From the NCBI GenBank assembly GCA_947482345.1, contig CANKJN010000007.1, forward strand, positions 1 to 44,862: a stretch of 44,862 nt of DNA, read 5' to 3'. This document shows positions 1-44,862 of this stretch, piece by piece (the first letter of the stretch is position 1; each line of letters starts with the position of its first letter). The stretch comes from Spartobacteria bacterium. Lineage in GTDB: Bacteria; Verrucomicrobiota; Verrucomicrobiia; Chthoniobacterales; UBA6821. Both the position numbers and the translations under genes were made by a program. The notes beneath the pieces are model-generated. The model did not search any database. It was not told where the DNA came from and saw only the letters and a program-made list of their open reading frames with translations.

Positions 1-411
<411 letters not shown>

Positions 412-569
412 AAGTTTGCGCCACCTCGTGCTAAACGAGGGGCAAATTTCCAGCATCATCTTTTCCTCAAGCCGCCGTAGCGACCGAGGGACGATCTGTT
501 ATTAAACTTCGATTAAGAAAATCGACGAAAAACGCACAATTCAGTTTTTACTGTTTCGTATATGATCCA

Positions 570-691
570 TCCGGTTTCCGTTGCTTGTGCGAAACCGGAC
601 CAACGCTATCAAAGATCGTTATCCAGTGGCTGCAGAAGGTGTGAGTCGACCCTTGTTGCTTCCGGTTTGTCGCGGAAGCCGACTTTGGGTC
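570..691 (-). other. rRNA leader with two hairpins
   Basis: The untranslated stretch between the 16S 5' end and the candidate promoter holds two inverted repeats. TCCGGTTTC at 570-578 pairs with GAAACCGGA at 591-599. An outer GACCC/GGGTC with an inner CTTCCG/CGGAAG stem spans 648-691. They lie where pre-16S processing or antitermination structures are expected. I see no convincing boxA and no gene between 412 and 880. Confidence 0.45.
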
Positions 692-783
692 GTCAGCACC
701 ACCTCGTACTTGTTCGTGTACTCGAGGCAGACTGGCGAAGAACATTCCCGAGCGAGTGACCGTAGTCGCTGCCGGGATTGATG

Positions 784-845
784 AAGATATACGGACTCGA
801 GAGAAGGTCAACACCTTCTTTCATTTTTTTGAAAAAATTTTCGCA
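784..845 (-). promoter_or_regulatory. candidate rRNA promoter with UP-like element
   Basis: On the minus strand TTGACC (complement of 806-811) is followed 16 nt later by TATCTT (784-789), or 14 nt later by TATATC (786-791). Directly upstream is a long A/T-rich tract (about 819-842, runs of A and T), as in UP elements of strong rRNA promoters. The site lies 370-400 bp before the 16S gene, a plausible leader length. Inference from sequence only; the spacing is slightly short. Confidence 0.5.
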
Positions 846-880
846 CCTCAAAATTCCCTTCGACGCGCTCCTTGTGTCCC

Positions 881-931
881 GGAAAAAAGATCGCCCGCAA
901 ACCCTGTTTTTATGAGGGTCTGTGGGCGATC
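881..931 (-). terminator. rho-independent terminator of the DedA operon
   Basis: GATCGCCCGC at 889-898 pairs with GCGGGCGATC-type sequence ending at 931, extended by ACCCT/AGGGT, giving about 16 bp with one mismatch. On the minus strand the stem is followed by TCTTTTTTCC (complement of 881-890). It lies 75 bp after the DedA stop and separates that operon from the rRNA promoter. Confidence 0.85.
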
Positions 932-1005
932 AGGAAATCGCCTCGCGCGGAGATCTTCCGCGGAGTCAGGTTTTATAGGGTTCTGCAGCCGATGCGTTCG
1001 TTTTC

Positions 1006-1674
1006 CTACTTGCGCGCCTTACGGCCATCAAAGAACTGCACGATCACCTCGTACGCAACGGGCATCATCGAGACCACGATGATTCCGAGCACGACGGCCT
1101 CGAAGTGTTTCTTCACCCAGTCGATCTGGCCGAATATCACCCCGGCGATCATCATCAGGAAGACCCAGAGGAAACTGCCGACCACGGTGTAGAGCGTGAA
1201 CTTCCGGCGATCCATCAAGGCCATGCCGGCCACGAAGGGGGAGAGCGTGCGGAAGATCGGGAGGAAGCGAGCCATGATGATCGCCTTTGCGCCGTGCTTC
1301 TCGAAGAAGAGATGCGTCTTGTCGAGGTACTCCTTCTTCAGGATCAGGGCCTTCTCCTTGAAGATCTTGCCACCCACGGAGCCGCCGATCGCGAAGTTCA
1401 CCATGTTGCCCAGCACGGCGGCCACCATCAGGAGCACCATGGCGATCGGCCACTTCAGGCCGGCGTCGGGATGGGAGACGCAGTAGGCGCCGACCGCGAA
1501 GAGCAGGGCGTCTCCGGGCAGGAAGGGCGTGATGACGAGCCCCGTCTCGCAGAAGACGATGGCGAAAAGGATCGCGTAGACCCAGATGCCGTAGAGAGAG
1601 ACGATGTGCTCGAGGCTCTTGTCGAGGTGGATGAAGTTTTCCTGAAACCAGTGGATGAAGTCGAATGCTTGCAT
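1006..1674 (-). CDS. DedA family membrane protein
   Basis: A 222-residue inner-membrane protein of the DedA/SNARE-associated family, whose studied members act in membrane homeostasis and polyprenyl-phosphate/phospholipid transport. Family marks visible here are an acidic residue in a hydrophobic segment (Glu43), FLPGD at 51-55, the glycine-rich GNMVNFAIGG at 89-98, and ARFLPIFRT at 135-143 before two more membrane segments (about 160-182 and 193-212). Length is normal for the family. It starts 5 bp after the squalene/phytoene synthase stop and ends just before a strong terminator, so it is the last gene of a five-gene unit. An isoprenoid enzyme next to a putative polyprenyl-lipid transporter suggests a shared lipid role, but that is inference. 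Confidence 0.9.
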   Translation of the reverse strand: MQAFDFIHWFQENFIHLDKSLEHIVSLYGIWVYAILFAIVFCETGLVITPFLPGDALLFAVGAYCVSHPDAGLKWPIAMVLLMVAAVLGNMVNFAIGGSVGGKIFKEKALILKKEYLDKTHLFFEKHGAKAIIMARFLPIFRTLSPFVAGMALMDRRKFTLYTVVGSFLWVFLMMIAGVIFGQIDWVKKHFEAVVLGIIVVSMMPVAYEVIVQFFDGRKARK

Positions 1675-1679
1675 CCAGC

Positions 1680-2579
1680 CTATGAAGCAGGATCAAGGCC
1701 TCTGGACAACCATAGAGATGGCACGCCCCGAAGAAGGATGCGCCGCACCTCCCGGCGACCGAGACTCACCCGCACATGGCCGGGGGAATTCCTGATCCCC
1801 GCCAGCGTCGGCACCGCCAGATCCAGCGGCAGCGATGTCGCCATGAGGATCCGGCCGGGGCGGAGGCCGGCGAGGTAACGTTCCCCCAGGCGCAGCCATT
1901 CTTCGGCCTGATCGAACAACCCCGGAAGATCGGCATCCTGCGCATAGCGGCGTCCAAGCAGGAGATCGGCTTGCCTGTCCCTCAGGATATTCACCAGTTG
2001 GAGCCCTTTCCCGTAGGCGATCCCGAGCCGGATCATCTCCTCCAGGGGAAGCCTCAGGACGCCGGAGCCCTGCTTCGCGATCAGGCGCGTCCAGAATTCC
2101 CCCACGCTCCCGGCCACCAGCCCGCAGTAGAGATCAAGCTCCTGAGCGGAGAGCGGTTTCGCACCGGGTTCAAATCGCTTGAGATCGAAGAGCTGCCCCC
2201 GAAGGATCGTGCGCCAGAGAGAGCAAATGGAATCCCTGTCGGAAAGCGTCTCCAGTGCGCGGAGGAGATCCGGCACGAAATCGATCAACCCGGCCTCTGC
2301 GGTGGAGAATTCTCCGTCGCTTCCCGGGTTCCAGGATTGCGGCTCTCCATCCGCGAGCAGGGCCTCGAGTTCCCCGAGAAGCCCCAGCTTCCGATCCGTG
2401 GGGATCCCGGGCGCATCGGCGATCGTATCGGATGCCCGCGCGAGCAGGTAGGCGATCCCGAGTGGTTCGCGCAGACTGGAAGGGAGCAGCCTCAGCGTCA
2501 GCGCGAAGGTCCGCGCATGATCACGCAGCAGGCGGGGGATGTCGATCCGGGTCGTCATCACCGCTTGGGACACGCTCAC
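1680..2579 (-). CDS. squalene/phytoene synthase family protein
   Basis: A 299-residue trans-isoprenyl diphosphate synthase of the head-to-head class, which joins two prenyl diphosphates to squalene or phytoene. Both metal-binding aspartate motifs are present: DTIAD at 51-55 and NILRDRQAD at 197-205. The active-site stretch YCGLVAGSVG lies at 151-160, and TFALTLRLLP near residues 24-33 resembles the squalene synthase N-terminus. The first possible start is a GTG overlapping the upstream stop by 4 bp (GTGA); an ATG seven codons later is also possible. Whether it makes squalene, presqualene diphosphate or phytoene cannot be told. No other hopanoid or carotenoid gene is in view. Confidence 0.85.
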   Translation of the reverse strand: MSVSQAVMTTRIDIPRLLRDHARTFALTLRLLPSSLREPLGIAYLLARASDTIADAPGIPTDRKLGLLGELEALLADGEPQSWNPGSDGEFSTAEAGLIDFVPDLLRALETLSDRDSICSLWRTILRGQLFDLKRFEPGAKPLSAQELDLYCGLVAGSVGEFWTRLIAKQGSGVLRLPLEEMIRLGIAYGKGLQLVNILRDRQADLLLGRRYAQDADLPGLFDQAEEWLRLGERYLAGLRPGRILMATSLPLDLAVPTLAGIRNSPGHVRVSLGRREVRRILLRGVPSLWLSRGLDPAS

Positions 2580-3742
2580 AGGCGTGACGGGGGAATGGGT
2601 GGCGGGGCGGCACTCATTCCCACGCCGGGTGAAGGCGATACCGCGGGTGCCGGCGAAGCAGGCGCTCCCCCCGCGCCGATCCTTCTCAGGCGGATCATCT
2701 TCTCCTCCGCATTGCCGAGGCCGATTGCCTCAGCCTCCAGGACATGGCCGCCATCGGCGGATGCCTTCGGCATTTTGGAAAGGAGGCGCTGCTCATCGAT
2801 GAGTCTCATCGCGGTGGCATCGATGGCCACGGGATCCTTGGAGGCAAAGAGGGTGGAGTAAGCGACGCAGTTCACCGGGCTCGGATAGGGACCGCCTGCG
2901 TACTGGAGCACCATGCCGTCCATGATCGTGAGCACCACTTTCCTGCCGATCCGATCGTCGGCATAGACCGAGGCCAGGGCCGAGTCTCCGTAACCATCCC
3001 CCTTTCCGAAGCGGCGCCAGTTATCGAGGATCCCGATCGTCATGCCGGCAAGGGCGCCATGAACACCCGTGTGGTAGCTGTCGCAGAGAGAGGGGATGTT
3101 GATGACCTTGTCGATTTCACGCGAAAGGAGCACCGGAAGGTGGCTCTCGTTGCTGAGTTGGGAGGTCGGACCGAGAAAGTCGCCCAGGGAATTGCGCGAC
3201 TCCTTGAAAGCGAGGTCGCCGTAGACCAGTTGGCCGATCGCAGCGCAGGAGACCACGGCTCGTGGATCGAATCCACCCCCCTTCTCGACCCAACGGAGGT
3301 TGAGCCCGGGGATACTGTCATAACCCGCCTGCACGAGATTCTCGCGGCGACGGTCCCAGACGATGATGTCGCCCGGCTTGATGCCGGCGGCCACCAGGCC
3401 CTCGACCACCGCGCGGGCGATCTCGGGATGGGTCCCCCCGACCGGACCGGGAATGGTGGAGACCTTGATGCCGACCTTCTCCCCCGGCTTCACGAGCGAT
3501 CTCCAGGCGGCGTCGGGGGTCGCTTTCCCGGTGACGGCGCAGACAAGGCCGGCCACCATGCGGGAGACGACTGCCTGTCGCGGAGTCATTCCGGGACCCA
3601 CGGCATTCTGATCCAGCGCGAAGCAGACCAGCGAGGGAACCGCCGAGGTATCGGGCCTGGGGGCGGGTAGCTCCGCCAGCAAGGTGCCGGCCGGGATGGA
3701 TACCAGACAGAGCAGCAGGGCGGGAATCACTCGCCGCCTCAC
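2576..3742 (-). CDS. DUF362 domain protein, exported
   Basis: 388 residues. A signal peptide ([20 protein letters not shown]...) runs to about residue 23. The body matches the DUF362 type: [14 protein letters not shown] near 90-103, the [28 protein letters not shown] region near 104-131, and [11 protein letters not shown] near the end. The biochemical function of DUF362 is not established, and I see none of the 4Fe-4S cysteine clusters that some members carry. The C-terminus is proline-rich and low in complexity. It begins with GTG, overlapping the queH stop by 4 bp, and its own stop overlaps the next start, so translation is probably coupled along the operon. Confidence 0.8.
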
Positions 3743-4437
3743 GCCGGTTCCTCCCGCTCGATCCTGGGCTGCTCACCCTCCGTCCGGTAATAATCCTGGC
3801 CGATCACGACCTTCGGCCGCCCGTTGGCCAGCCGCCATTTATTGGTATCCCGCAGCGAGTAGACGCATCCGCAATACTGCTGGGCGTAGAATTCCTCCCG
3901 CTTCGAGATCTCGACCATCCGCTCGGCGCCGCCTCCCTTGCGCCAGTTATGGGTCCAGTAGCTCATGCCGGGCCAGCGGGCGGCGGCGCGTTCACCGGCG
4001 CCGTTGATCTGGTTCATGTCCTTCCATCGGGAGATCCCAAGACAGCTCGTGATCACCTTGAATCCCTTTTCAAAGGCATGAAGCGCCGTCCGCTCGAATC
4101 GCATGTCGAAGCAGGCCGTGCAGCGTTCACCTCGCTCCGGAGCCCACTCGAGCCCCTTCACGCGGGCGAACCAGTTGTCCGTGTCGTAGTCGGCGTCGGT
4201 GAAGGGGATCCCGTGCTCCTCGGCGAAGCGGATATTCTCGACCTTGCGCAGCTCGTATTCCTCGCGCGGGTGGATGTTCGGATTGTAGAAAAAGATCTCG
4301 AGCTCCAGCCCCGAGGCGACCATCGCCTCGATCACCTCGCCCGAGCAGGGGGCGCAGCAGGAGTGCAGCATCACGCGCCTCTCGCCGCCCGGAGGGGCGA
4401 GAACCGGACGCTGGAAGGGTTTCTTTGATCCGCTCAT
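3739..4437 (-). CDS. queH: epoxyqueuosine reductase QueH
   Basis: 232 residues, DUF208/QueH family, which catalyses the last step of queuosine biosynthesis (epoxyqueuosine to queuosine in tRNA) and replaces the cobalamin-dependent QueG. The family cysteines are all present: HSCCAPC (Cys27, 28, 31), ERCTACF (Cys106, 109) and QQYCGC (Cys189, 191), consistent with a 4Fe-4S cluster and a second metal site. FYNPNIHP at 50-57 and [12 protein letters not shown] at 129-140 are further family blocks. Upstream of the ATG is AAAGGG at short spacing. The gene lies 9 bp after the lipoprotein gene and overlaps the DUF362 start. Confidence 0.93.
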
Positions 4438-4446
4438 CGTCCCTTT

Positions 4447-4932
4447 CTACCTGAAGATGATCATCCGTGCATCAATTCCCGTGAAGGTGGCGTAGCTCAC
4501 CCCGGAATAACCGGGATACCAGACGGGAACGGCCGTCATCCCGCCGCCGTACCAACCGCCACAGCGACCCCCGTACCAGCCTCCTCCGACGGGAATCCAG
4601 TTCAGCGTCGGAGGCACCGTGTAGAGATATGGCAGGATCCAGCTTTTGGATTCCTTGATGACGACACCGTCCGCGCCGACTCGGCGTGCATTGTACTGGA
4701 TCGCCCTCATCATGAAGGGATAGCCGAGATCGGACTGGAAGGAGAAGCGGCCGATCTCGGCGTAGGGGCGCGATGGGGGCCGGCCCATGACCGGGATGAC
4801 CGTCCCCTTGGGCTTGGACGCATAGACCACGCTGGTCGAGGGGGTGTAGAAGACAGCCGTCGACTTCACGCTCACGCAACCCGGGAGCAACAGGAGCACC
4901 GTGAGCACCGGAATCAGGAAACACCGTTTCAC
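4447..4932 (-). CDS. putative lipoprotein of unknown function
   Basis: 161 residues from the GTG at 4932. This start gives a clean lipoprotein signal: VKRCFL, a hydrophobic stretch, then the lipobox LLPGC. An ATG at 5010 would add 26 hydrophilic residues before the signal and is less likely. The mature part has an IGRFSFQSD block, a YNARRVGADGVVI block like small outer-membrane lipoproteins that act on envelope stress, and a Gly/Tyr/Trp-rich stretch (GGGWYGGRCGGWYGGG). No specific function is recognised. It is the first gene of the operon with queH, DUF362, the synthase and dedA. Confidence 0.75.
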   Translation of the reverse strand: MKRCFLIPVLTVLLLLPGCVSVKSTAVFYTPSTSVVYASKPKGTVIPVMGRPPSRPYAEIGRFSFQSDLGYPFMMRAIQYNARRVGADGVVIKESKSWILPYLYTVPPTLNWIPVGGGWYGGRCGGWYGGGMTAVPVWYPGYSGVSYATFTGIDARMIIFR

Positions 4933-5073
4933 GGTTGCATCATTCCACAGCTTCGGCCCCGGGACAACCTGCCGGAAAGAATGCGCTACTTGGAGGTCAG
5001 CGATCCACATCTAGAGCACTTTCGATTTATTCCGACGCACTGAGTCTTTGGGAGCATCTAAAAAGGGTAGAGA

Positions 5074-5171
5074 TTTCACGCAAAGGTCGCCACGAGCGCC
5101 AAGGGTTCAACAGAAGAGAGCCACAGCTTCCTTCCTTTCTTCTTTGTGGCCTTTGCGTCCGTTGCGTGAAA
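5074..5171. repeat. imperfect palindromic intergenic repeat (TTTCACGCAA ends)
   Basis: A 98-bp element with perfect 10-bp ends TTTCACGCAA (5074-5083) and TTGCGTGAAA (5162-5171), plus further pairing of AAAGGTCGCCA with the TGGCCTTTGCG side. A longer, diverged relative lies at 18752-18920. The rest of the 484-bp gap between the lipoprotein gene and the small secreted peptide holds only the promoter described below. Confidence 0.65.
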
Positions 5172-5314
5172 TGCCCCTCTCCTAAAGCGATTATTTCAAC
5201 GCGAAATGCTCTGGATATCGGCGGGAGCGATTCATGGGTTATCGACTCCACAGCGAGGTGGCGCCCGGCGGGGCACAAGCGGATTCCTGTTTTTGGATTT
5301 TTTTTGAAAATCCA

Positions 5315-5345
5315 TTGAACATCCCTGCTTCGATGCTGTCATACT
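5315..5345 (+). promoter_or_regulatory. candidate promoter of the small secreted peptide
   Basis: TTGAAC at 5315-5320 is followed by CATACT at 5340-5345 (spacer 19) or TCATAC one base earlier (spacer 18), about 70 bp before the ATG at 5417. An A/T-rich tract with GGATTTTTTTTGAAAATCC lies just upstream. Match is moderate. Confidence 0.4.
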
Positions 5346-5416
5346 TATCTCGACCCATGAGATGCTGACCATTTCATGGCGCCAACAACAGAACAACCAA
5401 CCCCAAAAACCCAAAC

Positions 5417-5560
5417 ATGACCTCACTACGTTTCGCCCTCGCAGGACTCATCATTGCCATGGCAACCCTCTCCGCACCCATGGCCCAGGCCAACTGCGGA
5501 AGCTGCGACTCCAAGAAAGAGAGCCCCTCCCCAACCCCTTCACCTTCACCCAAGAAGTAA
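5417..5560 (+). CDS. small secreted CxxC peptide
   Basis: 47 codons: MTSLRFALAG, a hydrophobic core LIIAMATLSA, the cleavage motif PMAQA, then NCGSCDSKKE and a Ser/Pro-rich tail ending PKK. The predicted mature peptide is only about 22 residues with a single CGSC pair, suggesting metal or thiol chemistry, or a disulfide. No Shine-Dalgarno is visible. A promoter-like sequence lies upstream and a good terminator downstream, so it looks like an independent transcription unit rather than a chance frame. I recognise no family. A role as sulfur- or metal-handling peptide is speculation. Confidence 0.6.
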   Translation: MTSLRFALAGLIIAMATLSAPMAQANCGSCDSKKESPSPTPSPSPKK

Positions 5561-5613
5561 GGGATAGTAACGGATTTTGTCATTCCCGGGTCGGGGGGCC
5601 TGGGATGACAGCG

Positions 5614-5660
5614 ACTGCGCGGGAGAGACGTCCATCAGGCGCCCTTCCGCGCAGTTTTTA
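5614..5660 (+). terminator. rho-independent terminator after the small peptide
   Basis: ACTGCGCGG at 5614-5622 pairs perfectly with CCGCGCAGT at 5647-5655 and is followed by TTTTTATTT. A second hairpin GTCATTCCC/GGGATGAC lies just upstream at 5579-5610. It also faces the end of ispE on the other strand. Confidence 0.75.
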
Positions 5661-5707
5661 TTTCTACTCATGGTTGTCAGCTGGGGAGGAGCCTCCAAAT
5701 CTGCTCC

Positions 5708-6574
5708 TTATTCCCAGCCCGTCACGCTGATCCAGATTGTATCCCCGAATTCTGCGCGGATCTCACCCTCTATTGCTGCAATTGAGGTGGAGGAGGTTCC
5801 GGTCTTCATCACGGCCACCATGGTCGATCCCGAGCCGGTCATGAAGGCGCTCTCCACCCCCGGTTGCTGACACAACCACTCCTTCATCACGGGGAGAAGG
5901 AGGTATTTTCCAAAGACAGGAGCCTCTAGGTCATTGGTGATTTCGAGGTCCCCGAGCCACTGGGATTTCTGTGTCGGCATGCCGGCCTCCGAAGCCTTCA
6001 TTTCGGCATAGCGTTTGTAGGCCCAGGCCGTCGGCACGGGAAAGGGAGGCTTGATGAGCAGAAGAGTCCTCCCGGGCAATGCCGCCGCATCCTCAAGGAT
6101 CTCCCCGCGGCCACGGCACCAGGCCGCCCCGTCATGCAGGAAGAATGGGACATCGGATCCCAGGGATGCCGCCAGTTGTTGCAACTCCTCGGCGACGAGT
6201 GGCCGGTCAAAGATCTCATTCATCCCCTTGAGCACGGCGGCCGCATCGCTGCTCCCTCCGCCGAGACCGGCTCCATGAGGGATCCTCTTCATGAGGGAAA
6301 TGGCCACCCCGTGCGGGATCCCCGTCTCTTCGCGGAAAGCCTCCACGGCCTTCACGCAGAGGTTCTCAGGTCCCGTTGGGAGATCCGGATCATTGCAAAC
6401 CAGGGAGACGCCGTGTCCCGGCACGGCGGAGATCTCGATCTGGTCGGCAAGCTTGATCGGCACCATCAGGGTCTCCAGTTCATGAAAGCCGTCAGGGCGC
6501 TTTCCCAGAATGCGGAGAGAAAGGTTGATCTTGGCCGGAGCGGCGAGTGTGATGGATGCAGATTCCCTGCTCAT
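5708..6574 (-). CDS. ispE: 4-diphosphocytidyl-2-C-methyl-D-erythritol kinase
   Basis: 288 residues, GHMP kinase fold, fourth step of the non-mevalonate isoprenoid pathway. Motif 1 PAKINLSLRI lies at 13-22 with the catalytic lysine (Lys15). The ATP loop PHGAGLGGGSSDAA is at 99-112, and SDVPFF at 140-145 holds the catalytic aspartate. GSGSTMVAV near the C-terminus is the third GHMP motif. Length is normal. Its start lies only 11 bp from the pyrF start on the other strand, so any promoter must lie within pyrF. It feeds the same isoprenoid pool as the squalene/phytoene synthase at 1.7-2.6 kb. Confidence 0.95.
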   Translation of the reverse strand: MSRESASITLAAPAKINLSLRILGKRPDGFHELETLMVPIKLADQIEISAVPGHGVSLVCNDPDLPTGPENLCVKAVEAFREETGIPHGVAISLMKRIPHGAGLGGGSSDAAAVLKGMNEIFDRPLVAEELQQLAASLGSDVPFFLHDGAAWCRGRGEILEDAAALPGRTLLLIKPPFPVPTAWAYKRYAEMKASEAGMPTQKSQWLGDLEITNDLEAPVFGKYLLLPVMKEWLCQQPGVESAFMTGSGSTMVAVMKTGTSSTSIAAIEGEIRAEFGDTIWISVTGWE

Positions 6575-6585
6575 CCGCCCATCGT

Positions 6586-7299
6586 GTGAAACTGCCGTCC
6601 CGACCCCAAGACAAAATCATCGTCGCCCTTGATGTCCCCGACACCGACGGGGCGATGCGCCTGCTCGACGCCCTCGGCACGCCAACCCTCTGCAAGATCG
6701 GTCTGGAGCTTTTCACCGCGCAGGGCCCCTCGGTTGTGAAGGCCGTCCAGTCACGCGGAAGCTCCGTCTTCCTGGACCTCAAGTTCCACGATATCCCGAA
6801 CACCGTCGCCCATGCCGTACGCTCGGCGGCCGATCTGGGCGTCACGATGACCACACTCCATGCCTCAGGCGGACCGGTCATGCTGGAAGCCGCAGCGAAG
6901 GCCGCTGCGGCCTCGGGAAACAACGATCTTCTCCTGTTGGCGGTCACCGTGCTCACCAGCATGGATGCCGCGCAACTCTCCTCCACCGGGATCGGCGTCG
7001 ATCCCAAGGCTCAGGTACTCCGCCTTGCGGGACTTACCTCCGCCGCCGGCATCGGAGGTATCGTCTGTAGCCCTCTGGAAGTCACGGCGATCCGGGACTC
7101 ACTTGGCAACGATCTCCGGATCGTGACGCCCGGTGTCCGCCCCACTTGGGCCTCCGCCGGGGATCAGAAGCGGGTGATGACACCCGCCGAAGCCGTGAAG
7201 GCAGGCTCGGACTGGCTCGTCATCGGCCGCCCGATCACCGCCGCCGAGAATCCTAAAGAGGCCTACGCCAAGGTGGTGACTGAGCTATCATACCCCTGA
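6586..7299 (+). CDS. pyrF: orotidine 5'-phosphate decarboxylase
   Basis: 237 residues from the GTG at 6586, which begins VKLPSRPQDKIIVALD. An in-frame ATG at 6556 would overlap the divergent ispE start by 19 bp and adds residues not typical of the family. The catalytic set is visible: ALDVPD at 14-19 (Asp16), KIGLELF (Lys38), the DLKFHD charge network at 64-69 (Asp64, Lys66, Asp69), and VTPGVRP near residue 185. It makes UMP in pyrimidine synthesis. The frame ends 190 bp before the convergent purL stop, with a palindromic repeat between. Confidence 0.95.
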   Translation: MKLPSRPQDKIIVALDVPDTDGAMRLLDALGTPTLCKIGLELFTAQGPSVVKAVQSRGSSVFLDLKFHDIPNTVAHAVRSAADLGVTMTTLHASGGPVMLEAAAKAAAASGNNDLLLLAVTVLTSMDAAQLSSTGIGVDPKAQVLRLAGLTSAAGIGGIVCSPLEVTAIRDSLGNDLRIVTPGVRPTWASAGDQKRVMTPAEAVKAGSDWLVIGRPITAAENPKEAYAKVVTELSYP

Positions 7300-7400
7300 A
7301 AGTTTATCCCGTAGAGGTGCGGAGAACGCAGAGGAGTTGTTAGGATTTCATCATACGCAGTGCATCCTGTATGCCTGCCCTCAGGTTAGGGGCAATGGTA

Positions 7401-7480
7401 TATTCGATGCAGCGCCAGGCCTGCAAGCGAAGCTGTATAAATTATACTGCGAGCGCAGGCCAACGCCACTATGGCGCAAA
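7401..7480 (+). repeat. palindromic repeat family P, copy A
   Basis: Begins GATGCAGCGCCAGGC (7406-7420), the same 15 bases as the minus strand of copy G at 25376-25390. A central hairpin follows (GTATAA 7435-7440 with TTATAC 7442-7447), then GCGAGCGCAGGCCAACGCC, ending in GGCGC which pairs with GCGCC near the start. It fills the gap between the convergent pyrF and purL genes. Confidence 0.7.
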
Positions 7481-7491
7481 GGACTCAGTCC

Positions 7492-9717
7492 CTACCCTTC
7501 CATCAGAGAAGGGATAGCCCCCTCAAAGCTCTCATTGAGGGAATCAACAGACCAGCTATAGGAATTGGCTCCCGTCTTAATGGCGAGGTCTGCCTTGGCT
7601 GTGACTTCGCCGATCTTGCGGAAGGGAACGCCGGTGACGGCGAGTTCCTTCTCAAGCGAGGTCACATCGGCGGCCTTCACGGAGATGACGATGCGGCCCT
7701 GGGTCTCGTTGAAGAGGACCACGTCGGGACGCTGGTCGCCGGCGCCGAGATCGATCGAGGCCCCCAGTCCGTTACCGAAGCAGGACTCGGCGAGCGTGAC
7801 GGCAAGACCACCCTCGGAGCAGTCGTGGGCGCTGCGAACGAGTCCCTTGCGGATGACTCCGAGTAGGGCGGCGTGGATCGCCTTTTCCTTCTCGAAGTCG
7901 AGGGCCGGAGGGGCACCCTCCTTGCGGCCATGGATGGCGAGAAGGTAGTGGGAAGCACCGAGTTCGCTGCCGGTCTCGCCGATCAGGAAGATCTGGTCGC
8001 CGGCCTCCTTGAAGGACTGGGTGGTGATGTGCGCCGCTTCGTCGATGCGGCCGACCATCGAGATGGTGGGGGTCGGATCGATGGCCCCGGCTGGGCTTTC
8101 GTTGTAGAGGCTGACATTGCCGCCGGTGACGGGGACGTTGAAGGCGCGGCATCCCTCGGAGATTCCCTCCACGGCGGCGCGGAGTTGGTAGAAGTTCTCC
8201 GGCTTGTGGGGGTTGCCGAAGTTCAGGTTGTCGGTGACACCGAGAGGAACGGCACCGGAGCAGGCCAGGTTCCGGGCACACTCGGCGACGGCGATGCGCG
8301 CACCGACCGTGGGATCGAGGCGGCAGTAGACGGCGTTGCAGTCGGTGGCGGCGGCCAGGATCTTGTTCGCCTCGCGGACGATGAAGACGGCCGCGTCGGA
8401 TCCGGGGAGAACCGCCGTCCCCGTACGGACCATATGGTCGTACTGGCGCCAGACCCAGCGCTTACTGGCGATGCTGGGATGGGAAAGGAGCTTCGGCAGG
8501 ACTGCGGAAGGATCGGCCTGAGGGACAGTCGATAGATCGAGCGGTGCGGGTGGAGTGAAGGGAGCCGCCTCGCGGAAATAGAGCGGGCCGTCATCGGCAA
8601 GCGAGCGGGCCGGAATTTCGACAACGACATCCTTGCCGTTGCGAACACGCATCATGCCGTCGTCGGTGACGGTGCCGATCTCGGCATAGGGAAGGTCCCA
8701 CTTCTCGAAGATCCGCTTCACGACATCCTCCTGACCCTTCTTGACGATCACGAGCATGCGCTCCTGCGACTCGCTCAGGAGAACCTCGTAGGGGGTCTGG
8801 CCCTTGGCGCGCTGGGGCACCAGCTGGATATCGATCTCGACACCGGTGCCGCCGCGGCTGGCGGTCTCGCAGGTCGAGCAGGTGAGTCCGGCCGCACCCA
8901 TGTCCTGGATGCCGGCGACTGCGTCGGTGGCCAGCAGCTCGAGGCAGGCCTCGAGGAGGAGCTTCTCGCGGAAGGGATCGCCGACCTGGACGGCTGGACG
9001 GTCGGCCTTGGATTCCTCGGTCAGCTCGCGCGAGGCGAAGGCGGCGCCAGCGAGACCATCACGGCCTGTCTCGGCGCCGACATAGAAGACAGGATTGCCC
9101 ACACCCTCGGCGGCGCCGCGGGCGATCTGCTCGTGGCGGAGGATGCCGAGGCAGAAGGCGTTCACCAGTGGGTTGCCGCTGTAGCTCTCGTCGAAGTAGA
9201 CCTCGCCGGCGACGGTCGGCAGGCCGATGCAGTTGCCGTAGTGGGCGATGCCGGCAACCACGCCCGCGAAGAGGCGGCGGTTGGTCTTGGCCTGCTCGCT
9301 GTCACCCTCGATGGAGCCGAAGCGGAGGGAATCCATGAGAAACACGGGTCGCGCCCCCATGGTGAAGATGTCGCGGATGATTCCACCGACGCCCGTTGCT
9401 GCTCCCTGGAAGGGCTCGACGGCGCTCGGGTGATTGTGGCTCTCGATCTTGAAGGCCACGGCCCATCCGTCGCCGATGTCGATGACGCCGGCATTCTCCT
9501 CGCCCGCCTTCACCAGGACGCTCGGGCCGGTGGTCGGGAACTTGCGGAGTTCGGGACGGGAGTTCTTGTAGGAGCAGTGCTCGCTCCACATGACGGAGAA
9601 GACTCCGAGTTCCTCAAAGCTCGGCTCGCGGCCAAGGATGGAGAGAACCTTTTCGTACTCGTCGGGTGAGAGTCCGTGCTTGGCGATGAGTTCGGGAGTG
9701 ATCGCGGGATTGGACAT
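7492..9717 (-). CDS. purL: phosphoribosylformylglycinamidine synthase subunit PurL
   Basis: 741 residues, the small (bacterial, three-component) form of FGAM synthase; it aminates FGAR using ammonia from PurQ and ATP. Visible family blocks are [11 protein letters not shown] near 41-51, the ATP/Mg region [17 protein letters not shown] near 88-104, [29 protein letters not shown] in the first half, and the repeated AIRS-like layout in the second half ([23 protein letters not shown]). It lies 139 bp downstream of purQ in the order purS-purQ-purL. No Shine-Dalgarno is evident before the ATG. Confidence 0.96.
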
Positions 9718-9856
9718 GGGTGAAGGGCTATTAGACTGAAGGCTGAAGGCTGTTAGGAAAGAGGAACTGCAGAAGGTAAAGAATGGGAAAGAGAAAGGTT
9801 AAAAGGGCAGAATGCGAAGAGGGGTGAAGTGGAGGCATCACTCTCCCTTTCATTCT

Positions 9857-10573
9857 TCATTTTGCCTTCGTCTTTTGAACCGCCTCGATCATCGACTGGA
9901 AGATACCGCGTCCGTCGGTGCCTCCAAGGAGGTGATCGCAGACACGCTCGGGATGGGGCATGAGGCCGAAGACATTGCGGCCGTGGCTGCAGATGCCGGC
10001 GATGTTCTCCAGAGAGCCATTGGGATTCGCCTCCGGGGAGACATTTCCGTTCGCATCGCAGTAGCGCACGAGGATCTGGTTGTTGGCATTGAGTTGATTC
10101 AGGGTCTCCTCGTCAGCGACGAAACTCCCCTCGCCGTGTGCGATAGGAATCTCGAGTACCTGCCCGTTGGTCATGGCCGAGGTGAATGGGGAGTCGTTGT
10201 TCTCCACGCGGAGATGAAGGTTCTCGCAACGGAAGAGGAGTCCTTTGTTGCGCATCAGCGTGCCGGGAAGCAGACCCGCCTCGCAGAGTATCTGAAAGCC
10301 GTTGCAGATACCGATCACGAGCACTCCGGCATCGGCCGCCGCACGGACGGCCCCCATGATCGGGGAGAAACGTGCGATCGATCCGCAGCGGAGATAGTCG
10401 CCGTAGGAAAAGCCACCGGGAAGGACGATGGCATCGTAACCGGCAAGGGAGGTCTCCTTGTGCCAGACGATCTCCGCCTTCACGCCGTCGAAGGAGGCCA
10501 GGGCCGCCTGGCAATCGGTGTCGCAATTCGACCCCGGGAACTGGATGACAGCCACCTTCATGACCGAGGGCAT
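9857..10573 (-). CDS. purQ: phosphoribosylformylglycinamidine synthase subunit PurQ
   Basis: Class I glutamine amidotransferase subunit of FGAM synthase, 238 residues from the ATG at 10573. That start has AGGTGG 8 nt upstream, overlapping the purS stop; the conserved [12 protein letters not shown] would begin four codons later at 10561. The nucleophile elbow [17 protein letters not shown] carries the catalytic cysteine, and LMPHPERV carries the His of the triad. [12 protein letters not shown] is the oxyanion-strand motif. The gene starts 13 bp after the purS stop and the two are clearly co-translated. Confidence 0.95.
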
Positions 10574-10586
10574 CGTGGCAGCCACC

Positions 10587-10817
10587 TTAGGAAAGGATCT
10601 CGAGCTTGTAATCCTCGACCACCGGATTGGAGAGGAGGTCGTGACAGATCTCGTGGAGCCGCTTCTCATCAGCTCCATCGACCTCGATCTCGATCGACTT
10701 GCCGATGCGGACGGAGCGGACTCCCTTGAGGCCCAGGTGCTCCATGGCGCGGCCTGCGGCCACTCCGGCCGGGTCAAGGATGGCGGGTTTCGGCATGACG
10801 GTAACGACGGCTTTCAT
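10587..10817 (-). CDS. purS: phosphoribosylformylglycinamidine synthase subunit PurS
   Basis: 76 residues starting MKAVVTVMPKPAILDP, the typical PurS N-terminus, and containing GVRSVRIGKSIEIEV and a CHDLLSNPVVEDY end. PurS is the small dimeric bridge between PurL and PurQ. A longer frame from 10877 would add 20 non-homologous residues. It is the first gene of purSQL. No known purine riboswitch pattern is visible upstream. Confidence 0.93.
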   Translation of the reverse strand: MKAVVTVMPKPAILDPAGVAAGRAMEHLGLKGVRSVRIGKSIEIEVDGADEKRLHEICHDLLSNPVVEDYKLEILS

Positions 10818-11240
10818 AAAGAATGGAAAATCGGGCTTAAGAGGCGGAGGGACAAGATGAAAATCGATGAAAAGCAATTAACCCAAACTTCGAGGATGAA
10901 AGAGATGCAACCCGCGAAAGGGATGAGCAGGTTAGAGTGACGAAGATTGTCCGAGTGCAGCGAGTGGCTAGTCTCATGGTAATGAGCGATTCAATTGACG
11001 TAAGATGATGGCAGATAGCAGTTCAGGTGATTTCGAGGGCTTATCGATTGATACAGGCGTGAATCGGCGCGACTTCTTTGGGGTCAGTAGATTTTTTAAG
11101 ATCGCTCCGCTTAACTTCGGAGTTCGGGACAGAAGCCCCACTTGGTGATTTGGTGACAGAGATCCGATTCCTTCACCGAAATGCCCAACTCCTTGGCAAG
11201 TCTTTCACAGAACGCGCCTCCCCTCTTCCCGTTGGGTCAG
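10818..11240. other. non-coding stretch with an unexplained short frame
   Basis: I find no credible gene. On the minus strand, roughly 11115-11240, an open frame without a start codon reads ...CERLAKELGISVKESDLCHQ... and ends at a stop near 11113. It could be a gene fragment, but I do not recognise it. The rest is A/T-richer than the surroundings and is followed by the repeat array at 11241-11744. Confidence 0.35.
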
Positions 11241-11330
11241 GCAATTTGGATGAACAGCTAGGCGGGAGAGTGAACCCGCAGTAAAACTACGGCGAACGAG
11301 CGGCAACAAAGCCGCAAGCCAAAAGCCCTT
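11241..11330 (+). repeat. palindromic repeat family P, copy E
   Basis: GGCAATTTGGATG at the left pairs with GCCAAAAGCC at the right. A small central hairpin (GTA 11281-11283, TAC 11288-11290) is followed by GCGAACGAGCGGCAACAAAG, in which GCGGC pairs with GCCGC across AACAAA. The layout matches copies B and G. Confidence 0.6.
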
Positions 11331-11432
11331 TAGGCGTGATTGCACCGCAGCATCAGAAGATAGAGACGATGGTATTTTGGCCTTGAACAGGGTCCGAAGA
11401 CCGAATCCTCTGATGATAGTAGGGCGTAAGAA

Positions 11433-11519
11433 GTTTGGATGCGGGGCTAGACGCCCAAGCACAGCTGTATGAGGCATGCTGCAAGCGCAGGGCAACAACG
11501 CCCCGCGCCAAAATCCAAC
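11433..11519 (+). repeat. palindromic repeat family P, copy B
   Basis: Left arm TTGGATGCGGGGC pairs with GCCCCGCGCCAAAATCCAA at the right. The central CAGC (11462-11465)/GCTG (11478-11481) stem is followed by GCAAGCGCAGGGCAACAACG, the most typical form of the shared tail. Confidence 0.7.
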
Positions 11520-11540
11520 ATCAATGAATATGACGAGTGT

Positions 11541-11620
11541 ATTTGGGATGGAGTGCCAGGCATGCGAGCGCTGCGGTATATCCTCATACCGCAAGTGAGC
11601 AATAACGCCGCAATCCGCCC
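11541..11620 (+). repeat. palindromic repeat family P, copy C
   Basis: TTGGGATGGAGTGCCAGGCATGCGAGCG parallels the copy G arm. The central stem is perfect over 8 bp (TGCGGTAT 11572-11579, ATACCGCA 11586-11593), then AGTGAGCAATAACGCCGC. The outer arms are less well paired than in B or G. Confidence 0.65.
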
Positions 11621-11633
11621 GAGGCCCCAAGTT

Positions 11634-11744
11634 AAAGTGGCGAGGGGATTTTTAGTCCCGGTCAAGGCCCGAGGACTGAAGCGCTATATGAAACATAGCG
11701 CGAGGGACGAGAACGCAGGCCGGGGCAAAAAGCCCCCGCCACTA
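11634..11744 (+). repeat. palindromic repeat family P, copy D (diverged)
   Basis: The ends AGTGGCG (about 11635) and CGCCACT (to 11743) are inverted. Each arm folds on itself (GGGGATTTTTAGTCCC; GGGGCAAAAAGCCCC), and the centre has GCGCTAT (11681-11687)/ATAGCGC (11695-11701) followed by GCGAGGGACGAGAACGC. Same architecture as the other copies but different outer arms. It abuts the nusG stop at 11742. Confidence 0.55.
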
Positions 11745-12305
11745 GGCTTTTTCGACCTGCCAGTATTCCAGTTCCACCGGCGTGTCGCGTCCGAAGATGC
11801 TGACCGAGACGCGGAGTTTGCCGCGTTCGGGGTCGACTTCCTCGACGATGCCCTGCTGGTTCTGGAAGGGGCCGTCGGCCACCTTGACCTTGTCACCGAC
11901 CTCGTAGGAGATCTTGGAAGTGACGGTATCCTCGCGCTCCTTCATCTGGGCGAGCATTCCCTCGACTTCCTTCTTGCGCATCGGGATGGGCTTGTCCTTG
12001 GTGCCGGCGAATCCGATGACGCCGTTGGTGTCCTTGATAAAGTACCAGGTCTTGTCGATGAGTTCGTTGTTCTCATCGAGGAGGTGCATGTTGACGATGA
12101 GGTACCCAGGAAAGAACTTCCGGGTGGTCTCGGTCTTCTTGCCGCGCTTAATCTCCTGAACGCGCTCGGTGGGGATGAGCACCTCGAAGACGTGATCGCC
12201 GACCTCCTCGGTCTTGATGCGTTTGACGATGTTGTCGTGGACTTTCTGTTCCTGTCCGGAGAGGACATGAACAACGAACCACTGGTCTTTCGGGGCTAGT
12301 GCCAT
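11742..12305 (-). CDS. nusG: transcription termination/antitermination protein NusG
   Basis: 187 residues. The N-terminal NGN domain starts QWFVVHVLSGQEQKVHDNI and contains RKFFPGYLIVNMHL and VIGFAGTKDKPIPM. The C-terminal KOW domain is YEVGDKVKVADGPFQNQQG followed by VEEVDPERGKLRVSVSIFGR. NusG couples RNA polymerase to Rho or to the ribosome. It follows secE by 42 bp, the usual order, but rplK-rplA-rplJ-rplL-rpoB do not follow: the gene ends inside a repeat array and the next gene is purS. Confidence 0.96.
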   Translation of the reverse strand: MALAPKDQWFVVHVLSGQEQKVHDNIVKRIKTEEVGDHVFEVLIPTERVQEIKRGKKTETTRKFFPGYLIVNMHLLDENNELIDKTWYFIKDTNGVIGFAGTKDKPIPMRKKEVEGMLAQMKEREDTVTSKISYEVGDKVKVADGPFQNQQGIVEEVDPERGKLRVSVSIFGRDTPVELEYWQVEKA

Positions 12306-12347
12306 GGGATGAAAAATTGGGGAAACTAAGGTGCGGCTTCGGGGCTT

Positions 12348-12557
12348 TTAAGGCTTGGTCAACCAGCCGACCACGTTGATGTTGATGAAATCGAAAAAGG
12401 AGATGTAACCGCCGACGAGTAGCATGGCAATGATGACGACCATGGTGGAATCCCAGAGCTCCTTGTACTTCCGGAATCCGCGCTCGCTGTCGTCCCAGGG
12501 CCACTGCACCTTCGCCAATTCCGCGCGAACCTCGCCGATGTAGCGTGCGATTTTCAT
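12348..12557 (-). CDS. secE: preprotein translocase subunit SecE
   Basis: 69 residues. The amphipathic helix RYIGEVRAELAKVQWPWDD is the SecE signature, followed by an insertion (SERGFRKYKELWDS) and one membrane segment (about residues 39-60) with a short tail. It stabilises SecY in the Sec translocon. Position between tRNA-Trp and nusG matches the common bacterial order. Length is normal for one-span SecE. Confidence 0.93.
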   Translation of the reverse strand: MKIARYIGEVRAELAKVQWPWDDSERGFRKYKELWDSTMVVIIAMLLVGGYISFFDFININVVGWLTKP

Positions 12558-12588
12558 ATGAATTTTGGAATGGGCGAAGGATGCAGAG

Positions 12589-12661
12589 CAGGCCAGGAGG
12601 GACTCGAACCCCCAACAAACGGTTTTGGAGACCGCTACTCTACCAATTGAGCTACTGGCCT
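12589..12661 (-). tRNA. tRNA-Trp (CCA anticodon)
   Basis: The minus strand folds as a 73-nt tRNA: acceptor AGGCCAG/CTGGCCT, D arm with AGCTCAATTGGTAGAGT, anticodon arm GCGGTCTCCAAAACCG with CCA at its centre, and T arm GGGGGTTCGAGTCCC. Discriminator G. CCA is not encoded. It lies between tuf and secE, a classic position for this tRNA. Confidence 0.97.
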
Positions 12662-12677
12662 AGGCTCGGGATATGTG

Positions 12678-13862
<1,185 letters not shown>

Positions 13863-13911
13863 ATGGGTGGGTGGTGCTGGTGGTTGTTTTTTGTTTGGTG
13901 ATTCGTTCCTC

Positions 13912-13987
<76 letters not shown>

Positions 13988-13990
13988 CTG

Positions 13991-14008
13991 TCCGGTCCGA
14001 AGACCGGC
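13991..14008 (-). other. UUCG-loop hairpin just before tRNA-Thr
   Basis: On the minus strand CCGGTC-TTCG-GACCGG forms a 6-bp stem closed by a stable UUCG tetraloop, 4 nt before the tRNA 5' end. It may serve pre-tRNA processing or end an upstream transcript. The remainder of the gap up to pdxH holds no clear promoter hexamers that I would defend. Confidence 0.5.
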
Positions 14009-14231
14009 CAAGTTATTGAAAGAACAGAGACCAGGGCGGGCCGGGTCGATTCCGCAGACTTCTTGAAAGCTCCAACCGAAGCGGCATCCGTTTCATGGGG
14101 ACGCGACGCAACGATGCTTTCCTGAAAAAAGCGGACAGAAAGAATGATTCGCCCGCGTTCTTCTGTCAAAAGCAATTTTACAACCAATTTTAGGGGTGCC
14201 TCCGAGGGGGTGCCTGCTGCATGATGCCGCG

Positions 14232-14918
14232 GTGACCAAGAACGAGAAACCCGACTTCCTCGATGTCGCCTCGTTTCGGCGCGATTACCTCCACGCGGAG
14301 TTGCGGCGCGCCGACCTGCCCGCCGATCCCCTGGTGCTTTTTCACCACTGGATCGACGAGGCCGCCGCCTGCCCGAACATCCTGGAACCGACCGCCATGG
14401 TCCTCTCCACCGCCTCGGCCCAAGGGGATGTCTCCTCCCGCGTGGTGCTGCTGAAGGGCTACGATGACAAGGGGTTCCGCTTCTTCACCAATACGGGAAG
14501 TCGCAAGGCCGCCCAGATCGGCTCCAACGGCTCGGTCTCGCTACTCTTTTACTGGGAACCGCTCGAGCGCCAGATCCAGATCAACGGGAGGGCCTCCCTC
14601 CTCCCGCGCGCAGAGACGGAAGCCTATTTCGCCAGCCGTCCGCGCGGAAGCCGGATCGGTGCCTGGGCCTCCCGGCAGAGCGAAGTGCTCCCCGACCGCG
14701 AGACGCTCGACCGACGCGCGGAGGAACTGGATCGGCAATTCGCCTCGGGAGATGTCCCCGCGCCGGAGTTCTGGAGCGGTTATCAGGTGGTTCCCGCGAC
14801 CATCGAGTTCTGGCAGGGACGGTCCAACCGCCTCCATGACCGCTTCCGCTACCGTCGTCCCGTCGGCGCGGAGTCCGCGCGGGGAGGAGACTGGCTCATC
14901 GAGCGGCTCAGCCCGTAG
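14232..14918 (+). CDS. pdxH: pyridoxamine 5'-phosphate oxidase
   Basis: 228 residues from the GTG at 14232 (VTKNEKPDFLDVASFRRDY). An in-frame GTG at 14196 adds 12 residues unlike the family. FMN and substrate motifs: SSRVVLLKGYDDKGFRFFTN, GSVSLLFYWEPLERQIQING, the PRGSRIGAWASRQS loop, and the C-terminal RLHDRFRYRR with the catalytic arginines. It oxidises PNP/PMP to pyridoxal 5'-phosphate. The 21-bp gap to the next gene suggests cotranscription with the membrane protein. Confidence 0.93.
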   Translation: MTKNEKPDFLDVASFRRDYLHAELRRADLPADPLVLFHHWIDEAAACPNILEPTAMVLSTASAQGDVSSRVVLLKGYDDKGFRFFTNTGSRKAAQIGSNGSVSLLFYWEPLERQIQINGRASLLPRAETEAYFASRPRGSRIGAWASRQSEVLPDRETLDRRAEELDRQFASGDVPAPEFWSGYQVVPATIEFWQGRSNRLHDRFRYRRPVGAESARGGDWLIERLSP

Positions 14919-14939
14919 CAACGCTCAGGAACCGACGAC

Positions 14940-15869
14940 GTGGAGATGCAGCGATTGAGACAACGGTTCCACTTCCTCTGGAGGCTCGTGCGGGAGACCT
15001 TCACGATCTACTCACGCATCAACGGCGAACAGAGCGCCGCCGCCTTCGCCTACTACGCCCTCTTCTCCCTGGTGCCGCTCGTGGCACTGCTGCTGACGCT
15101 CGGCTCCTACATCTTCCCGGCCGACTCGGTGTTCGAGACGATCCACCGCTTTGTACCGATGGGGGATGATCAGCAGGAGCTGCTCTGGAGCATGGTGCAC
15201 GGGTTGGAGAAGGCGCGCGGCGGCGTCAGCATCGTCTCGCTCCTAATCCTGACCTGGGCCTCGCTGCAGTTCTTCCACGCGCTGGTTCTCTCGATCAACC
15301 ACGCCTGGGGCACGCGCCGCCTCCCTTGGTGGCAGATGCCGCTGAAGAATCTCGCCATGATCCTAGCCATGACCGGGGCCCTGCTCATCGGAACCGTGGT
15401 GCCCGCCATCCTGCAGGGGGTTGCCAGGATCCTGCGGCTGCTGGAGGACTTCCTCAACGATCACTTCCCGCTCCTCGACCTCGGCCGGGTCCTCGCCTTC
15501 GTCGATATCAGCCGCTGCATCGGCGGCACACTCGTCCTCTTCTACTGCTTCGCTGTTCTCTACAAGCTCGCCCCGCGCCACAGGATCACCCTCCCCCAGA
15601 TCTGGATCCCCGCGCTGACGGTCGCAATCCTTCTGCAGTTGGGTCAGGCCTTCTTCGTGCACATCGTTCCGAAGCTTGTGAACTACGGCGCCATCTACGG
15701 CACCATGGGAAGCATGATGTTCCTACTGCTCTGGGTCTACATGGCCGGCGTCATCATCATCCTCGGAGGATGCCTCTGCGCGGCGATGGCCCATGTGCAG
15801 GGACACGCCTACATCAACCACCGGCAGATCGGGGCGCGCACCACGGGAGACGACCATCCGGAGCCGTAG
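14940..15869 (+). CDS. YihY/BrkB family membrane protein
   Basis: 309 residues with about six membrane segments. The family block SAAAFAYYALFSLVPLVALLL lies near residues 24-44, followed by a loop with LLWSMVHGLEKARGG, a second membrane pair near 95-130, and the end AIYGTMGSMMFLLLWVYMAG before a glycine-rich GGCLCAAMAH helix. The family was once called RNase BN in error; its transport role is unsettled. It starts with GTG at 14940, or ATG two codons later. It is followed immediately by a short hairpin. Confidence 0.88.
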   Translation: MEMQRLRQRFHFLWRLVRETFTIYSRINGEQSAAAFAYYALFSLVPLVALLLTLGSYIFPADSVFETIHRFVPMGDDQQELLWSMVHGLEKARGGVSIVSLLILTWASLQFFHALVLSINHAWGTRRLPWWQMPLKNLAMILAMTGALLIGTVVPAILQGVARILRLLEDFLNDHFPLLDLGRVLAFVDISRCIGGTLVLFYCFAVLYKLAPRHRITLPQIWIPALTVAILLQLGQAFFVHIVPKLVNYGAIYGTMGSMMFLLLWVYMAGVIIILGGCLCAAMAHVQGHAYINHRQIGARTTGDDHPEP

Positions 15870-15886
15870 CCGTCGCTCAGCGACGG
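15870..15886 (+). terminator. hairpin right after the YihY stop
   Basis: CCGTCGC-TCA-GCGACGG, a perfect 7-bp stem starting one base past the stop codon. No T-run follows, so intrinsic termination would be weak. Confidence 0.4.
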
Positions 15887-15941
15887 GTGGGGGATAGTGA
15901 GTAGGATATGGGTTATAGGGAGCAAGGAGACCCTAACCGTT

Positions 15942-15983
15942 CATTCCCAATCACCCATTCCCAATCACCCATTCCCTATCACC
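15942..15983. repeat. 14-bp tandem repeat, three units
   Basis: CATTCCCAATCACC occurs at 15942-15955 and 15956-15969, and once with a single change (CATTCCCTATCACC) at 15970-15983. A related complementary phrase (GGTTATAGGGAG) lies 30 bp upstream. Confidence 0.8.
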
Positions 15984-15998
15984 GATTGCCCACCTCAG

Positions 15999-16178
15999 TC
16001 ACTCCACCCAACTCAGGATATTGAAGTTGGCGGACATCAGGGCGGCGACCAACGCGAGAGCGCCGAGCAGGTGTCCGATCAGGATCACGGGAATACCGAC
16101 GAGCAACCAACGGCCGATGGCCCCTTCGATGGCATTCTGCTTTTCGGTTGGCTCGGAGGGAAAGGGAAAGGTGTTCAT
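15999..16178 (-). CDS. small single-pass membrane protein
   Basis: 59 residues: MNTFPFPSEPTEKQNAIEGA, a hydrophobic region IGRWLLVGIPVILIGHLLGA continuing LALVAALMSA, and a short end NFNILSWVE. One long or two short membrane segments. The ATG overlaps the stop of the argD remnant (ATGA), a coupling geometry normally seen in real operons, although the upstream frame is now broken. No family recognised. Composition and the clean membrane segment argue for a real gene rather than a chance frame. Confidence 0.6.
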   Translation of the reverse strand: MNTFPFPSEPTEKQNAIEGAIGRWLLVGIPVILIGHLLGALALVAALMSANFNILSWVE

Positions 16179-16336
16179 CGGCGAACTGAAGTAAACGGAG
16201 TCAACTCCACTGTCAACGCCGCGCCGAAATCGAAGAATTCCTTCCCCTCCTCATCCCACACGCGCGATACCTCCCCCCGGGCGATAGCCAGATCGAAGCG
16301 GCCGTAAGTCGGCATCACGTAAGAGTTCAGTTTCTT
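16175..16336 (-). pseudogene. truncated N-terminal remnant of an acetylornithine aminotransferase-like gene
   Basis: The frame contains KKLNSYVMPTYGRFDLAI, then ARGEVSRVWDEEGKEFFDFG, closely resembling the N-terminus of ArgD-type class III aminotransferases (YVMPTYGR... WDEEGK..LDF). After DFGA it loses the family pattern and stops 14 residues later, so about 350 residues including the PLP lysine are missing. Upstream the frame runs into a repeat word (inverted repeat 16356-16436). It is read as an insertion/deletion scar between ligA and the small membrane gene. Confidence 0.65.
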
Positions 16337-16355
16337 GCTGCGGGGTACAAAGATT

Positions 16356-18608
<2,253 letters not shown>

Positions 18609-18624
18609 TGTGCTTTAATCGATG

Positions 18625-18705
18625 CGGTTTGTGGTTGCAGCCCGGTCGCAAAAAATCTCGAGATCTCGGGGGAGGACTCGAAAACCCGACCGGGCTGCCT
18701 TTTTT
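18625..18705 (+). ncRNA. candidate small RNA ending in a strong terminator
   Basis: A perfect 12-bp stem, GCAGCCCGGTCG (18637-18648) with CGACCGGGCTGC (18687-18698), encloses a 38-nt loop containing CTCGAGATCTCGGGGGAGG and is followed by CTTTTTT. No gene on the plus strand lies upstream within 2.4 kb, so the terminator is best explained by a short independent transcript from the sigma-54-like site. The start is inferred as about 12 nt after the GC element. Confidence 0.45.
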
Positions 18706-18751
18706 GGGGGCTTCCCGCAATTTTAATGTTTCGGCAAAGAAACAGAGTGAT

Positions 18752-18920
18752 CTTCACGCAAAGAACGCACCGCTCGCAACGAGGAGTCACTCGACGCTGA
18801 TTTTTTGACGAGGCCGCTTTTCAGGAGCTTACAAAAAACACCGATTTAGCCCTCTCTTCCGTTCCAGCGAGTGCCTCTCTTTGGTCCTACCATGGCGACC
18901 TTTGCGCCCGTTGCCTGAAA
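18752..18920. repeat. diverged longer copy of the TTTCACGCAA palindrome
   Basis: CTTCACGCAAAGAACGC at the left and TGGCGACCTTTGCGCCCGTT then GCCTGAAA at the right reproduce the ends of 5074-5171; the middle is unrelated. The gap 18494-19053 otherwise holds the antitoxin-like remnant and the candidate small RNA. Confidence 0.5.
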
Positions 18921-19053
18921 TACGTATTGATCAATCAACCCACTACAATCAGCGAGGCGCCCTGTTTTTCATTCTTCCTTTTGCCTTTTGCCTTTGTTCA
19001 TCCCCGCCGGATCCTGATTAGCAATTTTTGCGGCTCTGCCTTATCTTCTTTCG

Positions 19054-20031
19054 ATGCCCTCTTTGACCAACACCATCCCCGATCGAATCAGGGAGCGACT
19101 GGGTGAGGAGCGGACGCTCCGCCGCCTCCATCTTCAGGACCGCCTTGTCCGGAGGAAGGTGGCTCAGGGCCTCGGCCCCTTTGCGCTGGAGCGTTTTTTC
19201 TCCGTGAATGCCTGCGTTGCCGCAGTTGTCGCGGCCTGCGGACTGAGTGAACGCGGCCTCCGGAACATCCTCGACCTGCAGGTTGTGGAACACGACGTGG
19301 TGATACCGGGGCTACCCTCTCCCTTTGAGGGATTCCGCCTGCTCCAACTCGCCGACCTCCATTGCGATCTCGACACACGCGTGATGGAACGGATCAGGGA
19401 AGGGATGGCCTCCACCCCGCACGACGCAGTTGTCCTGACTGGCGACTACCACAACGATGTGCGCGCACCGTTCGACCGCTCTCTGGCCGAGATGCTCCGA
19501 TTTCTCCCGTCACTTCATCCAGTACGCTTCGCCATCCTTGGCAACCACGACTTCCTGGAAAAGGTCTACCCCCTCGAGGAGGCGGGACTTCCCTTCCTAC
19601 TGAACGAATCGGTCTCCATCGAGCGCGGGGGAAAGCGTCTCTGGATCTCCGGAGTCGACGATCCCCATTTCTTCCGCACACACGATCTGAAACTGGCGAG
19701 GGCGACCATCCCCGAGCAGGAGCCCGCCATCCTGCTTTCCCATTCGCCCGAGACCTATCGGGAGGCGGCCAAGCTCGGTTACAGCCTCCACCTCAGCGGC
19801 CACACGCATGGTGGCCAGATCTGCGCCCCGGGAGGCTTCCCTATCTACCGCAATGCTCCAGGATGCCGCAGGGAGCACATCGCCGGATCCTGGCGTGAAG
19901 CCGGGATGATCGGCTACACCTCACGCGGTAGCGGATCGGCCGGCGTGGCAGCGCGCTTCCATTGCCGGCCCGAGATCACGGTGCATATACTCCGATCCCG
20001 CACAAATCCCCAAACACCTCTCTCCCGATGA
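19054..20031 (+). CDS. metallophosphoesterase (YaeI/LpxG-like)
   Basis: 325 residues. An N-terminal basic/hydrophobic part (membrane-anchor-like stretch near 48-63) precedes a calcineurin-like phosphoesterase domain. Metal ligands: ADLHCD at 100-105, GDYHND at 130-135, LGNHDF near 162-167, LSHSPE and SGHTHGGQ near 230-255. HTHGGQ and the membrane-proximal N-terminus are typical of the YaeI/UDP-2,3-diacylglucosamine hydrolase-like group, which would place it in lipid A synthesis; general phosphodiesterase activity is the safe statement. The stop overlaps the next ATG by 4 bp. Confidence 0.85.
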   Translation: MPSLTNTIPDRIRERLGEERTLRRLHLQDRLVRRKVAQGLGPFALERFFSVNACVAAVVAACGLSERGLRNILDLQVVEHDVVIPGLPSPFEGFRLLQLADLHCDLDTRVMERIREGMASTPHDAVVLTGDYHNDVRAPFDRSLAEMLRFLPSLHPVRFAILGNHDFLEKVYPLEEAGLPFLLNESVSIERGGKRLWISGVDDPHFFRTHDLKLARATIPEQEPAILLSHSPETYREAAKLGYSLHLSGHTHGGQICAPGGFPIYRNAPGCRREHIAGSWREAGMIGYTSRGSGSAGVAARFHCRPEITVHILRSRTNPQTPLSR

Positions 20032-21122
20032 AATTGCCACCACCCGCGTACATCGCCTCGCTCCTCAGCATCATTCTTGCTCCCGCCTCACGCGTCACGG
20101 CACAGGATCTCCCGGCACCGCAGAATAAAACCGCGATTCTGCAGGAACTCGACAAGATCACCTCCGGCTCGGAGGCCAATGTCCGGAAGCGCCGGGCCGA
20201 GGCCATTTCCCGCGTCCAGTCCGCAAGCTCCTCCGGAGGCGCGGCCGTGGAGTTATATCTCAATGCATTGGACAACACGAGATACCGGGAGAAGCATCCG
20301 GAATTCATCGATTGGCGCCAGAAGAACCAGGATTGCCTTCGCCATGCCTCCTTTCAAAACGCCGCCCAACTTCAACTCCGCTACCTCCTCCTGGCTCTTC
20401 AGCGCTCGGATCAGAAAACGGCCCTGACGCAGGTCCCCGAGAGCCTTGCCTATCTGAAATCCCTCCAAGAGCTCCATTTTCTTGAGGAACCCCAAACGTC
20501 TTCCTCGGCCCAGAAATCCAACCGGGGGATGCAGGCACCCCCGCCCTCTTCGGACAAAGTGATCCCGGAAGCCTCAGCTCTCATCAAGCAACCGATTCGC
20601 AACTGCGCCGTGGTCGAGTGGTTCCAGATCAGCGACCTTCTGCCGGAGGGAAAGGATTTTGAGGGATCGGCGGGTAACTTTGCCGGCATCATCGATAAGA
20701 ATGTGAAAACTCCTCTTCGCGGAACCAATGACCCGCGGTTGCCCGGCGCCTGGGACTTCCAGATCAATGCCGAGTCGGCTGTTGCGAACTCAGGGGATTC
20801 CCCGCAAAAAGCCGAGACATTCCGTAACGAACGCCTTCCGGAACTCATCTTTTTGAAACTCAAGGACACAGCCGCCATCGGCCAACCCAACCGCGGCTTG
20901 AACGAATTGATGACGCTTATCCGCACCTACCCCTCCAATCATTCCGTGAATGATTGGATCACGACCGCACGCGGAATGTTGACCAATACTTCGGGTACAC
21001 CGCTTCCCCCGGCAACGGCTCAAGCGGCCTCCTCCAACCCGACCACTCCCCCTACCGATACCGTGACAAATGCTGCCGCAGCACCACCAACAGCTCCCAT
21101 ACAGACTCCCGCACAACCGTAA
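20028..21122 (+). CDS. exported protein of unknown function, Pro/Thr-rich tail
   Basis: 364 residues from the ATG at 20028, which overlaps the upstream stop (ATGA). A signal peptide (MKLPPPAYIASLLSIILAPA...) ends near residue 26. The body is mostly helical and charged (ELDKITSGSEANVRKRRAEA, LQLRYLLLALQRSDQK), with a PEWFQ/WDFQINAES-type middle and a 45-residue Ala/Pro/Thr-rich end that could span the periplasm or cell wall. I recognise no domain. Translational coupling with the metallophosphoesterase suggests a joint envelope role (inference). Confidence 0.7.
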   Translation: MKLPPPAYIASLLSIILAPASRVTAQDLPAPQNKTAILQELDKITSGSEANVRKRRAEAISRVQSASSSGGAAVELYLNALDNTRYREKHPEFIDWRQKNQDCLRHASFQNAAQLQLRYLLLALQRSDQKTALTQVPESLAYLKSLQELHFLEEPQTSSSAQKSNRGMQAPPPSSDKVIPEASALIKQPIRNCAVVEWFQISDLLPEGKDFEGSAGNFAGIIDKNVKTPLRGTNDPRLPGAWDFQINAESAVANSGDSPQKAETFRNERLPELIFLKLKDTAAIGQPNRGLNELMTLIRTYPSNHSVNDWITTARGMLTNTSGTPLPPATAQAASSNPTTPPTDTVTNAAAAPPTAPIQTPAQP

Positions 21123-21212
21123 TTCAGGCCAACCGGCGAAAAGGTCGGCCCAATGAAACTGAACAACTGAATATCAGGAGTTCAGCTCTTTTTCATTTTT
21201 CATTCTCCTTTG

Positions 21213-21234
21213 GGAACCGCTGAGCGGTTCCTTT
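21213..21234. terminator. shared terminator hairpin between convergent genes
   Basis: GGAACCGC-TGA-GCGGTTCC (21213-21231) followed by TTT on the plus strand. It lies between the exported-protein gene and lysA, which converge here. Stem is good, T-run short. Confidence 0.55.
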
Positions 21235-21243
21235 ACCCCATCC

Positions 21244-22557
21244 TTACCCAGGCACCTTTTCCCCACGGATGAGATCATCCCAGGTCTGGCGCACGCGGAC
21301 GACCGTGGCCTTCTCGCCCTCCACCAGCACTTCGGGAAGAAGCGGACGGGCGTTATAGGTCGATGCCATGACGAAGCCGTAGGCACCGGAACTCATCAGC
21401 GCGATGCGGTCGCCGGGAGCAAGCACGGGAATCTCGCGGTCCTGTGCGAAGAAATCACCGCTCTCGCAGACCGGACCGACGACATCGACCTTCTCGAGCG
21501 TGGCATCCTTGGGCTGGTGCAGCGGCTCGATCTCATGGTGCCCCTCGTAGAGGGCGGGACGGATCAGGTCGTTCATGCCGGCGTCGACGATCACGAAATT
21601 CTTGGTCGGGGTGGACTTGCGGTAGAGCACAGACGTAAGCAGGACCCCGGCGTTGCCGACGATGAAGCGACCGGGCTCGAAAAGGATGCGGAGCCCGAGA
21701 GCCTTGAGCGGATCGATCACCTCGGCGGCATAGACCTCGGGGGCCAAACGTTCACCATCAAGCTCCAAGGTCTCCTCGCCGCTTCCCTTCCACCAGGCGG
21801 CGTCACCGCTGGCAAGTGCACCGCGGTAGACGATGCCTACACCGCCCCCGACACTGAAGAACTCCAGCCCGTGCTTCGCCTTCAACTCGAGGACAAGCGG
21901 AGTAAGCTTGCGGACCGCTTCCGCAAAGGGAGGGGCCTTCAGGATCTGGGAGCCGATGTGGGTCTGGAGACCCCGGATCCTGATATGCGGGAGCGATTCG
22001 GCGCGCTCGTAGACTGCGGCGGCGCGGTCGAGGCCGATGCCGAACTTGTTCTTGCTCTTGCCCGTGGAGATGTACTTGTGGGTCGGGGCGTCGACGTCGG
22101 GATTCACGCGGACGGCGATCGGAGCCACGAGGCCCACCTTGCCGGCCACCTCGTTGATGCGCTCGAGCTCCTCCTCCGACTCGACATTGAAGCTGTAGAT
22201 CCCCTGGCGCAGGGCGAAGTCGATATCCCCCGCCGTCTTGCCGACACCTGCAAAGGTGCACCGGTCGGCGCGCCCCCCCGCCTTGAGGACCCGGAAGAGT
22301 TCGCCGCCCGAGACGATGTCGAATCCCGAACCTTCCTTTGCGAGCAGGTTCAGCACGGAGAGATTGCTGTTCGCCTTCATGGCATAGCAGATCATTCGGT
22401 CGCCGAGCGGCGAGAGCGCCGCATCGAGTCGGCGGAAATTATTCCTAATCGTCTCGGCCGAATAGACGTAGGCGGGAGTCCCCACCTCGGAAGCCACGGA
22501 ATCGAGATCCACACCCTCGCACTTGAGCGAGCCATCGACATAGCGGAAAGAATGCAT
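21244..22557 (-). CDS. lysA: diaminopimelate decarboxylase
   Basis: 437 residues, fold-type III PLP enzyme that makes lysine from meso-diaminopimelate. PLP lysine in YAMKAN (Lys61). HIGSQI and SVGGGVGI form the phosphate and barrel motifs; EPGRFIVGNAG and the dimer-interface CESGDFFA complete the active site. GAYGFVMASTYN near the end is also conserved. Length is slightly above the usual 415-430. The gene stands alone; upstream it faces a small membrane gene across a 112-bp gap that includes the hairpin GCGGCGGATCTCCCGCCG. Confidence 0.95.
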   Translation of the reverse strand: MHSFRYVDGSLKCEGVDLDSVASEVGTPAYVYSAETIRNNFRRLDAALSPLGDRMICYAMKANSNLSVLNLLAKEGSGFDIVSGGELFRVLKAGGRADRCTFAGVGKTAGDIDFALRQGIYSFNVESEEELERINEVAGKVGLVAPIAVRVNPDVDAPTHKYISTGKSKNKFGIGLDRAAAVYERAESLPHIRIRGLQTHIGSQILKAPPFAEAVRKLTPLVLELKAKHGLEFFSVGGGVGIVYRGALASGDAAWWKGSGEETLELDGERLAPEVYAAEVIDPLKALGLRILFEPGRFIVGNAGVLLTSVLYRKSTPTKNFVIVDAGMNDLIRPALYEGHHEIEPLHQPKDATLEKVDVVGPVCESGDFFAQDREIPVLAPGDRIALMSSGAYGFVMASTYNARPLLPEVLVEGEKATVVRVRQTWDDLIRGEKVPG

Positions 22558-22669
22558 CGGGAGAGACTAAAGGCTTAAGTCCGAAGACTGAAGGCTAAAG
22601 GTAATGAGATAGGGGTAATGCTTACACCCCTCTTCCTTGCGCGGCGGATCTCCCGCCGTAGCGTGATTC

Positions 22670-23101
22670 ATGAAGTCATGGTTTCCCCTGCTGATGGGAG
22701 GTCTTTCCGGAACCGCCGTAATGACCTGCTTCCTGCTCATTCCGCGCTGGATGGAGTGGGGCAAGATCGATGTCATCCGCGCCGTTGGGTCACTCATGAC
22801 CGGCAGGAAGGAGCGGGTTTTCGGGAACGGGTTAGTCCTACATCTCGGCATGGGCATCCTCTTTGCCTTTCTGTATGCGGGCTTTCTCAATCTCTCCCGC
22901 CTTCCCTTCAATACCATGACGGGGCTTCTCCTCGGGTGCCTGCACGGGGTGATCATCATGCTGCTCGTGAGCATCATGATCATGGAACACCACCCCGTTG
23001 CGGGCTATCACGAGAAAGGATTGGAAACAGGGTTGGCTCAACTGGCTGCCCACATGATCTACGGAGCCACCGTCGGCTGGGTCGTCAGCGTCATGGGCTA
23101 A
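22670..23101 (+). CDS. small integral membrane protein, unknown
   Basis: 143 residues with four likely membrane segments (about 6-24, 55-75, 80-102, 122-141). Loops carry RWMEWGKIDVIRAVG, GRKERVFGNG and EHHPVAGYHEKG. The EHHP...YHEKG loop has three histidines and could bind metal or quinone, but nothing proves this. No family recognised. Divergent from lysA; no Shine-Dalgarno. Confidence 0.65.
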   Translation: MKSWFPLLMGGLSGTAVMTCFLLIPRWMEWGKIDVIRAVGSLMTGRKERVFGNGLVLHLGMGILFAFLYAGFLNLSRLPFNTMTGLLLGCLHGVIIMLLVSIMIMEHHPVAGYHEKGLETGLAQLAAHMIYGATVGWVVSVMG

Positions 23102-23430
23102 GGAAAAGCGGAAGGGGTGAGGCTTTCAGGCTGAAGACTTTTAGACTGAAGGCTGAAGCTTGTTGGGCAGTTCGCCCCCCTTTCACTTTTGCCTTTTCCC
23201 CTTTCCTCCAACCACTTGCGATCCATGTCGAAAAAGGCGCGTTTTTTCTGTTGTGGAGTCTGTGAATAACCTGTGAATATCCGCTCATCTTGACTCGAAC
23301 CCGTCGCCACTGCGATTCGGTGCGGTTTGAAACTCCGGTAGGGCTCACCGGTGCCGGCCCCTTGTCTTCACGGCTTACTGATTCAACTGCCATGTTCCCC
23401 TTTCGGCCTCTCCCTTGGAGGGGTTCGTTT
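23102..23430. other. intergenic DNA with two DnaA-box-like words
   Basis: No credible gene. A short low-complexity phrase TTAGACTGAAGGCTGAAG (near 23138) recurs in other gaps (9734, 22580). TGTGAATAA at 23261-23269 and TGTGAATAT at 23272-23280 are complements of an exact and a near DnaA box, in tandem, beside an A/T-rich GTTTTTTCTGTTGTGG stretch. Confidence 0.4.
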
Positions 23431-23450
23431 AGGGAAGCCCTAGCGCTTCC
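23431..23450. repeat. 20-bp palindromic scar with ends like element M2
   Basis: AGGGAAGC (23431-23438) and GCGCTTCC (23443-23450) separated by 4 bp match the outermost bases of the 34474-34749 element and lie 5 bp left of the 23456-23731 element. This is what a near-complete internal deletion of an M2-type element would leave. Confidence 0.4.
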
Positions 23451-23455
23451 TTTAA

Positions 23456-23731
23456 GAGACTGTCTGAAAACTGGGGAATGCCGCGCGAGAGCAAGGGGTG
23501 TCTGGATGGTCAGGCACCTGCGAGGGAGAATCCCCGCAGCGGGCTTTGACCGAGCAGGGAACGCAGCCAGACAGCGTCCCTTGCTCTTGCCCGAAGGGTT
23601 GGGTGGCTTTTCCCTTTGGCCAGTGTCGGATCGGATGGGACAAGACCGCACGGGTATTGCCGCCGTCCTCCCTTCTTGGCCAACGGAAAAATCCTCGCCA
23701 ACGCGGCTCTCCCGAGTTTTCAGACAGTCTC
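23456..23731. mobile_element. 276-bp non-autonomous element M1 (MITE-like)
   Basis: Perfect 17-bp terminal inverted repeats GAGACTGTCTGAAAACT (23456-23472 and its inverse at 23715-23731), flanked by TAA on both sides (23453-23455, 23732-23734), read as a 3-bp target duplication. No protein frame. Inside are GAGCAAGGG...GTCTGG paired with CCAGACAGCG...CCCTTGCTC, the word ATCCCCGCAGCGGGCT at offset 74 from the left end, AACGCAGCC at offset 104 and GGGTAT at offset 196, all at the same offsets as in element M2. The TAA target and ends suggest mobilisation by an IS5-family (TNA-target) transposase, by inference. Its right end lies 35 bp before the phoH start. Confidence 0.85.
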
Positions 23732-23765
23732 TAAGTCACCCCAACCTTAACACCTGACCCGAACC

Positions 23766-25304
23766 ATGCACCGAACCACCCCGCTGGAAACCTCCGAGGA
23801 ACAGAACCTTTTCTTTCCCACCCCGACGAGGTCGAGTCGAGGAGCGGTTGCCGGCCAGGTGAAGAACTTCGTGCTCGATACCAACGTCCTCCTGCACGAC
23901 CCGCACTGCCTCAACCGCTTCGACAACAACCATCTCTTCATCCCCGTCGAGGTCCTCTCCGAGCTGGACCGGTTCAAGAACGAGCAGACCGAGCGTGGCG
24001 CCAACGCCCGCACCATCCACCGCTTCCTCACCCAGATCTTCGACCACGAGACGAAAAAAGTGACACGCGGCGTGAAGACCGCCGGGGGCGGCACCGTCCG
24101 CATCTTCATGAACGACGCCATGCGCAGGGAGAAGCCCTCCCCCGCCATGCGCCGGTTCGCCAAGATCTTCCCCGATCGCGAGCCCGTCGATCACCGGATC
24201 ATGGCCGCCTGCCTCGCCGTTCAGGAGATGGAGAAGGAAGGCACCCCCTGCATCCTTGTCACCAAGGATCTGAACATGCAGCTGAAAGCGATGGCCGTAG
24301 GCATCACCTGCCAGGATTACCTCAATGACAAGGTCTCCGCCGAGGATGCCGAGGAAGGAGAGATCCGTCGCATCATCGTCGAGGCCCACGAGCTCCAGCG
24401 CTTCGGAAGCTCCCTCAGCATCGACCTTGAGGCGAGCCGCACCGGGGAGCTTGAGATCAACGAGTATGTCCTCCTCGCCGCCTCCGAGCAGAAGCTCATG
24501 CCCGCCCGCCACATGGGAGGGGGCCACTTCCAGCGGCTCAAGGTTCCCACAACCCTCCAGATGCCGCGCGGCATCGAGCTCCGCCCTGCGAACCTCGGCC
24601 AACTCTGCTTCCTCGACGCCCTCCTCGATCCCGAGATCGCGCTCATCACCTGCTACGGCCAGGCGGGCACTGGAAAGACCCTCACCGCCGTCGGCGCAGG
24701 GCTCTACCTCACCGGACAGAAAGCCTACAACGGCATGACCGTCAGCCGCCCCGTCGTGGCCATGGGAGACACCCTCGGCTTCCTACCCGGCAGCCTCGAG
24801 GAGAAGCTCCACCCCTGGCTCCAGTCCATCTACGACGCCTTCGAGGTCCTCCTCCCCGCCAATCCTCACTCCGGGGAGAACGGCCGGCACGCCTCCGAGC
24901 GCAAGAAGCAGAAGAAACAGGTGACCCAGCAGCAGGATGCAGGAACACCCGGCCAGCAGAAACCGCTCAAGCCCTACGAACAGCTCATGCAGCGAGGCCT
25001 ACTCGAGATCGAGGCCCTCTGCTACATCCGAGGCCGCTCCATCCCGAACCGCTTCTTCGTCCTCGACGAGGCCCAGCAACTCACCCCGCTTGAGGCCAAG
25101 ACCGTCGTCACCCGCATGTCACGCGGATCCAAGCTCGTCATGGTCGGCGACCCCGCCCAGATCGACAACCCGTATGTGGACAGGCGCTCCAACGGCCTCG
25201 TCCATACCCGCAACAAGATGCGTGGCAATAAACTCACCGCCCACATCTCACTCACCAAGGGCGAGAGGAGTCCCCTAGCCGAAATGGGAGCGCAGTTGAT
25301 GTAG
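23766..25304 (+). CDS. PIN-PhoH fusion ATPase/nuclease
   Basis: 512 residues (PhoH2/YlaK type). An N-terminal PIN domain has KNFVLDTNVLLHDP (Asp38) and further acidic sites near NDAMRRE and VTKDLN. The C-terminal PhoH domain has Walker A GQAGTGKT at 298-305, Walker B FFVLDEAQQLTP, VVTRMSRGSKLVMVGDPAQID and NGL. Such fusions act as RNA helicase/RNase pairs in known cases. A charged, low-complexity insert (ERKKQKKQVTQQQDAGTPGQ) splits the ATPase domain. The M1 element ends 35 bp upstream, so its leader and perhaps promoter come from M1. No Shine-Dalgarno. Confidence 0.92.
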   Translation: MHRTTPLETSEEQNLFFPTPTRSSRGAVAGQVKNFVLDTNVLLHDPHCLNRFDNNHLFIPVEVLSELDRFKNEQTERGANARTIHRFLTQIFDHETKKVTRGVKTAGGGTVRIFMNDAMRREKPSPAMRRFAKIFPDREPVDHRIMAACLAVQEMEKEGTPCILVTKDLNMQLKAMAVGITCQDYLNDKVSAEDAEEGEIRRIIVEAHELQRFGSSLSIDLEASRTGELEINEYVLLAASEQKLMPARHMGGGHFQRLKVPTTLQMPRGIELRPANLGQLCFLDALLDPEIALITCYGQAGTGKTLTAVGAGLYLTGQKAYNGMTVSRPVVAMGDTLGFLPGSLEEKLHPWLQSIYDAFEVLLPANPHSGENGRHASERKKQKKQVTQQQDAGTPGQQKPLKPYEQLMQRGLLEIEALCYIRGRSIPNRFFVLDEAQQLTPLEAKTVVTRMSRGSKLVMVGDPAQIDNPYVDRRSNGLVHTRNKMRGNKLTAHISLTKGERSPLAEMGAQLM

Positions 25305-25305
25305 C

Positions 25306-25404
25306 GGATTGGGATTTTGGCGCCGCGCGGTGTTGTTGATCGGTCGGCGTAGGATTACTACGCCCTCCCTCGCACGCCTGGCGCTGCATCCAAAATTCCA
25401 ATCC
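25306..25404 (-). repeat. palindromic repeat family P, copy G
   Basis: Ends GGATTGGGATTTTGG (25306-25320) and, inverted with one mismatch, 25390-25404. Central perfect stem GGCGTAG (25346-25352)/CTACGCC (25358-25364). GTTGTTG at 25332-25338 is the complement of the CAACAAC word of copies B and E. It begins one base after the phoH stop and ends 15 bp before the convergent hsdR stop, so it may serve as a two-way terminator. Confidence 0.75.
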
Positions 25405-25419
25405 TCTGTAGAATCAGCT

Positions 25420-28400
25420 TTAAGCCCTAGCCTTCTCTTCCGAGTAGGTCTCATAGACGTGCTCGAAGACAACTCCGCATTTGTTTTTGTAGAGTTCGGG
25501 GGCGTAGGCGCGGGGAAGCCCCTCATCAAGGGTCTCCTCGATGGCGTTCTTGACGAGAGCTCGGGCCTGTATCGTCTGCCGCCAGTTGAAAGTAATCAGG
25601 CGTTGGAGTCTCTGATGGAGAAGGCGGGCCACCTTCTTGACCTCTTCCTTTTCATCAGTGGACAGCTCGGGTCCGGGACGGGTCAGGAGATCAAAGACGG
25701 TCAGCTCCTCCTCGGTAAGATTTTCCCGAACATGCCGGGCCTCCTCCTCAGACAGGTTTCGGCTTAACTCCAGAAGTTCCTGATACAGTTGCTCAATGGT
25801 CTTGCTCCCATTGTTGTAGGCCTCGATCAGCTCCTCGAACTTCTCCGTGTAGTTGGTCCGGGTGCGATTCATCGCGATCAGGCGGTCGAGCAATGCCTTC
25901 ACCGAAGCCTTCAGGGCTTCCAGTTCGATATTCTTCTTTTTGGAATTCTTAAAGCGCTTGGCCAGTGCCGCGAAATCAATCTTGCTAAGATCCAGCAGAG
26001 GGAGTGGCTTCGCCGCCATCTCCACACCCTCGATTGACTGGTCGAGCAGCTCATTGATCCGCCCCATGACCACGGAAACATCGGGCGGGTTGGGATTGAG
26101 CTGGGACTTGATTGCCTCTGCAATCGCCACAAGGCAGCTCACTCGGGGTGTATGGTCAAGCACCTCCGGACTCGGCTTCACGGCATCATACAGAGTCCGG
26201 ACAATCCGATCATGCGCTAGAAACTCCTTCCGCAGAGGATCGGGCGAGATCAGAGCATTCACCGCTTCGCTCAACAGATTCAGACGCTCCATCGTCTTCG
26301 GTGGTGCCTCCTCGATAACAGATAGATTCACTCGCTTACTGGCGCAGAATTGAGTCGCTTCATCGATCGCTTTCCTCAGGTCGGCGATCAGTTGCTCCTT
26401 ATTGCGGACTGGGGTGACTCCCCCCTGCCCTGCGCCATAGACCGCGAGCGCTTTCTCCAGTGAGGCAAAGACGTTGGCGTAATCCACGATCAGACCACTG
26501 TGCTTGCCGGGGAAGACCCGGTTCGCTCGTGCGATTGTCTGCATGAGCGTGTGATTCCGCATCGGCTTGTCGAGGTAGATAGTCGAGCAGCTCGGGGCGT
26601 CGAAGCCGGTCAGCCACATCGCGCAGACAAAGACCAGCCGGAGAGGATCCTCCGTCTCCTTGAACTTCTCATCCAGCTCTTCGGCGTTCATCCGCTCGCG
26701 ATGGGGACGGATATCGAGACCGAGCTTCTGCATCTGATCGATCTCGTTCTGCCCCGGCGACACGATCACCGCCATGTCGGTTTCCTGTAGAATCTTCAGA
26801 CGCGCTTCGAGTTCGGCCGTTATCTCGGGATCTAGCTGATATCCTGCTAAATCCTTGCTTACCCTGACTATCTCCTCATCCCATAGACGGCAAACCTTCG
26901 CATGCATCCGGAGTGCGGTCGCCTTGTCAATGGAGACCACCATCGCCTTCCCTTGGAATCCACGGCCAAGGAAATGATTCACGATATCCTTGGCCACCGT
27001 CTCCAGACGGTCATCGCGGGTGATGATGTGGTATTGGCGGTTGAGATCCCGTTCCAGCTTGGCCTCCTGCTCGGGGTTGAGTTGCGCCTCCTCGATCAGG
27101 TCATAGATCTGATCGTTCAGATCGGGATTCACCAGTTGGAGTTCAGGCGTCCGGTTCTCGTAGAAGAGGGGCACCGTCGCCCCGTCCTCCACCGACTGCT
27201 GGAAGTCATAGATCGAGACATAGTCGCCGAAGACCTCCTTCGTCCGCTCCTCCCCCGCGATCAGAGGCGTACCGGTGAAGGCCAGGAAGAGCGCCTTCGG
27301 CAAGGCAGCACGCATGTTGAGGGCCAGCGTGTCGTATTGGCTCCGATGTGCCTCATCGGTCAGCACGATCACGTCAGAGCGGTCGCAGAGCACCTCGGGA
27401 GTTTGGAACTTCTGGATCAGCGTGAAGACATAGCGGTGATTCCCCCGGAGCAGCTCCCTCAGCTCGGACCCACTCCCGGCATGGCACATATCCCCCTCCG
27501 CCTCGGTGACGGCACCCGTCGCCTTGAACGTGGTGGCGATCTGCTCATCCAGCTCCACGCGATCCGTCACCACGACAAAGGACCAGTTCCCCGCGACCTT
27601 GCGCAGCACCTTCTGGGCAAAGAAGACCATCGAGAAGCTCTTCCCGCTCCCCTGCGTCTGCCAGAAGACCCCACCTCGACCATGCCCCATTGCCCGGGCC
27701 GCGAGCATCGAGGTGATGGCATTGTTCACCCCGAGGAACTGGTGATTCTGCCCGATGATCTTCACCAACCCCGACTTATGCTTCGAGAAGAGCGTGAAGT
27801 TCTCCACCAGATCGAGCAGACGCCTCGGATCGCATGTTCCACGGAGCATGACCTCCAGCGAGACCCGACGCGGTTCATCCTCGCGCTCGATCCGCTTCCA
27901 CTCGAAGAAACGTCCCCAGTCAGCGGTCAGCGATCCAACCCTGCTCTCCGTGCCATTGGAGGCGATCAGGAATGCATTATACCAGAAGAGCGATGGGATC
28001 TCCCTCTTGTAGTGGGTCAGATTCTCGTCAAAAGCCACCCGAGCCGGGACTCCCGGCTTCTTAAACTCGATCACCACCAAGGGAAGTCCATTCACGAAGC
28101 CGACCAGATCGGGACGGCAGGTGTAGAGCTGGCCCGTGATACTCAGCTGGCTCACCAGCAGGAAATCATTATTCTCCGGATGCTCCCAGTCGATCACCCG
28201 CAGACGCTCCATCTTCTGCCCTCCCCGCTCCCGATCCGGGACGGAGACCGTGATACCCTGCTTCAGTAGCTCATAGATCTCCTGATTGGCCGCCTCCAGA
28301 CTCATCGCCGAGCGGTCACGGGTCAGGGCGACCACGGCGGAGTCGATCGCCTCGGCCGGGAGGGATGGGTTCAGCTTTGTGAGGGCGCCCCTCAGAGGTG

Positions 28401-28557
28401 TGGCTAATACTACCTCGCTCTTTGTTTCACGCTGGAGAGTACCGATCGGCCCGAAGGACTCCTCATCGGCCCTCACCGTCTTCCACCCCATTTCGCCAAA
28501 GAGGGCGATCGCCGGTTGCTCGACCAGCTGATCCTCGGAGTAGGCGTGGGGGCTCAT
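25420..28557 (-). CDS. hsdR: type I restriction enzyme R subunit
   Basis: 1045 residues. N-terminal PD-(D/E)xK nuclease: RPDLVGF (Asp150) and VVIEFKKPG (Glu164, Lys166). SF2 translocase: Walker A WQTQGSGKS at 300-307, TDRVELDEQ, DEAH at 401-404, FTGTPL, and motif VI region QTIARANRVFPGKHSGLIVDY. A long helical C-terminus (EEEARHVRENLTEEELTVFD) binds the methylase core. It cleaves unmodified DNA after ATP-driven translocation. It is separated from the upstream small gene by 111 bp containing a UUCG hairpin, so it may have partly separate expression. Looks intact. Confidence 0.95.
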   Translation of the reverse strand: MSPHAYSEDQLVEQPAIALFGEMGWKTVRADEESFGPIGTLQRETKSEVVLATPLRGALTKLNPSLPAEAIDSAVVALTRDRSAMSLEAANQEIYELLKQGITVSVPDRERGGQKMERLRVIDWEHPENNDFLLVSQLSITGQLYTCRPDLVGFVNGLPLVVIEFKKPGVPARVAFDENLTHYKREIPSLFWYNAFLIASNGTESRVGSLTADWGRFFEWKRIEREDEPRRVSLEVMLRGTCDPRRLLDLVENFTLFSKHKSGLVKIIGQNHQFLGVNNAITSMLAARAMGHGRGGVFWQTQGSGKSFSMVFFAQKVLRKVAGNWSFVVVTDRVELDEQIATTFKATGAVTEAEGDMCHAGSGSELRELLRGNHRYVFTLIQKFQTPEVLCDRSDVIVLTDEAHRSQYDTLALNMRAALPKALFLAFTGTPLIAGEERTKEVFGDYVSIYDFQQSVEDGATVPLFYENRTPELQLVNPDLNDQIYDLIEEAQLNPEQEAKLERDLNRQYHIITRDDRLETVAKDIVNHFLGRGFQGKAMVVSIDKATALRMHAKVCRLWDEEIVRVSKDLAGYQLDPEITAELEARLKILQETDMAVIVSPGQNEIDQMQKLGLDIRPHRERMNAEELDEKFKETEDPLRLVFVCAMWLTGFDAPSCSTIYLDKPMRNHTLMQTIARANRVFPGKHSGLIVDYANVFASLEKALAVYGAGQGGVTPVRNKEQLIADLRKAIDEATQFCASKRVNLSVIEEAPPKTMERLNLLSEAVNALISPDPLRKEFLAHDRIVRTLYDAVKPSPEVLDHTPRVSCLVAIAEAIKSQLNPNPPDVSVVMGRINELLDQSIEGVEMAAKPLPLLDLSKIDFAALAKRFKNSKKKNIELEALKASVKALLDRLIAMNRTRTNYTEKFEELIEAYNNGSKTIEQLYQELLELSRNLSEEEARHVRENLTEEELTVFDLLTRPGPELSTDEKEEVKKVARLLHQRLQRLITFNWRQTIQARALVKNAIEETLDEGLPRAYAPELYKNKCGVVFEHVYETYSEEKARA

Positions 28558-28640
28558 GGGCTAGATTGATTCTTGACTCAAAAGAGTCCTGAAGTAGGTT
28601 TTACCCATCTCATCCACCATGTTGTGGAAGGAGTTACGAG

Positions 28641-28670
28641 GCCGCTCTTCGGAGCGGCTTCAGCATTTTT
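28641..28670. other. UUCG hairpin between the small gene and hsdR
   Basis: GCCGCTC-TTCG-GAGCGGC (28641-28658). On the plus strand TTCAGCATTTTT follows, but no plus-strand gene precedes it. On the minus strand, the direction of the operon, no T-run follows. It could attenuate or process the hsd message ahead of hsdR. Confidence 0.5.
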
Positions 28671-29148
28671 AGGAATGACGGGCATGGCGTTGGAGATATT
28701 TACGGTGTCCGTTCTCATGTTGAACATAGTAAGCCGTCCAGGGGAGAATGTAATTTCCACGGTCTGACAGAACCACTAGATAGCGCTCATTGGGTAGATA
28801 AAGATGGATTCGGTTATCACGGGAACCTCGTGATTCACTCCACACCAGCACCTCGACATCCGCTTCATTTTCGATAACTGGGCGGGGCCACCGGATCCGC
28901 TCACACCGGCGGAAATCCGGAGTTCGATCCGCCTCCACTGCACCTTCTGTAATCAGGTGCCAGAAAGTGGCCTCTTTCCCTGCATATTCAGGATGGCGTT
29001 TCAGACCTAGTCTCCTACCCCGGAATAAGGGTTTCGAGTTAACAAAGTCTTCCCGGAAAGCAGCATAAATCACTTCCAGATAACGATCCCAGCTTCCCCC
29101 ACAGGAACTGAACTCGATCAAACTAGGGAGCCAATCTTTTGCAGCCAT
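28669..29148 (-). CDS. small hsd-embedded protein, possible RelE/BECR-like nuclease
   Basis: 159 residues, no signal or membrane segment. Conserved-looking blocks: TFWHLITEG (His64), RTPDFRRCERIRWPRPVIE (75-93), HLYLPNERYLVVLSDR (115-130), WTAYYV (137-142) and a basic end HRKYLQRHARH. The alternation of basic motifs, a YLVVLSDR strand and a WTAY...HR.K end resembles phage/toxin-associated BECR (barnase-EndoU-ColicinE5-RelE) folds, but I cannot confirm it. The start codon shares one base with the DUF3800 stop (TAATG), so the pair is translationally coupled. A role as accessory effector or partner of the DUF3800 protein is inference. Confidence 0.55.
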   Translation of the reverse strand: MAAKDWLPSLIEFSSCGGSWDRYLEVIYAAFREDFVNSKPLFRGRRLGLKRHPEYAGKEATFWHLITEGAVEADRTPDFRRCERIRWPRPVIENEADVEVLVWSESRGSRDNRIHLYLPNERYLVVLSDRGNYILPWTAYYVQHENGHRKYLQRHARHS

Positions 29149-29858
29149 TATTCCTTCGAGAAATTGGGCTTCCAGAAGAGCAAATTCACTTTCCGGGCGC
29201 TTAGGAGCGTCGATCTCTCAAGCGTCAATTTGCTACGCTCGTTAAAACGCTCCACTAGAGACAGCTTTGCCAGACTAGATGAGAGCCCCCTAGCCTTGTA
29301 GGAAAGAATCCCAATCAGGAGATCGGCAAGCTGCATCTGTTCGATCTCGTGGGAGTGAACCAACTGCACGGAAGTCACGATCTCCCGGTTGAAATCATAG
29401 AGACTGTTACTCAGCACCTCGTGAAGTTTCTCAACTCGTTTTCCGCCGAGAGTGTCCTTCAGATCCAGAAAGATCCTGTATCGATGCTCCTCATTGAGAA
29501 CCGCCTTGATCATGTCGAAGTAGATCTTCCAGTACCAATCATCATGGCTCTGCGCGTACTTCACATGATCCAAGGCTGATTTCTCGGGAATAATGAGGGC
29601 CCTAAAAGTAAGATCATCATCGTCGAAAAAGTAGTCCAGCCAGTGCCGATAGAAATCGAGCTTCGCCGGAGAGACCCCGGTCCATTTCACCTCCATGTGA
29701 CGAGACAGGCCCGACTCCTGCTTTAGTTCCCGCAATCTCACGGCAATTTCACGGGCCTTATCTTTAGGGCAGGTGATGGCTCCGAGCACCATGCTCTTCT
29801 GACCATCGTTCTCAAGATGGCAACTTTCATCACAGTAGATGTTCAGCAACTCGCTCAT
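29148..29858 (-). CDS. DUF3800 domain protein within the hsd operon
   Basis: 236 residues. Family marks: IYCDES (Asp10, Glu11, Ser12), EVKW at 56-59, a central IFLDLKDTLGG (Asp132), and EQMQLADLLIGILSYKARG (Gln176, Asp179). DUF3800 is thought to have an RNase H-like fold with these acidic residues as a metal site; function is not established and members are common near mobile and defence genes. Its ATG overlaps the hsdS stop by 4 bp (ATGA), which ties it firmly to the type I restriction-modification operon. Confidence 0.85.
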   Translation of the reverse strand: MSELLNIYCDESCHLENDGQKSMVLGAITCPKDKAREIAVRLRELKQESGLSRHMEVKWTGVSPAKLDFYRHWLDYFFDDDDLTFRALIIPEKSALDHVKYAQSHDDWYWKIYFDMIKAVLNEEHRYRIFLDLKDTLGGKRVEKLHEVLSNSLYDFNREIVTSVQLVHSHEIEQMQLADLLIGILSYKARGLSSSLAKLSLVERFNERSKLTLERSTLLSARKVNLLFWKPNFSKE

Positions 29859-31027
29859 GCGGCTTCGGTGGTGGGGGTTTGAAGAGGAATCTGGCCGGAG
29901 AGGAGGCGCTGGAGGAGCAGGTCGCGGGTTTTGCGGAGGTTTTGGATTAGTTTTTCGAGATTCAAAATCCTTCGAGTCATTGGAGCCACGAAATTGCCAA
30001 ACTGTTCACACACTTCCTCCGATGGAACCACTAGAGTCTTTGCAGCGTACTCTGGCCAATGCCCTTTATAGTCATTGAAGACCACAAGGCCGTTTGTTGC
30101 CCAATGTAGCCAGTAAATATTTCTGGGTATTGAAGGGCTCGAAACGAACGGCAAAATATTTTGAATCGCCGAAAATGGAAACTGAATTAGGCGTTGGTAA
30201 CAGGTATGATTTGCAAAAACTACGACAGGTGATGATTCGGATGCATGAACCCCTGGTTCGTCATCATGGTATCCAATAATGCCTGTCTTGCCTTGATCAA
30301 AAACCGGAACGGTGCCCGTAGCACTGACTGTTTTCTGATCATATTTCTTTCCTACTGGAATGCGCTTCACAATTCCCTCAACAGTCTTCACCTCCCAACC
30401 CTTTGGGATGTGCCCGAGGGGGGATGGGGTTAGTGAGGTGTTTTCGTGGCCGGGGTAGCGGTAGTGAACGAACCATTCGCGGTAGAGGTTCCGGGCCATG
30501 GTCTCGAGCACCTTGATCCTCCGCTGGCTGTTCTCGATCAACTCATCGTAGGCGGAAAGGATTCCGGCGATGCGCTTCTGCTCCGGGAGAGGGGGAACAG
30601 GGATGTGGGCTTTCCTGAAAATTGGATGATGCCCTTTGTAGTCGGATAAACTGACTCTCCCCAATGAGGCATAGTAGAAATAAATCGTCTCCGTAACTCC
30701 GGGCTTACCAACTTTAGGAAAGATATTCTGGATTGATGAGAATGGTTGCTTCATCAACCGAATCGCACAGGTATGATTTGCAAATGTGACAACCGGCTTC
30801 TGGTGTGAAGCATCAACTCCGGGCTCTTCGTTGTGGTATCCGAGTATGTCAGCAGCCGATTGATTGATTACAGGGACTGTTCCGTGAGGATAAACTGTCT
30901 TAGTTTCAAACAGCTTCCCTGGCTTGAGTTGGATGCACGCTTCTTCGGTCGGCATTGCCTTCCATCCATCTGGTAGAGGCGGCACTTCTTCGGCTATTAG
31001 CCAAACTGGCTGTCGCAGCTCTGCCAT
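29855..31027 (-). CDS. hsdS: type I restriction-modification specificity subunit S
   Basis: 390 residues: TRD1 about 38-146, first conserved helix 147-187 (PPLPEQKRIAGILSAYDELI), TRD2 about 227-335, second conserved helix 340-380 (LEKLIQNLRKTRDLLLQRLL). The two target-recognition domains are unusually alike: GYHNEEPGV (63-71) and GYHDDEPGV (252-260), FANHTC (82-87 and 271-276), and DYKGH (129-133 and 319-323) recur 189-190 residues apart. Near-identical TRDs predict two related half-sites, hence a nearly palindromic bipartite target. The gene starts 3 bp after hsdM. Confidence 0.93.
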   Translation of the reverse strand: MAELRQPVWLIAEEVPPLPDGWKAMPTEEACIQLKPGKLFETKTVYPHGTVPVINQSAADILGYHNEEPGVDASHQKPVVTFANHTCAIRLMKQPFSSIQNIFPKVGKPGVTETIYFYYASLGRVSLSDYKGHHPIFRKAHIPVPPLPEQKRIAGILSAYDELIENSQRRIKVLETMARNLYREWFVHYRYPGHENTSLTPSPLGHIPKGWEVKTVEGIVKRIPVGKKYDQKTVSATGTVPVFDQGKTGIIGYHDDEPGVHASESSPVVVFANHTCYQRLIQFPFSAIQNILPFVSSPSIPRNIYWLHWATNGLVVFNDYKGHWPEYAAKTLVVPSEEVCEQFGNFVAPMTRRILNLEKLIQNLRKTRDLLLQRLLSGQIPLQTPTTEAA

Positions 31028-31030
31028 ATC

Positions 31031-32656
31031 TCACCCCTCCAAGATCTCAGTGACGTTCTGAGCGATGGTTGCTTCGAGTTCGCGGGCTTGGGCGTTTAGC
31101 GCTGTCAGTTCTTCGTTCAGGGTCTCAAGCTGCTCCTTGAAGTCCTCGTCACTGACTTCCTCGCCGGGAGCAACGCCGACGTAGCGCCCGGGATTCAAAC
31201 TCCACCCCTGCGCCTCGATCTCGCTAAGGGTCGCGGCCTTACAGAGGCCAGGGATGTCGACATAGGCAGGCTTGGCTCCGAAGATTTCCTTCAGCTTCGT
31301 CTCGGCTTCCTCGCCTCCGAGGGTGTAGTCGGGCTGCTCGCCACGGTAGAGGCGGACGAGATTCGCAATAAATCCGACCTGTCCCGCGGTCCAGTCGCGG
31401 TGGGCCCTATCGATCTGGCGGTAGATGTGGCGCGCGTCGATGAAGAGGACGGTGTCAGCGCGGGGCGTGGTGGCTTTTCCCTTATCCAAAAACCAGAGGG
31501 TGCAGGGGAGCGTGACGGTATAGAACATGTTCGGCCCGACGGAGACCATGACGTCGACGCTGCGGCTCTCGATGAGCTGGCGGCGGAGTTCCTGCTCGGA
31601 GGAGCGGGCGTCGGAGGCGGAGTTTGCCATGACGAATCCGGCGCGGCCTTTAGCATTCAGCGCGGAGTGGAAGAGCTGGATCCAGAGGTAGTTCGCATTG
31701 TCGGTGCGGGGGAGGCCGAAGGGGTAGCGGCGTCCGGGGCCGACGGAGCCGCTGAGGCGTTCCTTGTCGACGGCGTTGACATTGAAGGGAGGGTTCGCAA
31801 GGACGAAGTCGAACCGTCCCGTGGCGGCGTGGGGGTCGTCGTAGTAGCTGATGGCCTGCTTGATATTCCCCTCGAGGCCGTGGACCGCGAGGTTCATGCG
31901 GCAGAGGTCGGTGGTGGCGCGTTCTTTCTCTTGGCCGAAGATGGCGAGCTCCTTGGCGGGGTTCTTTCGATGCTCGGAGACGAAGCGGGCGCTCTGGACG
32001 AACATACCGCCGGAGCCGCAGGCGGGGTCGAGGATGTAGCCGTGGTAGGGCTCGAGGATCTCGGTGAGTAGGCGGACGATGCTGGAGGGGGTGTAGAACT
32101 CTCCCCCACCCTGCCCCTCGGTCATGGCAAACTCGGAGAGGAAGTATTCGTAGACGCGACCGAAGGTGTCGTAGTCGGTGGTGACGGGGATCTCGGAGAT
32201 TTTCTTGAGGAGGCCCTTGAGCAGGGTGCTCGAGAAGAGGTTGTAGGTCTTCGGGAGGATGCCGGAGAGCTGGGGATTCTGCTTCTCGACGGCCAGCATG
32301 GCGGCATTCACCTTCGCTCCGATGTTCTCCGCCTCGGGGAGAGATAGGAGGTAGTCGAACCGGGCTTCAGCTGGGAGGTAGAGGATCCCCTCGGCATGGT
32401 AGGCATCGGGCTCCTCGACGCGGCTGCCACGACGGGAAGAGCGGGAGGAGGCTCCGGCGGAGGCTGCCTCGAGCTTAGCCCGCTGGGCGGCGAAGCGGGC
32501 ATCGGCAAAGCGGAGGAAGATGAGACCGAGGACTGGGGTAGAGTATTCGGCGGCCTTCAGGCCGGAATTTGCCCGAAACTGGTCAGCGGCATCCCAGAGA
32601 CGCTTCTCCAGCGTGCTCGAAGCCTGATCTCGTTCAGTTGGGGCAATCCATTTCAC
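31031..32656 (-). CDS. hsdM: type I restriction-modification methyltransferase subunit M
   Basis: 541 residues, N6-adenine methyltransferase. Helical N-terminal domain, then SAM motif [11 protein letters not shown] (210-219) and catalytic motif IV NPPF (288-291). [14 protein letters not shown] at 184-197 is typical of HsdM, and a coiled-coil end ([20 protein letters not shown]) contacts HsdS. An Arg/Ser-rich insert ([15 protein letters not shown], 66-80) sits in the N-terminal domain. First gene of the operon hsdM-hsdS-DUF3800-small-hsdR. Confidence 0.95.
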
Positions 32657-32710
32657 AGAGGGAAGAATTAACAGGTTGTTGTCTGACAGTCACGAAAGGA
32701 TGGAGTAGAA

Positions 32711-32735
32711 TTCATGGTTCGAATCCATCCACCTT
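32711..32735 (+). other. tRNA T-arm-like sequence
   Basis: ATGG-TTCGAAT-CCAT (32714-32728) has the canonical 11-base T-arm core GGTTCGAATCC, followed by CCACCTTA in the place of an acceptor strand. No D or anticodon arm is present upstream. It may be the 3' remnant of a tRNA left by island integration next to the hsd operon, or chance. Confidence 0.3.
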
Positions 32736-32841
32736 ATCAGACCGACGCGACACCAAGCGTCCTATCCCCTGATTTTATTTCAGCCAAGGCTCGAAACGCT
32801 ATTGATGCTGCAACAACGTTTGGAGCACCCACTTAGCAGGA

Positions 32842-32950
32842 GCTTGGAAGATCGGATGGAGAGCAAGGCGAGCAAGAACCAAGCCACTGGGAAAAGGCGC
32901 GTGGGATCGCGGCTTTGCTTGCCTCTCCTTCGTCGATGTCATCCAAGGCT
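32842..32950 (+). repeat. palindromic repeat family P, copy H (diverged)
   Basis: GCTTGGAAGATCGGATGGAG at the left has an approximate inverse in CTTCGTCGATGTCATCCAAG at the right, and GGATGGAGAGCAAGGCGAGC resembles the left arm of copy C. The central stem and CAACAAC word are not clear, so membership is tentative. The gap 32657-33112 holds no gene. Confidence 0.4.
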
Positions 32951-33112
32951 TAGGCCGAGAAGTCCACGTGCCAACTTGCACGAGGATGCCTGATCGGGGA
33001 CGATCGGCAGACTAATCCTATGGCGACCGTAGACCAACACAGCTATCCGCCAATATCCCAAGCCACATCAGCACCCGTTCATCAGCTTGTGATCAGAGGG
33101 AATCTCTTCATT

Positions 33113-34183
33113 TTATAGAGAGACATTGCTCAGGAGGTTATAGAGCGGCTCATTGATATAGTAATTGGATTTTCCCCGCTTCTCTTTGCGGAGGATTCCC
33201 TCCGCAACCAGCAACTCCAGATATTTCGCCGCAGTGACGCGTGAGACTCCAAGGTCTTTCTCCACGAACTCGATTTTCGTGTAGGGATGGCGAAAGAGAT
33301 TATTGAGCAGATCCTGCGAATAGATCTTCTCCAACCGCTTCCGGATCACCTCTTTTGTCTCATGCATGAGGTCCCGGAGTGACTTCACCAACGCGATCTC
33401 GCTGCGCGCCGTCAACGAGACTCCGCGGACCATGTAGAGACACCACTCCTTCCAGAGCCCCTTCTCCCGGGCTTCCTGCAGGAGCCTATAGTATTCACCT
33501 TTGGTGGTGGTGATGTAACGGCTCAGGTAAAGCACCGGCAGGTCAAGAAGACCCTCCCTTTGCAGGATCAGTAAATTCAGGATGCGACCGGTTCTTCCGT
33601 TACCGTCATAGAAGGGATGAATGCTCTCGAACTGATGATGGGCGATCGCCATGCGAAGGATTGGGTTCAGGTCATCCTCCGAGTGAAGGAAATCGACAAG
33701 ATTTCCCATGAGAGATTCCACCTCAGCCGCGCTCTGTGGCGGCTCGTAGACGATCCGGCCCGTTGCGGGATTCTTGAGGACGGTTCCGGGTAGCTTGCGG
33801 AGCCCGGGTTTACCGGGTTCTATCCTCGCCTGAACATCCAGCAGGGTCTTCAGTCGGATCAGGCCGCTCTCACGCACAGCATCGAAGCCCACGCTCAGCG
33901 CCTCCACATAGTGTCGCACCTCCTTGACCGCACCGGAAGCAGATCCCTCCTCGTGGCCAGCGAAGAGCTCGTCATGTGTGGTAATGATGTTTTCGATCTC
34001 CGAACTGTCCTTCGCTTCCTGGATCGAGAGGGTACTGATCAGGAGCGATTGGTTGGGCAGGGATTCGCAAAACCCCTTCAATTCGGCAAGGTGGCGCTCC
34101 GCCTCAGCGACAGCCATCCAGACTTCTCGGCATTCTAGAGCAGCAGCGAGGTCTGGAATGGGGAGCGGTGGAAGAGATGCCAT
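33113..34183 (-). CDS. Fic domain protein (AMP-transferase type) with winged helix
   Basis: 356 residues. The Fic core HPFYDGNGRTGR (189-200) is complete, with catalytic His189, and is preceded by a flap-like RIVYEPPQ stretch. An N-terminal inhibitory motif SSEIEN (60-65) fits [S/T]xxxE[G/N], making it a self-inhibited class II Fic. The C-terminal third (about 280-356, TKIEFVEKDLGVSRVTAAKY, LRKEKRGKSNYY) is a winged helix and could bind DNA. It probably AMPylates a protein target. Upstream lies a striking operator-like array that overlaps the start codon, suggesting autoregulation through the winged helix. It sits beside the hsd operon, same strand. Confidence 0.93.
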   Translation of the reverse strand: MASLPPLPIPDLAAALECREVWMAVAEAERHLAELKGFCESLPNQSLLISTLSIQEAKDSSEIENIITTHDELFAGHEEGSASGAVKEVRHYVEALSVGFDAVRESGLIRLKTLLDVQARIEPGKPGLRKLPGTVLKNPATGRIVYEPPQSAAEVESLMGNLVDFLHSEDDLNPILRMAIAHHQFESIHPFYDGNGRTGRILNLLILQREGLLDLPVLYLSRYITTTKGEYYRLLQEAREKGLWKEWCLYMVRGVSLTARSEIALVKSLRDLMHETKEVIRKRLEKIYSQDLLNNLFRHPYTKIEFVEKDLGVSRVTAAKYLELLVAEGILRKEKRGKSNYYINEPLYNLLSNVSL

Positions 34184-34395
34184 GTAAAGAAAGTTAATAT
34201 ATCTTTACATGAATTCAAATACATGTAAAGAGCTTCTCGTTTTCTTTATTTGATTGTCAACTCATGCAAAGAACATGGAACATTGAGTGTTACGTTCTTG
34301 AGAACATGAAAAGGAAACCAGATTTTCTTTTCATGTCCACGGAGACATGTTCAAGAAATCGTGATTTTTTGACATATCCCGCGAACATGTCGATG
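34181..34395. promoter_or_regulatory. CATG-centred operator-like array upstream of fic
   Basis: CATG occurs at 34181, 34222, 34263, 34305, 34346 and 34386, spacings 41, 41, 42, 41 and 40 bp. The first three read CATGTAAAGA, CATGTAAAGA and CATGCAAAGA. Inverted copies lie at 34202-34211 (TCTTTACATG) and 34327-34335 (CTTTTCATG). The three-site pattern direct-inverted-direct with internal spacings 27 and 14 bp occurs twice, at 34181-34231 and 34305-34355. The first site includes the fic start codon. Forty-one bp is about four helical turns, so sites face one side of the DNA. Confidence 0.65.
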
Positions 34396-34473
34396 TCATC
34401 GACAGATACACAAAGTTGCTTGCCGGCAATGAAACGCATCGACCACGCTTTTGGGGTTCAGTTTCTGACCTAA

Positions 34474-34749
34474 GGGAAGCGCTGATTAAATCGCATAGAG
34501 GCCGTTGCGGAAAGAAATGGCCGCGGGCAAGGCGGCTTGGCACGAGCATCCCCGCAGCGGGCTGTAAGTGCCAAGCCAACGCAGCCCCCGGCCGGTTATC
34601 TCCGCAACCCGGAGGGCTGAAGCCATTTGTCGATTTTTGTGGCGTTGCTCGCTCGGGCGAGACCGCCGCGGGTATCGCCCAGCACTCACGCCTTCAAAAA
34701 TCAGCAAATGCTCTTCAGCGGCATTCATGGGATTTAATCAGCGCTTCCC
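34474..34749. mobile_element. 276-bp non-autonomous element M2 (MITE-like)
   Basis: Perfect 19-bp terminal inverted repeats GGGAAGCGCTGATTAAATC (34474-34492 and inverse 34731-34749), weaker pairing continuing about 15 bp inward, flanked by TAA (34471-34473, 34750-34752). Internal hairpin 1: GGCTTGGCAC (34534-34543) with GTGCCAAGCC (34568-34577). Hairpin 2: about 34615-34717, pairing GCTGAAG, ATTTG, GATTTTTG and GGCGT with their inverses. ATCCCCGCAGCGGGCT at offset 74, AACGCAGCC at 104 and GGGTAT at 196 match element M1. No protein frame. It lies between fic and the U32 peptidase gene. Confidence 0.87.
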
Positions 34750-34791
34750 TAACAGCCTACAGCCTAAATCCCTAACAGTCTTCCGTTCGGC

Positions 34792-37248
34792 CTACGCTGA
34801 ACGCTCTGCAAGGGTCCCCTTGGTGACGCCCAGTTGAGCGTTCGCCCTTAGCGAGCGCCACAAGTCGGCACCTTCAGTCTTGCCACTCAGAAGTGCTTGG
34901 TAGGCGCGGAGGATGTCGCCAGTTTGCGCCGCATCCTCTTCCAGCAACTCGACTCGGAAGTTGCGGAGTCCGGCGGCGCGGAGTTCCTTGAAGTAGCCGG
35001 CACCTGTCTGGGCGACGGCGTTGAAGAGGGTGTTCCGGCAGCCGACATCGGCACGAAGGGGATGCTTCATCCCGACACGGTCGCGCAGGTGGACGCGATG
35101 GGCCTCGCAGGGACGGCCGCAGTCGGTGTGATCCTTCCCCTCGGAGAGGAAAGCCGCAAAGACGCAGTGCTCCATGTGAAACATCGGCATGTGCTGATGG
35201 AGCGTGAGCTCGAACCACTCGGGAGGAGCCGCTTCGAGCAGGTCAAGCACCTGGGACACGTTCAGGTCATAGCTGACGGTCACCCGCTGCAATCCCTGCA
35301 TCATGAAGAACTGGGCCGAGAGCGGGTTGGAGACATTGAGCGAAAAATCACCGACCGTCGTGAGGCCGCTCCCGGCGAAGTGGGAGATCGCGCCGAGGTT
35401 GCGGATGAGGACTCCGTCGGGTTCCGCGTTCTCGATGAGCTTGAAGAACCCCTCCTCGGTCGCCTTCTGGATGCGTGGTGTGGCCAGCAGGATGCGGGCT
35501 GAAGCAACTGGGCTTCCTGCGGAGCGCGCCTTCTCCCTCACCAGACCGACGGCCTCCTTGTAGCGGCGGATATCCTCGAAGTCGGCATAGACTTCCGTGA
35601 CTCCGGCATCCAGCGCGGCACCGATCTGCTCCATCGAGCGGCAAAGAACGCGCAGGGAGGGAGCCGTGGGAGTCTCGGGAAGGGTAGTTAGCGCGTCGTT
35701 GCCTCGCTTGAGGAGGGTTCTCCAGTTGAGCCACTCCTCGGGACGCTTCCGCTCGGAGGCAACTAGGAGCTTCTCCAGTAACTCACGGCGCATCCGGTTG
35801 ATCTCGCTGATCGGCAGGATCACATCTCCATCGATCTCGAGAGTCATGTCACGGAGGGCGAGGCCGGAGTCGGCGGTCTTATCAAGCTGGGCGCGGAGTT
35901 TATCCGCGGTGAGAGGGGCCTTGAGCGCGGTCTCCAGCGGGATCACCGATGAGACTATGATCTCACCCGTTTTCATCACCAGCTGCTCGCCCGACCTTCC
36001 GGAGATGGTCACATCGAAGGGCTTGGCGTTTCTGGCCTCGATGCGCCCTCCATACGACTGGCGGAGACGCTTATTCAGGTCGGGGTCATCGGTTTTCCAG
36101 ATCCGGTCCCCCACCATCAGGCGACTGGTGTCGAGATGACCGTGGCGGAAGTAATGACGGTTCTCCCTGATCTCGTAGATCCGGCCTCCCTGCTCCTGAT
36201 CAGTATCGGCGCCGGTGTCAAACACGATGCCGTCGCCGGGCTTGAGCGGGGCCTGCGGGTCGAAGGCGATGAAGTCGGGGCCCACGCCCGCGATGGTTCC
36301 CAGGAAGGCCCCTCGCTTCTTGCCGAAGCGGGCGTGGACGAGTTCCTGATGATTCACCCCGTGCATCCAGCCGGAGTAGAGCCCCCGCGAGAAGGTCATC
36401 TCGAGCTGGTAGCGATCTTCGTTGCTGGCTTCCCGGGGTTGGCCGGCCAAGGCGGCGTCGATGGCTTTCCTGTAAACCTGGCAGACGGCGGCCACATACT
36501 CGGGGGACTTCAGGCGTCCCTCGATCTTGAAACTTTCGACGCCCGAGGCGATCAGGTCCGGAATGTCGTTCACCGCCGCGAGGTCCTGCGGGGAGAGCAG
36601 GTAGCGCTTGTCACCGAGATCGCGGAGCGCCCCGTCCACGACAAGCTCGTACGGCATGCGGCAGGCCTGGGCGCATTCGCCGCGGTTGGCACTCCTTTGG
36701 CCGAGCGACTCGCTGGTGAGGCACTGGCCGGAGTAGGCGACGCAGAGAGCACCGTGGACAAAGACCTCGAGCGGCATCCGCTCCTTGTCGAAGCGCTTGA
36801 GTTCCCTCAGCGAGAGTTCGCGGGCCAGGACCGAGCGGGTGATCCCGAGATCGCGGGCCACCTCGACACCCTGCGGCGAGGTGAGGGTCATCTGGGTCGA
36901 TGCATGAATGGGAAGCTGCGGAACGATCGCGGCCGCCAGACGCACCAGGCCGATGTCCTGGACGATCAGCGCATCGACGCCCGAACGGTTCAGGAGGCGC
37001 AGATACTCGGCGGCGTCATCGAGTTCCCCGGTGAAGACAAGGGTATTGAGCGTCACGTAGGCCTTCACCCCGTGGCGGTGGCAGAAGTCGGTGACCTCGG
37101 GAAGCTCCTCCTCGGTGAAATTATCGGCGCGCAGCCGGGCATTGAAGCGGGGCAGGCCGAAGAACACCGCATCGGCGCCGTTGGCAACCGCCGCCTTGAG
37201 GCAATCCCACCCACCGGCCGGGGCGAGAAGTTCGGGTTTTAAAGGCAT
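34792..37248 (-). CDS. U32 family peptidase (RlhA-like, with DUF3656-type middle)
   Basis: 818 residues. The N-terminal U32 barrel begins KPELLAPAGGWDCLKAAVANGADAVFFG and includes PIHASTQMTLTSPQGV and the cysteine block CVAYSGQCLTSESLG then CAQACR. KIEGRLKSPEYVAAV follows, then a middle domain with FSRGLYSGWMHG. A second U32-like C-terminal part has HCVFAAFLSEGKDHTDCGRPC and DVGCRNTLFNAV. Members such as E. coli RlhA hydroxylate a 23S rRNA cytidine using iron-sulfur chemistry rather than acting as peptidases; the cysteines fit that. It is last in the minus-strand run after thiS. The extreme C-terminus (TKGTLAERSA) abuts repeat-like DNA next to element M2. Confidence 0.87.
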   Translation of the reverse strand: MPLKPELLAPAGGWDCLKAAVANGADAVFFGLPRFNARLRADNFTEEELPEVTDFCHRHGVKAYVTLNTLVFTGELDDAAEYLRLLNRSGVDALIVQDIGLVRLAAAIVPQLPIHASTQMTLTSPQGVEVARDLGITRSVLARELSLRELKRFDKERMPLEVFVHGALCVAYSGQCLTSESLGQRSANRGECAQACRMPYELVVDGALRDLGDKRYLLSPQDLAAVNDIPDLIASGVESFKIEGRLKSPEYVAAVCQVYRKAIDAALAGQPREASNEDRYQLEMTFSRGLYSGWMHGVNHQELVHARFGKKRGAFLGTIAGVGPDFIAFDPQAPLKPGDGIVFDTGADTDQEQGGRIYEIRENRHYFRHGHLDTSRLMVGDRIWKTDDPDLNKRLRQSYGGRIEARNAKPFDVTISGRSGEQLVMKTGEIIVSSVIPLETALKAPLTADKLRAQLDKTADSGLALRDMTLEIDGDVILPISEINRMRRELLEKLLVASERKRPEEWLNWRTLLKRGNDALTTLPETPTAPSLRVLCRSMEQIGAALDAGVTEVYADFEDIRRYKEAVGLVREKARSAGSPVASARILLATPRIQKATEEGFFKLIENAEPDGVLIRNLGAISHFAGSGLTTVGDFSLNVSNPLSAQFFMMQGLQRVTVSYDLNVSQVLDLLEAAPPEWFELTLHQHMPMFHMEHCVFAAFLSEGKDHTDCGRPCEAHRVHLRDRVGMKHPLRADVGCRNTLFNAVAQTGAGYFKELRAAGLRNFRVELLEEDAAQTGDILRAYQALLSGKTEGADLWRSLRANAQLGVTKGTLAERSA

Positions 37249-37255
37249 GGGTATC

Positions 37256-37338
37256 GAAATATGAATGTTGAATTATGAATTATGAAAGGATCTGTTCCGC
37301 TTTTTCATCCCTCATACTTCATCATGCATACTTTTCTC
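37256..37338. repeat. ATTATGAA-type low-complexity spacer (one of several)
   Basis: The gap before the U32 gene reads ATATGAATGTTGAATTATGA and similar. The same GAATTATGAAGGATGA phrase recurs at about 37556-37592 (thiS-thiH gap, running into the thiH 3' end) and 38772-38815 (before thiH). These spacers fill three successive gaps of one operon and nowhere else in the window in this form. Confidence 0.6.
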
Positions 37339-37539
37339 TTATCCTCCCGCCGAGACCTGCATCAACTCGAGGCGGTCACCCTCGGAGAGACAGACTGCAG
37401 GCCACTCCGATCGGTGGAGCGCCTTCCCGTTATGCTCCACGAGCATGAGGGCAGCGGGAAGGGAGAGTTCGGCAAGAAGTCCCTCAAGCGACGTGGCTAC
37501 GACCTCTTTGGATTCACCGTTGATCGTGAGAAGGGGCAT
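37339..37539 (-). CDS. thiS: sulfur carrier protein ThiS
   Basis: 66 residues, ubiquitin-like fold, ending VSAGG, the C-terminal Gly-Gly that is adenylated and thiocarboxylated for thiazole synthesis. LTINGE at the start, LMLVEHNGKALHRSEW in the middle and LSEGDRLELMQVSAGG at the end are family-like. It follows thiH by 38 bp. The usual order is thiS-thiG-thiH; here thiH comes first and thiG is not in the window. Confidence 0.9.
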   Translation of the reverse strand: MPLLTINGESKEVVATSLEGLLAELSLPAALMLVEHNGKALHRSEWPAVCLSEGDRLELMQVSAGG

Positions 37540-37577
37540 GGAGAAAAAAGGGGGGGATATGAATTATGAAGGATGAA

Positions 37578-38771
37578 TTATGAAACTGATGAAACAGCCT
37601 CCGCCGATTCACGTTTTTCAACCTTCATCTTACTTCCTTCATCATTTCTTAAGATCGCTGCGTCCCAGTCTTTCCAGACAGGTTCAAGTCCCTTGAAGCG
37701 GAGCATCGCCGCGACTTCAGCAGGAGAGCGGTCGTCGCTGATCGAGAATTGCTCGGTCGCCTGGGTCGATCCGCAGGCACTGGCGGGGATCGCTCCCTCG
37801 ACCTTCTTCCCTCTCGCCGTCCGTTGGATCTGATCGGCCCCCTGGCCGGTGTATCCACCGGGCTCGGTGTGGCTTCCCGCGCTCATCATCGTGACACCGA
37901 GCGGAGACATCGCATCACGGAGAGGCGCCGGTTCGCGGGTGCTCAGGACAATCCCCACATGAGGAAAGGTGACGCGTAGCGCGCAGAGTAGTTGGGTAAG
38001 ATCGCGATCCTCGAACGGGAACCTCGGCTCGAAGGAACCCGCGGCGGGACGGAGCCTCGGGAGACTGATCGTGATCTGGGAGGTCCAGCAGACACGCTGA
38101 AGATGGAACAGGTGAGCTGCCAAGGCAGTCGCTTCGCGACGCCATTCGGAGAGGCCGAAGAGAACACCGATACCGAGTCTGCGGAATCCCGCGGCATGGG
38201 CGCGCTCGGCCGCATCGAGACGCCAGTCGTAATCCTTCTTCGGACCCGCCGTGTGGAACTCCCGGTAGGCTTCCCGGTCATAGGTCTCCTGATAGACCAC
38301 CAAACCCTCGGCTCCGGCATCGACCATTGGGATGTATTCCTCTTTCTCCATCGGGGCCACTTCGAGTGAGATACTGGGAATCTCACGGCGCAGTCGCTCG
38401 ATGCACTGGCGGAGATAGCCGCCGGAGACAAACTTGGGATGCTCCCCGGCAACCAGGAGGATGTTGCGGAATCCCTCTGCCGCAAGATGGCGAGCCTCGG
38501 CCGCAACCTGCTCGATCTCCAGGGTGACGCGCAGGATAGCGTTGTCGCGGGAGAATCCGCAATAGGAGCAGTTGTTCACGCACTCGTTGGAGAGGTAGAG
38601 CGGGGCGAACATCCGCATCGTCCTTCCGAAATGCCTGCGCGTCAGCGCGACGGACCGGCCGGCCAGTTCCTCAAGCGCGGCATCCCCGAGAGGCTCAAGC
38701 AGACGCCGGAAGGCGGCAAGCTCGTGCGGCGGCGACGAGAGAACCGAATCGATCTGTGTGGAAAAGGACAT
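37578..38771 (-). CDS. thiH: 2-iminoacetate synthase ThiH
   Basis: 397 residues, radical SAM tyrosine lyase that yields dehydroglycine for the thiamine thiazole ring. The cluster motif is CVNNCSYC (Cys64, Cys68, Cys71) in YLSNECVNNCSYCGFSRDN. LLVAGEHP, YQETYD, GIGVLFGLSEWRRE and ISLPRLRPA are ThiH landmarks, and the C-terminal BATS-like region has MSAGSHTEPGGY. The last about 20 residues (NDEGSKMKVEKRESAEAVSS) are encoded by the operon's ATGAAGG-type spacer repeat and are not family-like. Confidence 0.93.
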   Translation of the reverse strand: MSFSTQIDSVLSSPPHELAAFRRLLEPLGDAALEELAGRSVALTRRHFGRTMRMFAPLYLSNECVNNCSYCGFSRDNAILRVTLEIEQVAAEARHLAAEGFRNILLVAGEHPKFVSGGYLRQCIERLRREIPSISLEVAPMEKEEYIPMVDAGAEGLVVYQETYDREAYREFHTAGPKKDYDWRLDAAERAHAAGFRRLGIGVLFGLSEWRREATALAAHLFHLQRVCWTSQITISLPRLRPAAGSFEPRFPFEDRDLTQLLCALRVTFPHVGIVLSTREPAPLRDAMSPLGVTMMSAGSHTEPGGYTGQGADQIQRTARGKKVEGAIPASACGSTQATEQFSISDDRSPAEVAAMLRFKGLEPVWKDWDAAILRNDEGSKMKVEKRESAEAVSSVS

Positions 38772-38846
38772 GAAGGGAAAATTATGAAGGATGAGGGATG
38801 AAGTATGAAGAATAACCGGGCTAATGGAATCGGCTCATTACAGCTT

Positions 38847-39842
38847 TCATCCTTCTGACTTCATTTCCCCTGCCGCCATGCGGCCGAGGTTTTCCATTTC
38901 GGATTCGGTCGGGGGTCTTCCCTCGCCACGGCATGACTCGTCGAGATCGTAGACTCGGGAGACCCACCCATTCTTCCAGACAAGCGACTCGGGAAAGCAG
39001 GGGCCGACCTTGAGCGGGTCGCTCCACAGATGGATGGCAAGCGTCCTGGAGGGGTGAAGCGCCGCGGCCAGATGCATGGGGCCGCTATCGGAACTGACGA
39101 TGAACGAAGCCCCCCTCAGGATGGCGGTCAACTCCAGTAGATCGGTCCTGTTGCTCCAGTTCTCCACATTGGCAGGAAGGTCATTAGGCAAATCCCCACG
39201 CCCGACCACCACGACCCTAAAGCCGGAGGCCCCGCGGGCGAAGGCTCTCACCAGTCCGGCATCGAGACTCTTCCCCCCTCCCCTCGCAAAGGGATGGATG
39301 ACCAGATAGGGATCGGTCGTACGGAATCCGGCGGGCATCCTCCCCGCGGGCAGGATGAATTCCGGTCGCTCCGGCTTCGGGATCCCGAGATGATTGAGCA
39401 CCGCGAGATAGCGTGACACCGCATGGTCATTGCCGGAGACAGGCACCCGCTCACCATGCAACAGGCGGGCCCCCTCGCGTGCATCGGAAAGCCCGACGAT
39501 GCGGTCTGCTCCGGAGATCCTTGCAAAGAGGGCACTGCGGAGCAGCCCCTGGAGGTCGATCGCCAGGTCGGGCTTCCAGTCACGGAGGGTTCCGAGCCAG
39601 GCCACCGAACGGAGCCATCCGGCCACTCCCCGGAACTTGTCACGGGGGAAGAGAACCGTCTCCGAGACTCCGGGGTGCCCCTCGACAAGTGTACGCCACG
39701 CGGGCTGGATGAGCCAGCGCAGCTCCGCGTCGGGCCAGTGAGCGTGCATCGCGGAGACCACGGGAATCGCATGGATGACATCTCCGAGCGAACTCGGTTT
39801 CACCAGCAGGATGCGTTTCGGACGGGCCGCATGAGAGTTCAT
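38847..39842 (-). CDS. glycosyltransferase family 9 (heptosyltransferase-like)
   Basis: 331 residues, GT-B fold. N-terminal RILLVKPSSLGDVIHAIPV and LAIDLQGLLRSALFARISGA are typical of WaaC-like heptosyltransferases; the C-terminal sugar-nucleotide domain has VVVVGRGD, the SDSGPMHLAAAL motif and GPCFPES. It would add heptose or a related sugar to the LPS core at the inner membrane face. Its ATG overlaps the stop of the metallophosphoesterase by 4 bp. The last residues (AAGEMKSEG) run into repeat-like DNA. Confidence 0.9.
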   Translation of the reverse strand: MNSHAARPKRILLVKPSSLGDVIHAIPVVSAMHAHWPDAELRWLIQPAWRTLVEGHPGVSETVLFPRDKFRGVAGWLRSVAWLGTLRDWKPDLAIDLQGLLRSALFARISGADRIVGLSDAREGARLLHGERVPVSGNDHAVSRYLAVLNHLGIPKPERPEFILPAGRMPAGFRTTDPYLVIHPFARGGGKSLDAGLVRAFARGASGFRVVVVGRGDLPNDLPANVENWSNRTDLLELTAILRGASFIVSSDSGPMHLAAALHPSRTLAIHLWSDPLKVGPCFPESLVWKNGWVSRVYDLDESCRGEGRPPTESEMENLGRMAAGEMKSEG

Positions 39843-40570
39843 GATCCGGTGTGCAGGCGTTCGGCGAGTTTCTCAGGGAGGCCGGCGGCACGGACCGCCG
39901 CGGCGGCGGCCCCGATGTCGTATTCCACGCGGCGCAACCAGAGCCCCGAGCTCTCCTCGTCGTAAATCATGTAAGCGGCCCTGGGATCACCGTCGCGCGG
40001 TTGCCCCACGGAGCCCGCATTGATGAGAAACTTCCGATCCATGGGGAGCTGGACCCCCTCCCCCTCGTTCCCGAAGAGCAGGATCTCGCCGCTTCCCTTC
40101 GCGAAGGCCTTGGGAACGTGGGTGTGACCGATGAAGCAGACCGGCGTGCTCTGACAGGCCAGGCTCATCGCTGCGTCGTCCGCGGTGCGGATGTATCCCC
40201 AGGAGAGCGGCGAATCGAGCGTGGCATGGACAAGGGTGATGCGGCGGATCTGGCGCTGGACGCGGAGCGAGGCAAGCCAGCTCTTCTGCTCGGGATTCAA
40301 CTGCCGCCGGGTCCACTCGATCGACGCGGTGGCTTCGGGACTGAAATCGCGGAGCGGACGCTCATCGGCGGCGGCCTGGTCATGGTTGCCGAGGATGCAG
40401 GCACCCGGCAACGCCCTCACGGTCTCGAGGCACTCTGCGGGATGCGCGTTGTAACCCACCACGTCACCCAGCGTGTAAAACTCCCCGCAGCCATACTCGC
40501 GCGCGTCCGCAAGAACGGCCTCGAGGGCCTGCAGATTGGCATGGATGTCACCCAGGATCGCGCAGCGCAT
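39839..40570 (-). CDS. metallophosphoesterase (YfcE/ApaH-like)
   Basis: 243 residues. Calcineurin-like ligands in order: GDIHANLQAL (7-16), GDVVGYNAHP (35-44), GNHDQA (60-65), LVHATLDSP and FIGHTHVP, followed by INAGSVGQPRDGDPRA, which is typical of this phosphodiesterase subgroup. Substrate unknown. Overlaps the gene on each side (1 bp upstream, 4 bp downstream), inside the tmk-to-GT9 operon. Confidence 0.87.
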   Translation of the reverse strand: MRCAILGDIHANLQALEAVLADAREYGCGEFYTLGDVVGYNAHPAECLETVRALPGACILGNHDQAAADERPLRDFSPEATASIEWTRRQLNPEQKSWLASLRVQRQIRRITLVHATLDSPLSWGYIRTADDAAMSLACQSTPVCFIGHTHVPKAFAKGSGEILLFGNEGEGVQLPMDRKFLINAGSVGQPRDGDPRAAYMIYDEESSGLWLRRVEYDIGAAAAAVRAAGLPEKLAERLHTGS

Positions 40571-41397
40571 CAGCTTCGGGGACGGGGGGAGGGTGACGGG
40601 TTTGCAGGGAATGAGGGGGATGCGGGAGCCTGCTCCTTGATCCGTTGGGCGGCGGGGATCTTCAACTGTTCCTCCAGTTTACGCAGGAGGGTGAGCAGGT
40701 TCGGCGCTCGCATCCTGCCACCCTCGTTGTGGAGGACGAGCAGGCGGTCATACGCCTCCCGTTCACGACCGGGAACCTTGGCCGCCTCATAGGCGGCGAA
40801 GCGCTTCAGGTAGGCGGGTGCGTCCGGGAAGGAGGCGGCCTTGGCGAAGGCATCGGCCGCTCCCGAATGATCCTCGACCTTGTCGCGGAGCAGGATCCCA
40901 AGCCTCTCCTGAAGGAGGTAACTGTCGGGATTGTTGCGAATGCCTCGCTCCAGGAAGTCGCGTCCGAGGTCGATGTATTGGCGGCGCGCCCGCTCCCGGA
41001 GCACTTCACTCTGCTGCTTGGTGTCCTGAAGGGCGGCGGCGGAGGCATTCCATGCCATGTGCCAGGCGGCGATGTCCCAGTAGAGGAGCGAATGCGGCTG
41101 GAGTGTCGTGACGGTGTTGAAGAGCCGGGTCATGCGCCCCCACTCGGTCTTCTCCCAAGCGGTGTGCGCCTCGATCCAGAGGAAGGCCGCAAGCGGCGAG
41201 CGGAACCCGCTCAGGGCCGCGAGGAATCCTGACTGGCCAACCTGCTCCCGAAGCGAAAGGTCGATCGGCGTCGTGCGAAATCGGGCCTCCTTGGAGAGGC
41301 GCTGCAGTTCCATCTGCCAAGGGAGGAGGAGCGCCCCCGCGACCGCAAGCATCAGGATGGCCGCCAGACTGCGGAACGGGTTCATCGCGCCGGTCAT
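40570..41397 (-). CDS. membrane-anchored helical (TPR-like) protein
   Basis: 275 residues. An N-terminal anchor (SLAAILMLAVAGALLLPWQM, about 10-29) precedes helical repeats such as FLWIEAHTAWEKTEWGRMTR, LLYWDIAAWHMAWNASAAAL, DLGRDFLERGIRNNPDSYLLQ and AADAFAKAASFPDAPAYLKR, which look like degenerate tetratricopeptide units. The end is Pro/Ser-rich. No enzyme motif. Its start is 5 bp after the ABC permease stop, so it may work with that transporter (inference). Confidence 0.7.
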   Translation of the reverse strand: MTGAMNPFRSLAAILMLAVAGALLLPWQMELQRLSKEARFRTTPIDLSLREQVGQSGFLAALSGFRSPLAAFLWIEAHTAWEKTEWGRMTRLFNTVTTLQPHSLLYWDIAAWHMAWNASAAALQDTKQQSEVLRERARRQYIDLGRDFLERGIRNNPDSYLLQERLGILLRDKVEDHSGAADAFAKAASFPDAPAYLKRFAAYEAAKVPGREREAYDRLLVLHNEGGRMRAPNLLTLLRKLEEQLKIPAAQRIKEQAPASPSFPANPSPSPRPRS

Positions 41398-41402
41398 GGT
41401 GA

Positions 41403-42269
41403 TCAGAGCTCCCTGTTCTGGAAAAGGAAGCAGGCGACGGCAAAGTAGACTGCCGTGTAGACGCCGCCAAGCCCCATGGTCTGCCAGAAGAGACTCATCG
41501 GCAGTGCGGTTCCCGCCACGATGTCATCGGTGAGGTTGAAGGCCTGAAGATCCGGGAAAATCAGGGCCACCAGCGCCGTGAAGATCCGGGTCCACCAGTG
41601 GATCCCGACTCCGCTCATCCAGTATTCGCGGGCGGTGACCTGCAGGTGCCCGATGAAGTAGGCCGAGGTGGCCACGAGAATCGCAAAGATGCCCGAGGTG
41701 GCGAAGGTGGAGATCAGCAGGGTGAGCGAGGAGAGCAGGATCGCCTTCACCAGCAGGATCGCCATGGCCGGGATGAGATCCCAACTGAAAGCCCCCTTCC
41801 TAATCGCGTCGAGGGCCGTGGCCAACTCCTGCGGCGAACCCGACAGGGATCGCTGGGTCTCCATCAGCGCGGCCTGTTCCCTCAGGAAAAGCACACCGAG
41901 GAAAAGAGCCCCCATGACGATCGTGGAGAGGGCCAGCAGGATGACGACGCCGAGCAGTTTACCCAGGAGATACTCGTGCCGCGGAACCGGCTTGGAGAGG
42001 ATCGTGAAGATGGTGCGGTCCTCGAGATCACGCGGCAGGAGCATCGCCGTGGCCAGGATCGCAAGCAGACTGAGGAAGACAGACATCGCGCCGAGCGCGA
42101 CGTCCTTGAGCATCTGGAACTCCTCCTGGAACGAGAACTTGGCGAGGAAGGCGGAGTTGCCGATGACGATGAGCGCAAAGAGAAGAAGGAAATAGAAGAC
42201 CTTCTGCCTCACCAACTCGGTGAAGGTGTTCCTTCCGATGGCGATGATGCGGGTAGGTGCGGCGGTCAT
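41403..42269 (-). CDS. ABC transporter permease (ABC-2 type)
   Basis: 288 residues with about six membrane segments (near 22-42, 55-80, 105-130, 165-190, 195-215, 262-282). The motif ATAMLLPRDLEDRTIFTILSKPVPRHEYLLGKLLG, common in multi-copper/NosY-like ABC-2 permeases, lies after the second segment. No ATPase partner is adjacent in this window. Substrate unknown. The start overlaps the proB stop by 4 bp. Confidence 0.82.
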   Translation of the reverse strand: MTAAPTRIIAIGRNTFTELVRQKVFYFLLLFALIVIGNSAFLAKFSFQEEFQMLKDVALGAMSVFLSLLAILATAMLLPRDLEDRTIFTILSKPVPRHEYLLGKLLGVVILLALSTIVMGALFLGVLFLREQAALMETQRSLSGSPQELATALDAIRKGAFSWDLIPAMAILLVKAILLSSLTLLISTFATSGIFAILVATSAYFIGHLQVTAREYWMSGVGIHWWTRIFTALVALIFPDLQAFNLTDDIVAGTALPMSLFWQTMGLGGVYTAVYFAVACFLFQNREL

Positions 42270-43072
42270 CGTCTGCGGCGCGTGGCGGTGGCCCTGCGTT
42301 TAACGACGGGGAAGCGCGTCCCGACATCGTCACCCTCGACGGCACCCGCGATCATGCCCTTGAGGCGACCATGGGCGATGACGGTCTCGACCCCGGCCTC
42401 CACGGCCGTCCGGACGGCTGTGAGCTTGGCCTTCATGCCGCCCGTCGAGTGCTCCCCCTTGTCGGGTGTCACATGACGGAATGCCTCGCCGATGTCGGTG
42501 ACGAGCGGAATGCGGAGGGCGCGGGCGGAGAGGGTGCGGCGGCCGAGCAACCCGTCGGCACTGGTGAGCAGGATGAGGAGCCGGGCTTTCACCAACTGGG
42601 CGACCTCGGCGGAGAGACGGTCGTTATCGCCGAAGCGGAGTTCCTCGACGGCGACCGAATCATTCTCGTTGATGATCGGGACGACACCGGGGGAGGAGAG
42701 CAGCTTGGAGAGGGTGATGCTGGCATTGCGACGGCGGCCCGCATCGAAGATGTCGTCATGAGTGAGCAGCAACTGGGCGGGACGAAGCCCGTGGCGCGCG
42801 AGATGCCGCGCGTAGGCATTCATGAGGGCGGGTTGACCCACGGCAGCACAGGCCTGCTTGCCGGCAAGGTCGGAGGGGCGCTTCGCGAGCCGCAGGGCAT
42901 CGACTCCCGCGGCGACGGCGGCGCTGGAAACGACAACGCAGGGAATGCCCGCGGCCACAAGACCCGCGATCTCCGCGCAGAGTCTGCGGAACTGCGATTC
43001 GTCGAGCGAGCACCCACCTTCGCGGGCGAGGATGCCTGTGCCGAACTTGAGGACGACGGGACGCTTCTTCAT
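42266..43072 (-). CDS. proB: glutamate 5-kinase, short form without PUA domain
   Basis: 268 residues, amino-acid kinase fold; phosphorylates glutamate, first step of proline synthesis. VLKFGTGIL (6-14), VVVSSAAVAAG, INENDSVAVEELRFGDNDRLSAEVA and TSADGLLG and GTGGMKAKL-type STGGMKAKL motifs are present. Many ProB carry a C-terminal PUA domain (about 370 residues in total); this one stops after the kinase domain and has an Arg-rich end. It follows holB by 6 bp. proA is not in the window. Confidence 0.93.
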   Translation of the reverse strand: MKKRPVVLKFGTGILAREGGCSLDESQFRRLCAEIAGLVAAGIPCVVVSSAAVAAGVDALRLAKRPSDLAGKQACAAVGQPALMNAYARHLARHGLRPAQLLLTHDDIFDAGRRRNASITLSKLLSSPGVVPIINENDSVAVEELRFGDNDRLSAEVAQLVKARLLILLTSADGLLGRRTLSARALRIPLVTDIGEAFRHVTPDKGEHSTGGMKAKLTAVRTAVEAGVETVIAHGRLKGMIAGAVEGDDVGTRFPVVKRRATATRRRR

Positions 43073-43078
43073 GACTCC

Positions 43079-44020
43079 CTATTCTTGACGCGAAGCGATC
43101 ATGAGTTCCAGAAAACCCGCTTCCAGGGCAAGGCCCTCCTGAACACCGCGTTCCAGGGTTCCCCGGAGCTTTTCGATCGCCTCGAGGCAGCGGAGCAGCC
43201 GGCGTGACTCCTCCTCGTCGAGGGATCCTCCCGTTCCGTGCAGGTTCCTGAGCGAGGCGCCGAACCAGTCGGCCATCACCCCGAGCAACAGGGAACGCTC
43301 CCCGAGCACGTCGGCTTCGGCCGAGGCTTTCAGGGCATCCTCCCTCCCCTCGAAATCCCCCTCGGTCGTCTTTCCAAAATGCGCCTTCTCTGCGGAGAGT
43401 TCCTCCTTCATCCGCTCCTCGGCCTCCTCGCGGACCTCCTCCAGCAGATCCCTGAAAAGTCTGGTCATGCCGAAGGCTGCGGTCGCATCGGTTCGGGCTT
43501 CCCGTCCGAAAAAACGGGGCATCGCCGCCGAAAGCTTCTCCTCGCGCGATCCGGCGGGGGGGCGTTGTGCCGAGTGGAGCACCACCGAGATGCAACGCGA
43601 GCGGATCGTCTCGAGAAGCGCCTCGGGAAGTTGAGTGGTCAGCAGCAGAAGCGATCCCTCCGAGGGTTCCTCAAGCGTCTTCAGGAAGGCATTGGCAGCC
43701 TGGACCATGAGTCGGTCCGCGTCGCGGATCACCGCCACCTTGCGCGATCCCTTTTCCGGGGTGCGGTGGATTGCCTCCTCCAGTTCCCGGATCTGCTCGA
43801 TCAGGATGCGGCGGGACTTCGAACCCGGCTCGATCGCATGGAAGTCGGGATCCTGCTCCACATGAATGGCACCGGTGCCGAGGAAGAGACCAGCCACCTC
43901 ATTGGCGAATTCCCGGACACCCGACCCGGGCCCGCCGGAGATCAGGTAGGCATGGCCGAGGCGCCCCTCGGCGAGGGCCTTCTCGAGTAACCGGAACGCC
44001 TCTTCCCTAGAAAATGCCAT
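43079..44020 (-). CDS. holB: DNA polymerase III delta' subunit
   Basis: 313 residues from the ATG at 44020 (MAFSREEAFRLLEKALAEGRLGHAYLISG). A longer frame to 44095 lies within tmk and is unlikely. The clamp-loader AAA+ fold is visible: GPGSGVREFA as a P-loop relative, KVAVIRDADRLMVQAANAFLKTLEEPSEGSLLLLTT, then TIRSRC (SRC motif). The P-loop lacks the GKT lysine-threonine, normal for delta'. An acidic insert (EEVREEAEERMKEELSAEK) lengthens the middle. Starts inside the last 14 bp of tmk, as often seen for this gene pair. Confidence 0.92.
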   Translation of the reverse strand: MAFSREEAFRLLEKALAEGRLGHAYLISGGPGSGVREFANEVAGLFLGTGAIHVEQDPDFHAIEPGSKSRRILIEQIRELEEAIHRTPEKGSRKVAVIRDADRLMVQAANAFLKTLEEPSEGSLLLLTTQLPEALLETIRSRCISVVLHSAQRPPAGSREEKLSAAMPRFFGREARTDATAAFGMTRLFRDLLEEVREEAEERMKEELSAEKAHFGKTTEGDFEGREDALKASAEADVLGERSLLLGVMADWFGASLRNLHGTGGSLDEEESRRLLRCLEAIEKLRGTLERGVQEGLALEAGFLELMIASRQE

Positions 44021-44660
44021 GAGCCCCCCCGTTGAAGCGTTCCGCAAGCGCGGCGGTGATGAGACTCTCCACCGAGGCCTCGTTGCCCGAGGCATCGATC
44101 ACGGCAAAGCGACCGGGGCTCGCCTCGGCGAGTTCGAGATAGCCGCGCATCACCGCCTCGTAGAACTCCTCTCCCTCCTGCTCCATCCTATCGACGGGCC
44201 CTTTGCGGGAGACTGCACGGCGGCGTCCTTCGGCGGTATCGAGATCAAGGAGCAGTGTGAGATCGGGAAGCGTCCCTCCGACGGCGAAGGCATTGACCGA
44301 GGCAACATCCCGTCGGTCCAGCGCCCGGGCCACCCCCTGATAGACCGTCGTGGAATCCAAAAACCTGTCGCACAGCACCACGGCCCCGCGCTCCATGGCC
44401 GGACGGATCACCTCCCGAACAAGTTGCGCTCGGCTGGCCGCAAAGAGGAGCAGTTCCGCCTCGGGTGTCATCGCGCCGGCGGACTCATCATACTGGAGCA
44501 GGTGACGGATCTTCTCCCCGATCGGGGTTCCGCCCGGCTCCCTCAGGAGAACCACCTCTCGGCCCGCATCACGCAGACGCGCGGCGAGGCGTCCGATCTG
44601 GGTGGACTTGCCGCACCCCTCGGAACCCTCGAATGTGATGAAGATGCCTTTGCCTGCCAT
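44007..44660 (-). CDS. tmk: thymidylate kinase
   Basis: 217 residues from the ATG at 44660 (MAGKGIFITFEGSEGCGKST). P-loop GSEGCGKST, DR motif LLREPGGTPIGEKIR, LCDRFLDSTTVYQG, and the lid region RKGPVDRMEQEGEEFYEAV are all present. It phosphorylates dTMP to dTDP. First gene of the run tmk-holB-proB-permease-helical protein-metallophosphoesterase-GT9. An in-frame extension to 44741 adds residues not seen in the family. Confidence 0.95.
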   Translation of the reverse strand: MAGKGIFITFEGSEGCGKSTQIGRLAARLRDAGREVVLLREPGGTPIGEKIRHLLQYDESAGAMTPEAELLLFAASRAQLVREVIRPAMERGAVVLCDRFLDSTTVYQGVARALDRRDVASVNAFAVGGTLPDLTLLLDLDTAEGRRRAVSRKGPVDRMEQEGEEFYEAVMRGYLELAEASPGRFAVIDASGNEASVESLITAALAERFNGGAHGIF

Positions 44661-44862
44661 GGGGATGAAATCATAGCGGGAAGAGGCACGGGTTGAAGTG
44701 CTAAAAGGGCTCACTCCTGTAAAGGAGAACAATGAACTCAATAAAACCCCGCCTAAATAGTGTCGTCACGAGATAGGATTGTTGATAGAGGGAGCGGCTG
44801 AACAAAGAGAGCGCCCTTCATCGTCACGACATAACGGATCGAGTTTGGAAGTTACTGGAGCC
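44661..44862. other. right-edge intergenic DNA
   Basis: No gene supported. A well-placed AGGAG lies before ATG at 44732, but that frame is only 14 codons and ends at 44776. The word CGTCACGA occurs at 44764 and again near 44822. Promoter for tmk presumably lies here, but I see no convincing hexamers. Confidence 0.4.

Follow-up and report, generated by a model that had tools for sequence, protein, structure and literature searches.

A gene pair between hsdS and hsdR of a Spartobacteria type I restriction-modification operon is related to phage P1 rlfA-rlfB and may form a portable two-nuclease cassette

What are two small genes doing between the specificity and restriction genes of a type I restriction-modification (R-M) operon, and is their business tied to that operon or to something that moves through it? 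The question is raised by a contig from a Spartobacteria bacterium (CANKJN010000007.1), of which the whole stretch of 44,862 nucleotides analyzed here is called the window. Its minus strand carries an operon in the order hsdM-hsdS-DUF3800-small ORF-hsdR, and all five frames are open and intact (Table 1). A first-pass annotation, made from the letters of the DNA, had read this same order with overlaps of 4 bp and 1 bp and had described the middle genes as a guest pair within a type I operon; coordinates and sequence confirm the order and the overlaps, and the domain matches of HsdM, HsdS and HsdR around the pair bear out the type I setting. The four bases shared by the end of hsdS and the start of the DUF3800 gene are ATGA at 29855-29858, while the single base shared by the DUF3800 gene and the small ORF is the A of TAATG at position 29148. 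In the following the two genes are called rlfA and rlfB after their homologues in phage P1.

Table 1 Features of the operon in the window and the matches on which their naming is based.
Feature	Position	Strand	Product and evidence
hsdM, type I R-M methylase subunit	31031..32656	-	541 aa, GTG start; N6_Mtase 2.3e-76, HsdM_N 4.8e-21; PADLOC MTase_I 4e-229
hsdS, type I specificity subunit	29855..31027	-	390 aa; Methylase_S 4.4e-11; PADLOC Specificity_I 5e-51
DUF3800 protein = PDC-M04A = RlfA	29148..29858	-	236 aa; PF12686 8.7e-11; PDC-M04A 1.2e-86; 42% identity to P1 RlfA
Small protein = PDC-M04B = RlfB	28669..29148	-	159 aa; PDC-M04B 3e-65; 40% identity to P1 RlfB
rlfB-hsdR gap, 111 bp, with G+C-rich hairpin at 28638-28661	28558..28668	-	sequence reading
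hsdR, type I restriction subunit	25420..28557	-	1045 aa; HSDR_N 3.8e-45, SWI2_SNF2 3.9e-67; TIGR00348 4e-147

Because 111 bp separate the small ORF from hsdR, the pair, although placed between S and R, is not coupled to hsdR; a gap of 115-188 bp is seen at five further loci with hsdR behind rlfB. The hairpin in this gap has a UUCG loop on the plus strand and is terminator-like on that strand only. A scan for promoters and terminators returned sites no commoner than in shuffled sequences (7 terminator-like sites against 7.2 expected, not significant), and none of the DUF3800-associated RNA motifs scanned across the window reached the gathering threshold. A SoFic-like Fic protein with Fic_N, Fic and SoFic C-terminal domains is encoded immediately upstream of hsdM at 33113-34183, also on the minus strand; SoFic is counted among the defence systems in published surveys. 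The source genome, a 2.36 Mb draft, has rlfAB in single copy. Since relatives of the pair were found in none of 96 genomes from the window's own genus and order, the locus is either a recent horizontal gain or sporadic.

The first-pass annotation had set the pair apart from known guests such as PrrC and the Rlo proteins. It is already listed in PADLOC (PADLOC-DB 2.0.0) under the name PDC-M04 as an unvalidated phage-defence candidate. The DUF3800 protein matches PDC-M04A (PDLC04353) over residues 1-232 of 236, and the small protein matches PDC-M04B (PDLC04357) over residues 3-157 of 159, with ten more M04B models below. The locus thus has what defines PDC-M04: a near-full-length M04A, an adjacent M04B and an embedding in a known defence system, here between hsdS and hsdR. 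The PDCs are candidates collected by “guilt-by-embedding”, most of them without validation (PMC12988326, PMC10855318). A search of the available literature for PDC-M04 by name found nothing, nor were experiments on antiphage activity of any member of the rlfAB family found there. A tblastn search identified rlfA-rlfB of phage P1 (identities in Table 1) and rapA-rapB of phage P7 as homologues in identical order. The one-base overlap is shared as well, base 52444 of P1 being both the end of rlfA and the start of rlfB, and the P1 proteins themselves match PDC-M04A and PDC-M04B (1e-95 and 1e-51, respectively). An RlfA homologue plus RlfB was also found by tblastn in the Bifidobacterium phage Bbif-1, where the RlfB gene (L086, 5001-5438), downstream of the “RlfA phagic protein”, is missing from the annotation of the record.

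It is clear from a wider sampling that the two genes are almost inseparable. Among 80 independently fetched genomic loci from many phyla the DUF3800 gene lies directly upstream of the small gene in 75, and since this adjacency is kept and P1 has the same one-base overlap, the arrangement is not due to chance. The five exceptions are one contig edge (L008) and four truncated RlfB genes without RlfA, three of them from Chlorobiaceae MAGs (L049, L050 and L064) and one from elsewhere (L054). On viral contigs RlfB adjoins RlfA in 43 of the 44 RlfA genes with room downstream, and in the remaining one (L122, 5669-8889) RlfB is split by a two-gene insertion resembling an insertion element, leaving the upstream RlfA intact. 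When 369 sampled genomes of one class were searched with strict hits, four intact adjacent pairs were obtained, together with a fifth RlfA that stops at a contig end (L097) and a fifth RlfB that is a truncated solitary copy (L092); every solitary RlfB that we saw (L049, L050, L064, L054 and L092) is truncated at the N-terminus. In the same sample four distant DUF3800 genes (129-136 bits; L098, L099, L100 and L108) have a divergent RlfB directly downstream (PADLOC PDLC04359), and the remaining weaker DUF3800 matches are without an adjacent RlfB. A scan of viral sequences with the divergent RlfB gave no relatives. The first-pass annotation had considered that a pair found mostly apart would speak against its reading, and the opposite is seen in both genomic and viral loci.

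Adjacency is accompanied by co-evolution. Over the 118 pairs left after removal of duplicate loci the evolutionary distances of RlfA and RlfB are correlated with r=0.86 (shuffled maximum 0.22), and RlfA correlates with HsdM, HsdS and HsdR at 0.38, 0.50 and 0.43, compared to about 0.8 for RlfA and RlfB in the same sets, all of these values being uncorrected for shared phylogeny. RlfA and RlfB therefore form one evolutionary unit that travels among R-M hosts, with some tracking of the host.

The first-pass annotation had presumed an RNase H fold for the DUF3800 protein, and the structural comparison supports this. The AlphaFold2 model of RlfA (pLDDT 92.1) gave 19 Foldseek hits in the PDB at E<=0.001, all of them RNase HII or H2 with a TM of about 0.5, the best being an archaeal RNase HII (1.6e-6, prob 1.00) and with human and mouse RNase H2 among the others. 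Four acidic residues, D10, E11, D132 and D179, are invariant in the 118 pairs (118/118); D10 and E11 are in strand 1, D132 ends the strand 126-132 and D179 is in the helix 173-189. This order we take to be that of the RNase HII D-E-D-D tetrad, an equivalence based on order and secondary structure rather than on superposition. RlfA is accordingly predicted, on the strength of the model, to be an RNase H2-fold nuclease with D10, E11, D132 and D179 as putative metal-binding residues. For the DUF3800 proteins of CRISPR loci an RNase H fold has been noted, “with a catalytic rearrangement” (PMC10910872, PMC12669027).

The small protein had been called nuclease-like and is harder to place. In sequence searches of Pfam, NCBIfam and the PDB nothing credible was found for RlfB (the protein of the window has no Pfam match at E<1), and 70 close homologues fared likewise in Pfam. 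Its AlphaFold2 model (pLDDT 93.8) consists of helices up to residue 93, followed by strands 101-106, 112-118, 123-129 and 134-141 and a C-terminal helix. By published definition a BECR protein combines an N-terminal helical segment with a four-strand meander whose strand 4 often carries a Ser or Thr; in the majority of phage BECRs the N-terminal helix also contains a His (PMC3482391, PMC5512222). By the order of its secondary structure RlfB fits this layout, H64 being part of the helix 60-66 and T138 belonging to the last of the four strands. Residues H64, R81 and T/S138 are invariant (each 118/118) and R84 is nearly so (114/118), making H64, R81, R84 and T138 a putative active site. The best Foldseek match of RlfB was HigB1 (E 0.15, prob 0.35), which is not significant, and chains of RelE, ParE, RnlA and Cami1 recur within the weak top 50; against viral models the search found one uncharacterised siphovirus homologue and nothing else. 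Two divergent RlfB proteins weakly match Pfam PBECR2 (E 0.01 and 0.029), and in a profile-profile comparison the broad RlfB family aligned weakly with five PBECR2 sequences in the expected region (P 0.022, prob 2.2%), with the unrelated RlfA as control at 0.51. PBECR4 (PF18813) had no hits in 145 genomes of the phylum. Because the fold search is without a significant match, we regard RlfB as a probable rather than proven BECR RNase, an assignment that we hold with fair confidence and that rests on the layout and the conserved residues. The nuclease-like character thus survives as far as the BECR layout and the weak PBECR2 and RelE/HigB/RnlA matches carry it, short of a significant fold match, and the structure prediction gives no indication of a non-nuclease fold.

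The first-pass annotation had suggested a search for the pair in other hsd operons and defence islands, and it is indeed found there, albeit not only with type I systems. Within 8 kb, and with labels from local profiles that are approximate, 37 of the 80 loci have type I genes and 11 have type III-type or helicase genes; three have a DUF1156 methylase with a PLD-helicase, three a DpdF-like helicase, one a type I/IIG mix and one a DRT1a reverse transcriptase (L030); L041, where DRT1a is found as well, is also type I and tallied as such. At the 47 loci with full flanks an R-M or defence gene is nearby in 36, type I in 23, and 11 are without a recognised defence gene nearby. The proposed defence setting therefore holds for 36/47 loci but not as something specific to type I. 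Even within type I loci the gene order varies between MS-AB-R, RMS-AB and AB-MS (M, S and R for the hsd genes, A and B for the pair), and prophages also carry the pair. Collectively, the cassette resides preferentially, not exclusively, in R-M or other defence operons and mobile elements. At two Pseudomonas loci (L041, 3190-7297, and L030) the pair lies behind DRT1a reverse-transcriptase/nitrilase genes, and at three loci (L055, L056 and L061) it lies between the DUF1156-type methylase and the PLD-domain helicase, a recurrent host operon that is not type I.

In phage P1 (rlfAB locus at L085, 5288-6456) the pair lies behind kilA-repL, with a C1 operator. Knock-down by CRISPRi scored both genes as nonessential, with EOP values of 1.3 and 0.88, in a screen that missed five known essential genes, repL included (PMC10695390), and rlfAB is in the variable region of P1-like plasmids (PMC9603915). 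We counted 516 plasmid records with repL and 103 with rlfB, or about a fifth, and in sampled plasmids (L161-L165) the slot after repL is taken instead by hokD, a ParA/DUF3892 set or a small hypothetical gene, so that it looks like a cargo site of the C1 region. The label “replication protein” (PHROG 16230 and the P1 annotation) was judged to be positional, the genes being scored nonessential and variable.

The reading that we lean towards, by a modest degree, is that the pair is a portable two-nuclease defence or conflict cassette that settles in R-M operons. RlfB would be the damaging partner, a metal-independent endoRNase in need of its partner, and RlfA a metal-dependent RNase H-fold nuclease that would be in complex with RlfB and hold it in check, and that may also supply target recognition or a second cut. 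The trigger would be foreign nucleic acid, at this locus phage DNA that meets or escapes restriction, upon which the complex would degrade RNA or RNA:DNA intermediates and block phage development or stop the infected cell from growing. On entry of P1 into the lytic phase the pair would be expressed from the promoter with the C1 operator, and the same weapon might then be turned on rival phages or on the defences of the host instead of having a role in replication. Gene loss is asymmetric: contig edges aside, an intact RlfB is never seen without RlfA, and RlfA is tolerated with a broken RlfB. These events are few, but they hint at RlfB as the dangerous partner.

The asymmetry would also suit plain toxin-antitoxin cargo, with RlfB as the toxin, RlfA as its neutraliser and the pair maintained by addiction rather than defence: RlfB without RlfA occurs only as truncated copies, RlfA is intact where an insertion splits RlfB, BECR/RelE folds are frequent among such toxins (PMC3482391) and HokD can occupy the slot in other P1-like plasmids. 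Against this, RlfA retains a predicted invariant nuclease active site, which is unusual for an antitoxin, it has no DNA-binding domain above cut-off, and the association with R-M genes goes beyond what addiction needs, although the informative cases are few; we consider simple addiction unlikely. The first-pass annotation had suggested a back-up effector released on inhibition of restriction by phage. In a PrrC-like form of this idea the type I enzyme would keep the pair physically silent until an anti-restriction protein of a phage puts HsdMSR out of action. The position between hsdS and hsdR, translationally coupled to the former, the type I genes at 37/80 loci, and the precedent of PrrC itself, which its linked type I enzyme keeps silent until the Stp protein of phage T4 activates it (PMC2610378), agree with such a latch, but the pair has no ABC-ATPase sensor as PrrC has, is not placed uniformly within type I loci, and is also found with type III, DUF1156-methylase/PLD-helicase and DRT1 genes, without any R-M genes, and in P1 under the C1 operator. 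A pair restricted to, and co-evolving with, a type I enzyme is thus not what was observed, and that RlfA tracks RlfB far better than HsdM, HsdS or HsdR speaks against a dedicated latch of the PrrC type on one R-M enzyme. Release of this kind may occur, but as a general rule the variety of hosts speaks against it; we do not favour it and rate its probability as low, below that of addiction.

Lower still, and in our judgment quite improbable, is that the pair is a nucleic-acid processing helper, trimming RNA:DNA hybrids or the products of restriction, or aiding the lytic replication of P1. RNase H2 enzymes cut the RNA within RNA:DNA hybrids, and the P1 genes are named for their place beside repL/oriL and share C1 control with the lytic replicon. 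The argument is weakened by both genes being nonessential in the P1 screen, although that screen scored the essential repL as nonessential too, by the presence of rlfB in only about a fifth of the repL-bearing plasmids, and by the PHROG 16230 label, which was apparently derived from position.

Returning to the portable two-nuclease cassette, part of what counts against it, beside the missing significant fold match of RlfB, is that 11/47 full-context loci are without a recognised defence gene and that the P1 pair is under lytic-phase control, and for these reasons it may be the element, and not the cell, that the pair serves. A bolder version, in which RlfA-RlfB is a new type of two-nuclease immune effector, is put forward here tentatively and is more doubtful than the cassette as such. 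A metal-dependent RNase H2-fold protein and a metal-independent BECR RNase would then act jointly, in a single complex, on RNA:DNA hybrids or on the transcripts of incoming DNA, and the effector would be common to bacterial R-M operons and to phages such as P1, with the part of an inter-phage weapon in the latter. A confirmed rlfAB cassette would bring a paired-nuclease effector into bacterial immunity and cast the “replication” locus of a classic phage in a new light. Although P1 has served laboratories for decades, rlfA and rlfB were named for position alone, and through the link to P1 both rlfAB and the R-M-embedded defence candidate can be tested in E. coli K-12 with tools at hand, with D10/E11/D132/D179 of RlfA and H64/R81/T138 of RlfB as loss-of-function controls.

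Among known systems PDC-M04 is the same at the family level, but its PADLOC entries are without a mechanism, and the fold, the active-site residues and the link to P1 are new relative to them. The P1 and P7 pairs share homology, gene order, the one-base overlap and the PDC-M04 match with the pair of the window, and differ in setting, the P1 pair being found behind kilA-repL with a C1 operator under the name of “replication” and the Spartobacteria pair inside hsd. The anticodon nucleases PrrC and RloC are likewise RNase guests (as predicted for rlfAB) of a type I R-M operon, but they are unrelated proteins, and rlfAB has no ATPase, a broad range of host systems and no sign of silencing by Hsd. 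The DUF3800 proteins of Cas12a2 and VI-F loci have the Pfam family and the RNase H fold in common with RlfA, but those of Cas12a2 are TPR-DUF3800 proteins beside CRISPR effectors, whereas members of the RlfA clade have a single domain and RlfB as their partner. Finally, PBECR2, other phage-BECR RNases and the RelE/HigB toxins have in common with RlfB an N-terminal helix with a His and a four-strand sheet with a Thr or Ser in strand 4; RlfB is set apart from PBECR2 and RelE/HigB by the lack of a significant sequence or fold match and by the additional conserved residues R81/R84 and W87/W103, and it stands alone with a nuclease partner instead of being part of a polyvalent or MuF protein.
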